From Thermosphaera aggregans (GTDB taxonomy: Archaea; Thermoproteota; Thermoprotei_A; Sulfolobales; Desulfurococcaceae), in contig NZ_CP063144.1 of the NCBI RefSeq assembly GCF_014962245.1, forward strand, positions 796,582-860,581: 64,000 bases of DNA, read 5' to 3'. Below the pieces are notes generated by a model. That model was not told the DNA's origin, searched no databases, and was given only the letters and a program-made list of their open reading frames with translations. The position numbers were made by a program, and so were the translations under genes. This document shows, piece after piece, positions 1-64,000 of the stretch; position 1 is the first letter of the stretch, and every line of letters starts with the position of its first letter.

Positions 1-474
1 AACCTCGCCCATTATTAAAGGATATTTAGGCGAGACCGGTTTTCCACCAACCTCAAAACAAGACTTGGTAGCTTCTCTCCTTAATTCAGCAAGAATAATC
101 TCCTCTCTCCTCTTCTTCTCCTTGCTCAATAATTCATCTAGCGGGTTAACCGTTGACAACTCTCCGCCTTTTTTCAAATATTCAACTAAGATGGGAATGT
201 CATAAGCATACAAGCACCCCTTGTAAACGGGCTTCCCTAACTTCTTAGCCACGTCTTTTAAATCCCCTTTCGTGAAGCCTGGTGCTATTATTATGTCTGC
301 CCACTCAATGAGCTCAGGGTATCGGGGTAGCTCCCGTGTTAAATACTCGCTAGTCATCATTGCGGCTATGGGAATAGGGAGCGATAAAACCTTGGCTTCT
401 ACATCTGAAAGCTGTTTTACAATTTTCTCCAAGAAGGGTTTTGCCACCATCCCTGTTACGAACAAAATCTTCAG
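1..474 (-). CDS. Dihydropteroate synthase-related protein, N-terminal part (cut by window edge)
   Basis: This is the last visible gene of the pterin operon. About 158 residues are readable before the window edge. They begin MKILFVTG if the CTG codon at 474-472 starts translation. The visible part looks like the N-terminal domain (DUF6513) that precedes the TIM barrel of archaeal dihydropteroate-synthase-related proteins: a Rossmann-like start, an AAMMTSEYL segment, then IIIAPG and a gate-like GxPVYKG segment. The family is thought to join a pterin pyrophosphate to an aromatic amine in methanopterin-type synthesis. The CTG overlaps the TGA of the upstream gene as CTGA, and an in-frame stop lies immediately upstream, so the start is CTG, an internal TTG at 465, or ATG at 450. 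The catalytic barrel is outside the window, so the activity cannot be checked. Confidence 0.72.
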   Translation of the reverse strand, partial: MKILFVTGMVAKPFLEKIVKQLSDVEAKVLSLPIPIAAMMTSEYLTRELPRYPELIEWADIIIAPGFTKGDLKDVAKKLGKPVYKGCLYAYDIPILVEYLKKGGELSTVNPLDELLSKEKKRREEIILAELRREATKSCFEVGGKPVSPKYPLIMGEV

Positions 475-1196
475 GGGCGTTCACCACTCAATAACTCTAG
501 GACTTTTCTAGGATGTTCAATAATTCTCACATTTGGGATTTCGTATAGCTTTTCGATAATTTTAACGTAGTACGGGTTAGGCTTAACCATGATCTCCACG
601 TCGAATAGTATCGCGTTCCATGGGCAATTCCTTAAGCATTCGAAACACCTGGTACACTTAGAAATATCTAGCCTTACTTTCCAGTTACTATCATTGGTTA
701 AAGCCCCGGTTGGACATGCTTCAGCAGCGGTGCATTCAAAGCATTTACCGCAGTTGTCGCGCAGTATTTTGATGGGGATAGTGCTTTTGGTCTCAAAATA
801 GTCTACCGGCAGTATGAGGAGCTGAATGTTGTTCTTCAACGCATGCGATGCTAGGTTTGATACTAAGGAATCCGATATTCCATGGACTATTTTGCTGGAA
901 GTATTCAGGGTTGCAGGCGATATGACAGCTAAATCGTATATGTCAACGTAGAAGCGCCCTGTTGATGGGTAGCTTGGAGGCTCCTTAGACTCGTAAACTA
1001 TCTCTGTAGGATACGCTCCTTTCACGCGTGCTGCCAGCTTATCAATCAACCCATAAGATTTCAACAATGATTCTCCCGCTTTAGAACAGTAAACAGTGAC
1101 CGGTATCCCTCTCTCCACGATCTCAATTATCGTTTCCACCGATTCTCTTAGAAAGCTTCCAGCTCCAGTTATTCCCCACGCAATAGCCTTAGGCAA
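471..1196 (-). CDS. Flavoprotein with two 4Fe-4S motifs, DmrX/AfpA-like (candidate dihydromethanopterin reductase)
   Basis: A 241-residue protein with two parts. Residues 1-135 form a flavin-binding Rossmann domain of the flavoprotein/PPC-decarboxylase type (GITGAGSF near the start, AVISPATLNTSSKI around 90-105). Residues 145-200 carry two ferredoxin motifs, CGKCFEC...CP and CTRCFECLRNCP, enough for two 4Fe-4S clusters. This layout matches archaeal AfpA/DmrX proteins. DmrX-type proteins have been proposed to reduce dihydromethanopterin to the tetrahydro form with electrons from ferredoxin. The gene starts immediately after the MptD-like stop, and its own stop overlaps the next gene. The position between the aldolase and the DHPS-like gene supports a pterin substrate. 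Reductase activity is inferred from context and family. Confidence 0.75.
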   Translation of the reverse strand: MPKAIAWGITGAGSFLRESVETIIEIVERGIPVTVYCSKAGESLLKSYGLIDKLAARVKGAYPTEIVYESKEPPSYPSTGRFYVDIYDLAVISPATLNTSSKIVHGISDSLVSNLASHALKNNIQLLILPVDYFETKSTIPIKILRDNCGKCFECTAAEACPTGALTNDSNWKVRLDISKCTRCFECLRNCPWNAILFDVEIMVKPNPYYVKIIEKLYEIPNVRIIEHPRKVLELLSGERP

Positions 1197-1583
1197 CTAC
1201 TCCTCCTCTATTATCTCTTCTATGTAGGCTAGATTGTAGTCTAACTCATCAATGTGTCTTAGAGCAGCCTTCACCACAGCCTTACCGTATTTCACAGTAA
1301 CTTTCACATTCATGTTTCTTGTTTTCAGCGCCGTATAATCGTAGGGGTTATCCGTGTTTTTCAGGTCAACGTTTATCACGACTTCTGCATCGATCTTGAA
1401 AGGTTGCGCTTTAATAGCGTTCTCAATAACTTTTTCCAGTATACTAATGTCATCGCGTTTTCTCAATGGAACACCTGTAAACTGGTGTACAACCATGCCT
1501 AGAGCAATTCCTGCTTCGAAAGCGGCCCTCTCTCTATCTGTTACGTCCTTGTGAAAGTATTTCCTAGCAGGATCAGAGAACAT
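1197..1583 (-). CDS. mptD: Archaeal dihydroneopterin aldolase, MptD-like (DUF372)
   Basis: A 128-residue protein of the usual size for the archaeal MptD family (DUF372), which is unrelated to bacterial FolB. MptD converts dihydroneopterin to 6-hydroxymethyl-7,8-dihydropterin and glycolaldehyde. The recognisable features are an N-terminal stretch with AAFEAGIALGMVVHQFTG, a central run of basic residues before the ISILEKVIE helix, and a C-terminal beta region ending in an acidic tail. It overlaps the end of mptE by 11 bases and abuts the flavoprotein gene, so the three are probably translated from one message. Family assignment is from sequence pattern and from standing between the enzymes expected before and after it. 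Confidence 0.78.
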   Translation of the reverse strand: MFSDPARKYFHKDVTDRERAAFEAGIALGMVVHQFTGVPLRKRDDISILEKVIENAIKAQPFKIDAEVVINVDLKNTDNPYDYTALKTRNMNVKVTVKYGKAVVKAALRHIDELDYNLAYIEEIIEEE

Positions 1584-2313
1584 AGGGCTCTCCCTTGACG
1601 TTGAAATATCTTACCCCTTTTGACTCCAATTCTTTCAACAATGTCTTCGCTATTTCTAACTTCTTCTTCTTAACCCTTTTGTTAAACGGGACTAGCTTAC
1701 CTGGGCATGAATAGGGCTCTCCATCCAGGTCGAAGCCTGCGAGAATGATTCTCGATATCCCTAGTGAGTGAGAAAGGAAAACACCTCTATCGCCGTCGGT
1801 GAAACCTCCGAAGTTGTAAACATGAGGTCTTGGCTCAACCTGTGTAGAACCTATTATTCTCCCCTTGAACATAGGGACAAATTTCGAGACTCTATCAATA
1901 TTGTCTCCGTGAGCGTGAACCACTATTACCGATCCCTTGAGGGATGCCCATGCTATGTCGGCTACGAGGCCGTCTAAGTCCGTGACAACAATGTGCGGTG
2001 TTATGTCGTGATTAATCAATACTGTCGTAGCGCCGTCTGCTGAGATCAGAAGCTTGTCTTTAAGAGCATTATTTCCCATGAGAAACTCAAGGTCTGACAC
2101 GAGACTCGGGCCGCATCCGAAAACAATGGACTCGTCAAACCCTTTAAACGAACCAATCATCTCGTCGAACTCTATCAGATTGCTGCGACCATCGAGGAGC
2201 GTGCTCAATAAATCCGTGGCCTGCTGATCCTTTTCGAAGCTAAGGTCTATGCTCTTAACAATTAAATCTGCATATATCCTCATCCACCATTCCCTGTCAA
2301 TGACCCAGCTCAT
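1573..2313 (-). CDS. mptE: 6-hydroxymethyl-7,8-dihydropterin pyrophosphokinase, archaeal MptE type (DUF115)
   Basis: A 246-residue protein of the DUF115/MptE family, which replaces bacterial FolK in archaea and transfers pyrophosphate from ATP to 6-hydroxymethyl-dihydropterin. Diagnostic segments are FGCGPSL near residue 65, ADGATTVL and VVTDLDG around 92-117, VVHAHGDN around 130, and FTDGDRGVFLS with ILAGFDLDG in the C-terminal half. The acidic residues in TDLDG, HGDN and GDR are the likely metal and nucleotide contacts. Its start overlaps the mptA stop by four bases (ATGA), which implies translational coupling. Confidence 0.88.
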   Translation of the reverse strand: MSWVIDREWWMRIYADLIVKSIDLSFEKDQQATDLLSTLLDGRSNLIEFDEMIGSFKGFDESIVFGCGPSLVSDLEFLMGNNALKDKLLISADGATTVLINHDITPHIVVTDLDGLVADIAWASLKGSVIVVHAHGDNIDRVSKFVPMFKGRIIGSTQVEPRPHVYNFGGFTDGDRGVFLSHSLGISRIILAGFDLDGEPYSCPGKLVPFNKRVKKKKLEIAKTLLKELESKGVRYFNVKGEPYVL

Positions 2314-3152
2314 ATAAAACCACCTTTTTCTAACTCGTTTAAGAACTCCTTCACGTAACCCGTTATCAAGGATTCCACATGATACTGGTGAATAGTCTCC
2401 AAGGATTCTACTTTAACTGAAATATAATGGTTTGAGTCCAAGGTATCCTTAAAACCTTTTATAAGAGTTACAAAAATTCTTCTAGCAACGTCTTCTGTGA
2501 ACTCAGGGTTCACGAAGATCTTCTGAACGAAAACCGCTTCTTCCTTCCTAGACAGAAGATTCACCGGCGTATTTAACACCCTCGTTAAGAGTTCCCCTAT
2601 TTTGATTGGTGAAATATGCTTATCATCTGTTTCAACCCTAACCTTAACCTTGGCCTTCTGCATATGGGTGAAAGGAGTGTTGAAAAGATGAAGCGAAACC
2701 TTCATGGCGCACGGGCATGAAGTCACCGTTTCAGTCTCGACCTCTGAGAACCATTCGAGCTTATTTGTAGCCCTATCCAAGGATACTCCAGAGCCTAGTC
2801 TAAGGTGGAAAGGTATATCATTAATCCTGGTTAAATAATCCCCGTAAACCTCCACGTATGATTTCCCCGCATAAGCATTAGCTTCTAAAGCCTTAAACGC
2901 TAGAAAAGCAAGGCCTTCAAAACCCTTCTCTTCCATTATTTCATAATTACTTGTTAAAACCCTGTAGAGTCTTGAAAGATGTGCTCCTTTAAGATGCTTA
3001 GGAAGTTCTACGTATATGTTGAAAACCGGTGTGAAAATCCCATTACCCGCTTTGAAAGGCGGGAGCTTAACCCCTGTTAATCCAACCCTGCTCACTAGTA
3101 TGGGGAATGCTGGTTTTTCGGAGTGAACGTCCGGTAATTCTTCGCTACTCAT
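2310..3152 (-). CDS. mptA: GTP cyclohydrolase IV (MptA)
   Basis: A 280-residue member of the MptA/FolE2 family. In methanogens MptA is an Fe(II)-dependent enzyme that opens GTP to 7,8-dihydroneopterin 2',3'-cyclic phosphate, the first step of methanopterin synthesis. The family core is visible as VETETVTSCPCAMKVS near residues 138-153, followed by the HMQKAKVKV strand. The Cys-Pro-Cys and downstream His residues are the expected metal region. Translation starts at an ATG preceded by GGTGATGAGGA, 14 bases after the thioredoxin-like gene. The cyclic phosphodiesterase MptB, which should act next, is not recognisable nearby. Confidence 0.88.
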   Translation of the reverse strand: MSSEELPDVHSEKPAFPILVSRVGLTGVKLPPFKAGNGIFTPVFNIYVELPKHLKGAHLSRLYRVLTSNYEIMEEKGFEGLAFLAFKALEANAYAGKSYVEVYGDYLTRINDIPFHLRLGSGVSLDRATNKLEWFSEVETETVTSCPCAMKVSLHLFNTPFTHMQKAKVKVRVETDDKHISPIKIGELLTRVLNTPVNLLSRKEEAVFVQKIFVNPEFTEDVARRIFVTLIKGFKDTLDSNHYISVKVESLETIHQYHVESLITGYVKEFLNELEKGGFI

Positions 3153-3166
3153 TCCTCATCACCTTT

Positions 3167-3754
3167 TTAACTATTCGACGACCCCCCTCCCGGTTGCAGC
3201 TCAATTGTTTTCAAGGCTTTGTCGACAAATCCTTGAATAGAGTCCGCCAGCTGATCCATTCTTTTAACCCCTTCCAGCTTGTCTTGGAGAACGATTTTTC
3301 CATTGCTTGAGTAGAGTAGGAGAGTGGTTGGAGATGCGTGGACATCATATTTTTGGAAACTACCCCTTGCTATTTCCGAGTCGCACTCTTTCGCGAACCA
3401 GTCGCACAGTATGATCACGTAGTGGGCGTTCCTGAAAGTGGATCCTATAAGCTTCACGAATGGATACCAGTAGGTGTCGTATGCCCTACAGGCCGGGCAC
3501 TTAGCGTTGTCAAAGTATACTACAAACAACCCGTCCTCCCAGGGCTGGAAAAACTCGCCGTTCAAATACTTTAGAACCCATCTCTCTTTCTTTTCATCAT
3601 AAACATATATTCCATTAGGGGATTCGGGACCTATCGTGTCGAGCTCAAGACCCACCTCAGGCTTATACTTCTTCTCAGGCTTTGACAACAGCTTCTTAAG
3701 CAACTCAAATACTTCATCATCCATGGTAATCACGCTGCTGACCGATATTTTCAT
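3167..3754 (-). CDS. Thioredoxin-fold protein with CPAC motif, first gene of the pterin operon
   Basis: A 195-residue protein with a thioredoxin fold from about residue 70 onward. LFVVYFDNAK is followed by the redox motif C86-P-A-C89, and the cis-Pro region is SPTTLLLYSS near 145. About 70 residues precede the fold, and the C-terminal tail ends in Gly/Ser. There is no signal peptide, so it should be cytosolic. It leads the operon, 14 bases ahead of mptA, and faces the superoxide reductase promoter on the other strand. It could keep redox-sensitive pterin enzymes reduced or simply share the stress response; neither can be decided from sequence. An internal ATG at codon 11 is an alternative start. 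Confidence 0.75.
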   Translation of the reverse strand: MKISVSSVITMDDEVFELLKKLLSKPEKKYKPEVGLELDTIGPESPNGIYVYDEKKERWVLKYLNGEFFQPWEDGLFVVYFDNAKCPACRAYDTYWYPFVKLIGSTFRNAHYVIILCDWFAKECDSEIARGSFQKYDVHASPTTLLLYSSNGKIVLQDKLEGVKRMDQLADSIQGFVDKALKTIELQPGGGSSNS

Positions 3755-3852
3755 TATGTTAATGTAAGCATTTTAATGATAACTCTCAAGTACTTAAAAT
3801 AAATTAAACTTATTAGGTAGTTTTATTATTTCCAAAATTGGTGGTACTAAGA

Positions 3853-4224
3853 ATGGGATTAAAAGAACTCATATATGAGCCGGGGAGCGTGAAGGGAGAG
3901 GCTGTATCAAAAGTTGAGTCTCACACCCCTAAGATCGAGGCACCGAATAAGGTTAAGGCTGGCGAAATATTCAAGGTAAAAGTCTGGGTTGGCCCGCATC
4001 CCAATACAGTAGAGCACAGTATTAGATGGATAGAGCTCTACTTTGAAGAGCAGAACAGGCCGTTTAACCCGGTACTTATTGGAAGATACGAATTCACACC
4101 AGTATACAGTGAGCCGGTTGTGGAGGCATACTTGAAGATTTCAAAGCCAGGGAGATTAATTGCCATCGAATACTGCAACCTCCATGGTTTATGGGAGTCC
4201 AGCAAAGAGATTGGTGTGGAGTAA
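3853..4224 (+). CDS. sor: Superoxide reductase (neelaredoxin type) lacking the conserved lysine
   Basis: A 123-residue class II superoxide reductase that reduces superoxide to hydrogen peroxide without making oxygen. The iron ligands are present: H24, H49, H55, C108 and H111, in the segments VGPHPNTVEHSIRWIELYF and IEYCNLHGLW, which match Pyrococcus SOR closely. The catalytic EKHVP motif reads E22-S-H-T-P, so the usual lysine is serine. I chose ATG 3853 over the upstream TTG at 3838 because GGTGG lies just before it and homologues begin near there. A TATA-like run sits at 3820-3830. The stop is 3 bases before the next gene, and a putative operon continues through the Lrp gene. Confidence 0.9.
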   Translation: MGLKELIYEPGSVKGEAVSKVESHTPKIEAPNKVKAGEIFKVKVWVGPHPNTVEHSIRWIELYFEEQNRPFNPVLIGRYEFTPVYSEPVVEAYLKISKPGRLIAIEYCNLHGLWESSKEIGVE

Positions 4225-4227
4225 GAT

Positions 4228-4530
4228 ATGAGTTCATGCCCCGATTTTTTAATTAAAACTATTTCATCCTCCATTGAATCGTACAATAGGACTCGTAAGC
4301 CTGAGGCCACGGCCAGGCTTTTAGAGTTTGATGAGAAACATGGATTTTTCAAAGTAGAGTTTACAGGGTCTTTTTGCCTAACATGCGGGCTGAGAGACTG
4401 GCTTGAGGATCTTGCATACATTTTGAGAAGCGAAGGAGTTGACGCCGTATTAGAAGACCATGTTGAAAAAGATGAGTTTAAAATCATAGGGTTATTTAAG
4501 ATTAAAGGGTTGATGAACAATGGATGTTGA
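4228..4530 (+). CDS. Small unrecognised protein with a CxxC motif, between sor and lrp
   Basis: A 100-residue protein I cannot assign. It has two predicted helices, a KVEFTGSF strand leading to C-L-T-C near residue 50, then a helix (RDWLEDLAYILRSEG) and two further strands. The strand-CxxC-helix layout recalls the C-terminal NifU-like iron-sulfur scaffold domain, but the glycine pattern of that family is not clear. It starts 3 bases after the superoxide reductase stop and overlaps the Lrp start by 11 bases, so co-expression is very likely. A role in iron-sulfur repair or as a redox partner is inference only. Confidence 0.6.
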   Translation: MSSCPDFLIKTISSSIESYNRTRKPEATARLLEFDEKHGFFKVEFTGSFCLTCGLRDWLEDLAYILRSEGVDAVLEDHVEKDEFKIIGLFKIKGLMNNGC

Positions 4531-4960
4531 CGAGATAGACCTTGCAATCATAAGGGAGCTTTCCGAGAACGCTAGGAAAGCGTTTAGCGAGATAGCGAGC
4601 AAGCTGAATCTTAGCGATGTAGCAATTATTAAGAGAGTTAGGAAGCTGGAGAGTGATGGAGTAATAAGGAAGTATGCTCTGATAGTCGATCCTGCGAAGA
4701 TAGGGTATGAGAAAATATCCTTCACGGGCATTAATGTCAAGCCTGAAAAACTATTCGAAATCGTTGCAGCATTGAAAGCCAAGGATTACGTTAAATACTT
4801 AGCTATAACGTCGGGTGATCACGAGTTAATAGCTATTATCTGGGCGAGAAATGGAGAGGAGCTTCAGAAAATCCACGAGGAAATCCTCAGCATTGACGGA
4901 GTAGTCCACATCTACCCAGCCATACTCGCAGACATAGTCAAGGCAGAGCAGTATGTTTAA
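4520..4960 (+). CDS. Lrp/AsnC-family transcriptional regulator of the superoxide reductase operon
   Basis: A 146-residue Lrp/AsnC regulator of typical length. Residues 1-55 hold the winged helix-turn-helix (IDLAIIRELSENARKAFSEI, then LSDVAIIKRVRKLESDGVI). Residues 65-146 form the RAM/AsnC effector domain (VKYLAITSGDHELIAIIWA). It overlaps the preceding small gene and closes the sor operon. The likely job is local control of the oxidative-stress genes, but nothing in the sequence identifies the effector. Its TAA stop lies within a TTAA tetranucleotide that also supplies the stop of the convergent ferritin/VIT1-type gene. Confidence 0.88.
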   Translation: MDVDEIDLAIIRELSENARKAFSEIASKLNLSDVAIIKRVRKLESDGVIRKYALIVDPAKIGYEKISFTGINVKPEKLFEIVAALKAKDYVKYLAITSGDHELIAIIWARNGEELQKIHEEILSIDGVVHIYPAILADIVKAEQYV

Positions 4961-5961
4961 ACATTTATTCCGAAAACCTGTCCTGCCAGCCTACCGATAA
5001 GATACGTTACAGCTACTGCTGAATAAGTTATCAACAAGTATTCGACTAAGGATTTCTTGAAAGAACTACCAGACAATGTCGAGGTCACGAAAGTTAGCGC
5101 GGTGATAATGATTGTGGATAGAAGTAGGGAAGCTGGGATCGCCAGGATGATACTTAAATTCAAGAGAAATGGGATTATGGGACCTATCGCGCCTACAAGG
5201 TAAAATACTCCGGCGTTACGAGCTGCTCTAGAGGGAGAGTAGTCGTTTCCCCCTCCTCCATCGAGTGAAGAGTTTTCTCCTTCTTCATTAGGTGGTGCCA
5301 GTTCTCTTCTGATTCTCATTAATTCAACAACCTTATCTTGCTGTTCCTTTTCAGATTTTGTAGATAAGTAAGCGCCAGAGGCCATGCTGAATGAGCCGGC
5401 TAGCCCGGCTATTAAACCAGCCAATCCGGCTAGAGAAGGAGAGTTAGTGGCTGAGGCAATTCCAATCACGCCTGCTTCTATTTCAATTAAAGCATCAATC
5501 ATGCCGTAGACGATGTCTTTTAAACCCTGTAAGGTTTTGACGTATAGGTTCAGGCTTTCCTGAAGCCCTACTTCATGTGAAATCTCGTCTTTTAAAAGAA
5601 CCTCCAATGCTTGTTTTTCAAACTCTGATGAAGCCTCTTTGAGGAGTGACCAGTAAGTTTTTATAGCAGAGGCTTCCGAGGCTTCCATGAGGCTTAAAAG
5701 TATTTTGTAACCTAATATTCTAGCAAGCACCTTGTATGTAGCTGCCTTGATCTTAAATGTTAATCCGGGCTCTGGGCATGTTATACCTCTATTAATCAAT
5801 ATTTTCTTAAGGAGAGTTGCGTGTGATTTCTCTACTTCGGCAAGTCTTGAGAACGCGGTTCTCAAGCTGTCTTCCTTGGCTATGCTTTTCAAGTAATCAT
5901 ATAAGTCCGCGGAGATGAGTTCATCGATGTAACTCTCTGTGAGAAGCTTTTCACTGTTCAT
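4957..5961 (-). CDS. Ferritin-like/VIT1-type membrane protein (MbfA-like iron exporter or store)
   Basis: A 334-residue fusion. Residues 1-140 are a rubrerythrin/ferritin-like four-helix domain with ELISADLYDYL, a EVEKSH motif near 43-48, EASEASAIKTYW near 93-104 and DEISHE near 126-131, which supply the carboxylate and His ligands of a di-iron site. Residues 150-334 resemble the VIT1/CCC1 membrane family: GLAGLIAGLAGSFSMASGAYLSTKSEKE is diagnostic (given here only as its hallmark GSFSMASGAYLS), followed by three more hydrophobic segments. Membrane-bound ferritins of this design export or detoxify iron in bacteria. Its start overlaps the flavodiiron stop by ATGA, so oxygen reduction and iron handling are translationally coupled. 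Confidence 0.85.
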   Translation of the reverse strand: MNSEKLLTESYIDELISADLYDYLKSIAKEDSLRTAFSRLAEVEKSHATLLKKILINRGITCPEPGLTFKIKAATYKVLARILGYKILLSLMEASEASAIKTYWSLLKEASSEFEKQALEVLLKDEISHEVGLQESLNLYVKTLQGLKDIVYGMIDALIEIEAGVIGIASATNSPSLAGLAGLIAGLAGSFSMASGAYLSTKSEKEQQDKVVELMRIRRELAPPNEEGENSSLDGGGGNDYSPSRAARNAGVFYLVGAIGPIIPFLLNLSIILAIPASLLLSTIIITALTFVTSTLSGSSFKKSLVEYLLITYSAVAVTYLIGRLAGQVFGINV

Positions 5962-7181
5962 CCATTACCCCTTAAAAACTTCGACAGTTTCTCCTCAACT
6001 TGTCTCCAAACAGCTTGGTGCTGCCCAGCCCTGAACTCTATTACGTCTAAGTTTTTGAATCCTTGCTTAATGAAGAGTTCTTCAAGCTCAGCCCCTGCTT
6101 TCCCGCCCCACCCGTACAGGGCGATTATTAGAATGTTCTTGCTGGCAGGGATTTTTTCGATAAGTAATTCCGCAATATGTTTCATTGGCGGAAACGTTTT
6201 AGCTTCGTAAGTTGCTGTAGCGAGTATGACGTTCTCAGCTTGATACGCCTCAGCTAATATCTCGCTTAGATCAGGCCGCTCCTTATCGGTGAAGCCGTGG
6301 ACAACCGGTTTGACACTGTTTCTCTCTAGAAACTCTATTATGGCGTTGATCATGTCGCTTACGAAACCGTACATGCTTGTATAAACAATTATTGTTTTAC
6401 CAGGCACGGTTTCACCAGTAGCGAGCCTTCTATATTTTTCAATAACCCTGGCAACGTCTTCCCCCCTGTACAATACGCCGTGAGCTGGCAGAATGGTTGA
6501 AACGTTTAAATTCGACTGTGAAATCTTTTCAAGGTTTTTAACAACCCAATCTCTGAAATGCCCGATGATGTTAGCAAAGTATTTGATTAAATAATGTGAG
6601 AAATCCGTTTGCTCCTTCACGCTTAACTCATCAAGGTATAACTTGCTAGGGATCCCATAGGATCCGAAGACGTCACAGGTTAACAGGGTCCTTTCCTCTT
6701 CGACATAGCTTATCATCGTCTCTGGCCAGTGAAGCCATGGTGTGTGAATAAACCTTATTGTAAATCCCCCTATTCGCAAGGCCTCCTCGTCTTTAACAGC
6801 CTTGAAAACGGGTTTTACTTGATAGAATGATTCAATCATCCCCTTGGACAGCGCGTGTCCCAAAACGGTTATACGAGGGTTTGAAGCTAACAAGTGGGGA
6901 ATTGATCCGCTGTGGTCGGGCTCCATGTGATGCGTGACCAGGTACTTGACATCTCTAACGTCAAAGTGCTTGGAGAATTCATCAATGTAAAGCCTTCCTA
7001 GGGATCTTTTCCAAGTGTCGAAAACAACCAGCCCCTCCTTGGTTTCAAGAATGAAGGAATTATAGGTTACTCCCTCTGGAATATGCCACAATCCTTCGAA
7101 GTACTTGGTTTCATGATCCTTGTACTGGAGCATGTGAAGATTGTCTGTTAGCTTGGAATAAACAATATTGTTCAATCCCAA
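5958..7181 (-). CDS. A-type flavoprotein / flavodiiron oxygen (or NO) reductase
   Basis: A 407-residue flavodiiron protein without extra domains. The metallo-beta-lactamase part (1-255) has H85-x-E87-x-D89-H90, H151, D170 and H234, the full set of di-iron ligands in the usual order. The flavodoxin part (262-407) starts with IIVYTSMYG, the FMN phosphate loop. Such enzymes reduce oxygen to water, or nitric oxide to nitrous oxide, with electrons from rubredoxin or F420H2-type donors; no rubredoxin gene is seen here. It is the upstream member of a coupled pair with the ferritin/VIT1 protein. A scavenging role in an anaerobe is well supported by family and neighbours; the donor is unknown. Confidence 0.93.
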   Translation of the reverse strand: MGLNNIVYSKLTDNLHMLQYKDHETKYFEGLWHIPEGVTYNSFILETKEGLVVFDTWKRSLGRLYIDEFSKHFDVRDVKYLVTHHMEPDHSGSIPHLLASNPRITVLGHALSKGMIESFYQVKPVFKAVKDEEALRIGGFTIRFIHTPWLHWPETMISYVEEERTLLTCDVFGSYGIPSKLYLDELSVKEQTDFSHYLIKYFANIIGHFRDWVVKNLEKISQSNLNVSTILPAHGVLYRGEDVARVIEKYRRLATGETVPGKTIIVYTSMYGFVSDMINAIIEFLERNSVKPVVHGFTDKERPDLSEILAEAYQAENVILATATYEAKTFPPMKHIAELLIEKIPASKNILIIALYGWGGKAGAELEELFIKQGFKNLDVIEFRAGQHQAVWRQVEEKLSKFLRGNG

Positions 7182-7243
7182 CCACCTGATTAAGATGAAC
7201 GTGAGATGAGAATTTAACTTTTCAAGGTGGAGTTACAAAAAAG

Positions 7244-7948
7244 TTAAGGTTTAGAAGCAGCTCTTTCAAGCCATTTCCTGGCTTCCTCTACTTCCTCCTT
7301 CGGAACCTTTCCTTCCTCGTAGCAGAACCACCAATCGTAGCATTTGTAAGTCGCCAATCTCTCCATAGCTGCTTGAACACTTGTTGGCGGGGGAACGATT
7401 AACGAATCCTTAATTAGCTCGTTGTTAGGCCATAGGTGTGGGACAGCCCTCTTAAATCTATCATTCAACTGTAATGACTTCACCAGTCTCAATATTTCGT
7501 CAATGTTTCTCCCAGCCTCCTGTGGATAGTAGAGAATGGCTCTGATTACGCCTTCGGCATCGACTATTATTACTGCTCTAACTGTGTGGGTAGCGCTTTG
7601 CGCGTGCAAGAAGCCTAGTTTCCTGCCTACTTCTCCTGCTGGATCGGCTATTATAGGGAAGGGTATTTCTACCCCGAGCTTTTCCTTTATCCACTCGATC
7701 CACTTGATGTGGGAGAAAACGCTGTCGACGCTGTGCCCTAATAATTCCGTGTTGAGCTTTTTAAAGTCCTCATATCTTTTAGCAAAACCTACGAATTCCG
7801 TTGTACAAACGGGTGTGAAGTCTGCAGGATGGCTGAACAACACTAGATACTTGCCTTTGTAATCGTCAGGCAGTTTCTTCTTGCCATGTGTAGTTACTAC
7901 TTCGATTTCAGGGAATTTTTCACCTATTAACGGTATTTGTCCTGGCAT
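7244..7948 (-). CDS. Peroxiredoxin, archaeal Prx6-type with C-terminal cysteine pair
   Basis: A 234-residue peroxiredoxin very close in layout to Aeropyrum pernix ApTPx. The peroxidatic cysteine is C48 in [14 protein letters not shown]-terminal pair, C203 and C209 in [12 protein letters not shown], corresponds to the resolving cysteines of that enzyme. The arginine-containing THTVRAV segment and the YYPQEAGRN dimer region are also present. It reduces hydrogen peroxide, the product of superoxide reductase. I start it at ATG 7948 (MPGQIP), which matches the family start and has GGTGG a few bases upstream; an in-frame ATG lies 12 bases earlier. It is a separate transcription unit from the flavodiiron gene, with a 62-base gap. 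Confidence 0.95.
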
Positions 7949-8113
7949 GTTATCCACCAATTTTCTTAATGTTTTATTAGGTTTTTAAACCTTTCTATTA
8001 TAAAAAATTACCGAAAAATTCATAATCTATTGGGCTATCTCAAATTCTCAAACAATTTGACGTAAGCTGATCACTAGGAACTAGACAATTATTAAAGCTT
8101 TTTCACGAGGTTT

Positions 8114-8851
8114 TCAAAAAACGTTTTTCCTCAAAAAATATGCTAGTTCGCGATCAACACTGTTTAAATGAGCCAGGTAAGCGTAAACAAACCCTATATT
8201 TTCTTTTAGAGCATCGAGCACCCCTATCTCCTTGGCTCTCTCTAGGATATGCTTTAGCAGATTTCTAAAGTCTTCGTGATCTTTGAAGTGTTGTTTAGCT
8301 CTAGGATACTTGTATTTTCTCATCAAGTCTTCTTCGAACTTTAGATGCTCTAAAACATCATTAATAAGGTTTTCGACAATCATTATCTCTCTTCCTACTC
8401 CTTTTATTAGTTCCTCGATTAATTCATTCCATTTACGAAGAATCCTCTCGTGCTGTGCATCAAGCGGTTCAAAACCGTAGATCATTTCATTTCCCCATTG
8501 GAAAAGGGGAGGCACTACTTTGATAAGAGTTATTTCAGAATCACCGATACTTCTACAAAACTCCTCAGGGTTGAAGGACGTGTTAGATTCTAACCCTCCG
8601 CACGCAATTCTCAACAGCTTCTTTCCCTCAGAAACAAGCATGCAACGTGTCTTTAACTTCTCGTTAAATATTTCAACGAAATAGTGGTCCTCAGGGTTTG
8701 CAGTACTTACCTTGTCTAGTATTCTGGATAGGTCTCCTCTAACCCTATCTACGATGGTTACTTCGCTAACATCTAAAAGTTTTTGAAGACTATGTATGTC
8801 ATTCCTAACACCATGGGTTACTATTCCTAAGCATTCTTTAAAAGCCCACAT
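8114..8851 (-). CDS. Hemerythrin-domain protein with an unassigned N-terminal domain
   Basis: A 245-residue protein. Residues 118-245 are a bacteriohemerythrin domain with all seven di-iron ligands in place: H134, H169, E173, H188, H192, H228 and D233, plus a W119 of the usual NxxW-like entrance region. It should bind oxygen reversibly and could store, sense or deliver it to the flavodiiron protein. Residues 1-115 form a separate alpha/beta domain I cannot assign; it contains cysteines at 7, 70, 84 and 99. There is no signal peptide or membrane segment. It sits at the end of the oxygen-defence island and faces the HD phosphohydrolase gene across a 135-base divergent region. Confidence 0.85.
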   Translation of the reverse strand: MWAFKECLGIVTHGVRNDIHSLQKLLDVSEVTIVDRVRGDLSRILDKVSTANPEDHYFVEIFNEKLKTRCMLVSEGKKLLRIACGGLESNTSFNPEEFCRSIGDSEITLIKVVPPLFQWGNEMIYGFEPLDAQHERILRKWNELIEELIKGVGREIMIVENLINDVLEHLKFEEDLMRKYKYPRAKQHFKDHEDFRNLLKHILERAKEIGVLDALKENIGFVYAYLAHLNSVDRELAYFLRKNVF

Positions 8852-8986
8852 ATAAGCACCTGGTGTGCTAAAATAGTTTTGTTTAAACTTTTAAATATTT
8901 TTAAACCATGTTTGAGGGTGTTAAATTTAAATATCTGATTTAATAAATACTACTGTGATCATTGATCATCGTAAAGGTTCGAAGCA
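8852..8986. promoter_or_regulatory. Divergent promoter region between the hemerythrin and HD-phosphohydrolase genes
   Basis: An A+T-rich stretch with several TATA-like runs (about 8880-8912 and 8925-8945). Just upstream of the hemerythrin start, reading the minus strand, is the palindrome CACCAGGTG. On the plus-strand side two TGATCA hexamers lie at 8956-8961 and 8963-8968. The TATA calls follow archaeal spacing rules and are not verified. Confidence 0.4.
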
Positions 8987-10636
8987 TTGGCTGAAACATA
9001 TATTCCAATATACGGGTATGATATTGGTGGCGGATTAGAAATGGAGTCTTCTCCATCCCCCTTCATACCGTTTAATGGTCAGATAAGAGACGTGTTATAC
9101 GGGTATATTGATTTTGTAAAAGGGTTCGAGGACAAGGTTATTGATTCCTGGGCGATGCAGAGGCTGAGATACATCTACCAGCTTCAGGCAGCCCACTTTA
9201 TCTATCCAAACGCAACCCACACAAGGTTTGCTCATTCAATAGGCGTAATGCACTCGTCTTTCAAATATATAACACACTTGCTTAGAACATCGTATCATCT
9301 ACCAGAGGAATGCACTTATAGAAAAGACATTATCGGGCATCAGAAAGAAATCATCTTCGCCGCTAGATTGCTGGGCTTGATGCATGACCTGGGGCACGGG
9401 CCATTCAGCCACGCATTCGACAAATACGTTTATAAAACCCGAGAGTTTCTTGGATACAGCGTGGGCAACCATGAAGTCGTTGGCTATCTCCTCTACAGGG
9501 ATTTTTTAAGGGAGAGAATATACGAGCAAGCCTTGGACTCTTCTAAAACACTCGGCCTAGACCCAGAGGTTCTCATATCTCTGCTTGACGAGGGCATGAA
9601 GCCTCCCAGGGGTATGAAGGATTTTACAGACCTTGTTAACCGGTCCCTCCTCTCAGATAAGGACTTTTACAACCCATCCTCTAACGACTTGAGCAGTATG
9701 GTTAGACTTGTTGTTAGGGATTATGCCTACACTAGCGATATCATGGATTATCTTAAAAGAGACAGCTTTTTCACAGGGGTTCCGGTAGGCGAGATCAACG
9801 ATGACTGGATCATTAGAAACACTTTCCTAGTGGAGAAAAACAACATGATTATTCCAGGAGTGACTCGAAAATCCTTGGACGAAATAGCCAGGCTTTTCGA
9901 TGCGAGAAAGATAATGTATAAGAATGTTTACCTCCACCCGGTGAACGTGGCGTTTATTGAGATGATCGGTTATCTCCTCCAATGCTTGAAATCAAGACTT
10001 GTTGAAATAATCGAGGAAATATTGCAGAAACCTGATAGCTTATCCAAGTATTTCCTCTTAACTGATCACTCCCTTTACAGCATGCTGGCCAACTTAATAT
10101 ATGAAGATGTTTCAACGTATGAGTGCGTCGATAAGGAATTAGCGAGGAAGGCGTTGCAAAGTCTTTTCATTGAGAGGAAACCCGTATGGAAGATGATAGG
10201 CAGGTTTAACTATAATTTAAAGTACGCTAAGCACTTATTCAGCGAGCGCTTCGGAGAGACTTATCAGAAAATGTTGAAGGAGAAGATTAGTGAAGAAATC
10301 TCCAGCGTGCTGAAAGATAGAAATGTCAACTCTTCTGATATCTTAACCATTATTGACAAGGTTGAAATATACCCGTCCTCCGGTTCCGAAGTTCTGGATA
10401 AAATACATGTCGTAGAGATCCGCGGTAGCAAGGTTATAGATGTAGAAGATTTAACATATGAGGAGTTTGCGCAACAGCATGGGCTTATTCCCGAGGTTTT
10501 ATTCACAATCTACGTCAACCGTGAGAAATACAAAGACCTATCAAGTAGTGATTTGAAGAAAGCCCAGGAGAGCGCTGAAGAAGTTATAAAAGAAGCCTTG
10601 TACGGCGGAGGAAGGGAGGCGCCTGAAACTAGTTAA
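8987..10636 (+). CDS. HD-domain phosphohydrolase, dGTPase-like (COG1078)
   Basis: A protein of up to 549 residues in the COG1078 HD superfamily. N-terminal segments match family hallmarks: IRDVLYGYIDF, the RLRYIYQLQ helix, THTRFAHSIGVMH, then the HD pair in LLGLMHDLGHGPFSHAFD. A later aspartate follows in DYAYTSDIMDYLKRDSFFTG. These supply the H...HD...D metal site. Relatives hydrolyse dNTPs or other nucleotides, but the substrate here is unknown. The first start is TTG 8987; ATG 9041 with GGTGG ten bases before it would give 531 residues and begin nearer the family start. It could be confused with MptB, also an HD protein, but size and motifs fit COG1078 better. Confidence 0.85.
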   Translation: MAETYIPIYGYDIGGGLEMESSPSPFIPFNGQIRDVLYGYIDFVKGFEDKVIDSWAMQRLRYIYQLQAAHFIYPNATHTRFAHSIGVMHSSFKYITHLLRTSYHLPEECTYRKDIIGHQKEIIFAARLLGLMHDLGHGPFSHAFDKYVYKTREFLGYSVGNHEVVGYLLYRDFLRERIYEQALDSSKTLGLDPEVLISLLDEGMKPPRGMKDFTDLVNRSLLSDKDFYNPSSNDLSSMVRLVVRDYAYTSDIMDYLKRDSFFTGVPVGEINDDWIIRNTFLVEKNNMIIPGVTRKSLDEIARLFDARKIMYKNVYLHPVNVAFIEMIGYLLQCLKSRLVEIIEEILQKPDSLSKYFLLTDHSLYSMLANLIYEDVSTYECVDKELARKALQSLFIERKPVWKMIGRFNYNLKYAKHLFSERFGETYQKMLKEKISEEISSVLKDRNVNSSDILTIIDKVEIYPSSGSEVLDKIHVVEIRGSKVIDVEDLTYEEFAQQHGLIPEVLFTIYVNREKYKDLSSSDLKKAQESAEEVIKEALYGGGREAPETS

Positions 10637-10676
10637 AACCAGCCCTCAGCATAAATATTCAATATAGGAGAGATAG

Positions 10677-11189
10677 ATGATTGGGGTTAACATGCTTGAC
10701 TTGCAGAGCCTATTGGTAGTGTTCATTCTGGGATTCCTGCCCATTAGCGAGATAAGGGGCGCTATACCCTACGCCGTAATTAAAGCAGGAGAAGACGCTA
10801 ATCTAATGGGTTTTTACATTTTAGCAGGTGTCCTGGCAAACCTGCTCATAGCCCCGGTAGCGTTGAACATTCTCTCAACGGTTGAAAAAATAGTCATGAG
10901 TGAGAAATTTCCAAGGCTTCTTAGAAACATTTATCTCAAGATAGTGGAAAAAGCGTTGGAGAAAGCATCAAGGATGGAAAAGATCACCTTGTTATCCTTA
11001 GCATTGTTCGTCGGCATCCCCCTACCGGTGACTGGTGCGTGGACCGGGAGCCTGATAGCTTTTCTACTACGAGTTGATAAGAAAAAAGCCATGGTTGCAA
11101 TTAGTCTCGGAGTGCTGATAGCATCGCTAATAGTGTACTCGGCAGTTTACCTCGGAATATCCATATTGAAAACAATTTTCCTCCTTTAA
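10677..11189 (+). CDS. COG2426 small multidrug-export-like membrane protein
   Basis: A 170-residue integral membrane protein of the COG2426 (Sm_multidrug_ex) family. The signature near the start is LGFLPISEIRGAIPYAV, followed by a second hydrophobic helix, a basic cytosolic helix (KIVEKALEKASRME) and two further membrane spans. A second half-motif, FVGIPLPVTGAWTGSLIAFLL, is also typical. The family name suggests drug export but its substrate has not been established. GGAG lies eight bases before ATG 10677; ATG 10692 is an alternative. It follows the HD gene by 40 bases and may be co-transcribed. Confidence 0.83.
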   Translation: MIGVNMLDLQSLLVVFILGFLPISEIRGAIPYAVIKAGEDANLMGFYILAGVLANLLIAPVALNILSTVEKIVMSEKFPRLLRNIYLKIVEKALEKASRMEKITLLSLALFVGIPLPVTGAWTGSLIAFLLRVDKKKAMVAISLGVLIASLIVYSAVYLGISILKTIFLL

Positions 11190-11258
11190 CTCAAATCTTA
11201 TAGGGGGTGGCTTTTAAAATTCATTGTAGAGATTAAATCAAACATGTAAGGTGGTTAC

Positions 11259-12074
11259 ATGTCATACGCAAATATTGGTAAAACTGTAAGATTGAACAGA
11301 ATCCTCCGCGATGGGAAAGCAGTCGTGTTCGCATTCGACCACGGGTTCGAGCACGGCCCATGGGATTTCACCAGCGAAACAATAGACCCTAGGGGATTGT
11401 TAAAGAAAATAGTTGATGCAGGTGTTGACGCGGTGATGCTAACACCCGGGCTCGCTTATGTTACACGGGACTCCTGGCTGGGGAGGACGAGTCTGATCGT
11501 GAAAGTGACTGGTAAAACTAATTTGAGACCGGAGGACCAGAAGATGCTTCAAAGCCTAATAGGCACGGTGGAGGAAGCGGTCTCGCTTGGAGCCGATGCA
11601 GTGGCCGCCACTGTTTACTGGGGTAGCCAGTACGAGGACGTCATGCTTTCTCGATGGGTTTCAATAAAAGAGGAGGCTGAAAGGTACGGGTATCCTTGTT
11701 TACAGCTCGCGTACCCGAGAGGTCCCAGCATTAAGAACATGTACGATGTGGAAGTGGTCAAGTACGGTGTGAGAGCAGCCATTGAGGTTGGGGCGGATCT
11801 GATAAAGACGTACTACACTGGTAGCTGGGATACTTTTAGAGAAGTGGTGAAGGCCTCTTCAGGGATACCTGTTTTAATGAGCGGTGGAGCCCCTAGGAAG
11901 AGCTTCATGGATTTCCTGAGGGATGTTGAAGACGTGATGAAGGCAGGTGCTCAAGGAGTGGTTGTAGGGAGAAACGTATTCATGCATGAAAACCCAGCGT
12001 TAGCGATAAGAGCGGTCATGAAGATTGTTCACGAAGGTTTAACCGCTGAAGAGGCTTTTAAAACCATGCAGTAA
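11259..12074 (+). CDS. Class I fructose-1,6-bisphosphate aldolase, archaeal DhnA type
   Basis: A 271-residue TIM-barrel aldolase of the archaeal class I (DhnA) family. FAFDHGFEHGP near residues 24-34 and the Schiff-base lysine in GADLIKTYYTG near residue 179 are diagnostic. It also has the SGGAPRKS phosphate-binding segment and VVVGRNVF at the C terminus. It interconverts fructose 1,6-bisphosphate with glyceraldehyde-3-phosphate and dihydroxyacetone phosphate. The next gene, a PfkB kinase, starts 14 bases downstream, so the pair probably links sugar phosphorylation to cleavage. Related 2-amino-3,7-dideoxy-heptulosonate synthases share the fold but usually sit with aromatic amino-acid genes, which are absent here. 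Confidence 0.85.
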   Translation: MSYANIGKTVRLNRILRDGKAVVFAFDHGFEHGPWDFTSETIDPRGLLKKIVDAGVDAVMLTPGLAYVTRDSWLGRTSLIVKVTGKTNLRPEDQKMLQSLIGTVEEAVSLGADAVAATVYWGSQYEDVMLSRWVSIKEEAERYGYPCLQLAYPRGPSIKNMYDVEVVKYGVRAAIEVGADLIKTYYTGSWDTFREVVKASSGIPVLMSGGAPRKSFMDFLRDVEDVMKAGAQGVVVGRNVFMHENPALAIRAVMKIVHEGLTAEEAFKTMQ

Positions 12075-12088
12075 CCGGTGGGTCAGGA

Positions 12089-13012
12089 ATGTCAAGCGAT
12101 ATAGATGTTGTCACGGTAGGACACGCTCTTGTTGACATAAGGATTCTAGTAGAGACCTTTCCAGGAATAGATCAGGAGAGCAAAGTTCTCGAACAATCAT
12201 GGGGGAGCGGCGGATCAGCTGTAAACGTTGCCATAGGGGTAAGAAGGCTAGGTTTGAAATCAAGCATCTTGGCGAAAATAGGTTTCGACAGTTTCGGTAG
12301 AATAATAGTCGACGATCTCTTGAAAGAGGGCGTGGATATAAGTGGTTTGAGGATAAGCCTGGGGCAAACAGGGTTTACCATAGTCGCTATTAACAAGAAC
12401 GGAGACATCACGATGTACGGGTTCAAAGGAGCTGCTGAAACGCTGGAGCCTTCAGACCTTAGTGAATATGCGATTTCAAGGGCTAAGTGGATTCACATTA
12501 CAAGCCTTAGACTGGATACGACTATTGAAGCCCTCAGGATTGCTGAGAAATACGGGTTGAAATCCTCGTGGGATCCTGGAAGAGTGCTAGCGTCACAGGG
12601 CTTGGAGAAAGTGAAGCCAGTCGTGTCCAGGGTTAACGTTGTCTTCCTAAACCATAAAGAAGCAACTTTATTGACGGGTATGGAGGATTACAAGCAGGCG
12701 GCTAAGGAGATAGCTTCAACCGGACCAGAAGTAGTGATCGTGAAGAGGGGTGGGAAAGGAGTATATGTCTACAGTAGGGACTTGGAGGAGGAGATCCCGG
12801 CTTACAGAGTTGACAACGTGATCGATACCACGGGGGCTGGAGACGCTTTTGCATCAGGCTTTATAACAGGCTTCCTGAGAGGATACAATTTGAGAAAATC
12901 TCTTCAATACGGTAATGCCGTGGCCGCGTTGAAAATCTCAAGCCTTGGATCCCACTGTGTGCCAACCCATGACGAAGTTGTAAAGTTCATATGGGAGAGA
13001 GAAGGAATTTAA
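12089..13012 (+). CDS. PfkB-family carbohydrate kinase (possible ATP-phosphofructokinase or ribokinase)
   Basis: A 307-residue PfkB/ribokinase-family kinase. The N-terminal GSGGSAVNVAIGVRRLG and the C-terminal DTTGAGDAFASGF are the two family signatures; the aspartate in GAGD is the catalytic base. Substrates in this family range from fructose-6-phosphate to ribose and nucleosides. Being directly behind the fructose-bisphosphate aldolase gene favours phosphofructokinase, as reported for PfkB-type enzymes of Aeropyrum and Desulfurococcus, but the sequence alone does not decide. A kinase of this type would make glycolysis run through ATP rather than the ADP-dependent enzymes of Thermococcales. 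Confidence 0.85.
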   Translation: MSSDIDVVTVGHALVDIRILVETFPGIDQESKVLEQSWGSGGSAVNVAIGVRRLGLKSSILAKIGFDSFGRIIVDDLLKEGVDISGLRISLGQTGFTIVAINKNGDITMYGFKGAAETLEPSDLSEYAISRAKWIHITSLRLDTTIEALRIAEKYGLKSSWDPGRVLASQGLEKVKPVVSRVNVVFLNHKEATLLTGMEDYKQAAKEIASTGPEVVIVKRGGKGVYVYSRDLEEEIPAYRVDNVIDTTGAGDAFASGFITGFLRGYNLRKSLQYGNAVAALKISSLGSHCVPTHDEVVKFIWEREGI

Positions 13013-13056
13013 GTTTCTTCTAAATAGTTTTTACCCATAACCATGAGGTATCATGC

Positions 13057-14325
13057 ATGTTCGTGAAATACTTGAAGTGCAACAGGTGTGGCAGAGAGTA
13101 TAGACTAGAGTCTAAGCCTGTCCTGTGCGAAAACAATGACCTGGGCAGGCTGGACATAATATACGACTATGAGAAATTAGGAAAAGCCTTCAGTATTGAA
13201 AACCTTGAAAAAAGGCCATTCAACATGTGGAGGTATATGGAATTCCTTCCTGTCCCCAGCCAAGAATACGTGGTATCCCTCGGCGAGGGCGGCACCCCTC
13301 TTTTAAAATCAACGAGGCTGGCGGAGGCTCTTGGACTGAGAAATCTCTATCTTAAAGATGAAACAAGAAACCCAACAGGTAGTTTCAAAGACAGGGCGAT
13401 GAGCGTTTCGGTTTCGATGGCAAAATTCTTCGGGTTTAAAAAAGCAACCATCGCAAGCAGTGGGAACGCGGCAGCATCTCTAGCAGCGTATGGAGCCAAG
13501 GCAGGGATAGACGTCTTCGCGTTCGTGCCCGATTTCGCCGGCTATGGGAAAATAGCTCAACTACTCTACTACGGCGCTAAGGTGTTCAAGGTAAGGTGGA
13601 CTGAGGCCGAGGATCCAACTGTTAAAATGATGAGACTTGTCGTGGAGAAATACGGGTTCTACCCAAGCCCTAGCTTCGGAGTATACAACCCGTATCAAAT
13701 AGAAGGGCCTAAGACAATCTCGATGGAAATAATTGAGCAGCTGGGATGGAGGACCCCGGATCAGGTATTTGTACCTACCGGGGCGGGGAGTTTACTCACA
13801 GGCGTGTACAACGGTTTCAGGGATTTCAACGCGGTGGGACTCATAAACAAGTATCCTAAAATGGTTGCTGTGCAGCCTGAGGGCAACTACCCATTGGTTA
13901 GGGCTTGGCTTGAGAAGCAAGACCCGTTGAACATTAAACCCTGGGAGAAACCTCCTGAGACCATTGCTACAGGGCTTGAAGACACTTTCCCATGGGATGG
14001 CGACGCAGCGTTGAAGGCGATGTATGCGACGAATGGATATGGGGTCGTGGTCACGGATGATGAGATAGTCCAGGCAATGAAGCTTCTTGCAAGCTTGGAA
14101 GGGGTTTTCGCAGAGCCTAGTGGTGCAGCAGGGCTTGCAGGATTGATTAAAGCACTTAATGAAGGCCTTGTCGACAAGGATGAGACGGTGGTTGTCCTAG
14201 TTACAGGGCATGGTTTGAAAGACCCCGACATTATCAGGAAAACTGCTGGGGATGCACCATTGATTAACCCAAGCCTCGAGGAGCTTGAGAAGGCGTCGGA
14301 AAAATATTACAAAATCCGGATGTAG
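13057..14325 (+). CDS. thrC: Threonine synthase
   Basis: A 422-residue PLP enzyme that converts O-phosphohomoserine to threonine. It begins with a zinc-ribbon-like KCNRCGREYRL and a conserved NDLGRLDIIYDY. The PLP lysine lies in NPTGSFKDRAMS near residue 110, the glycine-rich phosphate loop is PTGAGSLLTG near 245, and EPSGAAGLAG is near 350. These features and the length fit archaeal threonine synthase better than threonine dehydratase. GAGGT precedes the ATG at suitable distance. It is a separate unit 44 bases after the PfkB kinase. Confidence 0.92.
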   Translation: MFVKYLKCNRCGREYRLESKPVLCENNDLGRLDIIYDYEKLGKAFSIENLEKRPFNMWRYMEFLPVPSQEYVVSLGEGGTPLLKSTRLAEALGLRNLYLKDETRNPTGSFKDRAMSVSVSMAKFFGFKKATIASSGNAAASLAAYGAKAGIDVFAFVPDFAGYGKIAQLLYYGAKVFKVRWTEAEDPTVKMMRLVVEKYGFYPSPSFGVYNPYQIEGPKTISMEIIEQLGWRTPDQVFVPTGAGSLLTGVYNGFRDFNAVGLINKYPKMVAVQPEGNYPLVRAWLEKQDPLNIKPWEKPPETIATGLEDTFPWDGDAALKAMYATNGYGVVVTDDEIVQAMKLLASLEGVFAEPSGAAGLAGLIKALNEGLVDKDETVVVLVTGHGLKDPDIIRKTAGDAPLINPSLEELEKASEKYYKIRM

Positions 14326-14366
14326 CACACTCTTCTATTAAACCCTTTCCAACATATTTTTTAACT

Positions 14367-15041
14367 ATGATTCAACGAGATGAAGCGGAAGCGTGTGACT
14401 GGAGTGAGAAGTGCTGGAATATATGTGGCCAAGCACTCTTTCGCACACTTGAATATTTTCGCAAGGCTTTGAGATACAGGGAGGCGGGATGGAAGAGTAT
14501 TGACGTATCCAAGTATTTGAAAGGCAGGGTTCTCGATGTCGGTGCTGGACGTGCAGGGTATTTGAGAAAGAACATTTCTTATCAGGGGTTATTGGTATTA
14601 ATGGATCCTTCCTACGATGATCACTCCCGAGTTGAGATGAAAACCGGCAACGTCATGTTGCTCAATGCTGACGGCTTGGACATTCCATTAATGGATGAAT
14701 CCTTTGACGTGGTGATATCTTTGGCCGTACTACATCATATCCCTACTAGAGAATGCAGGCTCGTATTTCTTAAGGAGATTCAAAGAGTACTGGTTGCCGG
14801 AGGCCTTCTCATTCTTTCAGTCTGGTTTCCCAGCGAGAAACCGAGGGGAAAAGAGGTTTGCGATGGTGTGATAGTTTCATCAGGCCTGGGTGATAGATTC
14901 TACCACTTCTACTCAATACCCGAGCTTAAAAGTGAAGTAGAGAGCGCGGGCTTTCGTGTTGAAAAAGTGGAGACAGTGGTGGAAAACCCCAGGAAACCGG
15001 CTGAAACAAGGAATATTTTGCTAACAGCGGTTAAACAGTGA
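14367..15041 (+). CDS. SAM-dependent methyltransferase, Trm9-like
   Basis: A 224-residue class I methyltransferase. Motif I is VLDVGAGRAGYL near residues 53-64; the acidic motif II is LLVLMDPSYDD. The segment AVLHHIPTRECR...EIQRVLVAGGLLILSVW resembles the Trm9/ALKBH8 group that methylates wobble-uridine carboxymethyl side chains in tRNA. The N-terminal 40 residues contain three cysteines or histidines but no clear domain. The tRNA substrate is inference. It converges on the cytidine deaminase gene with only two bases between the stops. Confidence 0.8.
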   Translation: MIQRDEAEACDWSEKCWNICGQALFRTLEYFRKALRYREAGWKSIDVSKYLKGRVLDVGAGRAGYLRKNISYQGLLVLMDPSYDDHSRVEMKTGNVMLLNADGLDIPLMDESFDVVISLAVLHHIPTRECRLVFLKEIQRVLVAGGLLILSVWFPSEKPRGKEVCDGVIVSSGLGDRFYHFYSIPELKSEVESAGFRVEKVETVVENPRKPAETRNILLTAVKQ

Positions 15042-15043
15042 AG

Positions 15044-15433
15044 TTAAAGCTTGAAAGGGTTGGGGAAAAGCTCTGAGAGTCTTGTTTTAACCGTTTTGCC
15101 CGAGGAAGCGCTGTGGAGAATTATCTCCGCATCTGGATTGAACTCTGCAATAAACTGTCTGCAAGCGCCGCATGGAGGTATAGGGTTCTCCAGGTCTGTT
15201 ACAACAGCGATCTTTACAGGCTTCCTCTCGCCGTCGCTAACCATTTGAACAATAGCAGATCTCTCGGCACATATCGTTAAACCATAGCTAGCGTTTTCAA
15301 CGTTAACCCCGGTATAAACCTTCCCATTAGAGCCTAGGACGGAAGCGGCGACATGGATCCTGCTATATGGTGCGTAGCTGTTTTTCAACGCGTTAGCCGC
15401 AATAGAGATCAGAGCTTCATCGTTAAGGGTCAA
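15044..15433 (-). CDS. cdd: Cytidine deaminase
   Basis: A 129-residue homotetrameric-type cytidine deaminase. The zinc site is explicit: C-A-E in TICAERSAIVQM and the P-C-G-A-C motif in PPCGACRQFIAEF; the glutamate is the proton shuttle. SYAPYSRIHVAASVL and YTGVNVENASYG are the substrate-binding family segments. It turns cytidine and deoxycytidine into uridine forms for pyrimidine salvage. Its start overlaps the ileS stop by four bases, so it is made from the same message as the synthetase. Confidence 0.95.
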   Translation of the reverse strand: MTLNDEALISIAANALKNSYAPYSRIHVAASVLGSNGKVYTGVNVENASYGLTICAERSAIVQMVSDGERKPVKIAVVTDLENPIPPCGACRQFIAEFNPDAEIILHSASSGKTVKTRLSELFPNPFKL

Positions 15434-18400
15434 ACCTGTTCAACCCCTATGTGGTATGTTTCTCCTTCAATATCCCACTCCCTTACCAATCCCTTGAAAT
15501 CCGCGAGAAGATTCGGGTTTGTTGAGACTTTGAGTTCCACAGCTCTTGTTTCGCCTGCGATGTAGTCAACCTTAGAGAGGATCACGTGTTCTCTCTCCTG
15601 AGGGGCAATAATAACGACTCTAATCTTTGCGTCTAGTGAGAGATTTAGCATTTTCCGCATAACTTGTATCCTCCTAACCAGGTCTCTCGCTAGTCCCTCC
15701 GCCATCTCCTCCTCGCTGAGCCTTGTATCGATTGCGATGCTACCCCACTCAATATCCACAACAGAGTAGCCTTCAATGAAGTAGGGGGTTATCTTAACGC
15801 AGGAGTCATCGATTACTACCTGCTCACCTTCAATAACGGCTTCATGCGTTTTCCCACTGATTATGTCCAATGCTACTTTATCCTGGTTTTCCATAATGTA
15901 GGCTATCACCAACCGCGTTTTCTGCTTGAACCTTGGCCCTAACACGCTGTAAACTGGCTCAACCTTGTACTTGGTGACTTCTTTAAGCATTGAGAGGGGC
16001 TTGGTTTCAACATTTTTGACGTTAGCGATAAGCTTTATGAGCTCTCGGTTTTTCATAACTACTTCACTTATCTTAGTGTCGTTAACGTAAATGGTTAGGG
16101 TTTTAACGGGCTGCCTGAGTTTCAATCCCACCTTCATTCTTGCGGATGCTGCTGCTTCAAAAATCTTTTTCACAACAACCATTGTCTCCTCCAGCTCCGG
16201 ATTTATGAGAGATACGTCGGCTTTGGGCCACTCGAGCAGGTGAACGGATTCCTCCCTATAGTGCTCTTTGAACATTGCTTGGTAAATATACTCCGTGATG
16301 AACGGGGTGAAAGGTGCAAGCATCCGTACTAATTTATCTAGAACATAGTAGAGAACCGTGTAAGCGGCGAGCTTATCCCTCGTGTTCTCCTCAACCCAGA
16401 CCCTGGGCCTTATCAATCTTATGTACCAGTGGCTGAGATCTTCAACGATGAATTCACGGAGCATTCTTACAGCGGTGTGGACTTCATAACTCTCTAGTAA
16501 TAACGTTGACTTCTCAATTAAAGAATTAATCCTACTCAATATCCACTTGTCTTCTAGTTTCAAAGCATCCATTAAACTCTCAAGCCTTGCCTGCTCAGGA
16601 TTGAACCCGTCTAAAGCCATGTAAGTCTTGGCGAAAACAAACACGTTCCACGCTATGGAGAGATCTCTAGCCACTTCCTCAATACTTTTCCAGGAGAATT
16701 TAGCATCCTCCCATGTAGTGTTCGATAACAACCATAGCCTCAGCGGGTCTCTCCCTGCCTTTGCGATTGCTTCGTTTGTTCCAACGTAGTTTCCAAGGCT
16801 TTTATGCATTTCTCTGCCCTGTTCGTCAAGCATGAACCCGTGGACGAGGACATTCTTATAAGGAGCAAGGTTGAAGCCTAGCACTCCGGCTCTGAGAAGG
16901 GAGAAGAACCAGCCCCGAGTTTGATCATGCCCCTCAACGATGAAGTCGAGAACTATGTCTTCAAGGGGTAGGTTCTCCGGATGCCCCTTGGCCGCGTAGA
17001 AGCAAACACCACTGTCGAACCAGACGTCCATCACGTCAGGAACCCTGCGCATTTCGGAACCACACACAGGACACTTTAACACGACTTCATCTATCCAAGG
17101 CTTGTGAAGCTCGCTCGGAGGTTTTCCTCCAAAAGCCTCAATATCTGCAACGCTCCCCACCACTACTCTGTGACCGTTAGGGCATGTCCAAACAGGTAGT
17201 GGAGTACCCCAGTACCTCTGCCTTGAAACAACCCAGTCCTGCAGGTTTTCAAGCATGCTTTTAATTCTGTCGAGAGCCCATTCAGGTATCCAGTTAACCT
17301 TCTCAACCTCTTGTTGAAGCTTATCTTTGAGCTTTGATACTTTGATCACCCACTGCTGGGTTGCCCTGAGGAATACCGGTGTCTTACAACGCCAGCAGAC
17401 AGGGTATTTGTGTATGAGTGAGGTTTTGGAAATCAACGCGTTTCTCTCCTCAAGGTCTTGGATGATAATGGGGTTTGCATCTCTGACAAACATGCCAGCA
17501 TACTTGCCTGCCTCGCTTGTAAACCTCCCTTCATCATCCACTGGGCTTGCAATGTTTTTAATGCCCGACCTGACCGCTACCGTGAAGTCTTCGAACCCGT
17601 GTCCGGGTGCGCTGTGGACGAGACCTGTTCCCTCATACATGGTTACGAACTCAGGCGCGGGCAAAACCGTGTGATACTGTTCTAGTTCAGCCTGTAGCGG
17701 TACAATATCTCTCAAGGGATGGGTGTATCTGACCCCTACCAGCGAGCTACCCTTTATTTTCTCGACTACTCGATATTCCTTAATGCCTGTTTCGTCAAGA
17801 AAAGCATTCAATCTCTCCTCTGCAACTACCCATGTTTCATCACCGACCCTGATCTTGACATAGTAAGCTTCAGGATGTATCATTACAAAGGTATTTGCCG
17901 GTAGAGTCCACGGAGTTGTCGTCCATATTACAAGATATGTTTTATCCTGTCCAACGACTGGGAATTTCACGTAAATGCTGGGGTCTTCTAGCTCTTTATA
18001 TTCAATCTCGTATTCTGCAAGTGTTGTAGAACATCTCGGACACCAGTGAACTATCCTCGTATCCTTATCCAGCAATCCGTGCTCGTCGGCTTTTTTAACA
18101 AGCCACCATGCGGCTTCAATATACTCATTCCTCAATGTTAGGTAAGGATTCTCCCAATCCATGAAGACTCCTAGGTCGATGAACCATTTGGTCATTGCTG
18201 CCGCGTTATCCAGTGCTAGCTTGCGGCACTTGGCGATAAACCTGTCTACGCCTATCTTCTCCTCGATCTCTCTCTTTACCCTAACCCCTAGCTTCTGCTC
18301 GACCTTCACCTCTATGGGTAAGCCGTGGCAGTCGTACCCTGGTTGATCGTATACCCTAAACCCCTGCATCCGCTTATATCTTAGTACAGCATCCTTCAAG

Positions 18401-18603
18401 GATTTGTTCCAGGCAGTGCCTATGTGAGGGACGTCCCCGGACGGGTATGGTGGACCATCTATAAAATTGAACTTTCGAGTTCTTTCCACGTTCCTGTCCT
18501 TAACAAGCCTGTATACATTTCTATCTTTCCAGTATTTTAAGACAACATCCTCTACGCTATGAGGACTATACCTCCCCTCCAGCCGCCATTCAATGGTGTT
18601 CAA
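15430..18603 (-). CDS. ileS: Isoleucyl-tRNA synthetase
   Basis: A 1057-residue class I aminoacyl-tRNA synthetase. The HIGH motif is PSGDVPHIGTAWNK near residues 52-65; the KMSKS position reads EMHKSLGNYVG near 600, a variant common in archaeal IleRS. The WCPRCSTTLAEYEIEYK segment, the editing-domain TTTPWTLPANT, the zinc-type CPVCGSEM, the DFIVEGHDQTRGWF core and the long C-terminal anticodon region all agree with IleRS rather than ValRS or LeuRS. It charges tRNA-Ile and edits valine. It is translationally coupled to cytidine deaminase downstream. Confidence 0.97.
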   Translation of the reverse strand: MNTIEWRLEGRYSPHSVEDVVLKYWKDRNVYRLVKDRNVERTRKFNFIDGPPYPSGDVPHIGTAWNKSLKDAVLRYKRMQGFRVYDQPGYDCHGLPIEVKVEQKLGVRVKREIEEKIGVDRFIAKCRKLALDNAAAMTKWFIDLGVFMDWENPYLTLRNEYIEAAWWLVKKADEHGLLDKDTRIVHWCPRCSTTLAEYEIEYKELEDPSIYVKFPVVGQDKTYLVIWTTTPWTLPANTFVMIHPEAYYVKIRVGDETWVVAEERLNAFLDETGIKEYRVVEKIKGSSLVGVRYTHPLRDIVPLQAELEQYHTVLPAPEFVTMYEGTGLVHSAPGHGFEDFTVAVRSGIKNIASPVDDEGRFTSEAGKYAGMFVRDANPIIIQDLEERNALISKTSLIHKYPVCWRCKTPVFLRATQQWVIKVSKLKDKLQQEVEKVNWIPEWALDRIKSMLENLQDWVVSRQRYWGTPLPVWTCPNGHRVVVGSVADIEAFGGKPPSELHKPWIDEVVLKCPVCGSEMRRVPDVMDVWFDSGVCFYAAKGHPENLPLEDIVLDFIVEGHDQTRGWFFSLLRAGVLGFNLAPYKNVLVHGFMLDEQGREMHKSLGNYVGTNEAIAKAGRDPLRLWLLSNTTWEDAKFSWKSIEEVARDLSIAWNVFVFAKTYMALDGFNPEQARLESLMDALKLEDKWILSRINSLIEKSTLLLESYEVHTAVRMLREFIVEDLSHWYIRLIRPRVWVEENTRDKLAAYTVLYYVLDKLVRMLAPFTPFITEYIYQAMFKEHYREESVHLLEWPKADVSLINPELEETMVVVKKIFEAAASARMKVGLKLRQPVKTLTIYVNDTKISEVVMKNRELIKLIANVKNVETKPLSMLKEVTKYKVEPVYSVLGPRFKQKTRLVIAYIMENQDKVALDIISGKTHEAVIEGEQVVIDDSCVKITPYFIEGYSVVDIEWGSIAIDTRLSEEEMAEGLARDLVRRIQVMRKMLNLSLDAKIRVVIIAPQEREHVILSKVDYIAGETRAVELKVSTNPNLLADFKGLVREWDIEGETYHIGVEQV

Positions 18604-18668
18604 TTAAAACCACCGTTGAAACACTATTTCAACAATAATAGTATGTTCTAATTTAAAATTATGGCGTA

Positions 18669-19451
18669 TTAGCTGATGAGGAGACGGATAGCATATAGGA
18701 GAATCACGAGTAAGCTTACCCCTCCTAAAGTGAGAAGGGTAAAACCAAGCGGGTTCAGCTTCAACAGTGTTTTAACATGTGCTAGAATGATTTTAAAAGA
18801 CAGCTTAGATGAGCCTTTCATCCTTGCCTTGAACTCGAAGGGGACTTCGCAAACTCTGGCTTCACCGGATGCGGCGAGAATCTCCGTTAATGCTTTATAG
18901 CCGAATGGCTCCACAGGCTCCCAGTTTTCCACAGCATTTTTCTTTACGAGGAAGAAGCCGCTGACCGGATCCTTAACCTTCCTGGCTTTCCCGATAAGCA
19001 TTCGTGTAAGTATTATGGCTCCGTGAGAAGTTAATCTCCTGAAGAAGGGAAAGCCTATGGTTTTCCCGCCTTTAACGTATCTTGAAGCGATCACGATATC
19101 GCATTCTGAGGATTTCTGAACCAGTGAAGGAATAGTTGAAGGAGGATGTTGCAGGTCGGCATCCATTACTATGATTAAATCACCCTGCGCGTTTTTCATC
19201 CCAGTATGGATCGCGGATGTCAACCCCATTCTGCCCTGTCGTACAACGACTCTAACAGGATATTTTGATGCGAGCTTTTTCGCAACCTCAGCTGTCCCAT
19301 CCGGGCTATTATCATCAACCACTATGATCTCCCATTCACACTCTAGCGTCTCCATGACTTTACCAAGCTCTTCCACGATCAATGGAAGATTCTCTGCCTC
19401 ATTATAAGTTGGCAACACAATTGTGATTTTCATTCCAGATTCCTCCGCCAT
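18669..19451 (-). CDS. Dolichyl-phosphate mannose/glucose synthase-like glycosyltransferase (GT2) with membrane anchor
   Basis: A 260-residue family 2 glycosyltransferase of the DPM1 type. The nucleotide-sugar region is VLPTYNEAENLPLIVEEL, the first aspartates are in IIVVDDNSPDGTAEVA, and the metal motif is VMDADLQHPPS near residue 97. RKVKDPVSGFFLVKK and the KARMKGSSKLSFK segment are typical of polyprenyl-phosphate hexose synthases. The last 35 residues form a hydrophobic anchor. It should transfer mannose or glucose from a nucleotide to dolichyl phosphate at the cytosolic membrane face, feeding N-glycosylation. The donor sugar is not decidable here. Confidence 0.88.
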   Translation of the reverse strand: MAEESGMKITIVLPTYNEAENLPLIVEELGKVMETLECEWEIIVVDDNSPDGTAEVAKKLASKYPVRVVVRQGRMGLTSAIHTGMKNAQGDLIIVMDADLQHPPSTIPSLVQKSSECDIVIASRYVKGGKTIGFPFFRRLTSHGAIILTRMLIGKARKVKDPVSGFFLVKKNAVENWEPVEPFGYKALTEILAASGEARVCEVPFEFKARMKGSSKLSFKIILAHVKTLLKLNPLGFTLLTLGGVSLLVILLYAIRLLIS

Positions 19452-19513
19452 GTTTATTGTGATAGCTGGAAGGGCTATAAATGTTGAAGGGGAACATATA
19501 TCCCTAGATTATA

Positions 19514-19530
19514 TAGAAATATTTATATCT
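19514..19530 (+). promoter_or_regulatory. TATA-like promoter element of the BMP-type importer
   Basis: An A+T run containing ATTTATAT is centred about 25 bases before ATG 19550. That spacing puts the expected transcription start at or next to the ATG, as in leaderless archaeal genes. No clear Shine-Dalgarno sequence precedes the ATG, which agrees. Confidence 0.5.
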
Positions 19531-19549
19531 GAGTGGGAACCAAATTATA

Positions 19550-20944
19550 ATGGTAAAGGTGAAATATGTGAAAACCAATATTCTGATAGGTATCTTCATC
19601 GTTCTAATAATAATATCTGGAGCAATCGGATACATTGTCGGGCAACAGACAGGGGCACCAGTTCAACAATATACGCCTCCAGAGAAAATAAAGGCGGCAT
19701 GGATATATGTAGGGCCTATTGGAGATGCTGGATGGACATTCATGCATGACATAGGGAGGAAATATGTTGAAACAGTATTCGATGAATGGCTTGACACCAC
19801 TTACGTGGAGAGTGTAACACCTGACAAGATTGTGTCTACAGTGGACGACCTTGTTTCGAAAGGATATAATGTAATATTCACCACATCGTTCGACTTCATG
19901 GATGCCACTATAGAGGCTGCCAAGAAGTATCCCAATGTTATGTTCTTCCACTGCTCAGGCTATAGAAGAGCCCCCAATGTTGGAACATATTTCGCAGACC
20001 TCTACGAGGTGTACTACTTAAACGGGCTGATGGCCGGAGCCCTCACTCAAACAGGCCAGATAGGATACGTTGCAGCATACCTCATCCCAGAAGTAGTTAG
20101 GCACATTAACGCGTTCGCGATTGGCGCAAAAGAAGTAGGGGATTCCTTAGGCAAGAATGTGACTGTTCACGTTATCGAGATTGGTTCATGGTATGATCCA
20201 ACCAAGGCTAGACAAGCTGCTAGCACGTTGAAAACACGTTATAATGTGGATGTGTTAGCCTTCACTGAGGATTCCAGCGCTGTAATCGAATATGGTGAGG
20301 AGAACGCGGTACATGTTTTCAGCCACTATGGACCTATGGCGCGGTACGGTCCCACATACACGGTCAGCGGACAGATTGTGAGATGGGAGGTCATCTATGC
20401 AGACATACTTGTGAAAATAAAGGCAGGTGTGTTAACACCGTATAATTTGAATAAGGTTGACTACTGGTACTTGTTGAGCTCTGGCGCTGTAGACCTGGGC
20501 GGAGATATAGGCGACGATGGAAGACCCGTATTGATAAACCCGAGATATGAGCCCATACTGAAAGGAATAACGGTGACGGACAAGTTAACGGGAGAGAGAG
20601 TCAGTGTTTACGATCTAGTCATGAGGAGATACTGGCAGATGAGAGGAGCGTTTGCAGTGATACCATTCCAATTCTCCAACGAGACCCATAAGTACGAGAA
20701 CCTCTTGACAATCACGATGAACTGGGGAGGCAAGATAGGGTCGAAGCCATACCCCATAGCCTCAGAGTACGACCCGTTCACAGGCCCGTTAACAGGATAC
20801 TGCCTTACGGACAATCCGCTATCTACATGGTGTATTGGTAAGGCACCAGGTGACACAGTCAGCATTCCAGCAGGGCTGAGGCTGGGTCACGACGATCTCT
20901 GGAACATGGACTTCTTCATGAGCTGGGTAGTTAAGCAGGGCTAG
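19550..20944 (+). CDS. BMP-family (nucleoside-type) ABC transporter substrate-binding protein
   Basis: A 464-residue extracellular binding protein of the BMP/PnrA family. Residues 10-30 form an N-terminal hydrophobic anchor followed by a Thr/Pro/Gln-rich linker; there is no lipobox cysteine. The ligand domain starts KAAWIYVGPIGDAGWTFMHD, with TSFDFMDATIEAAKKYP and ADLYEVYYLNGLMAGAL, which fit the two-lobed BMP fold. PnrA-type proteins bind purine nucleosides. It heads a full import cassette (ATPase and two permeases follow). The gap to the ATPase gene contains a T-run that may let the binding protein be made in excess. The exact ligand is unknown. Confidence 0.9.
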   Translation: MVKVKYVKTNILIGIFIVLIIISGAIGYIVGQQTGAPVQQYTPPEKIKAAWIYVGPIGDAGWTFMHDIGRKYVETVFDEWLDTTYVESVTPDKIVSTVDDLVSKGYNVIFTTSFDFMDATIEAAKKYPNVMFFHCSGYRRAPNVGTYFADLYEVYYLNGLMAGALTQTGQIGYVAAYLIPEVVRHINAFAIGAKEVGDSLGKNVTVHVIEIGSWYDPTKARQAASTLKTRYNVDVLAFTEDSSAVIEYGEENAVHVFSHYGPMARYGPTYTVSGQIVRWEVIYADILVKIKAGVLTPYNLNKVDYWYLLSSGAVDLGGDIGDDGRPVLINPRYEPILKGITVTDKLTGERVSVYDLVMRRYWQMRGAFAVIPFQFSNETHKYENLLTITMNWGGKIGSKPYPIASEYDPFTGPLTGYCLTDNPLSTWCIGKAPGDTVSIPAGLRLGHDDLWNMDFFMSWVVKQG

Positions 20945-20962
20945 CCATCCCACACCAATAGA

Positions 20963-20968
20963 TTTTTT
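20963..20968 (+). terminator. Possible U-tract terminator after the binding-protein gene
   Basis: Six consecutive T bases lie about 20 bases after the stop, followed by a pyrimidine-rich stretch. Archaeal RNA polymerase stops at such runs. Partial termination would raise binding-protein over permease expression; this is a suggestion only. Confidence 0.3.
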
Positions 20969-21030
20969 ATCCCTACTTTTCCATAATCCTCCTACAAATC
21001 CAGTAAATAAGTAGGAGAGGGTAGGCTATA

Positions 21031-22536
21031 GTGGGTTCTCAACAACTAGAGCTAGTGTTAAAGGATATAACGAAAACATTCCCTGGCGGTGTCATTGCCC
21101 TACAAGATGTGTCAATGAAGCTGAAAAACGGGGAATTCATAGCCTTGTTAGGGGAGAACGGCGCCGGCAAGTCAACATTAATGAAAATCCTCTACGGGAT
21201 ATACACTCCGGACAAGGGCTCCATAATACTTAACGACGAGGAGTTATCGATAAGGAAGCCCTCGGACGCTATCAGAAGAGGTATTATAATGGTCTCTCAG
21301 AGCCCGCAACTCATAGACAGGTTGACTGTGGCAGAGAACCTCACCCTTGGCCTGGAAAACGTTAAGCCGTTTGCAGGGTTCTCAAGGGCAAGCATCATGA
21401 TAAAAGAATATAGCATGAAAGTGGGTGTTAAGATCAAGCCCGATGACAAGGTCTGGTCTCTTACATACACTCAGAAACAGCTTGTTGAGATTGTCAGGGC
21501 ACTGGTATTAGGCGCTAAGATACTGATTCTTGATGAAGCGTTAACGTATCTCCCACTAGAGGAGCGTAAGAAATTCTACGTGTTCCTTCAAGAATTCAAG
21601 AGAAAGGGAGGAGCCGTAGTTGTTATAACGCATAAGATACCTGAGGCCCTTGAAGTAGCTGACAGGATAGTTGTCCTTAGAAAGGGCAGGGTTTCAGGGG
21701 AGCTCACGAGGGAGGAGGCCACTCTGGAAAAGGTGAGAGAGTTGATGTTTGCTGAGGCGGCTAGGGAGATAACCTATGAGAGACTTCCCAGCTCGGTCAA
21801 AGGTGAGAGACCAGTGATTAAGGCCGAGGATTTGTGGGTACAGGGAGATTTCGGCGTTCCCGCTGTTAAAGGTGTGAGTATAGAGGTCAAAGAGGGTGAG
21901 GTTGCTGGAATAGCTGGAGTCGTAGGAAATGGTCAGAGGGAACTGTTAGAAGCGTTGATCGGTCTTAGAAGAATCGATAAGGGACGGGTTCACATAGATG
22001 GTGTAGATGTCACTAACAAGGGGATTGGAAACATAAGAAACATGGGAGTAGGCTTCATCCCCGATCTACCCCTGAGATACGGCGTCTCACAGGACAATAA
22101 TATAATAGAAAACATCGCGGTATTATTCCATAGAGAAAAATTCGTCATCGACTGGGATAGAGTACAAGGGTTGACACGCGATATTATTAAGACTTTTAAA
22201 ATACTAACCCCCAGCGAGTTCTACCCCGTTAAAATACTCTCAGGAGGAAACTTGATGAAGGTGGTTGTGGGAAGAGAGTTGAATTATAGTAGAAGAGCCC
22301 TGATAGCGTATAATCCTACTAGAGCCCTTGACGAGATAACCGCGGTTCAGGTTAGGAGAATTATCAAGGATAAAGCCATGAATGAAAGAATTGCGGTTAT
22401 ATTCGCTAGTGAGGACCTAGACGAGGTTTATCAGTTAAGCGACACTATATATGTAATGAATAGCGGTAAGATACATGGCCCATTCGACCCTGAAACCACT
22501 CCGAGAGATGAGATTGAAAGGTTAATGGTGATGTAG
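21031..22536 (+). CDS. ABC transporter ATP-binding protein with two nucleotide-binding domains (BMP/nucleoside type)
   Basis: A 501-residue duplicated ATPase. The first domain has Walker A GENGAGKSTL near residue 40, a signature region around LTYTQKQLVEIVRAL, and Walker B ILILDEAL. The second domain has a degenerate Walker A (GVVGNGQREL), LSGGNLMKVVVGREL and an atypical Walker B (ALIAYNPTRALDE). This asymmetric pairing is normal for sugar and nucleoside importers such as RbsA or YufO. GTG 21031 is the start, with GGAGAGGGT upstream. It lies between the binding protein and the permeases and should energise uptake. Confidence 0.93.
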   Translation: MGSQQLELVLKDITKTFPGGVIALQDVSMKLKNGEFIALLGENGAGKSTLMKILYGIYTPDKGSIILNDEELSIRKPSDAIRRGIIMVSQSPQLIDRLTVAENLTLGLENVKPFAGFSRASIMIKEYSMKVGVKIKPDDKVWSLTYTQKQLVEIVRALVLGAKILILDEALTYLPLEERKKFYVFLQEFKRKGGAVVVITHKIPEALEVADRIVVLRKGRVSGELTREEATLEKVRELMFAEAAREITYERLPSSVKGERPVIKAEDLWVQGDFGVPAVKGVSIEVKEGEVAGIAGVVGNGQRELLEALIGLRRIDKGRVHIDGVDVTNKGIGNIRNMGVGFIPDLPLRYGVSQDNNIIENIAVLFHREKFVIDWDRVQGLTRDIIKTFKILTPSEFYPVKILSGGNLMKVVVGRELNYSRRALIAYNPTRALDEITAVQVRRIIKDKAMNERIAVIFASEDLDEVYQLSDTIYVMNSGKIHGPFDPETTPRDEIERLMVM

Positions 22537-22538
22537 GA

Positions 22539-23708
22539 ATGATCAGGATTGTGGTTCTAAGAAGGACCCGTCCATTAAAACATGGAAAATTAACCACGAT
22601 TACTCTATCACTGGTTGCCGGTATACTCCTTTACACATTCATATTAGCGGCTATAGGCGTGAGCCCATTGCTCACGTTATCAATAATCTCTTCATCATTC
22701 ATCTCAAGCGGGGTTATCAAAGACTTTATTGTGTTAACCGTGCTGGGATACGCCCTGCTCGTCGCCTTCAAGGGATCGCTGTGGAATATTGGGGCTGAGG
22801 GGCAATTCTACATGGGTGCTGTCCCAGTAATATATCTAACAACTGTAGCGTTCTACACGATGGGGAGCGTTTCCATTGCTCAATCCATCCTAGTAATAAC
22901 AGGCTCGGTGATTCTAGCAATAGTATTTGGAGCATTATGGGGCGCTATTGCAGGGGCTATTAAAGCTTATGCAGGAGTTGACGAGGTCCCGGTTACTCTT
23001 ATTCTGAACTATATCGCGTACTACCTGGTCAATATATTGATTCTTGGACCGTTTCAAGGGAAATACGTGTACGGTTATAAGAGAACAGATTTAATTCCCG
23101 AGGCATACCAGCTGGGGATAAAAATACAGCTGGCATCGACAGGCAACCCTATTATTGACGGCGTGCTCTCATATGTTAGGGAGATGATAATATTTGGATG
23201 GTGGCTTCTGGGCTTAGCAATGGTTGTCTTCCTAGTGTGGTGGTTCTTTAACAAGACTTCACTGGGGTTGAAGGTGAAGGTTCTAGGGTCGAATCCCGAC
23301 TACCTCGTGACTGCTGGATGGGATGTCAAGAAGGTCACGATTGCCACATTCGCGATCTCAGGCGCAATAGTTGGCTTCATGTCAGCTCTTTACCTGTTAG
23401 GCTACCTTTTGAGACTAGAGTACCCCATAGAGGGTCAGACGGCTGGGTACGGGTATCTAGCAATACTTGTAGCATGGCTCTCACTGCTAGACATCACTCT
23501 CGTTCCAGTGTCTGCATACATAATATCTAGCCTCACTAATGCGGGGATTGCTCAGAGCTCTTCCCCGGAGGTTAAGCAATTTCTCACACAAGCAGGGTTT
23601 GCAGGAGCAGAGCTATCCTTTAGATGGGTGATGATCGGTTCAATCCTTCTAACCTATTCGGTGTTAAGATTCCTCTCAGACTATGAGGTGAGGGTGATCA
23701 GGAAATGA
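22539..23708 (+). CDS. ABC transporter permease (BMP/nucleoside type), first subunit
   Basis: A 389-residue permease of the branched-chain/ribose/nucleoside family with about nine to ten hydrophobic segments. The cytosolic coupling loop and the NIGAEGQFYMGAV segment near residues 85-97 are typical of YufP-like subunits, as is DEVPVTLILNYIA near 150. A basic N terminus precedes the first membrane span. It starts two bases after the ATPase stop and its stop overlaps the second permease start (ATGA). It should form the membrane channel together with the second permease. Confidence 0.9.
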   Translation: MIRIVVLRRTRPLKHGKLTTITLSLVAGILLYTFILAAIGVSPLLTLSIISSSFISSGVIKDFIVLTVLGYALLVAFKGSLWNIGAEGQFYMGAVPVIYLTTVAFYTMGSVSIAQSILVITGSVILAIVFGALWGAIAGAIKAYAGVDEVPVTLILNYIAYYLVNILILGPFQGKYVYGYKRTDLIPEAYQLGIKIQLASTGNPIIDGVLSYVREMIIFGWWLLGLAMVVFLVWWFFNKTSLGLKVKVLGSNPDYLVTAGWDVKKVTIATFAISGAIVGFMSALYLLGYLLRLEYPIEGQTAGYGYLAILVAWLSLLDITLVPVSAYIISSLTNAGIAQSSSPEVKQFLTQAGFAGAELSFRWVMIGSILLTYSVLRFLSDYEVRVIRK

Positions 23709-24607
23709 ATGGGTTGGAAAGTATATTAGGGGTCATAGAAGGTGTTGGAGCAGCGTTCATAACATTCTATCTCGTAGCACTCGGCCACAGCATATTTGAG
23801 AAAGCGGGTCTGTTAGACCTGGCTATAGACGGGATCTTCTTCATGTCTACAGGCGCAGCCGTCCTCGGTGCCGTGGTGTTCGGCAACCCAATAGCTGGTA
23901 GTTTAATAGCCGCGCTCATAGCATCACTGTTCGGGCTACTGATGGCTTACCTGCTGACGACCCTGCCCATCAGCCATGGAGCAGTGGGGCTGTCACTGCA
24001 GTTCCTGGGTTACGGGCTGGGGATAGTGTTAGGGTATCCTGTCAGACAGCAGGTTGGCGCTCTCTACGCTTTCTGTTACTCTCACGAAGCACTGCTTGAA
24101 ATATCAGCGGTCGCACTTCTCCTAGGGCTCCTTACATACTATTTAATTGAGAAGACAAAATTAGGTGCTGCTATCAGGGCGTCAGGCGAGAGTCCTCATG
24201 CAGCATCAGCTCTTGGCGTCAATGTCTTGACAACACGTTTAGTGGCGGCCGCCATCGGCTTCGCGATAGTGGGTTTCGGAGCCTCCTTCTTCCCCCTGCT
24301 TTGGCAGAGGTACTGGGATATCAAAGTCTACACACTGGGTTATGGTTGGCTCGCGTTCACGATAGCCTTGGCAGCTGGTAGGCATCCAATATTCCTAATA
24401 CCGATGGCGTTCCTGTTCGGAGGCCTTGTAGAGTATAGTGTTACGATCCAATCTCTGCTGAAACTGCCGGCCGACGTTGCAAAGCTCATACCGTTCATGG
24501 GAGCGCTTGGAGCAATGCTGGCATACAGCTTCACCAGGCTTGGGAGAATATTCGCCTCTCCACAGAGCCTCGGCAAAATATATTACAAGGAAGAAAAAAC
24601 AGTGTAA
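23705..24607 (+). CDS. ABC transporter permease (BMP/nucleoside type), second subunit
   Basis: A 300-residue permease of the same family, matching YufQ-like subunits. LDLAIDGIFFMSTGAAVLGA near residues 38-57 is the family hallmark, followed by LTTLPISHGAVGLSLQFLGYG and ASALGVNVLTTRLVAAAIGFAIVG. It has about eight membrane segments. The ATG lies inside the end of the first permease gene, so the two subunits are coupled. It is the last gene of the cassette; a pyrimidine-rich tract follows the stop. Confidence 0.9.
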   Translation: MNGLESILGVIEGVGAAFITFYLVALGHSIFEKAGLLDLAIDGIFFMSTGAAVLGAVVFGNPIAGSLIAALIASLFGLLMAYLLTTLPISHGAVGLSLQFLGYGLGIVLGYPVRQQVGALYAFCYSHEALLEISAVALLLGLLTYYLIEKTKLGAAIRASGESPHAASALGVNVLTTRLVAAAIGFAIVGFGASFFPLLWQRYWDIKVYTLGYGWLAFTIALAAGRHPIFLIPMAFLFGGLVEYSVTIQSLLKLPADVAKLIPFMGALGAMLAYSFTRLGRIFASPQSLGKIYYKEEKTV

Positions 24608-24610
24608 TCC

Positions 24611-24629
24611 TTTTTTCTTCTCTTTCTTC
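24611..24629 (+). terminator. Pyrimidine/T-rich terminator after the ABC importer operon
   Basis: Six T bases followed by short T clusters separated by C begin three bases after the permease stop, in the gap to the convergent lysS gene. This fits an archaeal U-tract terminator without a hairpin. Confidence 0.5.
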
Positions 24630-24667
24630 TCCTCCCTCTTAACTAATTCACAATTGTTGACGAGAGA

Positions 24668-26305
24668 TTACTTTCTAAAAACCTCGAGATAGGCTAGGGC
24701 CGTTTCCCTGCCTAGAAGAGATATGAATGGCGCCGCCCTTGGACCGTTTTCCTTACCTATGAACAATTTGTAGAAGAACTTGTAGTATTCGTTAACCTCA
24801 TGAGGTGTCAGCTCCTTCGTCGAATCAACCATGGCGTTTTTAATTCTCTCCTCGCTCCAATCCTCTAATTCTTCAAGATTTCTCAATAATTTCTTGAAAA
24901 CAGCAATGTATTTTTCAGGAATGTTTCCGATTTGAGAGGGGGTTGGAGGATTTGCCAGGTTGAAGACCATGTTTTCAGGGCCGTATTTTCCAACCCATCT
25001 AGCAGCTTTTTCAAGTGTTTCCATTATTCTCTTAATCCCGAAATCCGTGGGGTTGGCCGGTAAATGTCCGCTTGCCTGCAGTCTTTTCACAACTTCTGTA
25101 GACCACTTGTCTCTTGGTAGGATCTGGGAGATTATTGCTAGATGCGTGTAAGGAACTTGCTCAGGGGGTTGGCTTGGCGGGGGCTCTCTAGGATAGCTTA
25201 ACTCATAGCTTCTTTTCAGCACCACTTCTTCCTCGACATCCTTGGCTTTTTCCAAGCCGTAAAATATTTTCTCGGCCCTGTAGTATTGGGAGTAGTACTG
25301 AGGTATCTCGTGCAAGCTTACACTATACTTCTTCATTGGAGGAGTTCTCAAGACAATAAACCTGTAAATATGGGGGTGTGCCACCTCAACCCAGTCCTTT
25401 GGGGTGAAGCCGAGGAAGTCGCTGCTACCCATGTCAACCTCGCTTCCATCTGGCCGGCGTAATGCAACCCATTCATAAGGTAGTCCGAAAGGCGGCTTCA
25501 ACCCGTAAACATTAACTGCGAGGTCAACACAGCTGTCCCTGCTACCCCCGGGCATCGCGTGGTCTTTCCCGTAAGGCTCGAAATCAACTCCTAGACCCCA
25601 CCAAACAGCAACCCATTCTATTCTCCACATTAATTTCCCATCGGTGATGCTTGTTCTACCTTTAAACCCGCAGTGCTCACACACGTATTCAACAGTGTCG
25701 TCATCGCTTACTTTAACAGTCTCCGTCGTGTCAATCCTGCCGCAGTTTCCGCAGACCGGTTCTACCGGTATCCAGGATTCATCATAAGGCTTCCGCCCCC
25801 TGTATTTGTTGACAACCTTCCTCACGTCATCCCTTTTCGCAATCGTCTCCTTTATGAAAGGTGTTAGTATTTTTTGATACATCTCCGTAGTAGTGACAAC
25901 CTCGATATTACCATCCGTGAAATCCTTGATGAAGGGTCCGAAATCGCTCCAGTAATGCTCAACCCAGTTAGCATGGCAGCCTAAGGGATCTGGGACTTTT
26001 ATCAGTGGCCATCCTTTAAACCTTTTAGCCTCATCCGGGTTGGGGAAAGCGTTAAGCTGTGCTTGCTTCCCTTTCCACGCATCCTGGGTGTACAGGGTAA
26101 GGTATTGTTTTATCTTTAAACCTCGTGCTGCCAGGATTTTCCTAAGGGTTTCCGTTATGATGATCTCTCCTCTAAGTCTTCCAACGTGTTGCAACCCGGA
26201 TACTGATAATCCCCCGTTGAACACGTAGACCTCTTTCCCTCTTTTCAACAGGTCCTCGTAAACCTGATCAGCAAGCTCATCAATCCAGTGTTTCACACTG
26301 CTCAT
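24668..26305 (-). CDS. lysS: Lysyl-tRNA synthetase, class I
   Basis: A 545-residue class I LysRS, the archaeal alternative to the class II enzyme. The HIGH-type motif is SVSGLQHVGRLRGE near residues 34-47. PDPLGCHANWVEHYWSDF is a family marker, and a zinc module has CGNC and CEHC pairs around 185-220. WAVWWGLGVDFEPYGKDH and the C-terminal helical anticodon cage agree. The KMSKS position appears to be VDMGSSDFLGF, where the first lysine is replaced. It charges tRNA-Lys. The gene stands alone, convergent with the importer and divergent from the MFS gene. Confidence 0.93.
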   Translation of the reverse strand: MSSVKHWIDELADQVYEDLLKRGKEVYVFNGGLSVSGLQHVGRLRGEIIITETLRKILAARGLKIKQYLTLYTQDAWKGKQAQLNAFPNPDEAKRFKGWPLIKVPDPLGCHANWVEHYWSDFGPFIKDFTDGNIEVVTTTEMYQKILTPFIKETIAKRDDVRKVVNKYRGRKPYDESWIPVEPVCGNCGRIDTTETVKVSDDDTVEYVCEHCGFKGRTSITDGKLMWRIEWVAVWWGLGVDFEPYGKDHAMPGGSRDSCVDLAVNVYGLKPPFGLPYEWVALRRPDGSEVDMGSSDFLGFTPKDWVEVAHPHIYRFIVLRTPPMKKYSVSLHEIPQYYSQYYRAEKIFYGLEKAKDVEEEVVLKRSYELSYPREPPPSQPPEQVPYTHLAIISQILPRDKWSTEVVKRLQASGHLPANPTDFGIKRIMETLEKAARWVGKYGPENMVFNLANPPTPSQIGNIPEKYIAVFKKLLRNLEELEDWSEERIKNAMVDSTKELTPHEVNEYYKFFYKLFIGKENGPRAAPFISLLGRETALAYLEVFRK

Positions 26306-26386
26306 AAAACCCGCCTTACCGTTGAATATGAGCTATAGCTATTTATTTAACTTTATCCTTTCTAAATAACCCTGTAGTGAGGTAGC

Positions 26387-27547
26387 GTGAGGAGGGAATT
26401 ACTGGTTTTCATAATGCTAGGGCTCGTATCGCTTTTCGCGGACATTACCTATGAGGGAGCGGCATCCATCAGGGGTAGCTACCTGTATTTGATCGGCGCC
26501 ACAGCCTTGATCGCAGGGTTTCTCAGGATTGGGGAGATAATCAACTACTTAACCAGGTTTCTCAGCGGCTTAATAGGAGATTACTATAGGAGCTCGAGGG
26601 TTTTATGGATGCTGGTGATATCAGGCTACGCTATCAACGTGGTGGCCATACCCCTCCTCGCTTTCGCACGAAGGTGGGAGCTGGTTCTCGCCCTAGTCAT
26701 TCTCGAAAGGGTTGGGAAAGGCCTCAGGGCTCCTGCCAGGGATGTTATTCTTTCCGAGATAACGGAAAGCGTTGGGAAAGGCCTGGGATTCGGGATACAT
26801 GAATTCCTTGATCAAATCGGCGCTTTCACAGGTCCTTTGTTAGCTTCGCTAATACTCCTGAATACGGGCGGAGACTACGGGCTTGTGTTTATAGCTCTTG
26901 GTGTGCCAGGACTCGTAGCGGTTGGACTAGTCCTGTCATCAATGATGCTTCATCCCTCTCTGAAAGCATTCTCCTCTCCTCCTAAAAGACTCGGTTTCAA
27001 AGGACTTGGGAAAGCATTCTACATCTACGTAGCCGGGTTGATGCTAATGTCCCTCGGCCTCTTGAGCTGGGATATATTCACCTACACGGTGAAATCAAAC
27101 AATGTTGCAGGCGATGAAATAATACCGCTTTTCTACACCGTAGCGATGCTGGTTGACGGGCTGGTGGCGATTCCGGTAGGGGCATTGTATGATAAAATAG
27201 GTTATGCAAGCATACTCGTAGCACCTATCACACTGGCGGGTTCGGTGTTTTTCCTCCAGCCCAGTATTGAATCCTTATTCATATATGCCGGGATATGGGG
27301 TTTTGTAATGGGGGTTTTCGAAACCAATGTTAGGGTAGCTGTTTCAGACCTTGTAAACCCGTCTCAACGCTCTCTAGGCTACGGTGTTTTCGGACTGTTC
27401 TATGGCTTATCTTTAATGCTAGGAGGTGTTGTGCAGGGCATTGCATACACGATAGGTATGGAGTTCTTGAGAAGCCTTGTCGTGGTATCTGAAGCGATCT
27501 CCGTGATTCTATTGCTTTACTTGATCATTCCTTCGAGGAGAACCTGA
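26387..27547 (+). CDS. Major facilitator superfamily transporter
   Basis: A 386-residue MFS protein with about twelve hydrophobic segments. The first span holds LFADITYEGAASIRGSYL, a pattern seen in a group of archaeal and bacterial MFS carriers of unknown substrate. The loop between spans 2 and 3 has GDYYRSSR, and RVGKGLRAPARDVI follows. GTG 26387 is used as start with GAGGT four bases upstream. No neighbour points to a substrate: lysS is divergent and leuS follows after 49 bases. Confidence 0.85.
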   Translation: MRRELLVFIMLGLVSLFADITYEGAASIRGSYLYLIGATALIAGFLRIGEIINYLTRFLSGLIGDYYRSSRVLWMLVISGYAINVVAIPLLAFARRWELVLALVILERVGKGLRAPARDVILSEITESVGKGLGFGIHEFLDQIGAFTGPLLASLILLNTGGDYGLVFIALGVPGLVAVGLVLSSMMLHPSLKAFSSPPKRLGFKGLGKAFYIYVAGLMLMSLGLLSWDIFTYTVKSNNVAGDEIIPLFYTVAMLVDGLVAIPVGALYDKIGYASILVAPITLAGSVFFLQPSIESLFIYAGIWGFVMGVFETNVRVAVSDLVNPSQRSLGYGVFGLFYGLSLMLGGVVQGIAYTIGMEFLRSLVVVSEAISVILLLYLIIPSRRT

Positions 27548-27596
27548 GATTTTTAATAACTAATTTTAACCATTTTAACAATTTATGTCTACCTAG

Positions 27597-30512
27597 GTGT
27601 TAGTGTTGATTACTCAGGAAAAGAAGGATTTTCTGGAATGGATGCGAAGCGTTGAGGGCAAGTGGCAGAGGAAGTGGAAGGAGGCAGGTGTTTTCGAGCC
27701 CAAGGTTGAAGAGGGAAGGGTTAAATACTTCTTAACCGTTCCCTACCCCTATACTAACGGGCCGCTTCACATAGGGCATGGGAGAACATACACAATCGGG
27801 GACATTATAGCACGGTTCAAAAGGCTGACCGGTCATAATGTCTTGTTCCCAATGGCTTTCCATATAACCGGCACCCCGATCATTGCAATATCCGAGAGAA
27901 TTGCGAAGAAGGATGCGAAAACCCTTGACATGTACAGGTCTTACATATCCTACTACGTTGAGGATCGTGAGAAGATCGAGGAGATTCTGGAATCCTTTAA
28001 AGACCCGTTAAGGCTTGCCACTTTCTTTGCTGAAAAAGTCCAGGCAGACTTTGAAGCACTCGGCTACAGCATTGACTGGCGTAGAAAGTTCCACACGGGC
28101 GAGCCAATCTACAATGCTTTCGTAACATGGCAGTACGAGAGGCTTAGACAGCTGGACGTGGTGGGAAAGGGAGAGCACATCGTCACCTATTGCCTGCTCC
28201 ACAAGCAGCCTGAAGGAGAAGACGATATTCAAGACGCTGACGTGAACCCTGTTGAGGTACTAGAATATACCGCTATCAAGTTTAAGCTTGAAGGAAGCGA
28301 TATATCCCTGCTGGCGTCAACGCTAAGGCCTGAAACACTTCTCGGCGCCACTAACATGTGGGTTAACCCGGAAGCAGACTACGCAATCGTGGAGTTTAAA
28401 GGAGAGAAGTTATTGGTCTCTAAGAAAGCATGGGTGAAGCTGACACACCAGTATGTTGAACCCGATATGAGAGTAGTCGGGGAGTTAAAGGGTGCAGAAT
28501 TAGTAGGCAAAACCGTTGAAACCCCTCTGGGCCAAAAACTCCTGATCCTCCCCGCTAGCTTCGTCGACCCTGATAACGCCACGGGCATTGTTTACTCGGA
28601 GCCCAGTGACGCCCCATACGATTACGTTGCGTTAGTCGAGTTAAAAGCGAATCCACGCGTTCTCGAACCATACGGGATAAATCCAAGGGTGGTTGAGACC
28701 ATAAATCCCGTGAAAATAATAGACGTGCCCGGGGTATCCGATCACCATGCTAAAGTCGTTGTCGAAAAATACGGGATTACAAGCCAGCTTGACGAGAAGC
28801 TCGAGGAAGCCACTAGGGAGGTTTACAAGCAACAGTTCTACAGTGGCAAATTAATTGTCGACGACCCGGATTTCAAAGGGCTCAGCGTGCCTGAAGCACG
28901 GGAGAAGATGAAAGTGAAACTGATCTCGGAAGGGAAAGCACTTGTTTTCTACGAGTTAAACAGGAAAGCATTCTGCAGAGGCGGTGGCGAAATAATTGTT
29001 GCGAAGATCAAGGATCAATGGTTCATAGACTACGGCACACCATGGTGGAAGGACAGGACGAGAAAGCTGATAAATGAGAAGCTTGAAATAATACCGTCCA
29101 AGTATAAGAAAGCTTTCCAGGATGTTCTGGAATGGGTTGAAAAAAGACCTTGTGCAAGAAAGAGAGGGCTTGGCACGAAACTGCCATGGGAGCCAGAGTG
29201 GATTATTGAAAGTCTCAGCGACTCCACTATTTACATGGCATTCTACACTATTGTCCACAAAATAAGAGAGTACAACATCCCGCCTGAGAAGTTGACCCCT
29301 GAATTATTCAACTATGTCTTTCTTGGAGAGGGAAGTGCCGTGGAGGTAAGTGAGAAGACAGGCATCCCTGTTAAGGTCGTGGATGAGATGAGGAACGAGT
29401 TTAACTATTGGTACCCGGTTGATCACAGGCATACGGGTATACCCCACATAAGCAATCACTTAACCTTCTACCTCTTCCACCACACCGCAATATTTCCTGA
29501 GGACAAGTGGCCGCGCATAATTTCTTTGAACGAGACCGTGATAAGGGAAGGCGCCAAGATGTCTAAGAGTAAGGGGAATGTGATACCGTTAAGAGACATT
29601 GCGAAAATATACTCAGCAGACCTGTTCAGATTCTACATCGCGAGCGCCGCCAGCCTTGAGAGCGTCTTGGACTGGAGGGAGAAGGAGATAGAGCTGGTTT
29701 TAGACGGGCTCTACAGGTTCACCAACATCATGATGCAATCAAGAAACGTCAATGGAGAGTTGCCCAGCGACTACTATGGGAGATGGTTTGCAAGCAAGTT
29801 CAGAAGGATAATCTCGGATGCGAAGAAATCAATGGAAGCTTTGGAAATAAGGGATTATGTTCAGACTACCTTCTACCAAGTAATGAACCTTCTCGAGCAA
29901 TACAGGGATCTTGTTGGAGAGGATTATTTGAAAGCAGTGAAATACGTGTCAAAAGATTGGTTGATAATGCTAAACCCTGTAATCCCTCACTTAACGGAGG
30001 AGTTGAATGAACTGTTAGGAGGTAGCGAATTCCTCAGCACATCTGAATGGCCAAGAAGTGACAAGTATCCGGAAGATGAGGAGTCCGAGATACTTGTGGA
30101 CTCTCTCTTCTCACTGGTAGAGGATGTTAGGAAGATCCTGGAAGTTTTGAAGAAGCCCGCGTCCAGGGCAGTGTTCATTGTGGCTCCCGAGTGGAAGAGG
30201 GAGGCGCTGAGGCTATATCGTGAGAAAAAAGGAATCAAAACCATCATTGAGGAGTTGAAGAGCAAGTATAACTTAAGGGGTCGGGAACTGGAGATTGTTG
30301 AAGTAGTTCAGATGTTCAACAAGAATCCAAGCGAAGAAGTGTTTAAGACATCTAGTAAAAAAGAGTATGAGGTATTGGAATACTCTGTGAAGTTTCTCGA
30401 GAAGAAAACCGGGTTGAAAATCGAAATACTCTGGGAAGATGAGGCAAGGGCGAGGGGGATTCCACGGAGCGAGAAAGCCCAGCCTTTAAAGCCGGCGATA
30501 TACGTAGATTAA
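27597..30512 (+). CDS. leuS: Leucyl-tRNA synthetase, archaeal type
   Basis: A 971-residue class I synthetase of the archaeal/eukaryotic LeuRS branch. HIGH is PYPYTNGPLHIGHGRTYT near residues 50-67; KMSKS is EGAKMSKSKGNVIP near 655. LPWEPEWIIESLSDSTIYMAFYTI and the long insertion for editing between them fit LeuRS. It charges tRNA-Leu. The start is uncertain: GTG 27597, GTG 27603 or TTG 27606 are all in frame with no strong ribosome site. It is followed after 39 bases by the SufB/D-like gene with its own strong ribosome site. Confidence 0.96.
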   Translation: MLVLITQEKKDFLEWMRSVEGKWQRKWKEAGVFEPKVEEGRVKYFLTVPYPYTNGPLHIGHGRTYTIGDIIARFKRLTGHNVLFPMAFHITGTPIIAISERIAKKDAKTLDMYRSYISYYVEDREKIEEILESFKDPLRLATFFAEKVQADFEALGYSIDWRRKFHTGEPIYNAFVTWQYERLRQLDVVGKGEHIVTYCLLHKQPEGEDDIQDADVNPVEVLEYTAIKFKLEGSDISLLASTLRPETLLGATNMWVNPEADYAIVEFKGEKLLVSKKAWVKLTHQYVEPDMRVVGELKGAELVGKTVETPLGQKLLILPASFVDPDNATGIVYSEPSDAPYDYVALVELKANPRVLEPYGINPRVVETINPVKIIDVPGVSDHHAKVVVEKYGITSQLDEKLEEATREVYKQQFYSGKLIVDDPDFKGLSVPEAREKMKVKLISEGKALVFYELNRKAFCRGGGEIIVAKIKDQWFIDYGTPWWKDRTRKLINEKLEIIPSKYKKAFQDVLEWVEKRPCARKRGLGTKLPWEPEWIIESLSDSTIYMAFYTIVHKIREYNIPPEKLTPELFNYVFLGEGSAVEVSEKTGIPVKVVDEMRNEFNYWYPVDHRHTGIPHISNHLTFYLFHHTAIFPEDKWPRIISLNETVIREGAKMSKSKGNVIPLRDIAKIYSADLFRFYIASAASLESVLDWREKEIELVLDGLYRFTNIMMQSRNVNGELPSDYYGRWFASKFRRIISDAKKSMEALEIRDYVQTTFYQVMNLLEQYRDLVGEDYLKAVKYVSKDWLIMLNPVIPHLTEELNELLGGSEFLSTSEWPRSDKYPEDEESEILVDSLFSLVEDVRKILEVLKKPASRAVFIVAPEWKREALRLYREKKGIKTIIEELKSKYNLRGRELEIVEVVQMFNKNPSEEVFKTSSKKEYEVLEYSVKFLEKKTGLKIEILWEDEARARGIPRSEKAQPLKPAIYVD

Positions 30513-30540
30513 CCTGACCTGTTTTTAAAATATTATTTAA

Positions 30541-30545
30541 GGAGG
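30541..30545 (+). promoter_or_regulatory. Ribosome-binding site fixing a TTG start
   Basis: GGAGG, six bases before TTG 30552, identifies TTG as the start of the SufB/SufD-like gene. Confidence 0.75.
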
Positions 30546-30551
30546 ATCGGT

Positions 30552-31634
30552 TTGCCTAACACGGAAAACATGGATAAGGTTATAGCTAAGACGGGATTGC
30601 CTTTTCCTTCGGAAGTATCCAGTATTGTGTTAAACGAAAAGCTATTCGTGAGGTCGTATATTAAGACTCTTTCAGGCAAGGGTATTGTATTCGAGGATGT
30701 TAGGGCAGCTTTTAATAACAAGGAATATGCGGAGAAGATCGCTGTCATTTTGAAGAAGAATGGGTTGAAGAAGGACGTGCTTGAGCAGCATGGGTTAACA
30801 GGGCTTTTTGTCAGTGTTCCATCCGGGTTAAAGCTGGAGGCCCCGCTTTACTATTGTTTCATATTGGAATCCCCTGGGTTCTATCAGAAAATTTTGAATA
30901 TTATTCAAATAGAGGATGGTGCTCAGGTTACCTTAGCTAAGGGATGCGCGGCGATTCCCGAGGAGGGAGCGCACTCGGCTCTGACGCTGATAGATATCGG
31001 CAGGGATTGTGACGTAACCAGTATAATGGTTCACAACTGGAGGTCTAAAGTAAAAGTAGGGGCGAAGACTAGTGTTAAGGTTGGGCGGGGATCAGTTTTC
31101 AGGGAGTATTATGTTAAGCTTACACCTGTAGACTCGATAACACTGACTAGCGAGGTTGACGCTTACGAGAAATCAAGGGTTGAGATCTATTCTTCAACCA
31201 TAGGGCATAGGAAATCCCGCGTGCTCCACAATACTCGTGTGAGGTTGAGAGGAAGCGGTTCCTCTGCGATAGTTAACGTGAGGAGCGTTGCTCATGATCA
31301 ATCATTCATGAAGCACGACATTGTGTTGGAAGCATTATCTGGGGAGACAAAAGGGCATGTTGAGTGCACTGGTTTACTACTGGGTGACGCAGTGTTTGAA
31401 ACAACGCCTTCGTTGAAATCTGCTTCAATGGATTCTGAATTAACTCATGAGGCAAGCCTTGGCAAGATAAAGAGCGACGAGGTTTTCTATCTGATGACGA
31501 GGGGATTGAGCGAGGAGGAGGCTACGAGGTTGATAGTTGTTGGATTTCTCTCACAGGTTTATGAGAAGTTGCCTAGGCAGCTTAAGGAGTACTTGTTATC
31601 AATAACGAGAATGTTTGTTTCCAAGACTCTTTAA
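30552..31634 (+). CDS. SufB/SufD-family iron-sulfur assembly protein
   Basis: A 360-residue member of the SufB/SufD scaffold family. The core beta-helix is recognisable from about residue 120 to 310 (IIQIEDGAQVTLAKGC, ALTLIDIGRDCDVTSIMVHNW, RSVAHDQSFMKHDIVLEAL). The C-terminal helical bundle contains THEASLGKIKSDEVFYLMTRGLSEEEA, the most conserved Suf stretch. It has lost the long N-terminal half of bacterial SufB and is closer to short archaeal forms. Cysteines near 133 and 280 could hold a cluster. The partner ATPase SufC is not in the window. TTG start is supported by GGAGG six bases upstream. Confidence 0.85.
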   Translation: MPNTENMDKVIAKTGLPFPSEVSSIVLNEKLFVRSYIKTLSGKGIVFEDVRAAFNNKEYAEKIAVILKKNGLKKDVLEQHGLTGLFVSVPSGLKLEAPLYYCFILESPGFYQKILNIIQIEDGAQVTLAKGCAAIPEEGAHSALTLIDIGRDCDVTSIMVHNWRSKVKVGAKTSVKVGRGSVFREYYVKLTPVDSITLTSEVDAYEKSRVEIYSSTIGHRKSRVLHNTRVRLRGSGSSAIVNVRSVAHDQSFMKHDIVLEALSGETKGHVECTGLLLGDAVFETTPSLKSASMDSELTHEASLGKIKSDEVFYLMTRGLSEEEATRLIVVGFLSQVYEKLPRQLKEYLLSITRMFVSKTL

Positions 31635-31679
31635 AATCCTACTCCTCATTAATTTTAATCTGAAAGGGGGATTGTTTAA

Positions 31680-33005
31680 ATGCGAACGATTCTTCTGAGA
31701 AATATTAAAATCCCTGTCGGCAACGAGTTGGTAGAGGGCTCCATTCTCGTGGAGGACGGTGTTATCAAAGCTATTTCTAAAAAGACTTTTGAAGCGGATG
31801 AAGTCGTAGAGGGGAGTGGATTAACCGCTGTGCCTGGAGGAATAGATGTTCACGCACATGTTTACGACCCGGAGAACCCTGAGCACGAGGATTGGCGTTC
31901 AGGTAGCCTTGCGGCCGCCTACGGGGGGATCACGACCCTGATTGATATGCCTCTAAGAGTATTTGTTGATAAACCCCAGGTTGCCCTAGAGAAAATCCAG
32001 GCAGCGAGAAGGGATTCCTACGTTAACTTCGGGTTGACCGGTGGATTCCTCAACGAGCAGAACTACGGTGCTATTGAAGAATTGGTGAGACTCGGTGTTA
32101 AAACGTTCAAAATTTTTACATGCAGGCCTTTCCAAGCATCTGAGAAAGGATTGGCCAGGATTTTTGAAAAGGCAGCAGAGAAAGATGTAGTGGTAATAGC
32201 GCATGCTGAGGATGAGGGGCTTCTCGAATTGCTCGAGAGCAAGTACAGGGTGATGAATGATGTGTTGTCTTATCATTCAAGCAGGAGCCCCGGGGCTGAG
32301 GCGGCAGCAATCTTTAAGCTCGGGTATTACTCGTTGGAGACAGGGGCTCGTCTTCACATAGCACACTTATCGAGTAAAGAAGGAGTGGAAGCGTTGGCTT
32401 TCCTGAAAAGCAGGAATCTTAAAATAACGGCCGAGACTTGCCCGCACTACTTGTTTTTCACAAGGGAGGATAGTAAGGTGCATGGTACATTTCTCAAAAT
32501 GGCGCCCACGCTCAAGACGAGTATTGATCGTGAGGCTTTGTGGAGCGCGCTTGAGAAAGGTATTGTGGAAGTATACGCAAGTGATAACGCACCCTCCCCC
32601 AGGAGTCTTAAAGAGAGAGACGTTTGGTCTGCCTGGGGAGGAATCCCTAATTTAGAAATAATGGGGCCCTTCTTGTTCACACATGGGGTTTTGAAGAACA
32701 AGATAAGCCTGCAAACCTACATCAGCGTCTTCGCCAGAAACCCGGCTAAGCTGCTAGGGCTTTACCCTCTCCTCGGTGAAATCTCGGTCGGAAGTCTCGC
32801 CGACATCGTCGTCTTAAACACTAGGGAGCCGAGGCTTATCTCTTGGAAAACACATCATCACAAGGTTGACTGGACGCCTTGGGAGGGTTTAAGCTTTTAT
32901 GGTCACCCATACCATGTCATGGTTCACGGCGAGTTGATTATTGAGAGGGGAGAGATTGTTGGAAAGCCTGGGACAGGTATATATGTTGGAGAACTGGGGA
33001 GGTAG
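31680..33005 (+). CDS. Dihydroorotase-family amidohydrolase
   Basis: A 441-residue cyclic amidohydrolase. Metal-binding positions are visible: H-A-H in GGIDVHAHVYDP near residue 60, the probable carbamylated lysine in TFKIF near 145, H in VVIAHAED, H in LHIAHLSS, and D in YASDNAPSP near 303. These match dihydroorotase, dihydropyrimidinase and allantoinase. Dihydroorotase in pyrimidine synthesis is the default call for archaea, but DVHAHVYDPENPEHEDW also resembles allantoinase. No other pyr genes are adjacent. A GGGGG run lies about ten bases upstream of the ATG; the next gene starts seven bases downstream. Confidence 0.82.
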   Translation: MRTILLRNIKIPVGNELVEGSILVEDGVIKAISKKTFEADEVVEGSGLTAVPGGIDVHAHVYDPENPEHEDWRSGSLAAAYGGITTLIDMPLRVFVDKPQVALEKIQAARRDSYVNFGLTGGFLNEQNYGAIEELVRLGVKTFKIFTCRPFQASEKGLARIFEKAAEKDVVVIAHAEDEGLLELLESKYRVMNDVLSYHSSRSPGAEAAAIFKLGYYSLETGARLHIAHLSSKEGVEALAFLKSRNLKITAETCPHYLFFTREDSKVHGTFLKMAPTLKTSIDREALWSALEKGIVEVYASDNAPSPRSLKERDVWSAWGGIPNLEIMGPFLFTHGVLKNKISLQTYISVFARNPAKLLGLYPLLGEISVGSLADIVVLNTREPRLISWKTHHHKVDWTPWEGLSFYGHPYHVMVHGELIIERGEIVGKPGTGIYVGELGR

Positions 33006-33012
33006 GGGATAA

Positions 33013-33627
33013 ATGCCTGATCCCTTGATAATATTCATATCATACTTCACCCAGCTACTAGCTATAATGAATCCTTTCTCAGCAATACCAAGCTTTATCT
33101 CGCTAACGGAAGGATTGTCTCACCGTGATAGAGTGGGCATTGTCAGGAAGGCTTATCTAGCAGGGCTGTTCATCCTGGTAACGTTTACCTTAGTAGGCAA
33201 GTACCTTCTCGACGCTTTTGATGTTTCAATACCCGGCTTAAGAGTGGGAGGAGGTATCATACTGTTAACAATAGCCCTGGACATGCTTGGAGAAATGCCT
33301 AGGACGAAGCAGGTTAACCCAGGCGATATAGCAGTTGTCCCTATCGCAACTCCTCTCATTATAGGCCCCGGTACAATAACAACAGTGCTCCTGCTCACTT
33401 CAAGCGATCCATCATTCTTCAACATTATGATGGTGTTCATTTCAGGCATTGTTGCATGCACGGTGACTTTTGCGATACTCATGGTTAGCGACAAGCTGGT
33501 CGCCTACCTGAAAGTCTCAACAGTTAGGGCCATAGGCAGGTTCATGGCGCTCATTATCGCAGGAGTTGCGGTGGAAATGATAGCTAAGGGTGTTTACCAG
33601 TATTACGTCCAGTTTTTTATGGAGTAA
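33013..33627 (+). CDS. MarC-family integral membrane protein
   Basis: A 204-residue membrane protein of the MarC (UPF0056) family with six hydrophobic segments. The family marker AIMNPFSAIPSFISLTEGL is near residues 17-35, and the second repeat has PIATPLIIGPGTITTVLLL near 112-130. Function is not established; the old link with multiple antibiotic resistance has been withdrawn for E. coli. Its stop abuts the convergent CDF-like gene with no base between them. It is probably co-transcribed with the amidohydrolase. Confidence 0.88.
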   Translation: MPDPLIIFISYFTQLLAIMNPFSAIPSFISLTEGLSHRDRVGIVRKAYLAGLFILVTFTLVGKYLLDAFDVSIPGLRVGGGIILLTIALDMLGEMPRTKQVNPGDIAVVPIATPLIIGPGTITTVLLLTSSDPSFFNIMMVFISGIVACTVTFAILMVSDKLVAYLKVSTVRAIGRFMALIIAGVAVEMIAKGVYQYYVQFFME

Positions 33628-34422
33628 CTATTCCTTCATTTCCACGCAAACGTCTACTCCGTACTGTGTTTTTAAGGTTTTCTTAAGTTTTGAAACCTTC
33701 TCCACCATATCCTTACCTCCTTTAACAAGGATGTCACCGTGGAATTTTGTGTGAGAAAGCCTTCTAAGCCTAATAGCCTCTATCTTCAACCCGAGGTCTT
33801 CAGCTTCCTTCACAACCTCCTCATATATGTTCAAAGGAGGTGCTGTGTCAACCATTATTTCCACGAGACCTTTACCGTTGTTTAATAGTTCGTAAAATAT
33901 GAACCCGGTGAGCAACAAGGCTCCTGAGAAATCGATTAGGTATGAGTAGAGAGCACCTCCGATGGTTGCAACAATCCCGACACTTGATTCAATGAACTCG
34001 CTCGCGGTGAACTCACCGTACACTCGTAGCGATGAAGACATTTTTCTCGAAAGCAGTACAGGGGGCAGGTAGGCTATGATTGATGCCACAGCCAGGTAGA
34101 AAGCCTCTATCCCTACACTGTAATCTCTAAGGGAGGATAGCCTGGCTACCGACACTCCTGCTGCGAAAGAATACGCAAGCATTGTCACCAACACTCCTAC
34201 ATACTCGAATCGTTCATGCCCGAAATGGTGGTCTGAGTCTGCCGGCATCATGGTTGCACGCTTAAAGTATAGCACAACGAAGAGCGCTAGGAGATTCGCG
34301 AAACTTGTTAAAGCATCAACGAATAAGGTGTTGCTACCGAAGAACAAGCCTCCAATTATTTTGAGCAAGCCTCCTGCAATACTTCCAAGCACGATAAGCA
34401 CTACATCCCTGTTCATTAACAC
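33628..34422 (-). CDS. Cation diffusion facilitator-like membrane protein with an altered metal site
   Basis: A 264-residue CDF-family protein. It has about six membrane helices, a typical SDHHFGHERFEYVG loop after helix 2 (residues 62-75), and a C-terminal cytosolic domain of some 75 residues. The intramembrane metal site looks changed. Helix 2 reads FVDALTSFANL where active transporters carry His/Asp-x3-Asp, so the two expected ligands appear as Thr and Asn. Helix 5 (ASEFIESSVGIV) lacks the usual His-x3-Asp. It may transport a different ion, use Glu/Ser ligands, or be non-transporting. The alignment is by eye. It faces the ferredoxin gene. Confidence 0.78.
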   Translation of the reverse strand: MLMNRDVVLIVLGSIAGGLLKIIGGLFFGSNTLFVDALTSFANLLALFVVLYFKRATMMPADSDHHFGHERFEYVGVLVTMLAYSFAAGVSVARLSSLRDYSVGIEAFYLAVASIIAYLPPVLLSRKMSSSLRVYGEFTASEFIESSVGIVATIGGALYSYLIDFSGALLLTGFIFYELLNNGKGLVEIMVDTAPPLNIYEEVVKEAEDLGLKIEAIRLRRLSHTKFHGDILVKGGKDMVEKVSKLKKTLKTQYGVDVCVEMKE

Positions 34423-34499
34423 CCACCTTGAAAGAATTAAGTATTGGTTAGAAATAAATTAAGTAATCGGTGATGAAGAACCCTGGGATAAAGATGATC

Positions 34500-34530
34500 A
34501 GTGATTAAGTCCCGCATAGCTGAAATCACT
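34500..34530. promoter_or_regulatory. Inverted repeat upstream of the ferredoxin promoter
   Basis: AGTGATT at 34500-34506 and AATCACT at 34524-34530 form a perfect seven-base inverted repeat with a 17-base spacer. It lies between the divergent CDF-like and ferredoxin genes, about 28 bases before the ferredoxin TATA run. A regulator site is possible. Confidence 0.35.
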
Positions 34531-34557
34531 TAAAACTATACTTCTGTCAACGTTACG

Positions 34558-34567
34558 TTTTTATTTT
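34558..34567 (+). promoter_or_regulatory. TATA-like element of the ferredoxin gene
   Basis: TTTTTATTTT centred about 38 bases before ATG 34600 predicts transcription starting around 34588, leaving a short leader that includes GGTG just before the ATG. Confidence 0.45.
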
Positions 34568-34599
34568 ACCTTGAAATCATTCTAAATTGTGGTGAAAAC

Positions 34600-34839
34600 A
34601 TGGTCCAATACAGGGTGAAGATAGAGCCTCGTGAAAACTGTATCTCAGACATGGTGTGCGTGTCAATATGTCCAGACGTGTTTGAGATGAATCCTGACGA
34701 TAACAAATCTCAAATTGTTGAGAAGTACAGGGAGGGCGGCAACATAGCTGTTGGAGTTATCCCTGAGGAATTAGCTACCTGCGCCCAGGACGCGGCTAAC
34801 GCGTGCCCTGTCCAAATCATTTTGCTGGAGAAGATTTAG
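34600..34839 (+). CDS. Ferredoxin, single 4Fe-4S cluster with Asp ligand (Pyrococcus type)
   Basis: A 79-residue ferredoxin. The cluster motif is C-I-S-D-M-V-C-V-S-I-C-P, that is CxxDxxCxxxCP, with aspartate at the second ligand as in Pyrococcus furiosus ferredoxin. The remote ligand and structural cysteines are in TCAQDAANACPVQII. Such ferredoxins are the main electron carriers of sugar- and peptide-fermenting hyperthermophilic archaea, accepting electrons from glyceraldehyde-3-phosphate and 2-oxoacid oxidoreductases. It is a single-gene unit with its own TATA-like element and a T-run after the stop. It may also donate electrons to the DmrX-like protein of the pterin operon. Confidence 0.95.
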   Translation: MVQYRVKIEPRENCISDMVCVSICPDVFEMNPDDNKSQIVEKYREGGNIAVGVIPEELATCAQDAANACPVQIILLEKI

Positions 34840-34846
34840 TTTTTTT
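34840..34846 (+). terminator. U-tract terminator of the ferredoxin gene
   Basis: Seven consecutive T bases directly follow the TAG stop, as expected for hairpin-free archaeal termination. Confidence 0.55.
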
Positions 34847-34887
34847 ATTTAAACACCTTACATCTTTAAATTGCTATGGTGTTTTAA

Positions 34888-36108
34888 ATGGATACTGCTC
34901 TAAAGCATGCATTTGAGATTTCTCAGAGAATATTGATTAACAGTGTGAAATACCCTACCATCCTAGGAGACTCGTACGAGGAGATAGTTAACTACTATGC
35001 TGATGAATTATCGAAATACGGGATCCACACAACGATTCATCGAGTACCGAGAGAATATTGTGAAAAAGTACTATCTAGGCAGTTCAACCCTGAAAAACCT
35101 AGATACATTCTGATCGCTCGCATAGGGAGCGGTGAAAAGGTTTTACAGTTCAATGGACACTACGATGTAGTAGCGGCTGGAGGAGGCTGGTTGGCAGACC
35201 CGTTCAACCCCGTGGTCACGGATGGTAAGGTTTATGGGCGTGGAACAACGGACATGAAGGCTGGTATAGCAGCCTTCCTTGCAACTATGATATATTTCGC
35301 CACCATCAGTAAAGAACCGGATATCATAGTTGAAGGAGCTGTCGTGCCGGACGAGGAGATTGGAGGGGCGACAGGCACAGGTTACTTGGTTAACGAGCTT
35401 GGAAGCAGGCCTGATTTCGCAGTGATAGCTGAGCCCTCAGGCCCTGGAAACATCTACATTGGACATAGGGGTAATGTTTGGGCGATGATTAGGGTTCGCG
35501 GGAAACAAGCACACGGTTCAACCCCGTGGCTTGGTGAAAACGCTTTCGAGAAAATGATTGTTCTCGCAGACTATATCGTGAGAAAGTACAAGCCGGTGCT
35601 GGAGGCTAAGAAAAGCTCCTTTAAATATGAGGATCCCCGGGCGTCATCCCCGACTATTACCTTGGGTGGAAAGCTGGAAGCCCCTGGCTCTATCAACATT
35701 GTCCCGGGTCAAGTAGGATTCAGCATTGATAGAAGGTTGATTGTTGAGGAGAGAGCTGATCAGGTCATTGAGGAGATCAAAGGTTTCATTGAATCAGCCT
35801 CCAAAGAATTAGGAGTGGATAGCGAGGTTGAGATTGTCGAGCACTCCAACCCTGTTTACGTTGAAGAGAATCATCCATATGTCAATACTCTGGCTCAAGC
35901 GGTAAAGGAGACCCTAGGCGTTGAACCATCTCGAACAATTTGCGTTGGAGGTTTAGACTTAAAATACTACTTGGCCAAGGGAATACCGGCTGTAGCATAT
36001 GGTCCCGGAGAAGTAAACACGGCTCACAAGGCTAACGAGTACGTTACCTTAGAGAGCTTGTATAACGCTTTAAGGGTCTACGTTAAACTGGTTGAATTTT
36101 TCAAGTAA
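34888..36108 (+). CDS. M20-family metallopeptidase / deacylase (ArgE/DapE-like)
   Basis: A 406-residue zinc hydrolase of the M20 family. Metal and catalytic residues appear in the standard order: H in LQFNGHYDVV near residue 92, D in GRGTTDMKAG near 123, E-E in VPDEEIGG near 156, E in IAEPSG near 181, and H in NTAHKANE near 379. The dimerisation domain between about 190 and 300 includes GHRGNVWAMIRVRGKQAHGS. Substrates in this family include acetylornithine, succinyl-diaminopimelate, acyl-lysine and dipeptides; none is indicated by neighbours. A JAMM-motif protein gene starts 27 bases downstream. Confidence 0.87.
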   Translation: MDTALKHAFEISQRILINSVKYPTILGDSYEEIVNYYADELSKYGIHTTIHRVPREYCEKVLSRQFNPEKPRYILIARIGSGEKVLQFNGHYDVVAAGGGWLADPFNPVVTDGKVYGRGTTDMKAGIAAFLATMIYFATISKEPDIIVEGAVVPDEEIGGATGTGYLVNELGSRPDFAVIAEPSGPGNIYIGHRGNVWAMIRVRGKQAHGSTPWLGENAFEKMIVLADYIVRKYKPVLEAKKSSFKYEDPRASSPTITLGGKLEAPGSINIVPGQVGFSIDRRLIVEERADQVIEEIKGFIESASKELGVDSEVEIVEHSNPVYVEENHPYVNTLAQAVKETLGVEPSRTICVGGLDLKYYLAKGIPAVAYGPGEVNTAHKANEYVTLESLYNALRVYVKLVEFFK

Positions 36109-36135
36109 AATTTTTATTCCAAAGAGGTTTTTGTA

Positions 36136-36813
36136 TTGAAGTATATTGAGGAAATAAGCAACAAGTACACGAGAAGGATAGGCCTCCTATATCGTTCAAT
36201 CTTGTTCGTGGAAGATTTTATCGAGGATGCAGAGTGCGAGAACGTTTATGTCGAACCCTTGAATGAAACATTACTGATAAATCCCGTGAACTGTGCTGGC
36301 GAAGTCGACAATTCCGTAAACCATTATTCTAGTATTTATGAACTTAACGTCCGGATTTCACCTGTTAATAGAAGTTTCAAAGAGCTTTACATGGACATAG
36401 TTAAACTTTACGCGGAGGGGTTGAGACCGGTAATTAGAAGCAAGCTCTCCTTGACTATTGAAAACAGGCTTGAATACTTCATGGGCGTTACTCCGAAAGG
36501 AGTAGGGTTCCTGCTGGAGGGAGATGTTGAGAAGGTGAGAATTCCATGGGTAAATACTGTTTTAACCGTGCACACACATCCGGAGGAACACCCCTTCCCA
36601 AGCTTGACTGATTTAGAAACCATGGTGGGATCGTTCACTTCAAGAGGCATTGCCCACGGGATTGAAGCCTATACTGCCGGGTTAATTATTTACAGGGTGA
36701 AACCTATCACGCTTGAAGAGCTCCTTTTCATCAAAAACATTAAAAAGAAGAATCCATTTTCTTATCTTAATGAACTAGGTAAGGTGGATTCAATAAGGAT
36801 TGCGTACCTTTAG
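36136..36813 (+). CDS. JAMM/MPN-motif metalloprotease-like protein
   Basis: A 225-residue protein I assign by motif only. Around residues 146-159, H146-T-H148-P...S156-L-T-D159 follows exactly the JAMM consensus HxH-x7-S-x2-D that binds zinc in deubiquitinase-like and Mov34-family peptidases; a catalytic glutamate could be E129 in LLEGD. The N-terminal 100 residues are not recognisable. Archaeal JAMM proteins remove small ubiquitin-like modifiers or process sulfur carriers. TTG 36136 is the start, with AGAGG nine bases upstream. It sits between an M20 peptidase and a biotin carboxylase, which does not identify its target. Confidence 0.7.
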   Translation: MKYIEEISNKYTRRIGLLYRSILFVEDFIEDAECENVYVEPLNETLLINPVNCAGEVDNSVNHYSSIYELNVRISPVNRSFKELYMDIVKLYAEGLRPVIRSKLSLTIENRLEYFMGVTPKGVGFLLEGDVEKVRIPWVNTVLTVHTHPEEHPFPSLTDLETMVGSFTSRGIAHGIEAYTAGLIIYRVKPITLEELLFIKNIKKKNPFSYLNELGKVDSIRIAYL

Positions 36814-36827
36814 AATAGGTGCTGGAA

Positions 36828-38342
36828 ATGTCGTTTAGAATATTTATAGCGAACAGGGGAGAGATCGCTATTAGAATTGCTAGGACTGCTTTGGAAAACG
36901 GTTTTGTCCCAATAGGAGTGTACACTAAGGAGGATGAGCAGTCTCTTCATAGAAAATACTTAAAGGAGGATAGAGAGGTTTCAAGCTATCTCGACATTGA
37001 GGAAATTGTTGAAGCAGCTCAGGAGTTAGGGGCTGACGCCGTCCACCCTGGCTACGGTTTCTTAAGCGAAAACCCTGAGTTCGCCAGGGAGGTGGCGAGG
37101 AGGAACATAGCCTTCATCGGGCCATCTCCCTCAGCGATGGAGCTTTCAGGCGACAAGCTCAAGGCTAAAGAGGTTGCAAGCAAGCTTGGAATACCTACTC
37201 TTCCATGGATGATTGTGAAGGATGAAAAAGACGTTTTAGAATTCGCGAGAGAACACGGGTTTCCAATACTCATAAAGGCTGTTGGCGGCGGGGGAGGGAA
37301 GGGGATTAGATTATTGAGGGAGAATGACGACGTGGGAAAGAACATTGAGATTGCTTCGAAAGAAGCCGAGAAGGCTTTTAAAGATCCTAGGATCTATGTT
37401 GAACCATTCATCGAGAATGTGAAGCATATAGAGGTTCAAATCCTGGGCGATGGAGAGAATATTGTTCACTTATTCGAAAGAGAATGCAGTGTTCAAAGAC
37501 GCTTCCAGAAAATCGTTGAAGAAGCTCCAAGCCCGTTTTTAAACAGCGCTGAAAGAGACTTGATAACTCAGCACGCGGTGGAGCTTGCTACCGCTATAAG
37601 ATACAGCAATGCTGGAACCGTTGAAATGTTGTTCGACGTGGGTTCTAGGAAACACTATTTTATGGAGGTTAATGCGAGACTGCAGGTTGAACATCCTGTG
37701 ACTGAGATGATTACTGGTTTAGACATAGTTTTGAAGCAGATAGAGATAACGATGTACAAGGTTCTAGATTTGAAGCAATCCAGTATTTCAATGCGGGGGC
37801 ACGCTATTGAAGCTAGAATTTACGCTGAAAACCCTCTCCAAGAGGAGCCATCAACAGGCGTGGTCAAGTATTACAGGGAGCCCTCGGGACCAGGCGTCAG
37901 GGTTGACTCATCCATTGAGACCGGATCCAAGGTCTCCGCGGAGTTCGACCCTATGATTGCCAAGCTAATTGTATGGGGGCCTGATAGGAGAACAGCTCTT
38001 CTCCGATTGGAGAGGGGGTTGAAGGAATTTATCATAGATGGATTGTTAACCAATATTCCCCTGGTGAGAGAAATCATTAAGCATGAAGAATTCGTAAAAG
38101 GGGTCTACACCACTAAGTTCTACTCTCAGAACATTAATTTGTTCAGACGAGAGCTTGAGAAAAGAATTAGGGAGGAGGCACTGCTGGTTACAGGCCTCCA
38201 GGAGCTTGCAGGGAAAGATGTTAGGAAACTCATCGAGCCTTCAAAGAAACTAGCAGAGCAGCATGCGGAAAGCATTGATAAGTTGAAAAGGAAAGCATGG
38301 TATTACTATGTTTCCACAAGAGAAAGGCTAAGGAAGAGATAG
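36828..38342 (+). CDS. Biotin carboxylase subunit (AccC/PycA type)
   Basis: A 504-residue ATP-grasp biotin carboxylase. IFIANRGEIAIRIARTA starts the N-terminal domain, AVGGGGGKGIRL near residue 160 is the flexible ATP lid, ERECSVQRRFQKIVEEAPSP near 210 and MEVNARLQVEHPVTEMITG near 285 are the signature segments. It carboxylates the biotin of a carrier protein using ATP and bicarbonate. No biotin carrier, carboxyltransferase or biotin ligase gene is in the window, so the acceptor (acetyl/propionyl-CoA, pyruvate or oxaloacetate system) is unknown. I prefer ATG 36828, with GGTGCTGG before it, over GTG 36819. About 55 C-terminal residues extend past the usual end. Confidence 0.9.
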   Translation: MSFRIFIANRGEIAIRIARTALENGFVPIGVYTKEDEQSLHRKYLKEDREVSSYLDIEEIVEAAQELGADAVHPGYGFLSENPEFAREVARRNIAFIGPSPSAMELSGDKLKAKEVASKLGIPTLPWMIVKDEKDVLEFAREHGFPILIKAVGGGGGKGIRLLRENDDVGKNIEIASKEAEKAFKDPRIYVEPFIENVKHIEVQILGDGENIVHLFERECSVQRRFQKIVEEAPSPFLNSAERDLITQHAVELATAIRYSNAGTVEMLFDVGSRKHYFMEVNARLQVEHPVTEMITGLDIVLKQIEITMYKVLDLKQSSISMRGHAIEARIYAENPLQEEPSTGVVKYYREPSGPGVRVDSSIETGSKVSAEFDPMIAKLIVWGPDRRTALLRLERGLKEFIIDGLLTNIPLVREIIKHEEFVKGVYTTKFYSQNINLFRRELEKRIREEALLVTGLQELAGKDVRKLIEPSKKLAEQHAESIDKLKRKAWYYYVSTRERLRKR

Positions 38343-38454
38343 AGCAATCCTTCTTAAGTGTTTCAAAAATATTGATGCATATGTTTACTACGTACAAAAC
38401 TTTTATTAATCCTAAACAGTATTCTCTCAATTGAAACATAGGAGATGGTATTCC

Positions 38455-40947
38455 ATGAGTGATAAATCAACCAGATTCGTTCTGTGGTTAGATGAGGTTA
38501 GAAAGGAAGATGTTCCACTGGTAGGCGGGAAAAACGCAAACCTCGGTGAAATGCTCGCTGCCGGCATTCCGGTACCACCAGGGTACGCGGTAACGGCTTA
38601 CGCTTTCAAATACTTCTTAGACAAAACAGGGTTGGCAGAGAAGATTTACTCAATGCTCAGACAACTTGATGTTAACAACACTAAGGCGTTGGAGGACACT
38701 ACGGCCGCGATTAGAGAAATGATTATGAACCAGCCAATGCCTCCCGAGGTGGAGTCCGAGATTAAAAAGTTCCACCGCGAGCTTGCTAAGAGGCTCAACA
38801 TGCCTGTTGAAGCGGTAAGAGTCGCTGTTAGAAGCAGTGCGACAGCTGAGGACATGCCGGAGGCGAGTTTCGCAGGACAGCAGGACACCTACTTAAACGT
38901 GTACGGCGAGGACGAGGTTGTTTACCGTGTTAAAAGATGCTGGGCCAGCTTATTCACGGCTAGAGCAACATTCTATCGTGTAGCCCAGGGCATACCGCAC
39001 GAGAGAACTCTGATGAGCGTTACAGTGCAGAAAATGGTTAACAGTCGCGCAGCTGGAGTAATGTTCACACTTCACCCTGTTACAGGAGACGAGAAGGTAG
39101 CTGTTATTGAAAGTTCTTGGGGCCTTGGAGAATCAGTCGTAGGTGGGAAAGTAACACCTGACGAATGGGTTGTTGACAAGGAGTCCATGAACATTGTGGA
39201 GGAGAAGATAAACAAGAAGATCTTCATGATTACATTCGATCCCGAAAAAGGTAAGAACGTGCATTTAAGATGGGATGAGAAGCTGGGTAAATGGGTCTCA
39301 GAAGAAGGAGAAACTACCGCCCCACTGGCGAAGATAGCTCACCCCGACAAGCCCTCTCTATCGAAGGAGGAAGTGTTGAAGCTTGCGGAGCTCGCCAAGG
39401 TTATTCAAAAACACTATGGTAAGCACATGGATATTGAATGGGCGGTGGATAGCGATCTTCCTTTCCCGCACAACGTGTTCATTGTGCAGGCGAGACCTGA
39501 AACCGTGTGGAGCTTGAAGAAGGCTAAGGAAGAGAAGCGCGTAGAGGTTAAGGGGAAGACTGTGAAAATGGCCGAGGCGAAGATTCTGATCAGGGGGTTG
39601 CCGGCTAGTCCTGGTGTTGGCGCAGGCACCGCTAAGGTGATATTTGACCCGAAGAGCAAGGAGGCAATGGAGTTCAAGGAGGGAGAAGTCCTCGTTACTA
39701 AGATGACGGATCCAGACTGGGTTCCATTGATGAAAAAGGCTGCTGCAATAGTTACCGACGAGGGTGGAATGACAAGTCACGCTGCCATCGTTAGCAGGGA
39801 GCTCGGCATTCCATGTATCGTTGGCACAGGAAACGCTACTCAGGTAGTGCCAAGCGGTATTGATGTAACAGTGGACGGTGGAAGAGGAGTGATCTACGAG
39901 GGAATTGTTGAAGAACTCGTGAAGCCGAAGGCTGAGGCAGCTCCGCAAGCGGTTGGCGTCGCTGCAGTGGGCATAAGTCCCGAGCAGCTATTACCGCTGT
40001 ATCCTGTGACTGCGACGAAGATATACATGAATCTTGGAGAGCCTGACGCGATCGAGAAATACAAGGATCTTCCATTCGACGGTATCGGATTAATGAGGAT
40101 TGAGTTCATAATAACTGACTGGGTTCAGTACCATCCATTATACTTGATAGAAATCGGGAAGCCTGAGGAGTTTGTCAACAAGCTTGCCGAGGGCATTGCC
40201 AAGGTAGCTCAAGTTATCTATCCAAGACCAATAGTTGTAAGGTTCAGCGACTTCAAGACCAATGAATACAAGGGTCTAAAGGGTGGAGAGAAGTACGAGC
40301 CTGAGGAGAGAAACCCAATGATTGGTTGGAGAGGAGTCAGCAGATATATTCATCCGAAATACGAGCCTGCGTTCAGACTAGAGGTAAGGGCTATTAAGAA
40401 AGTAAGAGAGGAGTTCGGATTAACAAATGTCTGGGTAATGTTCCCATTCGTGAGAACAACGTGGGAGCTGGAGAGAGCTATAGCGATAATGGAGGAGGAA
40501 GGGTTAAAGAGAAGCAAGGACTTCAAAGTATGGGCCATGGCCGAGGTTCCAAGCATAGCATTACTAGCTGATAAATTCGCCGAGTATGTGGACGGGTTCA
40601 GCATTGGAAGCAATGACCTAACCCAGCTAGTGCTCGGCGCTGACAGAGACAGCAACATCTTAGCCGAGATGGGATACTTCGACGAGAGAGATCCTGCCGT
40701 ATTAGAAGCAATAAGAATGATTATCGAGAAAGCTCACAGCAAGGGCGCCACCGTCAGCATTTGCGGACAAGCTCCAAGCGTCTACCCTGAAATAGTCGAG
40801 TTCCTCGTTGAAGCCGGCATTGATAGCATGAGCGTTAACCCAGATGCAGTGATATCGACAAGAAGGCTGGTCGCAAGCATTGAGAGAAAGATACTGCTAA
40901 AACGCCTCGAGAACGTCATGAATAAGTTGAAACAGTTCGAATACTAG
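38455..40947 (+). CDS. ppsA: Phosphoenolpyruvate synthase
   Basis: An 830-residue PEP synthase that makes PEP from pyruvate and ATP, releasing AMP and phosphate. The N-terminal ATP-grasp part begins [26 protein letters not shown]; the phospho-histidine is in [21 protein letters not shown] near residue 446; the C-terminal PEP/pyruvate barrel has GLMRIEF and [16 protein letters not shown], and CGQAPS near the end. ATG 38455 is preferred over the upstream TTG because GGAGATGG lies six bases before it. In Desulfurococcales this enzyme can serve gluconeogenesis or glycolysis. It stands alone, with a T-run after the stop. Confidence 0.95.
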
Positions 40948-40953
40948 TTTTTT
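40948..40953 (+). terminator. U-tract terminator after ppsA
   Basis: Six T bases immediately follow the TAG stop. Confidence 0.5.
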
Positions 40954-41033
40954 CCATAATTAAATCCTTGCATTCTTAATGCCAAAAATATATATTTACA
41001 AGGCTCCTACATATGAATATTCGGTGATAAGTC

Positions 41034-42365
41034 ATGCCGAGGAAAGTGGTAATATTGGGCGCTAGCGGAAGAGACTTCCACAACTTCAACATGTTCTACA
41101 GGAACAATCCCGATTACCGGGTAGTGGCTTTTCTCCAGACGCAAATACCGGGGATAAGTGGGAGAAGGTACCCGCCTAGCTTGGCAGGCAGTCTTTACCC
41201 TGACGGAATACCTATTCTAAGCATGGATTATTTAGAAGATATTGTGAAAACCTATGGAGTTGAGGAAGCAGTTCTCTCCTACAGCGACCTAACGTATGAA
41301 GAGCTGGGGCAAGTGGTTTCAAGAGTTGCGGCTGCTGGGCTAACCTTCAAAATACTCGGCCCTATGGACACCATGCTTGAAAGCGTTAAGCCGGTTCTAG
41401 CTGTTACAGGGGTTAAGACAGGGGCTGGCAAAAGCATGGTTTCAAGAGAATTCGCCTTGGAGATGAGGAGAAGAGGCTTAAGAGTCGGTATTGTAAGGCA
41501 TCCAATGCCGTATGGCGACCTTGAGAAATCAGCTGTTCAAATATTCCACAGTTTCAGCGACCTAGATAAGTATGAGGCTACAATAGAGGAGAGAGAAGAG
41601 TATGAGCACTACTTGAGAATAGGCTTCCCTGTTTACGCCGGCGTGGACTATGGGAGAATATTAAGGGAAATGGAAAGGGAGAACGATATAATCTTATGGG
41701 ACGGCGGCAATAACGACTGGCCGTTTTACAAGCCGGACTTCATGGTTACAGTAGCTGATGCTATGAGGCCTGGAATAGAAGTTTCAGCATTCCCTGGTGA
41801 GATAAACCTCAGGATCGCTGACGCTGTCATTATTAACAAGGCCGATCAGGCGAAACCCGGGGCAATATTAAAGATAAAGGAAAACATTAAGACCAGGAAC
41901 CTAGACGCTGTGATCAGTGTTGCGGAAAGCGAGGTCATTGTTGACAAGCCTGAGTTAATCTCGGGAAGAAAGGTATTGGTGATAGAGGATTCTCCAACAG
42001 TAACCCATGGCGGAGCAAGATACGCTGCTGGGTATGTTGCCGCCTTGAAATACGGTGCGGAGCCTGTTGATCCAAGGCCTTTCGCAACCAACTTCTTCAG
42101 AAAAATCTTTGAAGAATACCCACACATAGGCCCTGTTCTCCCGAGCACGGGGTACAGGCCTGAACAGTTAAGAGAGCTTGAGGAAACAGTTAACAAAGCC
42201 CCTGTAGAAGCTGTAGTTCTTGGCACACCATCAGATATAACAAGATTGATAAAGATCGAGAAGCCCGTTGTCAAGGTTGAGTTTAAGTTGAAAATCATTG
42301 AGGGCCCGAGCGTTAGGGAATATGTTGACATGTTCCTTGAGAAGGCTCGTAAAAAAGTGGTTTAA
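41034..42365 (+). CDS. P-loop GTPase, cyclic 2,3-diphosphoglycerate synthetase-like (COG2403)
   Basis: A 443-residue P-loop NTPase of the COG2403 type, often named after cyclic 2,3-diphosphoglycerate synthetase. The N-terminal Rossmann-like part starts VVILGASGRDFHNFN. Walker A is VTGVKTGAGKSMVSRE near residues 124-139; the segment IILWDGGNNDWPF near 222 and VIINKADQAK near 268 look like Walker B and the NKxD base-recognition motif, which favours GTP. True cDPG synthetases are best known from methanogens, and I cannot say whether this one makes that solute. It is the convergent partner of the stalked phosphoesterase, sharing a TTAA stop overlap. Confidence 0.75.
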   Translation: MPRKVVILGASGRDFHNFNMFYRNNPDYRVVAFLQTQIPGISGRRYPPSLAGSLYPDGIPILSMDYLEDIVKTYGVEEAVLSYSDLTYEELGQVVSRVAAAGLTFKILGPMDTMLESVKPVLAVTGVKTGAGKSMVSREFALEMRRRGLRVGIVRHPMPYGDLEKSAVQIFHSFSDLDKYEATIEEREEYEHYLRIGFPVYAGVDYGRILREMERENDIILWDGGNNDWPFYKPDFMVTVADAMRPGIEVSAFPGEINLRIADAVIINKADQAKPGAILKIKENIKTRNLDAVISVAESEVIVDKPELISGRKVLVIEDSPTVTHGGARYAAGYVAALKYGAEPVDPRPFATNFFRKIFEEYPHIGPVLPSTGYRPEQLRELEETVNKAPVEAVVLGTPSDITRLIKIEKPVVKVEFKLKIIEGPSVREYVDMFLEKARKKVV

Positions 42366-43945
42366 CGCTTTTTCAAGATTGTGAATAATCCTACCCCTAC
42401 TCCTGCAAGGACTATTCCCATCACGATAGCAATTTGGATCATATCTCCGCCCACACTAGGCTGGGTTGTTAAGGTAGCTGCGGTTGTGGCCTGAGGAGTT
42501 GGAGTAGAGATAATTGTCTCCGTTGTAATTGTCAAGGACGTCGTGGTAAACGTAGCGTTAGTAGTGGTCTCAGTAGAGGTAACCGTGGTAGTTGTGGTTG
42601 TCGGTGGCGTAGTTGTGGCTGGCTCCGTGGTCTGGGTTGTTGTAGTCGAAGTAGTTGTTGTAGTAGTCGTAGACGTGGTAGTTGTGGTCGTCGTTGTCGA
42701 GGGTTTTGTAGTTGTTGTGGTCGTCGTAGTCGGGGTTGGAGAGGTAAGCGTGACCGATTCATAGAGTTCTATTTCTCCCGTTACATTGTAGCTGGCCAAG
42801 GATAATTCGTTTTCTGGTAAAATGATGGTGGCGTTGTAATCATCCTCTTTTGTGAAGTAGACGTAGAACTCTGTAGCATTGGTTTGGACTAAGTAGTTTT
42901 CAGCAGGGTTTATGTTGAATACTATAGTAGTGTTTGCCGGTATCATTGCCACGATGTAAACGTCAGTACCGCCTATAGTATACTTGACTCTAACAGGGAT
43001 TTCCACAGGGTTGCCATAGACATCCAGCTTGTTATTGGTTGCAATATAGGCAGTTTCGTTAAGGACTCTCACGCTGAAAGTCCCGTTTGTAGCCAAGACT
43101 GGTTTAAAGGAATATGTTTGGTTAGGATAGAGGATGAGCCACATGTAATGGTATGCGGAAACGCAAGTAGCCTCCGACTGGCAGTCAGAGATTTTGTACA
43201 AGGGTGCTCCAGTGCTTCCTGCTATGACCCAGTCTGTGTTGTTAAACCTGTAGTATGCCCAGCCATGCCAGTGAGCCTGGACGACCAGGGGAGGCCATCC
43301 GTAAGTATTAGCCCATTCATGTATTGAAGCGTTTTTGTCTGATTGTAGATTGTGGTTGACATTGGGGTATACGGGTCGATGCATGAATAATATCAGCACT
43401 CTCCCGTTGAGTTCAGCGACAGCCTGGTTTAACTGGTTATTCCAGGATTCGAGGGAGCTTTCAGTGTTCAGCAGTGCGAGCCTCCATCCCGGAATACTGT
43501 CTGTAATATAGTACTCTGGGCCAATGTACTGTCTCCAGTATGTCCATCCCTGCGGGTATACTACTTCATGGTTCCCCATGAGTAGCCAAATGTTTTCGAG
43601 ACGCGTCGAATTCATTATATCATAAAATACGGCATACTGTGATTCGTAACCGTAGCCTACGTGGTCGCCTAATCCTATTGTCGCGATAAGGTTGGCAGCA
43701 TCCATCTCGTTAACAACCGTATAGAACACTTCCGGAGGGTAGTTTGCGTAAGTGTTTGTAGGCCTATTGTCGCCAAACACCATTATCGGGTACCACGGAA
43801 GATTTAAGGGTATCGGTTTAACCCTTTGATTCATGAGTGGGGTTGAAGGCGCCGATAATGTTTCCTGCATATTGAAGGAATTAATGAGTAAGAATGCGGT
43901 TATGATTATTGCGATAACTAGAAATCCGTTCTTTATTATCGTCAT
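42362..43945 (-). CDS. Cell-surface metallophosphoesterase on a threonine-rich stalk
   Basis: A 527-residue exported protein. Residues 6-24 form a signal or anchor helix. The calcineurin-type phosphoesterase domain (50-275) has D59 in GDN, D94-H95 in GLGDHVG, N125-H126-E127 in MGNHE, H189 in FMHRP, and H225-x-H227, a full two-metal site. A beta-rich region (280-395) with many N-x-S/T sites follows, then a nearly pure threonine stalk (401-496), a C-terminal membrane helix (about 502-523) and a KKR stop-transfer end. Architecture points to a glycosylated ectoenzyme held outside the cell, perhaps scavenging phosphate from nucleotides or sugar phosphates. The substrate is unknown. Confidence 0.85.
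   Translation of the reverse strand: MTIIKNGFLVIAIIITAFLLINSFNMQETLSAPSTPLMNQRVKPIPLNLPWYPIMVFGDNRPTNTYANYPPEVFYTVVNEMDAANLIATIGLGDHVGYGYESQYAVFYDIMNSTRLENIWLLMGNHEVVYPQGWTYWRQYIGPEYYITDSIPGWRLALLNTESSLESWNNQLNQAVAELNGRVLILFMHRPVYPNVNHNLQSDKNASIHEWANTYGWPPLVVQAHWHGWAYYRFNNTDWVIAGSTGAPLYKISDCQSEATCVSAYHYMWLILYPNQTYSFKPVLATNGTFSVRVLNETAYIATNNKLDVYGNPVEIPVRVKYTIGGTDVYIVAMIPANTTIVFNINPAENYLVQTNATEFYVYFTKEDDYNATIILPENELSLASYNVTGEIELYESVTLTSPTPTTTTTTTTKPSTTTTTTTTSTTTTTTTSTTTTQTTEPATTTPPTTTTTTVTSTETTTNATFTTTSLTITTETIISTPTPQATTAATLTTQPSVGGDMIQIAIVMGIVLAGVGVGLFTILKKR
42458..42745 (-). repeat. Low-complexity threonine-coding stalk (ACN triplet repeats)
   Basis: About 96 codons in which long runs encode threonine, broken by Ser, Pro, Lys and Gln. 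On the plus strand it reads as G/T-rich triplets. It encodes the stalk of the surface phosphoesterase. Such tracts change length easily between strains. Opposite-strand valine-rich frames here are by-products of the repeat. Confidence 0.9.
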
Positions 43946-44013
43946 GTTTAATCACCGTTGGGTTTCATTATGAATTAGATAACTTAAAAAGCATCGCAAA
44001 ACCTTAACATTTC

Positions 44014-45597
44014 ATGGAAATCACGGTGTTCAGGGTGGCGTTTAAAATTAGCGAGGAAAAAATTTACATCCCTGATTACTCAGGCATTGTCCAGGGCATT
44101 TTGGCGAAAATGATCGAGGAAGGGAGGATCTCAGGCAGGGTTCTAATTCACAAGGGCTTGATCACTGTTTTCGAACAGCTGTCAGCCCAGGGAAGAGCGG
44201 TTGGCATGACTGGTTTAGAGGAGATTCGGAGACTCAGGATGCTTCACGAGAAAGGTTTGATAACTATTGAGCTTATAGGGGATAAACCTAGGATGGGGCT
44301 CAAGGAAGAGGAGGTTATAGCTGATATTAACTACAACATAAGAGAGCATGCGAGAACCCTGGGCGCAATTCTTGTAACCGGCGACCCAGTCCAGTACAGA
44401 ATTGCCCAAGCCTATGGGTTGGAAACGCTATACGTGGCTCCTAAGGAAAAAACAAGGCTTGAGTTCGAGAAGTTTTTCGACGAGGACACCATGAGTGTTC
44501 ACCTTAAAGAAGGCGTTGAGCCGTTGGCTAAGAAGGGGAGGCCGGGCGAGTGGGCTTACTCTGTGCTGTCGGATAAGCCGTTAGGGAAGGAGGATATTGA
44601 GAGAATGGCTAATGAAATCATCGAGGAGTCTAGAAGGAGGAGTGACGCTTTCATTGAAATAGACAGGGTTGGTTCGACGATTATTCAGCTAGGAGAGTAC
44701 AGAATAGTTATCACGAGACCCCCGCTCAGCGATGGATGGGAGATAACTGCCGTGAAACCAGTTAGGAAGCTCCGGCTTGAAGAATATAATCTGCCGGAGG
44801 AGCTTGTGAAGAGGCTTGGAGAAAGGGCTGAGGGGATACTGATTGCTGGAGCCCCTGGAATGGGTAAGACGACTTTCGCTCAAGCCCTCGCAGAATACTA
44901 TATGAGGCAGGGTAAGGTTGTGAAAACTATTGAATCACCCAGGGACATGATCCTTCCCCCGAATATAACACAGTATAGTAAAAACTACGCGGATCTTGGG
45001 GAGTTACACGATATTCTCCTGCTCTCCAGACCCGACTATACGGTTTTCGACGAAATGAGGTATGATGAGGATTTCAAGCTTTTCGCTGATTTAAGACTAG
45101 CAGGTATCGGCATGATCGGCGTTGTACACGCAACCAGTCCTATTGATGCGATCCAGCGGTTCATAGGCAGGGTAGAGCTGGGCATGATCCCGTCTATCAT
45201 TGACACGGTGATTTTCATTAGAAAGGGCATAGTAGACAAGGTGTACGATGTGAGGATGACGGTTAAGCTTCCAACAGGGCTTAAGGAAGCCGAGCTCTCT
45301 AGGCCCGTGATCGAGGTAAGGGACTTCTTGACGGGTGAACTAGAGTATGAAATATACACTTTCGGCGAGCAAACAGTGGTGGTTCCAGTTAAAAAACTCA
45401 GAGGAAAGCCAAGCCTGCTCGACAGCATCATAGAGAATGTGAGGAAAATATTGCCTGACGCTGAAGTCTCGGTCGAAGACAACATGATCGTGGTTGCCAT
45501 TAGCAGGTCTATGTTGAAAAACTATAATAGAAGGGTGAAACGGCTAAGAAAGCTGGAGGAAAAGTACAACATCCCTATAAAGATAAAGATCACTTAA
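44014..45597 (+). CDS. PINA: PIN-domain ATPase with KH-type C terminus (Holliday junction branch migration)
   Basis: A 527-residue COG1855 protein. Residues 15-150 are a PIN nuclease-like domain (YIPDYSGIVQG, LIHKGLITVFEQL, ILVTGDPVQYRIA). Residues 225-430 form a secretion-type hexameric ATPase with Walker A IAGAPGMGKTTF near 277-288 and Walker B region DYTVFDEM near 340. The last 75 residues have a KH-like fold with a basic tail. Sulfolobus PINA forms hexamers that move Holliday junctions and bind the resolvase Hjc. A role in recombination repair is therefore likely. Whether the PIN domain here still cuts nucleic acid is unclear. It faces the phosphoesterase gene across 68 bases. Confidence 0.87.
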   Translation: MEITVFRVAFKISEEKIYIPDYSGIVQGILAKMIEEGRISGRVLIHKGLITVFEQLSAQGRAVGMTGLEEIRRLRMLHEKGLITIELIGDKPRMGLKEEEVIADINYNIREHARTLGAILVTGDPVQYRIAQAYGLETLYVAPKEKTRLEFEKFFDEDTMSVHLKEGVEPLAKKGRPGEWAYSVLSDKPLGKEDIERMANEIIEESRRRSDAFIEIDRVGSTIIQLGEYRIVITRPPLSDGWEITAVKPVRKLRLEEYNLPEELVKRLGERAEGILIAGAPGMGKTTFAQALAEYYMRQGKVVKTIESPRDMILPPNITQYSKNYADLGELHDILLLSRPDYTVFDEMRYDEDFKLFADLRLAGIGMIGVVHATSPIDAIQRFIGRVELGMIPSIIDTVIFIRKGIVDKVYDVRMTVKLPTGLKEAELSRPVIEVRDFLTGELEYEIYTFGEQTVVVPVKKLRGKPSLLDSIIENVRKILPDAEVSVEDNMIVVAISRSMLKNYNRRVKRLRKLEEKYNIPIKIKIT

Positions 45598-45682
45598 CGA
45601 TGTAATTCTTTACCAGTTTTCGCAATTTTCATGACAAATTCTTATATCTTAGATCTACGAAACTATTAATGAGAGGATTTAA

Positions 45683-47236
45683 ATGCCTTTTTTAATAGCC
45701 CTTGATGTTGGGACAAGCTCTGTAAAATCAATACTATTAGATGTTGAGAAAGCATTAGTAATCGGGAGGCATACAGAGTCGTTGAGAGTGTTATATCCCA
45801 GGAATGGTTGGGCCGAGCAGTCGCCTGATGAGATCTGGGAATCTATTGTTTCATCCATTAAAAATTTGCTTGAGGAAGCGGAGATTAACCGAGATGAAGT
45901 GAAAGGGATAAGCATTGATGCGCAAATGCTGGGAGTTGTTCCTGTTTCAAGAGACGGTGAAGCATTACATAATTTTCTAACATGGCTTGATACGCGAGGT
46001 GCTGGGGAACCATGGGAGCTTTTCACAGGCGTTTTCAAAATAAGCGGTTACAATCTATTGAAGCTTATAAAATACTTGAGGATAACTGGTGGGGCTCCGA
46101 GCAGAACCGGGAAAGACCCTATTTCTAAAATAGTTTGGTTTAGAAAGAACATGCCCGAACTTTACGAGAAGACTTGGAAGTTTCTTAACTATAACGGGTT
46201 CGTTGCTTTGAAATTAACCGGGAAGCCATCAATTAACGCTGACGAGGCTAATGTGACCTGGCTTGCAGATGTGAGGAGAGGTAAACTGGACTGGAGCGTA
46301 ACGATTTTGAAGGATTTAAAAATATCGTCGGAGAAACTCCCTCCTATTAGAGCGCCAACCGAGATAGTGGGGGGATTGAAGCCTGACGTTGCCGGGGAGC
46401 TCGGGTTATCTGAAAGTGTAAAAGTAGTTATTGGATCTGGGGATGTTGCAGCCACAGCCATAGGTTCAGGAGGCATAGGCGATCTTGAGACGCATTTATA
46501 CTTGGGGACAAGTGATTGGCTCGCTTCACACTTACCGAGGAGAAGGCTCGACATATTCCACGCTATAGGTACGATAATCAGCGCGATCCCGGGTAAGCAT
46601 TTATTGATCGCTGAGCAGGAGTGTGGTTGCTCAGTCCTAGACTACATCGTGACTCTTCTCTATGGGAAAGCGGATAAACAAGTGTTTGATGAAGTAGATA
46701 GAAACATCGGGTCTGTTGACCCTGCTTCAAACAAAATCCTATTCCTCCCATGGATGTTTGGAGAAAGAGTACCGATAGACGACCCCTATGTAAGAGGAGT
46801 GCTATACAATGTAAGCTTGAGCGATTCAAGGTTTCAAATACTAGAGGCAATAATGGAGGGTGTTGCATTGAACATTAAGTGGGCTCAAATATATTTCGAG
46901 AAGCTGCTCGGCGAGAGGATTCGAGTCTTAAATGCAGTGGGAGGCGGGGCCTTATGGGATTCTCTATGCCAATTAATAGCTGACGCCACGGGTGCAGAGG
47001 TGTGGAGGATGAGTACTTTGAGAGAAGCCTCGGCTATTGGAGCTGCTGTAATAGGGGTTAAAGCACTGGGTCTTGGAGAGTTTGAATATGTTAAGAAGAT
47101 CGCTAAACCCGAGAAAGTGTTTAAACCTAGGGAACCGTTAATCAGAGTGTTCAATGAAAAGCTTAAGCTCATGATAAACGTGTATAAGGCGAACAAAAGA
47201 TTTTTCAAACAGTTGAATACTGCATGCTCAGTTTAA
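45683..47236 (+). CDS. FGGY-family carbohydrate kinase (xylulokinase-like)
   Basis: A 517-residue FGGY kinase. The N-terminal phosphate motif is IALDVGTSSVKSILLDV; NGWAEQSPDEIWE and TWLDTRGAGEPWEL near residue 95 place a catalytic aspartate; the C-terminal family signature is NAVGGGALWDSLCQLIADATGAEV near 412-435. Relatives phosphorylate xylulose, ribulose, fuculose, glycerol or erythritol. It converges on a class II aldolase gene with 23 bases between the stops. Kinase plus class II aldolase suggests breakdown of a ketose through its 1-phosphate, but the pair is on opposite strands. The substrate is undetermined. Confidence 0.87.
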   Translation: MPFLIALDVGTSSVKSILLDVEKALVIGRHTESLRVLYPRNGWAEQSPDEIWESIVSSIKNLLEEAEINRDEVKGISIDAQMLGVVPVSRDGEALHNFLTWLDTRGAGEPWELFTGVFKISGYNLLKLIKYLRITGGAPSRTGKDPISKIVWFRKNMPELYEKTWKFLNYNGFVALKLTGKPSINADEANVTWLADVRRGKLDWSVTILKDLKISSEKLPPIRAPTEIVGGLKPDVAGELGLSESVKVVIGSGDVAATAIGSGGIGDLETHLYLGTSDWLASHLPRRRLDIFHAIGTIISAIPGKHLLIAEQECGCSVLDYIVTLLYGKADKQVFDEVDRNIGSVDPASNKILFLPWMFGERVPIDDPYVRGVLYNVSLSDSRFQILEAIMEGVALNIKWAQIYFEKLLGERIRVLNAVGGGALWDSLCQLIADATGAEVWRMSTLREASAIGAAVIGVKALGLGEFEYVKKIAKPEKVFKPREPLIRVFNEKLKLMINVYKANKRFFKQLNTACSV

Positions 47237-47259
47237 AACGGGCCTATCAATTGCGCGCA

Positions 47260-47904
47260 TCACTTTGTAATACCCATTCTCCTCTGGAATAATGCCTGCT
47301 GGAATTTCACTATTTCCTCGGGTAGAGTTGTCACCTTTCCTAGAATCCTAGCTAGAACGTAGATCTGGGCAACCCTCTCCACCACGGTTAAAACCTCGAC
47401 CGCCTCCTCTAGTTTTCTCCCGCAAGCTACTACCCCGTGGTTAGCAAGTATGGCCGCGCTTCTCTCTTTCAACGCTTTCACTACGTTTTCAGCAAGCTCT
47501 TCGCTTCCGAATGGAGCGTATTCAGCGACCCTGACCTCTCCACCAGTGTACATGATCATTTCCTCTATAACAGGGGGTAGCGGCTCCCTTGCTACTGCCA
47601 GCACGCTCGTGTACAGGCCGTGGGCATGTATGATAGCCCCTATGTAGGGGTACTCACGGTATATTGCAAGATGCATTGGCATTTCCACTGTTGGAGCTCG
47701 AGCCCCTTCTAATACTTCACCATCCATTGAAACTAGGAGAATGTCCTCAGGGGTCATTTCGGATTTAACTACCCCGCTAGGAGTTATTAGTAAACGATCT
47801 GCTCCTATCCTGACGCTGACATTTCCCGATCTCCCGTGGTTAAGACCTTTATCATCCAAATACTTCATTACCTCAACTATTTTCTTTTTCAAATCCTCGT
47901 GCAA
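47260..47904 (-). CDS. Class II aldolase/adducin-family protein (fuculose-1-phosphate aldolase-like)
   Basis: A 214-residue zinc aldolase of the FucA/AraD/MtnB family. Zinc ligands are H93 and H95 in IIHAHGLYTS and H156 in LANHGVVACG; the catalytic glutamate position is E74 in TVEMPMHLAIY. GLNHGRSGNVSVRIG and LLITPSGVVKSEMTPEDI are typical N-terminal segments. Members cleave fuculose- or rhamnulose-1-phosphate, epimerise ribulose-5-phosphate, or dehydrate methylthioribulose-1-phosphate (MtnB). Archaeal members also make lactaldehyde. The gene is divergent from an HTH regulator with a palindrome between them. Confidence 0.85.
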   Translation of the reverse strand: MHEDLKKKIVEVMKYLDDKGLNHGRSGNVSVRIGADRLLITPSGVVKSEMTPEDILLVSMDGEVLEGARAPTVEMPMHLAIYREYPYIGAIIHAHGLYTSVLAVAREPLPPVIEEMIMYTGGEVRVAEYAPFGSEELAENVVKALKERSAAILANHGVVACGRKLEEAVEVLTVVERVAQIYVLARILGKVTTLPEEIVKFQQALFQRRMGITK

Positions 47905-47935
47905 GAGAACACCATGAAGTAATATTCCTTATAAT

Positions 47936-47952
47936 CGTAAAAAGCTTTTACG
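47936..47952. promoter_or_regulatory. Palindromic operator candidate between aldolase and regulator genes
   Basis: CGTAAAAAGCTTTTACG has seven-base arms CGTAAAA and TTTTACG around a three-base centre. It lies in the 71-base gap between the two divergent starts (47904 and 47976) and overlaps the only TATA-like A/T runs for both directions. A TCAATT direct repeat follows at about 47954 and 47968. Confidence 0.5.
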
Positions 47953-47975
47953 TTTCAATTGTTAAATATCAATTA

Positions 47976-48722
47976 GTGGTTGAGATGGGTTTTTTGACAA
48001 GGTTTCAACAAAAGATACTTGAATGTTTAATCTCCTTAAGCGAGGATTATGGCAGGGCTGTTAAAAGTGAGGAGATCGCGGAAACATTAGGGGTGCATCC
48101 TGGAAGCGTTAGGAACGCTTTATCAGTGATGAGGATTCTGGGTTTTGTAGAGTCTAAGAGAGGGCCCTTCGGAGGCTATCTTCCAACAGGTAAGGCCATC
48201 AGCACCATTACTAGGAGGGACCGTTTGAGCGTGATGTTGTTAACCAGTGATGGAAGCTCTTTCAAAGTATCCTCGACAATAACGGCTTGCTTAACCGATA
48301 AAAACCTAACTCTCGAGATAAGGAACTTTACGCTTAAACCATTCATTAGAAAAGGCAATAGAGTAGTGGTTTGCCTCGGGAAATATTTCGTAGACGGTGT
48401 GATAGTGGATTCGGATAGGGTAGGGAGGAGAGTAGTAGTAATAGTGAAGAGGCTTGTTAAACCTAGGAGTCCCGTGCGAATTGATTCCTCCGAAAGTATT
48501 AGAGAATTACTACGCCAAATGTCTAAAAAGAAGGCTGAGTGCGCCCTAATATTCGATAAAGGCAGGCTTGTCGGGTACTTGTCAATTTTCAAGCTACTCA
48601 AACTTCTCAGTAATGGTCAGGATGTGAATACGGAGGCGGGACGAGTAGCTTTCAAGCCTCCATCCTCAAGAATGGCTCAACGTTTTCTTGAAGAAGGTTA
48701 TTGCTTGTTTGATGATGGTTGA
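47976..48722 (+). CDS. Winged-helix transcriptional regulator with a CBS-like C-terminal segment
   Basis: A 248-residue predicted regulator. Residues 5-65 form a winged helix (QKILECLISLSEDYGRAVKSEEIAETLGVHPGSVRNALSVMRILGFVES). The middle (80-160) is a beta-rich domain with basic patches, and residues 165-215 resemble one CBS motif (SIRELLRQMSKKKAECALIFDKGRLVGYLSI, quoted in part only as AECALIFDKGRLVGYLS). CBS modules often sense adenosine nucleotides. It is divergent from the aldolase gene and close to a 17-base palindrome, so it probably controls that gene and itself. GTG 47976 or ATG 47985 may start it. Confidence 0.75.
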   Translation: MVEMGFLTRFQQKILECLISLSEDYGRAVKSEEIAETLGVHPGSVRNALSVMRILGFVESKRGPFGGYLPTGKAISTITRRDRLSVMLLTSDGSSFKVSSTITACLTDKNLTLEIRNFTLKPFIRKGNRVVVCLGKYFVDGVIVDSDRVGRRVVVIVKRLVKPRSPVRIDSSESIRELLRQMSKKKAECALIFDKGRLVGYLSIFKLLKLLSNGQDVNTEAGRVAFKPPSSRMAQRFLEEGYCLFDDG

Positions 48723-48787
48723 GCTAAAGTAATTATCATTATAAATGTTTAATTATCTTACAGAAGACAATTCTGAATGGTGGTTGG

Positions 48788-50185
48788 TTGGAGCTTAAAC
48801 CCTCAGTTCTATCTGAAGAAGAAATTAGAGAGCTTCTCACAACCATCGACGAGATCACAGTCAAGGAGGCTAAGAAGGTTAATTTAACATCTCTCGAGGA
48901 AACAGTCCTTGTCAAGGGTGAGCCGGGCGGGTCAATCGTTTATGATTTGAAAGGGAGAAGGATAATTGACATGACTTCTCAAGCCTGGACTCTTAACGTA
49001 GGCTACTCTCACCCTGATGTGGTTTATGCAGCAGCTTTTCAAGCCAGCGTGTTAAACCATGTAAGATATGGTTTTCCAACTATTCCAAGGTTGAAACTTT
49101 TGCTGAAACTCAAGGAGATATATGGTTTTGAAAGGGTTGCGTTGAACACGCAGGGCGGGGGCTGGAGCATAGAGGTAGCATTGAAGCTGGCAATGATTAA
49201 CAAGCCAGGGGCAGATACATTTCTCGTAGCTTGGAGGAGCTATCACGGAAACAGCCTCGCGCTCACAACAGCTTCCCACCCGCTTCCAGGTTTAATCCGG
49301 TACAAGCTGTTCGGGGAGGAAAAATTTGTCAGATATCCCTACCCCTACTGCTACAGGTGTCCCTTCAAGATGAAATACCCTGAGTGTGCTGCAGACCCGT
49401 GTTTAAGCTTTGTTGAGAAAACGATAAAGTATGCTACTAAAGGAGTTAATTCTATCGGAGCCCTACTTATAGAGCCAGTTCAAGGGCCTGGAGGGGTTGT
49501 ACCAGCCCCGCCTGAATTTCTCAAGGGAATTATCGAACTAGGCGGGAAATACGGATTCTACATTATCTTCGACGAGGCGCAGACAGCTAATGGAAGAGTG
49601 GGAGCTTGGAGCGTTGCACATATTCACAATGTTAAACCGGACATGATGACGTTGACTAAAGGTCTGGGCGGCGGGTTCCCTGTGGGAGCAACTCTTGCTA
49701 AGGAGGGAATCAAGGGTTTAAGCTATCCTGAGGAGCATACAACATTCGGTGGTAACCCGGTCCCATATGCAGCGGCACTTGTAAATCTTCTTGTTATTGA
49801 AAAGTTAAACCTTGTTGAAAGAGCGAGGATTATGGGCGATTATGCTTTGAAGAGGTTGCTTGATATGAAGGAGAGGTTTGATCTTATCGGTGATGTGAGA
49901 GGTTATGGACTATATCTCGGGATAGACCTGGTTAAGAACAGGACTACCAGGGAACCTGCCTTAGAAGAGGCTGAAGAAGTTGTTAAGAAGGCGTTTGAGA
50001 AGGGAGCACTCTACGCTCTTGACATGCCAGATATTATTGGCGATGAAGTAACCATGAGGAACGTAATAAAGGTCAGGCCGCCATTAGTCATTAAAAAAGA
50101 AGAGTTAGATGAAGCCTTAAACATTTTAGAGGAGGCTTTAATAGAGGTAAGCGAAGAATACGGCTATGCTTTCACCAAAGCATAG
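48788..50185 (+). CDS. Class III (ornithine/GABA-type) PLP aminotransferase
   Basis: A 465-residue class III aminotransferase. IIDMTSQAWTLNVGYSHPDVV opens the family fold, YHGNSLALTTAS near 155 contains the substrate loop, and FYIIFDEAQTANGRVGAW near 255-272 carries the PLP-binding aspartate. The PLP lysine is in MMTLTKGLGGGFPVGA near residue 292, and HTTFGGNPVPYAAALV follows. A cysteine-rich insert (YPYCYRCPFKMKYPECAADPC) around 180-200 is unusual for GABA or ornithine transaminases and resembles a group of archaeal enzymes with broad amino-acid or racemase activity. TTG 48788 is the start with GGTGGTT upstream. The substrate is unknown. Confidence 0.87.
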   Translation: MELKPSVLSEEEIRELLTTIDEITVKEAKKVNLTSLEETVLVKGEPGGSIVYDLKGRRIIDMTSQAWTLNVGYSHPDVVYAAAFQASVLNHVRYGFPTIPRLKLLLKLKEIYGFERVALNTQGGGWSIEVALKLAMINKPGADTFLVAWRSYHGNSLALTTASHPLPGLIRYKLFGEEKFVRYPYPYCYRCPFKMKYPECAADPCLSFVEKTIKYATKGVNSIGALLIEPVQGPGGVVPAPPEFLKGIIELGGKYGFYIIFDEAQTANGRVGAWSVAHIHNVKPDMMTLTKGLGGGFPVGATLAKEGIKGLSYPEEHTTFGGNPVPYAAALVNLLVIEKLNLVERARIMGDYALKRLLDMKERFDLIGDVRGYGLYLGIDLVKNRTTREPALEEAEEVVKKAFEKGALYALDMPDIIGDEVTMRNVIKVRPPLVIKKEELDEALNILEEALIEVSEEYGYAFTKA

Positions 50186-50236
50186 TTTTTAAAATTTAAT
50201 ACTATTCACCCGCATATCCTCTCTGGGGTTAACGGT

Positions 50237-51241
50237 TTGCACGAGCTTAGGTGGAATCCTCTAATACGGCAGTGGATTATTGTCGCGGCTCATCGTGCCG
50301 TTAGGCCGTGGAGGCTTACTGATAAGGAAAGAGTCTCATGCCCGTTTTGCCCAGGCGCTCCCGAGCTCAAGGATTTGGCTTCATGGGATGTTGTGGTCTT
50401 GCCGAACAAATACCCTGCTCTCGTACCCCATCCGGGAAGTCCAGCTCAATATGGATCTCCCCTATATGTCTCCAGGGAAGCTAGGGGCGTCTCAGAAGTC
50501 ATAGTTGAGACACCGATGCATGAGGGGGATTTTCACACCTTGACGCTTTCGCATGTTTCGAAGGTGATGAAAGTGTTCAAGGAGGAGTTTGAAAAGCTTT
50601 CACGTCTCGAATATATTGAATACGTAGCCTTATTTCGTAATAAAGGAAGGGAGATAGGTGTTTCGCTCTCGCATCCTCATTCTCAAGTTTACGCTCTCCC
50701 TTTCATACCTCCTCGAGTAGCAAGCGAATTAGAGTCTTTCAAGGAATATTATGGAAAGCATGGAAGGTGCTTGATCTGCGATGTTGTAAGCCATGAGCAA
50801 GCGGTTAGGGAGAGGACGGTTTACGAGAACGAAGGGTTCATGATAATCCTGCCCTACTATGCTATGTGGCCTTACGAGCTACATGTATATCCTAAGAAGC
50901 ATGTTAAAGCAATAAGCGAGCTTTCCGAAGAGGATTTAAAACTATTAGCCGATGCTATTCGAGTTGCAACCGCTACGTATTCAAGATTGCTCAAGAAGGA
51001 TGCTCCCTACATTATGGTAATGCATAATCACCCTTCAAAAGGAGACTACCATTACCACTTCCACATAGAGTTTTACCAGCCCTACAGGGATCCTGAAAAG
51101 CTAAAGTACGCTGCAGGTATAGAGTGGGGGTATTGGGTCTTCACCTACGATGGTGTCCCGGAGGAAAGGGTTAAAGAGTTGCGCAAAGCCTGTGATGAAA
51201 TCCTGGAGGTCATTGGTGATACCTTTGGAAAATGTGCGTGA
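50237..51241 (+). CDS. galT: Galactose-1-phosphate uridylyltransferase
   Basis: A 334-residue HIT-superfamily GalT. The active-site H-P-H motif occurs in SHPHSQVYALPF near residue 140, with Ser in place of the usual Gly before Gln. Zinc-type pairs CPFC and CLIC are near residues 34 and 176, and NHPSKGDYHYHFHIEFYQP near 258-276 holds the second histidine cluster. It exchanges UMP between UDP-glucose and galactose-1-phosphate. TTG 50237 is the start. The galactokinase gene begins inside its last 26 bases, giving a coupled galT-galK pair of the Leloir pathway. Confidence 0.92.
   Translation: MHELRWNPLIRQWIIVAAHRAVRPWRLTDKERVSCPFCPGAPELKDLASWDVVVLPNKYPALVPHPGSPAQYGSPLYVSREARGVSEVIVETPMHEGDFHTLTLSHVSKVMKVFKEEFEKLSRLEYIEYVALFRNKGREIGVSLSHPHSQVYALPFIPPRVASELESFKEYYGKHGRCLICDVVSHEQAVRERTVYENEGFMIILPYYAMWPYELHVYPKKHVKAISELSEEDLKLLADAIRVATATYSRLLKKDAPYIMVMHNHPSKGDYHYHFHIEFYQPYRDPEKLKYAAGIEWGYWVFTYDGVPEERVKELRKACDEILEVIGDTFGKCA
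51205..51210 (+). promoter_or_regulatory. Ribosome-binding site fixing the galK GTG start
   Basis: GGAGGT within the galT coding end lies five bases before GTG 51216, and identifies that codon as the galactokinase start rather than the ATG further upstream at 51150. Confidence 0.8.
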
Positions 51242-52508
51242 AATCGTTGACTTCATATTTAGAAGACATGAAGGCCTTTACGGTGAAAAGCCCAAAGTTA
51301 TTGCTTCAGCCCCTGGAAGGCTGGATTTTTTAAACACTCACCAGGACTATAAAGGATTGCCCGTTGTATCTGTCGCTATAAATAAGAGAACTTATGTTGC
51401 TCTTTCGACTTCGAAAACCAGGTCGAAGGCTGTTTCGATCAATCTGTGTGATGAAGGGGTTGAGTGCGCAGACACGTTCAGCGCTAATAATCCTACACTT
51501 GTAGAGGAGGGCTGGTTTGGCGATTATATCAGGTCGGCTGTGAAAGCTCTTCGGATGAAGGGATACCTGATCGATGATTTCAACCTCACTATTTACAGTG
51601 AGATCCCTATAGGTTCGGGTTTAGCTAGCAGTGCAGCACTTCAAGTCTCATTAGTTGCAGGCCTTAACGCTTTGTTCAGGCTTGGCTTAGAGAGGAAGGA
51701 TATTGCCGAGATAGCATACCAGAGTGAGCACGATGTTATGGGTATTCCGTGCGGGAGGCTGGATCAATATGGTTCAGCCATGGGCGGAGTAACCTTGATT
51801 GAAACCAAACCTCCTTTCACCACTAAGACTCTTGTGAGAAAAGACATACTGTTCACAGTGCTTGATTCAGGCATAAGGCATTCCACAGGTAGCATCCATC
51901 CTGTGAGAATAAGTGAGCTGAAGCAAGGAGTCAGGGAGCTCCTGCTTCTCGATGACCTACCTGGAGATTTGAGAAACATGCTTAAGGAGGACATCTACGC
52001 TTTGGAGTGGGGTAGGCTAGACTACCAACGCATCGAGCCTTATCTCCACCGGATTAATAAGGTTTCCATGAAAAGAATAGTATTCACGTTTAAAATGCAT
52101 TATTCAACAATACTGGCTTTAAGACTCCTCGAAGACTCATCAAGTATTGATACAAGGGAAGAAGTGGAAGCGTTTTTACGGTCAGAGTGCGATGAGTGCT
52201 TAAGTAAAACCGGTTTGGAGGCAAACAGCTTTCTCAGACTCTTAGGCGGCTTAGTAAACTATCAGCACGTTCTACTACGCGATTTGTACGATGTCAGTCT
52301 ACCACGTTTGGAATTGATAAGAAGCAAGGCTCTTGAAGCAGGGTCTTACGGGGTGAAAATCTCTGGGGCTGGCTTAGGCGGATCCTTATTGGGATTAGTA
52401 GGCTCGGAAGAGCAAGCTATCAAAGTATTGAAACATACGAGTGGGTTGGTGAGGAGCGCGTGGATTGTTAGCGTGGATGAAGGGGTTAGAGTAGAGTTGG
52501 AACCATAA
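51216..52508 (+). CDS. galK: Galactokinase (GHMP family)
   Basis: A 430-residue GHMP kinase. The galactokinase signature is present in altered form as PGRLDFLNTHQDYKGLPVV, where GEHTDY reads NTHQDY. The ATP loop is PIGSGLASSAALQVS near residue 128 and the third GHMP motif is KISGAGLGGSLLGLV near 385. CGRLDQYGSAMGG supplies the catalytic aspartate. The substrate call rests on the overlap with galT; a related sugar-1-kinase cannot be excluded by sequence. The GTG start is fixed by GGAGGT five bases upstream. Product galactose-1-phosphate would feed GalT and the GalE-type epimerase at 61409. Confidence 0.87.
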   Translation: MIPLENVREIVDFIFRRHEGLYGEKPKVIASAPGRLDFLNTHQDYKGLPVVSVAINKRTYVALSTSKTRSKAVSINLCDEGVECADTFSANNPTLVEEGWFGDYIRSAVKALRMKGYLIDDFNLTIYSEIPIGSGLASSAALQVSLVAGLNALFRLGLERKDIAEIAYQSEHDVMGIPCGRLDQYGSAMGGVTLIETKPPFTTKTLVRKDILFTVLDSGIRHSTGSIHPVRISELKQGVRELLLLDDLPGDLRNMLKEDIYALEWGRLDYQRIEPYLHRINKVSMKRIVFTFKMHYSTILALRLLEDSSSIDTREEVEAFLRSECDECLSKTGLEANSFLRLLGGLVNYQHVLLRDLYDVSLPRLELIRSKALEAGSYGVKISGAGLGGSLLGLVGSEEQAIKVLKHTSGLVRSAWIVSVDEGVRVELEP

Positions 52509-52564
52509 AAAACAACCAGATTTAAGGACATATTTTCAGGCATTCTTAACCGCGCAAAACCACT

Positions 52565-53932
52565 TCACTGTTCCTTCTTAACAGATTCCAGTGACCTCTC
52601 CCTTTCCCTCAACAGACGCCTTAATTTCTCCTTATCTCTTAAATACGTTCTAAACGCAGGTAGCCATAGGAGAGCGCATGGCACCCAGAACAAGCTGATG
52701 GTTATTAATCCTAGCTTCATGTTCGAGGGCTCCTGGAAACCCCATGCTAGGAACATGACCATGAAGAAGCTTGCTATTGTCGGCCCGAAGGCTGAACCTA
52801 TATTATCTGTTATATTGAATATTCCGAATATGGTTCCACGATGCTCCGGTAGCGAGATCTCGCTTAGGACTGCCGGTACGTTCGGTGCTGCGAAGGTTAC
52901 GAAAACCATTCCCATTAGACTTATAAGTAGAACAGGTATTAGTGCCGGTAAAGACTCGTCTCCATACGGGTATGGGTAGGTTAGCAACATTATCATGGTG
53001 AAAGTTCCTATCAAAATGCCCACGAAAGGTATGAGCAACCTGGCCTTCGCAAAACCCTTCCTCTGCAGAATATCTGAAAGCATTCCCCCTATGAAGTATC
53101 CTATCATCATGCCTAACCCCGCAACAAAAACTATCATTGTAGCGGTAGCTTCTGAGAGTCCCCAGGTTTTCTGGAAGAATGTTGGAGCCCAGTAAGGTAT
53201 GGCTCCCCATGGGAAGGTCCCGGGTACTCCTTGGAGATATATAAAAATGAGAGTAGGTGTTGCTGCAAGGGCTGTTGCAAACTCTCTCAGGTTAATCCTA
53301 AACTTGTATTCAATACCCATGTCATAGAGTTTCTTAATCTCTGGCTCGGCGTACCCTATCTTTACCTCCTTAATCACGAGTAGGAATAAGGGTACTAGAA
53401 CAAAATTTGGCGCTGCTGCAAGCATGAAAGGTATTCTCCATGATAAGCCAGTGGTCAACACTATTGCTGCAAGCATCATGCCAAGTAGAACCCCGAAGCC
53501 TGAGCCGAAATTGTAGAGAGCATATCCCTTACCCCTCTCCTCGGGAGGGTAGAGGTCGGCTATTAATGCTCTAGCCACCGGCGCCGCCCCATTAATCCCT
53601 ACCCCGGTCAGCGCTCTCAGTAACAGCATTTGATAATAGTTTTGTGAAAACGCTGTTAGGAAGCATGGGATTTCGCCTGTTAGAACCGCTGCAGCGAACA
53701 AGATTCTTCTACTGAGCTTGTCAGCTAAGTACCCCCATATAAACGTGGTTGCAATGCCGGATAAGACAGGGACGGTTGCAAGTAATCCTGCATAGTAATA
53801 CCAATCCTGCTCCCCACCGATAATGATACCCTCTTCTCTCAGAGTTATTACCATGGGTGCAACAAGATTCTGATCCGCGTATAGCATCATGAGCATCAAT
53901 ATGAAGAATATGAGAACCAGTCTCCTCGTCAT
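52565..53932 (-). CDS. Major facilitator superfamily transporter (possible sugar or organic acid carrier)
   Basis: A 455-residue MFS transporter with twelve predicted membrane segments. The loop 2-3 motif is GYLADKLSRRILFAAAV near residue 68-84; LLLRALTGVGINGAAPVARALIADLYPPEERGKG around 108-141 contains the R-x-x-x-G-x-G-x3 and PxxERG motifs of the superfamily (seen as ALTGVGINGA and PPEERGKGYA). The C-terminal tail is long and basic. It stands between the galactose genes and the GH1 glycosidase, convergent with galK, so uptake of a sugar or glycoside is plausible; no family hallmark proves it. Confidence 0.87.
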   Translation of the reverse strand: MTRRLVLIFFILMLMMLYADQNLVAPMVITLREEGIIIGGEQDWYYYAGLLATVPVLSGIATTFIWGYLADKLSRRILFAAAVLTGEIPCFLTAFSQNYYQMLLLRALTGVGINGAAPVARALIADLYPPEERGKGYALYNFGSGFGVLLGMMLAAIVLTTGLSWRIPFMLAAAPNFVLVPLFLLVIKEVKIGYAEPEIKKLYDMGIEYKFRINLREFATALAATPTLIFIYLQGVPGTFPWGAIPYWAPTFFQKTWGLSEATATMIVFVAGLGMMIGYFIGGMLSDILQRKGFAKARLLIPFVGILIGTFTMIMLLTYPYPYGDESLPALIPVLLISLMGMVFVTFAAPNVPAVLSEISLPEHRGTIFGIFNITDNIGSAFGPTIASFFMVMFLAWGFQEPSNMKLGLITISLFWVPCALLWLPAFRTYLRDKEKLRRLLRERERSLESVKKEQ

Positions 53933-53991
53933 TTAAACCCCCATGGTCAAACATGATTTTCTAACAGCCTACACATATCTTATTCACGCAG

Positions 53992-54003
53992 ATTATATAT
54001 AAT
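53992..54003 (-). promoter_or_regulatory. TATA-like palindrome upstream of the MFS gene
   Basis: ATTATATATAAT, a perfect A/T palindrome, lies about 60 bases upstream of the MFS start on the minus strand and is the best TATA candidate in this gap. The 174-base gap holds no gene that I can recognise. Confidence 0.45.
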
Positions 54004-54106
54004 TCTTAACTGACAAAGCACTAGGATTGCCCACGAATGCTAAAACCCTTGAAGATGGGCTTAATACGGAGGTAAACAGTTTAACGTTCTAGGTCATACG
54101 GTGATT

Positions 54107-55555
54107 TCACATAAAAAATAGTTCTTCAGGGATTTCCCTACGTAAACTAATTTCCCTAAACAATAAGGCACTAGGTCTTAGAAACCTTTTCTTAGTGTCG
54201 AAATCAACCTTTACCAGGCCAAACCTCATGTTGAAGCCCATGGCCCATTCATAATTATCTATTAGTGACCAGTGCAGATATCCTCTCACATCCACGCCTT
54301 TTTCCACTGCTTTCAATGTGCTGGCGAGATGAGTGATAAGGTAGGAGGAGCGGTGCTTATCCATGGAATCAGCTATCCCGTTTTCAGTTACGATTAAAGG
54401 AATCCTGTATTTGTTGAACAGCTCTACAAGGATGTTCTCCAACCCTTCTGGATATATTTCCCATCCGAACTCGCTACACGGTCTATCCGCCTTGCTCACC
54501 CCACCAGGCGTGCATATGAATCCATACCCAGGAATATACCTCCATCCCGGACCTTTTTTCTCGCCGGCCACCACCATTCTAGTGTAGTAGTTTACTCCTA
54601 TCCAGTCTAGTTTTCTCCTCAAGCTCTCCGATGCTGCTAAAAGGCTTTCGCCATGAATCAAAGTGTCCGTGAAAGCGTAGTTGTACATGTATGAGGCAGT
54701 GGAAGCAGCCTTCACGTCTTCACTATTCACGGGATTGAGGGGTTCAAACCACATGAAGTTGTAGATGATGCCCACAGGCTTCTTAGTGACTTGTTTGATC
54801 AAGTCATACGCTCTTGCATGCGCTATTGCCTGGTTTCTAAGAGCACGTATAGTGTATTCGAAGCTTGGGATTCCTGGCGGGAATCCTGATTTAGTGTTTA
54901 AGTATCCCGCTGTTGCAACCGCGTTGGGTTCGTTAAGAGTGCTCCACGCATCAGCATACTCTTCCAGCTCGCTCACGATATAATAAGCATATTTCGCGAA
55001 CTCCACTACTGTCTCATCGCTAAGCCACCCCGATGGCGCTGACTCAACTCCACGGGTTCTCACTTGTATTGGCTCATGTATCCATGATGGGAGAGTGAAG
55101 TGGTTGAGGTTTATGATAAGCTTTTTCCCCCTTGAAACCCAGTCTTTAAGCAATCCCTTGTATTTCTCAACCTGGTTCTTATCCGCCTTCTCTCTCAGTT
55201 GGTTGATAGCTGCTTCACTAATATCGATGCTTACTATAACTCCCTCCTCGTCCTTGTCGATATTAACGGGGATTTCCCTGGTTGGTCTAGGGAAAACCCT
55301 GCTCCATTCAATCCCGATGCGTAGAGTGTCTGCACCTAGTCTCTCTGCGATGTCATGGTCTTTCTTGTAAAGTGCCAAATATCCTGGGCCATTCTCGGGT
55401 AAATGCCCGCTTACTAACCCAGACATTATATTGTCCTGGTCGTGAACCCATATCCACCAGTCTGTATTAGGGTCTTCGAATCCTGGATATCCCATTTCGA
55501 ATTGAAAACCGGACTCGCTAAACCCGATGATAAACCCGCTGGGGAATTTAAGCAT
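54107..55555 (-). CDS. GH1 beta-glycosidase (LacS/Thermosphaera beta-glycosidase type)
   Basis: A 482-residue family 1 glycoside hydrolase closely resembling the tetrameric Sulfolobus LacS and Thermosphaera aggregans enzymes. FQFEMGYPGFEDPNTDWWIWVHD starts the barrel (quoted as FEDPNTDWWIW). The acid/base glutamate is in WSTLNEPNAVA near 208, the nucleophile in IVTENGIADS near 389, and YLHWSLIDNYEWAMGFNMRFGLV is the C-terminal signature (as WSLIDNYEWAMGF). It has no signal peptide, so it acts on imported glucosides or galactosides. It follows a small DUF6379-like gene by 39 bases on the same strand, and lies near galK, galT and an MFS carrier. Confidence 0.96.
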   Translation of the reverse strand: MLKFPSGFIIGFSESGFQFEMGYPGFEDPNTDWWIWVHDQDNIMSGLVSGHLPENGPGYLALYKKDHDIAERLGADTLRIGIEWSRVFPRPTREIPVNIDKDEEGVIVSIDISEAAINQLREKADKNQVEKYKGLLKDWVSRGKKLIINLNHFTLPSWIHEPIQVRTRGVESAPSGWLSDETVVEFAKYAYYIVSELEEYADAWSTLNEPNAVATAGYLNTKSGFPPGIPSFEYTIRALRNQAIAHARAYDLIKQVTKKPVGIIYNFMWFEPLNPVNSEDVKAASTASYMYNYAFTDTLIHGESLLAASESLRRKLDWIGVNYYTRMVVAGEKKGPGWRYIPGYGFICTPGGVSKADRPCSEFGWEIYPEGLENILVELFNKYRIPLIVTENGIADSMDKHRSSYLITHLASTLKAVEKGVDVRGYLHWSLIDNYEWAMGFNMRFGLVKVDFDTKKRFLRPSALLFREISLRREIPEELFFM

Positions 55556-55594
55556 TAGATCACCACTGGAAGGTAGCGTTCATCCTGGATCGTG

Positions 55595-55957
55595 TCAGCT
55601 CACAACGTCTTTAATATCGAATTTGATTGGACCATACTCCTTGCTTACCGCGGATATTACGATTTTATGCTCGCCTGGTTCGAGCCTGATTCCTTCAATC
55701 CTTATTGTTACAAGAGTGTTCAGTGCGAAGTCCACAGGGTTTGTGTCTGAAATATCTTTGTTCAGTATTGTTTTAGAATCCGACTCCAGCGTTATTTTGT
55801 CGAGGGGAACCGGTTTGTCGTCAATGGTGATTTCAAGAGGTTTAGACAAACTAGCATCTGCTAAGACGTTTTTAAGGGAAAACTGAAAACCTGTTTCATT
55901 ATTCTTCAAGCTTTTCTTAACGTATAATCTTCTGAGAATGATGGCTGGAACCGACAT
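55595..55957 (-). CDS. Small beta-rich protein resembling DUF6379 (C-glycoside deglycosidase beta subunit)
   Basis: A 120-residue protein, no signal peptide. Its layout follows the DUF6379 pattern: a short lead, SLKNNETGFQFSLKNVL with the GFQF motif, a strand pair ITIDDKPVPLDKITLES, a middle helix-poor stretch, then LEPGEHKIVISAVSKEYGPIKFDI at the end (motif PGEH followed by alternate hydrophobic residues). DUF6379 proteins are the small subunits of bacterial C-glycoside deglycosidases, partnered by a xylose-isomerase-like subunit that is not seen here. The gene precedes the GH1 glycosidase on the same strand, so it probably works on the same substrate or enzyme. The family link is by eye and needs a profile search. 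Confidence 0.55.
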   Translation of the reverse strand: MSVPAIILRRLYVKKSLKNNETGFQFSLKNVLADASLSKPLEITIDDKPVPLDKITLESDSKTILNKDISDTNPVDFALNTLVTIRIEGIRLEPGEHKIVISAVSKEYGPIKFDIKDVVS

Positions 55958-56014
55958 TTAGGTCCCAATTATACTTAAACCTTCCCATGTCTAATATAGT
56001 TTTAACATTACAAA

Positions 56015-56026
56015 TTTTTATTTAAA
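56015..56026 (+). promoter_or_regulatory. TATA-like element of the RuBisCO-like gene
   Basis: TTTTTATTTAAA centred about 32 bases before ATG 56053 gives a predicted transcription start near 56046 and a very short leader. Confidence 0.5.
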
Positions 56027-56052
56027 TCGTAGAACAAAAAATCAAACGGTGT

Positions 56053-57381
56053 ATGTTCTTGAAACCCATGAGAATAGATTACGAGGATATTCTAGACGTG
56101 CTGTATGAAACCATAGATATCGATAAGTACATTATAGCCCACTACATAATTGAAGCACCCGTGGGCTTTCCGCCTGACATGATTGCAAGGGCTTTCGCAG
56201 CTGAGCAGACCACTGGAACCTGGATACGAACACCTGCAGAGACTGTGGAGATGAGGAAGAATCTAGGCGGGAAGGTCGTAGGATTATACGAGATTCCCGA
56301 CTATGAAACGGAGACTCCGAAGGAAGGTTATAGGAGATTCTTGGTTTCAATCGCGTTTCCATGGGTTAATTTTGAGAATGACTTATCCACAATGTTCTCC
56401 GCTGTTACCGGCAACATAATGGCTTTCGGCAGGATAAAGCTAGTTGATGTTTGGATGCCTCCCGCATACATTAAACTTTTCAAGGGTCCGAAATACGGGA
56501 TAGAAGGATTGAGGACACTTATGCGGGTTCACGATAGGCCTTTAATAGTTGCCATGGTTAAACCATGCGTATACTATCCCGCGGATGTCGGTGCTAAGCT
56601 GGCTTACGAAGCATGGGTAGGAGGCGTGGACGTTATAAAAGATGACGAGCTACTCGCAAACCAGAGTTTCAACAAGGTGGAGGAGAGGGTTGTAAAATTC
56701 ATGGAAATGCTTGAAAGGGCTGAGCAGGAAACAGGTGAGAAAAAACTCTACACTGTAAACATCACGAGTGACCCGCCTAAGCTTTTCGAGCTTGCTGAGA
56801 AAGTAAAACAGTTGGGTGGAAACGCTTTAATGGTGAACGCCTACTCCGTTGGGCTTGGGGCTTTCAAAAACCTGGCCGAGGATCCAAGCGTAAACATGCC
56901 AATACTTGCGCACACTCCCGACTATGTCGCAATGTCGTACGTTTCACCTTACTCCGGAATATCATCAATCTTAGTAGCTGGTAAACTCATCAGAATCGCT
57001 GGAGCAGACATGGTGATATATCCAGGACCATATGGTAAAGTACCGACCTTCACTAAGGAGAAATACCTCCGTGTTGCAAAGTATCTGAGGGCCCCGATGA
57101 GCGGGTTGAAACAGACACTGCCCTGTCCATCCGGAGGAAACACTCAGCTGGAGGTTCCTAAGCTGGTAGGGGATTTAGGCGTGGATATTGGAATAGCCGC
57201 CGGTGGAGCGATACATGCGCACCCATGGGGGAGTAAGGCTGGAGCTAAATCGATGAGGCAAGCCATCGATGCTGTTCTGAAAGGTATTCCCCTTGAAGAA
57301 TACGCTAAAGAAGCTCCAGAGCTGAATGCGGCGATAGAAGCGTATAAGAAAGGAGCTTTGGCGATAATGTTAGGATTGTAA
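56053..57381 (+). CDS. RuBisCO-like protein (form IV type), not a canonical RuBisCO
   Basis: A 442-residue RuBisCO large-chain homologue. Retained positions (spinach numbering) appear to be E51 (E60), T56-W57 (T65-W66), N121 (N123), K170 (K175), K196-D198-E199 of the KDDE metal site (K201, D203, E204), H287 (H294), K329 in loop 6 (K334) and S360 (S379). Changed are C172 for K177, T288 for R295, and loss of H327. Loop 6 reads YPGPYGKVPTF and the segment around GLGAFKNLAEDPSVNMPILAH resembles MtnW-type enolases, not form III. It probably enolises or isomerises a phosphorylated ketose. It is divergent from the DUF6379/GH1 unit. Substrate unknown. Confidence 0.85.
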   Translation: MFLKPMRIDYEDILDVLYETIDIDKYIIAHYIIEAPVGFPPDMIARAFAAEQTTGTWIRTPAETVEMRKNLGGKVVGLYEIPDYETETPKEGYRRFLVSIAFPWVNFENDLSTMFSAVTGNIMAFGRIKLVDVWMPPAYIKLFKGPKYGIEGLRTLMRVHDRPLIVAMVKPCVYYPADVGAKLAYEAWVGGVDVIKDDELLANQSFNKVEERVVKFMEMLERAEQETGEKKLYTVNITSDPPKLFELAEKVKQLGGNALMVNAYSVGLGAFKNLAEDPSVNMPILAHTPDYVAMSYVSPYSGISSILVAGKLIRIAGADMVIYPGPYGKVPTFTKEKYLRVAKYLRAPMSGLKQTLPCPSGGNTQLEVPKLVGDLGVDIGIAAGGAIHAHPWGSKAGAKSMRQAIDAVLKGIPLEEYAKEAPELNAAIEAYKKGALAIMLGL

Positions 57382-57417
57382 GTAATTTAAAATTTAATAA
57401 AAATTTTTAAATCACAG

Positions 57418-57894
57418 TCAGCCTCCTGGGGTTCCATGCCAGGGACTTTCCTTCCAAATAGCATCCCACAATGTTTCCTCCGTGAAGGTCTCTTTCCTTG
57501 CAATCTTGTCTCTAATAGAAACTAGGAGTTGGTGATGCACCATCTCATCCTTATGTATTGCTTCGAGAATGAGCTTCATTCTCGGGTCTTTAGCCTTATC
57601 GAGTAATTCCTTAGTCAAACGCACCATTTCTGCTTCAAGCCTGATGTGTTCCTCAATAGACTTCTCTATTTCACGATACTCCTCCTCGGTTAAGAAGGGG
57701 GATTCAGACTCTGCCAGCTTAGCCAATGACTCGTATAGTCTAGAATGCTTTAAGGAATCCAATCCTACTGCAGAGAAAACCGCCGCGAGAACAGGGTGCT
57801 TGAATTTTTCAATAGTGGATAATAATTTATCAGAGTATTCTTTTTCCTTATAGCTCATGTTTTTGAATAATTCAACTTGTTCACTATTTTTCAT
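57418..57894 (-). CDS. Ferritin-like (rubrerythrin-type) protein
   Basis: A 158-residue four-helix protein with a di-iron site of the rubrerythrin class. Likely ligands lie in EKEYSDKLL, LDSLKHSRLYESL, IEEHIRLEAEMV near 83-94 and AIHKDEMVHHQLL near 112-124. No rubredoxin domain or membrane span is present. It could reduce peroxide or bind iron. I start it at ATG 57894, preceded by GGTGAT, instead of the TTG twelve bases earlier. Two small membrane-protein genes lie directly upstream on the same strand, and the three may form one operon. Confidence 0.82.
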   Translation of the reverse strand: MKNSEQVELFKNMSYKEKEYSDKLLSTIEKFKHPVLAAVFSAVGLDSLKHSRLYESLAKLAESESPFLTEEEYREIEKSIEEHIRLEAEMVRLTKELLDKAKDPRMKLILEAIHKDEMVHHQLLVSIRDKIARKETFTEETLWDAIWKESPWHGTPGG

Positions 57895-57951
57895 AAATAT
57901 CACCAATTAAAGAATAGTCATAAGAGTTAATAATTGTATTGAAAAATTAAA

Positions 57952-58239
57952 CTATTTTGCTCTCAAAGCTTTCTTCGGATCCTTCCACATAATGGATGCA
58001 ACCCAAATTGTTAAGACAATAAACAATAGCAATAGCCCTAGGGCTACTGATTCTGGCGAGGTACTTATGAATTCTTCGCCTTCAACCATTAATGCGTACG
58101 CCTTATCCACAATGAACATTAATGTTGCAGCCCAGCTTATAAGGGCAAGATTTTTGAATAGTAAGTCATCCTTTTCCAGATTCTTATACCACAATACAGT
58201 GGAGAATACTGCTGTTAATCCTAAGATTATCATGTACAC
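57952..58239 (-). CDS. Small membrane protein, unrecognised (three spans), ferritin-linked
   Basis: A 95-residue protein with hydrophobic segments at about 2-17, 30-48 and 65-86, separated by charged loops (EKDDLLFKN, EGEEFISTSPE) and ending in a lysine-rich tail. I do not recognise the family. It starts 3 bases after the stop of another small membrane-protein gene and is followed by the ferritin-like gene 45 bases on. The two membrane proteins may form a complex. No metal- or haem-binding motif stands out, apart from an Asp/Lys pair in the second span (FIVDKAYAL). Confidence 0.7.
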   Translation of the reverse strand: MYMIILGLTAVFSTVLWYKNLEKDDLLFKNLALISWAATLMFIVDKAYALMVEGEEFISTSPESVALGLLLLFIVLTIWVASIMWKDPKKALRAK

Positions 58240-58242
58240 GTT

Positions 58243-58611
58243 TCAGCACCATTTGCGGGGCAGTGCTGTGAGAATCCTTGACCTCACCTTTTCGGTTAAG
58301 TTCGAATTCTTATAGTAGATGATCAGTCCACCTGCCCATAATCCAGCAATCCCTAGTGTCATCAATAAGCCCACCGTCGTTATCTCGTTAAAAGCCACTG
58401 CCATGTCGGCGGGGTTGGACATGGCGGTTAAGAAGGGCGGATACATCGTTACTTCACCATTCCAAGCGTGCTCGGCTATTAAAACCATGCTCCCACCTAG
58501 CAACATGGTTGATAGAATGTTGAGTTTCAATTTCTCTGCAGTATTTTTGAAGAACCTCTCTAGTGTTTTAATCAATATGCCTGTTACCAATGGTGCTATG
58601 AAACACGCCAT
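58243..58611 (-). CDS. Small membrane protein, unrecognised, first gene of the ferritin-linked cluster
   Basis: A protein of 122 residues from ATG 58611 (GGTGAGG just upstream) or 125 from GTG 58620. It has an N-terminal hydrophobic part (MACFIAPLVTGILI), an amphipathic basic helix (LERFFKNTAEKLKL), a second span around LLGGSMVLIAEHAW with a conserved-looking Glu-His, a third span TVGLLMTLGIAGLWAGGLIIYY, and a basic tail ending in Cys. The family is unknown to me. A His or Glu in a membrane span next to a di-iron protein gene could suggest electron or metal transfer; this is speculative. Confidence 0.68.
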   Translation of the reverse strand: MACFIAPLVTGILIKTLERFFKNTAEKLKLNILSTMLLGGSMVLIAEHAWNGEVTMYPPFLTAMSNPADMAVAFNEITTVGLLMTLGIAGLWAGGLIIYYKNSNLTEKVRSRILTALPRKWC

Positions 58612-58622
58612 CTGCCTCACCA

Positions 58623-58649
58623 GTGCACATGTCTTAATAATAGGTGCAC
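58623..58649. promoter_or_regulatory. Paired GTGCAC palindromes, operator candidate
   Basis: GTGCAC occurs at 58623-58628 and 58644-58649 (the latter inside GGTGCACC), 21 bases centre to centre, or two helical turns. The pair lies between the TATA-like run and the start of the ferritin-linked membrane operon, where a bound regulator would block initiation. Confidence 0.5.
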
Positions 58650-58650
58650 C

Positions 58651-58660
58651 TATAAAAATT
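58651..58660 (-). promoter_or_regulatory. TATA-like element of the ferritin-linked membrane operon
   Basis: On the minus strand this reads AATTTTTATA, about 40 bases before ATG 58611, directly behind the GTGCAC pair. The remaining gap to 58865 shows no gene that I can support. Confidence 0.45.
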
Positions 58661-58865
58661 TCGCGGCCATTGTACGGGTTAAATCGATCACATCAATTTC
58701 ATAAGACAATATAGAGGAGCTAACAGTCATTACGTAGGGGTTAGAAAAAAGACATACCTATTCGGATTTTCCTGGCCCGACGATATTCCCCTCCCTGTAC
58801 CCTAACTGCTTCAGTGTGTTAATAAGTTGTAATGAAACGTTGGGATTAATTTAAGGTGGAAAAAA

Positions 58866-60107
58866 CTATTTTCTCCATTTTTCCTCATTAAAGTCTTTCG
58901 TTACGTATTTTGAGACTATGGTAGCGCCCAACGGGTCCCCTATGACGTTGAGCATTGTTTCAAACGGATCTACTGCAGGGTGGACTCCAACCATCCAGCC
59001 GGCTGCTTCAACAGGAATACCTAGAGCTGCTGCAGTGGCTACTGCAACGATCGCGGCTCCACCAGGGACGCCTGCAGCGGCTGTCGCTCCCAAGAATCCT
59101 AGGACTACTAGTGTTAACACCTCTCCAAACCCTAGCGGTATCCCTAATGCCTGGAAAGCGAACAGCGTGAACAAAGTGATAGTTGCACAGGCTCCTTGCA
59201 TGTTGATGGTTGCTGCGACGGGCAGGATTACCGTGGCAACTTCTTTAGAAACCCCTGCCTCTATTGCAGAGTTTATGGTGACAGGGAGTGTTGCATTACT
59301 GCTTGCCGTTGAGAAGGCGGTGATCATGGCTGGGAAGTACTTCTTCCAGAATCTCACCGGGTTCAACCTTGCCACGAGAATCATTACTAATGGCTGGATT
59401 ATCAGGAGAACTATTAACCCGCTCACGTAGAAGGCGAGCACTAGTTTGGCGAACGCGCCTACAGCTATGACTCCTACGACAGCGGCTACATTAGCCATTA
59501 ATGCGAAAACACCTATTGGCCCGTACCATAAGATGAAGTCTAATAGCTTGTAGACTACTGCTAGTAGGGATTCGAATAATCTTGTCAGGAATTCCTTAAC
59601 CTGCGGTGTGGTGCGTCCTATTATGCCCACAGCGATTCCAACCAGTATAGCGGTGAATATTATCTGAAGCATTTTAAGATTCAAGAACATGTCGATAAAG
59701 TTGGAGGGTATAATGTTTTTCAAGTAATCCGCGATTGTGAGAGATGCAGGAGTAACCTGCTGTCCTCCTGGTAGCTGAACCCCTTCACCCGGCTTAAGCA
59801 TTGAGCCTATCGCGTATGCTGTTCCAACCGATGCTAGTCCCATGAAGATCCAGTAGGGTATGAATCCTAGGAAGATTTTGCCGAGCTTTACTAAGTCTCC
59901 CATGCTCATTACTGCCCATGCAATGCAGAGGAATACTAATGGGCCCACTATGAATTTTAGTAGAGCAACATAAATGTCTCCTAGTATTGCTATGTTTTTA
60001 ACAGGCTCTCCGACAATGATTCCTACAGCCAACCCTAATATAGCACTTATCAATAGCAATAATGGTCTTTTACCCAGCCTTATTTGGAAGACTACTTCAT
60101 TACTCAT
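58866..60107 (-). CDS. Dicarboxylate/amino acid:cation symporter-family (DAACS, GltPh-like) transporter with altered motifs
   Basis: A 413-residue elevator-type transporter with the fold of Pyrococcus GltPh. HP1 has TASSNATLPVT near 266-276. The TM7 NMDGT motif reads N302-M-Q-G-A306, losing the sodium-site aspartate. The TM8 substrate region reads H376-P-A-V-D380-P-F-E383-T384-M-L-N387-V-I-G-D391: D394, T398, N401 and D405 of GltPh are kept as D380, T384, N387 and D391, but R397, which binds the acidic side chain, is E383, and D390 is H376. Acidic substrates are therefore unlikely; a basic or neutral amino acid or other solute, possibly with different ion coupling, fits better. Confidence 0.88.
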   Translation of the reverse strand: MSNEVVFQIRLGKRPLLLLISAILGLAVGIIVGEPVKNIAILGDIYVALLKFIVGPLVFLCIAWAVMSMGDLVKLGKIFLGFIPYWIFMGLASVGTAYAIGSMLKPGEGVQLPGGQQVTPASLTIADYLKNIIPSNFIDMFLNLKMLQIIFTAILVGIAVGIIGRTTPQVKEFLTRLFESLLAVVYKLLDFILWYGPIGVFALMANVAAVVGVIAVGAFAKLVLAFYVSGLIVLLIIQPLVMILVARLNPVRFWKKYFPAMITAFSTASSNATLPVTINSAIEAGVSKEVATVILPVAATINMQGACATITLFTLFAFQALGIPLGFGEVLTLVVLGFLGATAAAGVPGGAAIVAVATAAALGIPVEAAGWMVGVHPAVDPFETMLNVIGDPLGATIVSKYVTKDFNEEKWRK

Positions 60108-60120
60108 GTACCAACCCCTA

Positions 60121-60214
60121 ACGTATATACATGATTTTACAATATTGTCAGGTATAGGTTAAAAATCTTAATTCATTCAAACATGGAAAAATAGTATTGT
60201 ACGTATATAGATGA
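60121..60214. repeat. Direct repeat upstream of the DAACS transporter
   Basis: ACGTATATACATGA at 60121-60134 and ACGTATATAGATGA at 60201-60214 differ at one base and are 80 bases apart, about seven to eight helical turns. A perfect ACAATATTGT palindrome lies at 60139-60148 between them. All are in the 186-base gap between the transporter and HtrA genes. Confidence 0.45.
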
Positions 60215-60293
60215 ACATCACGCTTTTAACTTGAACTTGTAAATTGGAGACCGCATAGATGCTTAAAATAAAGATAATTCTAGCTATTAGTCC

Positions 60294-61238
60294 CTATAGA
60301 GGTTGAACAATAATTTCTACGTCAAGTGAATATGTGTTGGAACCTCTTTGAATCAAAAGGTTTACAAACCCCTTGTCAATGCTATCCTCAATTATTTCTT
60401 TAAGATCACTACTTCTCGTAACGGGGACATTGTTAGCTTGAATTATAACGTCTCCTTCCCTAATGCCTCTTCTATAAGCAGGCGTGCCAGGTATACTTTT
60501 AACCACTAGTAATCCTTCTTTAACCGGTATATTGTAAACAGAGGCTATCGTGGGATTTAAGGGAGCTACATAAACCCCGATCCAAGCTCTCAAAGGTCTC
60601 CCATACTTTTCAATCATTCCGATAAATCTTTTCACCGTGTTTATAGGTATGGCGAAACCTATGCCTTGCGCGAACGGAATTATCGCTGTGGTCACTCCGA
60701 CTGCTTCACCGTCGAGATTTATTAAGGGTCCCCCGCTATTGCCAGGGTTTATCGCCGCATCCGTCTGTATCAGGTCTTCTAAAACAATGTTTTCCCCGAC
60801 AATGGTTCTACCCGTAGCGCTTACAACCCCTAGTGTAACAGTGTGTTGGAACAAGCCTAGCGGAGAGCCAACAGCCAGTACTATTTCACCTACTTTGAGC
60901 TTAGATGAATCCCCCAGCTTTATCGGGGAACCATAATCTTCCGTTTCAAGGAGTGCGAGATCCCTTGTGGGGTCCTCGGCTACCACAACTGCCCTACTGG
61001 CATACCCGTCTACATAGCTTACCGTTACTTTGGCTGCATCCCTGATTACATGAGCATTGGTTACAATGTAACCTTTTGAAACAACGAATCCTGAGCCAAA
61101 CCCTTTAACCGGTTCGTACCCGAAAATCGTAAGAGGGTGCTCGACAAGGGTTGAAACTGTTACAACCGAGGGTTTAACCTGTTCCACGATTTTAGAGATT
61201 TCATTGCTCAAAGACTTCAAATCCATGCTTATAACCAT
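60294..61238 (-). CDS. HtrA/DegP-type serine protease with one PDZ domain
   Basis: A 314-residue trypsin-like protease. The catalytic triad is visible: His in VTNAHVIRDA near residue 59, Asp in DPTRDLALLE near 89, and Ser in NPGNSGGPLINL near 165. A single PDZ domain occupies about 215-310 (VVKSIPGTPAYRRGIREGDVIIQANNVPV). There is no signal peptide or membrane anchor, so it should be cytosolic, unlike bacterial DegP, and may handle misfolded proteins. It lies between the transporter and the epimerase gene and seems to be its own unit. ATG at codon 5 is an alternative start. Confidence 0.93.
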   Translation of the reverse strand: MVISMDLKSLSNEISKIVEQVKPSVVTVSTLVEHPLTIFGYEPVKGFGSGFVVSKGYIVTNAHVIRDAAKVTVSYVDGYASRAVVVAEDPTRDLALLETEDYGSPIKLGDSSKLKVGEIVLAVGSPLGLFQHTVTLGVVSATGRTIVGENIVLEDLIQTDAAINPGNSGGPLINLDGEAVGVTTAIIPFAQGIGFAIPINTVKRFIGMIEKYGRPLRAWIGVYVAPLNPTIASVYNIPVKEGLLVVKSIPGTPAYRRGIREGDVIIQANNVPVTRSSDLKEIIEDSIDKGFVNLLIQRGSNTYSLDVEIIVQPL

Positions 61239-61408
61239 TTAAGCTTAAGCTTTCTAATCTTAAAAAATCAACGTTGATTGAAGAAGTCGTGAAAAACTTG
61301 CCGTGAAATGTAAGGTATTTTCAATTTTGGAGGCAAACATTTTTTACAGTGTTGCTCACCGATAATTAAATGTCTCGAAAACATATTACCAGTAGAGAGG
61401 AGTATGCA

Positions 61409-62326
61409 GTGAAGGTGCTCGTTACCGGCGGCGCAGGATTTATAGGGCATCACGTAGCCCTGCACCTCAGTAGTAAAGGATATGATATAAAGGTTTTAGA
61501 CTACCTTGAAAGAGCCAGCCCTACGGGGATATCTCGGCTGAAAGATAACGGGATCCCCGTGATTATCGGAGATGTGAGATCTTTTCAAGACTACAGCAAT
61601 TTCGATATTGTGGTGCATGCTGCCGCATTGGTGAATGTTGAGGAGAGTGTTCAAAACCCTCTTGAATACTACGATGTGAACAGCATGGGCACTGCGAGAG
61701 TAGGATACGAGTGTTCTAAGAGGAAGATACCTTTAATCTATTTAAGCTCGGCTGCAGTTTACGGTGACCCTGTTAAAATACCTGTTAGTGAGAACGATCC
61801 CGTTGACCCTCCCTCGCCTTATGGATTGAGCAAGCTCATGGGCGAGCAAGTCTTGGGGAATTACTCGAAAATATACGGGCTTAAACACGTCTCGCTAAGA
61901 TTGTTCAACGTCTACGGGCCTGGGCAAAACCCCAGTTACGCAGGGGTCGTATCAAGATTCATCGCCAACATTGTTGAAGGCGGAAGCCTTGAAATCTATG
62001 GGGATGGTACGCAGACTAGGGATTTCATCCACGTGGAGGATGTTGCGAAAGTTGTCGAGGAATTCATCTCGAAAAATATTTTCGACAACAGGGTTTACAA
62101 TGTCGGTACGGGTATTGGGACGAGAATCATAGATCTCGCTAAACTGGTTATGAGGATTACAGGACGCTCGGTTAATATTGTTTTCAAACCTGCGAGAATT
62201 GGAGAGGTTAGGCATAGTGTAGCCGATGTTTCGAGACTCAGGGGGCGAATCGTGTTCAACCCGATCAATTTAGAGGAAGGGATTAGTAAGCTTCTCCAAA
62301 CTATTCACAAATACAAGGTTGAATAG
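61409..62326 (+). CDS. NAD-dependent sugar-nucleotide epimerase (GalE-like)
   Basis: A 305-residue extended short-chain dehydrogenase. VKVLVTGGAGFIGHHVA is the NAD-binding GxxGxxG start, AALVNVEESVQNP follows, the active-site Y-x3-K is in PSPYGLSKLMGEQ near residue 140, and LRLFNVYGPGQNP and GTQTRDFIHVEDVA are typical of UDP-glucose 4-epimerase. I start it at GTG 61409 because GAGAGGAG lies six bases before it and the fold begins there; the upstream ATG would add 13 residues. Interconversion of UDP-galactose and UDP-glucose would complete the Leloir route with galK and galT 10 kb away. Other 4-epimerases cannot be excluded. Confidence 0.85.
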   Translation: MKVLVTGGAGFIGHHVALHLSSKGYDIKVLDYLERASPTGISRLKDNGIPVIIGDVRSFQDYSNFDIVVHAAALVNVEESVQNPLEYYDVNSMGTARVGYECSKRKIPLIYLSSAAVYGDPVKIPVSENDPVDPPSPYGLSKLMGEQVLGNYSKIYGLKHVSLRLFNVYGPGQNPSYAGVVSRFIANIVEGGSLEIYGDGTQTRDFIHVEDVAKVVEEFISKNIFDNRVYNVGTGIGTRIIDLAKLVMRITGRSVNIVFKPARIGEVRHSVADVSRLRGRIVFNPINLEEGISKLLQTIHKYKVE

Positions 62327-62407
62327 TGAAACACGCCCAAAGAGGAGTTAAAAGTACGCGGTCATTGAACAATTCCCATCCAATATTTTGCTTGTAGGAT
62401 TGTTCAG

Positions 62408-62860
62408 CTAGTCGGATATGGGTAGGTGGAAGGTCTCTTTGACAATTCGGAAAATAATACTAGTTCTAGTTTGCCGGATAAACGGGTTTTGCAGAAGCCA
62501 TTTCACAAACTTGTCTAGCTCGCTCATTGATTTAAAAGCCGCTATAACAGCGACGTCAAACTCGCCCGTTATGTCATATACTGCTTGAACGTTTGGATGC
62601 TGGGATACATAGTTTTCCACATCAATAATATGCTTACCATCCACATTCACCAGTATTAAAACCTTTATTCCATAGCCTAATCTTCCATAGTCTATTAGGA
62701 CCGTGAACTTCCTCAAAATCCCGCTCTTGAAGAGTCTTTTTATTCTTTCATGAATAGTGGATACGGGTTTTCCGGTGTTCTCCGATATGATTTTCAAGCT
62801 TACTCTTGAATCTTCTCGTAAAAACTCCAAGATCTTCTTGTCTAAATCATCTATTATCAT
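62408..62860 (-). CDS. Lrp/AsnC-family transcriptional regulator, divergent from glutamine synthetase
   Basis: A 150-residue Lrp-like regulator. The winged helix is at 1-58 (LDKKILEFLREDSRVSLKIISENTGKPVSTIHERIKRLFKSGIL, seen as the STIHERIKRL recognition helix). The RAM effector domain spans 65-140 (VQAVYDITGEFDVAVIAAFKS with the conserved G-E-F-D turn). It is divergent from the glutamine synthetase gene across 104 bases with two A/T-rich TATA-like runs, so control of nitrogen assimilation by an amino acid such as glutamine is a reasonable inference, as reported for related archaeal Lrp proteins. Confidence 0.88.
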   Translation of the reverse strand: MIIDDLDKKILEFLREDSRVSLKIISENTGKPVSTIHERIKRLFKSGILRKFTVLIDYGRLGYGIKVLILVNVDGKHIIDVENYVSQHPNVQAVYDITGEFDVAVIAAFKSMSELDKFVKWLLQNPFIRQTRTSIIFRIVKETFHLPISD

Positions 62861-62964
62861 TGTAAAACCTCTTATTTACACTATATGAAGTTGTGGAATT
62901 TTTATAATTTTTCTTTTCAAGCTTTTTAAACTATTTCAAACCTTTAAGCGTTGTATGTGAAATC

Positions 62965-64000
62965 ATGCAGCAGGAAAAAATTAAGATATTATTCCCCGAT
63001 GTGACAGGCGTGCACAGGGAGGTCGAAATATTCCTCCATCAAAAACCAGACTGCCTCTACGGGTTTAAGACGAGCGTGGACGGTTCCAGCCTCCCTGATT
63101 ACGCAAGCGTCGAAGACGGGGACTTGTTTCTGAAGCCTGCGTCAGGTAAGTTTGTCGATTTAAGTAGCTATGGGGGCGGGTTGCTAGTAGTTGGCGCTGT
63201 CTATTTTTCGAAGGGTGAGAGGCATTACTTGGATACTAGGCTAAAGGCAGAGGAAACTAGTAAGTATCTATTCGAGCATGGTTTAGAAGCGCTTGTTGGT
63301 TATGAATTAGAATTCTTTATAATGCGGAAAATAAAGCACTACTTAGATTCAAGGAGACAGTTATTCTATGCGAAGCCCGTGGAGAATACCTGTTTAACCA
63401 GGCAGGGGAACGGGAAATATTTTACATCAATCCACTCAAGAGTGGATGAAATCCTCGAAGAGACTACAACAGCTCTTACACGAGCAGGCATAGCTCCGCT
63501 TAAAATCCACAGGGAAAACGGGGTTTTCAACCAGTATGAGATTTCATTCCGACCCTACCCTCTTTTAGAAGCTTGTGATAACATAATTCTCTCCATTAAA
63601 ACAGTTCGTGAAGTATCGAAAGCTAAGAGGCTGACCGCCGTTTTCATGCCAAAGCCATTCACGGATGATTATGGAAATGGTCTACACCTGCACTTAAGCC
63701 TATGGGTGGGCGCCAGGAATATTCTGTTCGAAGACGGAGCCCTATCCCAGGAGGGAAGGTATTTCATAGGAGGAATACTTCAGCATGCAAGAAGCCTGGC
63801 AGCTTTCACAAACCCCTCTTTGAACAGTTATAAAAGACTAGCCCCCGGCTTCGAGGCCCCGGTCCACATAGCATGGGGTTATGGAAATCGAACCGCGATG
63901 GTGCGGATCCCGAGAAATGGGGAAAGCATTGAGGCTCGTAATCCAGACGCTTCCATGAACCCGTACCTTGGAGTACCGGCACTGATACTAGCTGGAATGG
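62965..64000 (+). CDS. Glutamine synthetase family protein, divergent, 3' end outside the window
   Basis: 345 codons are visible. The N-terminal part has VDGSSLPDYASVEDGDLFLKP, matching the DGSS latch segment of GS. The catalytic part has EALVGYELEFFI, ENGVFNQYEISFRPYP, FTDDYGNGLHLHLSLW (normally G-x-G-x-H-x-H-x-S) and NPSLNSYKRLAPGFEAPVHIAWGYGNRTAMVRIP. These give the metal and ATP ligands of a glutamate-ammonia ligase. It is somewhat divergent (GNGLHLHLS, YGNRTA), so a GS-like ligase acting on another amine is possible. It is divergent from an Lrp gene that may control it. The window ends before the C terminus. Confidence 0.87.
   Translation, partial: MQQEKIKILFPDVTGVHREVEIFLHQKPDCLYGFKTSVDGSSLPDYASVEDGDLFLKPASGKFVDLSSYGGGLLVVGAVYFSKGERHYLDTRLKAEETSKYLFEHGLEALVGYELEFFIMRKIKHYLDSRRQLFYAKPVENTCLTRQGNGKYFTSIHSRVDEILEETTTALTRAGIAPLKIHRENGVFNQYEISFRPYPLLEACDNIILSIKTVREVSKAKRLTAVFMPKPFTDDYGNGLHLHLSLWVGARNILFEDGALSQEGRYFIGGILQHARSLAAFTNPSLNSYKRLAPGFEAPVHIAWGYGNRTAMVRIPRNGESIEARNPDASMNPYLGVPALILAGM

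Follow-up and report, generated by a model that had tools for sequence, protein, structure and literature searches.

A RuBisCO-like protein of the AF1587-type clade in Thermosphaera aggregans: active site and gene neighbourhood suggest a pathway for a singly phosphorylated, sugar-like compound

In RuBisCO structures the 1-phosphate of the substrate is bound by T65, W66, G381, G403 and G404 (P1 site) and the 5-phosphate by R295 and H327 (P2 or distal site). To our knowledge, the function of AF1587, which was among the first RuBisCO-like proteins (RLPs) to be sequenced, is still unknown. We take AF1587 to be the Archaeoglobus RLP encoded 44 kb from the form III gene, and that gene to be AF1638 (A. 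fulgidus DSM 4304); its clade is presumably the one named form IV-AfRLP after Tabita et al. 2007/2008. Functions are known for MtnW, the Rhodospirillum rubrum isomerase and the D-apiose RLPs (PMC6302742), and RLPs outside the known functions are of unknown function (PMC7325909). Our search of the open-access literature found no publication that connects RLPs with FGGY kinases, an absence that is not proof of novelty, and nothing relevant on RuBisCO with saccharopine dehydrogenase or on AF1587.

The window analysed here is a stretch of 64,000 nucleotides of the genome of T. aggregans, a thermophilic archaeon. It encodes an RLP and several genes whose relatives recur next to RLPs elsewhere:

45683-47236, + strand: FGGY carbohydrate kinase, 517 aa, under every NCBIfam cut-off
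47260-47904, - strand: class II aldolase (fuculose-/ribulose-1-phosphate type), 214 aa
47976-48722, + strand: winged-helix (HrcA-type DNA-binding) and CBS regulator, 248 aa, from a Pfam scan of the homologue in locus L113
48788-50185, + strand: class III PLP aminotransferase/racemase-like enzyme AT3a, 465 aa
55595-55957, - strand: CGDbeta-like protein (predicted fold of a C-glycoside deglycosidase beta subunit), 120 aa, divergent from the RLP gene
56053-57381, + strand: RLP, form IV, AF1587-type clade by sequence, 442 aa

The RLP gene is intact (ATG start, 442 codons, 0 internal stops), and Pfam recognises both RuBisCO domains in its product (RuBisCO_large, E=5e-51; RuBisCO_large_N, E=4e-11). 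The protein stays under all curated NCBIfam cut-offs of the RuBisCO superfamily. Its best score is with the MtnW model NF007095 (322 bits, cut-off 409); the form III model TIGR03326 gives 283 bits (cut-off 497), the MtnW model TIGR03332 274 bits (cut-off 514) and the OiaX model NF042437 186 bits (cut-off 700). Its AlphaFold2 model has a mean pLDDT of 91.3, and its top PDB match in Foldseek is 2oem, the DK-MTP-1-P enolase (MtnW) of Geobacillus with 2,3-diketohexane-1-phosphate bound; the TM-score, when normalised by the target, is 0.92. The genome of the host, a single contig of 1,305,106 bp, contains exactly one other RuBisCO_large gene. This second copy (L001/L120) is 34% identical to the RLP and is of the canonical form III type, with K177, R295, H298 and H327 all present.

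In a maximum likelihood tree of 71 proteins, which has no row for the R. rubrum RLP and in which the placement of two long rows (L111, L112) is unsure, the window RLP and AF1587 (52% identical) stand together on a core branch of 35 rows with a support of 100/99. The nearest characterised group is MtnW (joint clade 99/98), forms I-III are set off by a branch with a support of 100/99, and the IV-Photo and OiaX-type RLPs are grouped on a branch of their own, apart from the family; the window RLP does not group with the IV-Photo RLP of C. tepidum (1ykw). The preliminary description of this DNA had judged the sequence around the GLGAFKNLAED segment to be closer to MtnW than to archaeal form III and had proposed a tree with forms I-IV, including AF1587, MtnW, OiaX and the Rhodospirillum RLP, as the check; the tree agrees and puts the protein in form IV. 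Judged by its sequence, the window RLP is thus a form IV protein of the AF1587-type clade and an already listed kind of RLP. The tree position outside forms I-III, the loss of K177, R295, H298 and H327, and the form III model score given above argue against form III identity.

A scan of genome collections yielded 80 named loci with 42-63% identity. Their archaeal hosts are Desulfurococcales, Bathyarchaeota and related archaea, Archaeoglobus and several Asgard phyla; bacterial hosts are Chloroflexota, Actinomycetota, relatives of Desulfobacterota, and Bacillota including Eubacterium barkeri. Genome searches within the host's own family added relatives of 86, 80 and 71% identity, and a full-length RLP is present in 5 of its 40 genomes. 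No relative was encoded on the viral contigs searched. One genome (G044) carries a truncated RLP of the same clade (L116, 8436-9059, - strand; 207 aa, 49% identical, restricted to the N-terminal part) adjoining an ABC transporter of the SBP_bac_5 type, a transporter type also found beside the RLP of L033; the L116 locus is a decayed copy of the RLP locus in a relative. More distant proteins were also seen. A divergent RLP in the host's phylum (L119, 9524-10807, - strand; 41%) has Leu at position 295, Pro at 177 and Ser at G381 and adjoins a four-carbon acid sugar kinase of the DUF1537 type (8116-9516, - strand). A sister lineage (L118, 9333-10646, + strand) has kept K177 and lost R295; an FGGY kinase follows directly downstream (10683-12215, + strand), and a homologue of aldehyde ferredoxin oxidoreductase is encoded close by. 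In Thiodictyon, the IV-Photo RLP (L130, 3480-5215, + strand) lies beside idi and yjbQ in a plasmid-borne photosynthesis gene cluster.

Active-site residues were compared in MAFFT alignments with RuBisCO forms I, II and III, MtnW, IV-Photo and OiaX-type RLPs. The metal site of the window RLP is kept (K201-D203-E204 correspond to K196-D198-E199), as are K175 (K170), H294 (H287), K334 (K329) and S379 (S360) and the equivalents of E60, N123, T65 and W66. Replaced are K177 (C172), R295 (T288), H298 (V292) and H327 (I322), and loop 6 (residues 324-333) reads PGPYGKVPTF. The residues first read from the sequence as intact (the KDDE metal site, K175, K334, H294, S379) or changed (Cys for K177, Thr for R295, H327 lost) and the loop 6 sequence are therefore as stated, with the exchange of H298 for Val in addition. 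The clade signature, KPC or KPD at K175-K177, KDDE, an Asp after H294 and GK in loop 6, is found in the protein. Across 44 family members, E60, T65, W66, N123, K175, K201, D203, E204, H294, K334 and the P1 glycines G381, G403 and G404 are invariant or nearly so, and S379 is mostly kept. Of the 44 sequences, 40 have Cys and 4 have Asp at position 172, so the change of K177 is not due to chance. At the position of R295 we find Met, Ser, Thr, Leu, Pro or Ala, at that of H298 Ala, Val, Gly or Ser, and at that of H327 Val or Ile. Adjoining the R295 position, all 35 core family members carry Asp290, whereas form III has Ala or Thr and MtnW has Ala here.

These features recur in AF1587, which shares KDDE, K175, K334, H294 and the invariant Asp with the window RLP and has likewise lost R295 and H327; it differs in that its residue 177 is Asp and not Cys and in keeping an N-N pair where the window subclade has V-A before KPC. 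The rebuilt active site claimed in the preliminary description is thus real, but it is a property of the clade and not of this protein alone. The rest of the family also has N-N, and the substrate of the window subclade may, as far as this exchange indicates, differ from that of the other members; the subclade and its nearest relatives also share one extra residue after H294. The archaeal form III enzymes (host copy and AF1638) have the same fold and metal site and share K175, N123, H294 and K334, but, unlike the window RLP, keep K177, R295, H298 and H327. MtnW of Bacillus and Geobacillus resembles the window RLP in lacking R295, H298 and H327 while keeping a one-phosphate site; in contrast to the family, E60 and K334 are missing, and a Lys (K98) stands where the family has Asn. 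We take K98 to be the catalytic lysine of MtnW, and because it aligns with Asn the window RLP is not an MtnW-type enolase in detail.

By these residues the P2 site is replaced and the P1 site kept, which makes a singly phosphorylated substrate the better prediction. The earlier expectation of a new phosphorylated substrate, drawn from changed phosphate-binding residues, applies to P2; with P1 intact, the residue pattern suggests a substrate that carries one phosphate.

For the gene neighbourhoods, open reading frames up to 9 kb from 83 family RLPs were clustered. An FGGY kinase is near the RLP in 47 of the 83 loci; in the commonest arrangement its gene immediately precedes that of the RLP and has the same orientation. 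The other recurrent neighbours are a class III PLP enzyme (26 loci), a saccharopine-dehydrogenase-like enzyme (SacDH; 16 loci), a class II aldolase (9 loci), a CGDbeta-like protein (7 loci) and the winged-helix-CBS regulator (4 loci, all in Desulfurococcales). In the host's family, an FGGY kinase (E<=1e-60) is found in exactly the five of 40 genomes with a full-length RLP, and a sixth genome, G044, with its 207-aa RLP fragment, has none at this threshold. Close AT3a orthologues (73-83% identical, or the window's own) are present in four of these five genomes, and AT3a fragments in one incomplete MAG of the family without a detected RLP; CGDbeta occurs in the same four and in no other of the 40. 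The fifth (G441) has SacDH in place of AT3, in the order SacDH-FGGY-RLP. Unbroken gene runs are AT3a-FGGY-RLP-CGDbeta-MFS, tightly packed, in L061 and SacDH-FGGY-RLP in L181. Co-occurrence strongly supports the link between RLP and FGGY kinase and moderately supports that with the class II aldolase. Both associations had been suggested for the window beforehand, together with one to the neighbouring glycosidase, which did not hold. In the two closest relatives the gene order is CGDbeta< RLP> FGGY> aldolase< regulator> AT3>, with no glycosidase, whereas in the window the module genes do not all lie together: between AT3 and CGDbeta stand galT, galK, an MFS transporter and the beta-galactosidase BgaS. 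Since the closest relatives hold the module together without BgaS, we regard the RLP-adjacent glycosidase as incidental and reject the link: BgaS adjoins the RLP only in the window. The inserted genes (50237-55555: galT, galK, MFS transporter, BgaS-type beta-galactosidase) form a galactoside-use cluster, found at this place in the host genome only among the genomes compared.

The association is not universal. AF1587 has a SacDH-like gene as neighbour, in place of AT3, CGDbeta and FGGY in the window; in most Archaeoglobus genomes the FGGY kinase does not adjoin the RLP, and a similar kinase is present in RLP-free relatives. Most Lokiarchaeota and the clostridial PF09370-linked members are without the FGGY/amine-enzyme neighbourhood. 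Most RLP loci of Lokiarchaeota (L057-L081) show instead neighbours of 370 and 713 aa without Pfam matches and no FGGY kinase. In the clostridial loci L082, L086, L087, L089 and L095 the RLP lies beside PF09370 (PEP-hydrolase-like) proteins, in many cases accompanied by a UPF0261 protein; this is a different pathway context from that of the FGGY/amine-enzyme loci. Autoinducer-2 catabolism, considered for clostridial loci with an FGGY kinase (LsrK) and a SorC regulator, looks unlikely: the kinases reach 170 and 220 of 528 bits with the AI-2 kinase model, and the SorC protein fits DeoR better than LsrR.

The class III PLP enzyme and SacDH never occur together in the 83 loci (Fisher p=0.001, a value not corrected for relatedness), and about eight exchanges between them are placed on the RLP tree, seven of which are forced by starred branches. 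The two may therefore be alternative routes to an equivalent amine step. This equivalence is uncertain because the PLP enzymes comprise two subfamilies, resembling racemases/aminotransferases and glutamate-1-semialdehyde aminomutase respectively, which need not share a reaction with each other or with SacDH; exclusivity with SacDH is true of both.

The CGDbeta-like gene was found only with the racemase/aminotransferase-like subfamily (7 of 12) and directly follows the RLP gene in L033 and L061. The model of the 120-aa protein (pLDDT 84) has the predicted fold of the C-glycoside deglycosidase beta subunits DgpB, DfgB and CarB2; at E<=0.001, 17 of 17 Foldseek matches are C-glycoside deglycosidases. 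By sequence, no match of this kind exceeds its curated cut-off (PF19906, 24.5 bits, cut-off 27.6). Among the neighbours scanned, no deglycosidase alpha subunit was recognised. Pfam labels 55595-55957 'HMG-CoA reductase N-terminal domain' (PF25653), a name that may mislead given the predicted fold. We know of no partner subunit of the CGDbeta type described for a RuBisCO-fold enzyme.

Taken together, our preferred reading, to which we give a probability of about 0.58, is that the RLP is an Mg2+-dependent and probably carbamate-dependent enolase or isomerase, acting on a singly phosphorylated, sugar-like keto compound in an uncharacterised pathway. Upstream, the FGGY kinase would supply the phosphate, and the amine would be handled by the PLP enzyme or, in other lineages, by the SacDH-like enzyme. 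The phosphate of the substrate would be held in the P1 site by T56, W57, G362, G384 and G385, and carbamylated K196 together with D198 and E199 would hold Mg2+ against a carbonyl/hydroxyl pair. The alpha proton could then be taken by the K196 carbamate or by H287, and the resulting enediolate could be stabilised and reprotonated by K170 and K329, giving isomerisation. The phosphate-free end would lie against the invariant Asp290, a possible ligand for hydroxyls or an amine. Downstream, the product is perhaps cleaved by the class II aldolase.

The same RLP chemistry might serve a biosynthetic instead of a catabolic module, whose product would be a phosphorylated amino sugar or polyol destined for a lipid, a cofactor or a modified nucleotide. 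Aminotransferases and SacDH-like enzymes are reversible, and the Archaeoglobus RLP-SacDH pair is flanked by radical SAM and RNA-related genes; we hold this unlikely, as the patchy, accessory spread (5 of 40 family genomes) and the transporters or regulators in several RLP loci better fit catabolism. Somewhat unlikelier still is a more specific proposal, that the RLP has a CGDbeta-like partner subunit and, as its substrate, an amino sugar or amino polyol in phosphorylated form, within a widespread anaerobic pathway whose steps would be a kinase, one of three interchangeable amine enzymes, enolisation or isomerisation by the RLP, and aldol cleavage.

An RLP of the OiaX kind (3-oxo-isoapionate-4-phosphate decarboxylase), that is, a decarboxylase or transcarboxylase-type enzyme for a phosphorylated keto acid, is improbable. 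Such RLPs, like those linked to DUF1537, also have a dedicated kinase next door, there for a sugar acid, and a kinase is the constant neighbour here too; the class II aldolase homologue of L084 moreover scores best, below cut-off, against 3-oxo-tetronate-4-phosphate decarboxylase. OiaX-type RLPs are, however, a separate and fully supported clade paired with DUF1537 and not FGGY kinases, they differ in loop 6 and in P1 residues, OiaX has Gly and Phe where the window RLP family keeps N123 and W66, and the window protein falls far below the OiaX cut-off.

We give still less weight to a true carboxylase, in effect a RuBisCO with another acceptor, adding CO2 to the enediolate of a ketose that carries one phosphate. 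The carboxylation residues E60, N123, K175, K201-D203-E204, H294 and K334 are all kept, but K177, R295, H298 and H327 are not, the protein is placed in form IV away from forms I-III, and the host genome already has its canonical form III RuBisCO. No more probable is a 5-methylthioribulose-1-phosphate 1,3-isomerase as in R. rubrum, where MTA is salvaged without oxygen: a singly phosphorylated ketose as substrate, anaerobic hosts and a class II aldolase in some loci would suit it, yet the conserved partners are the FGGY kinase and the amine enzymes and not MtnP, MtnA or a cupin. That the protein is a 2,3-diketo-5-methylthiopentyl-1-phosphate enolase of methionine salvage is scarcely credible: tree and fold both put MtnW nearest among the characterised families, and it provides the top NCBIfam score, but both MtnW cut-offs are missed, the catalytic Lys98 of MtnW aligns with Asn121 of the family, MtnW Gly, Met and Ser positions are Glu, Cys and Lys here, the gene neighbours differ, and the acireductone dioxygenase of methionine salvage (PF03079) is absent from all nine RLP-bearing genomes (0/9), which excludes the known oxygen-dependent pathway, and we reject this role.

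The RLP module suggests a pathway, as yet undescribed, for a sugar-like compound with one phosphate and possibly an amine, and it gives concrete enzymes to assay jointly, namely the FGGY kinase, the interchangeable PLP enzyme or amine dehydrogenase and sometimes the CGDbeta-like protein. For AF1587-type RLPs it offers a prediction at the level of residues, one phosphate in the substrate and Asp290 at its far end. It also bears on the chemical kinship of RuBisCO and isomerases in Asgard and other archaea, Chloroflexota, Actinomycetota, relatives of Desulfobacterota, and Bacillota.
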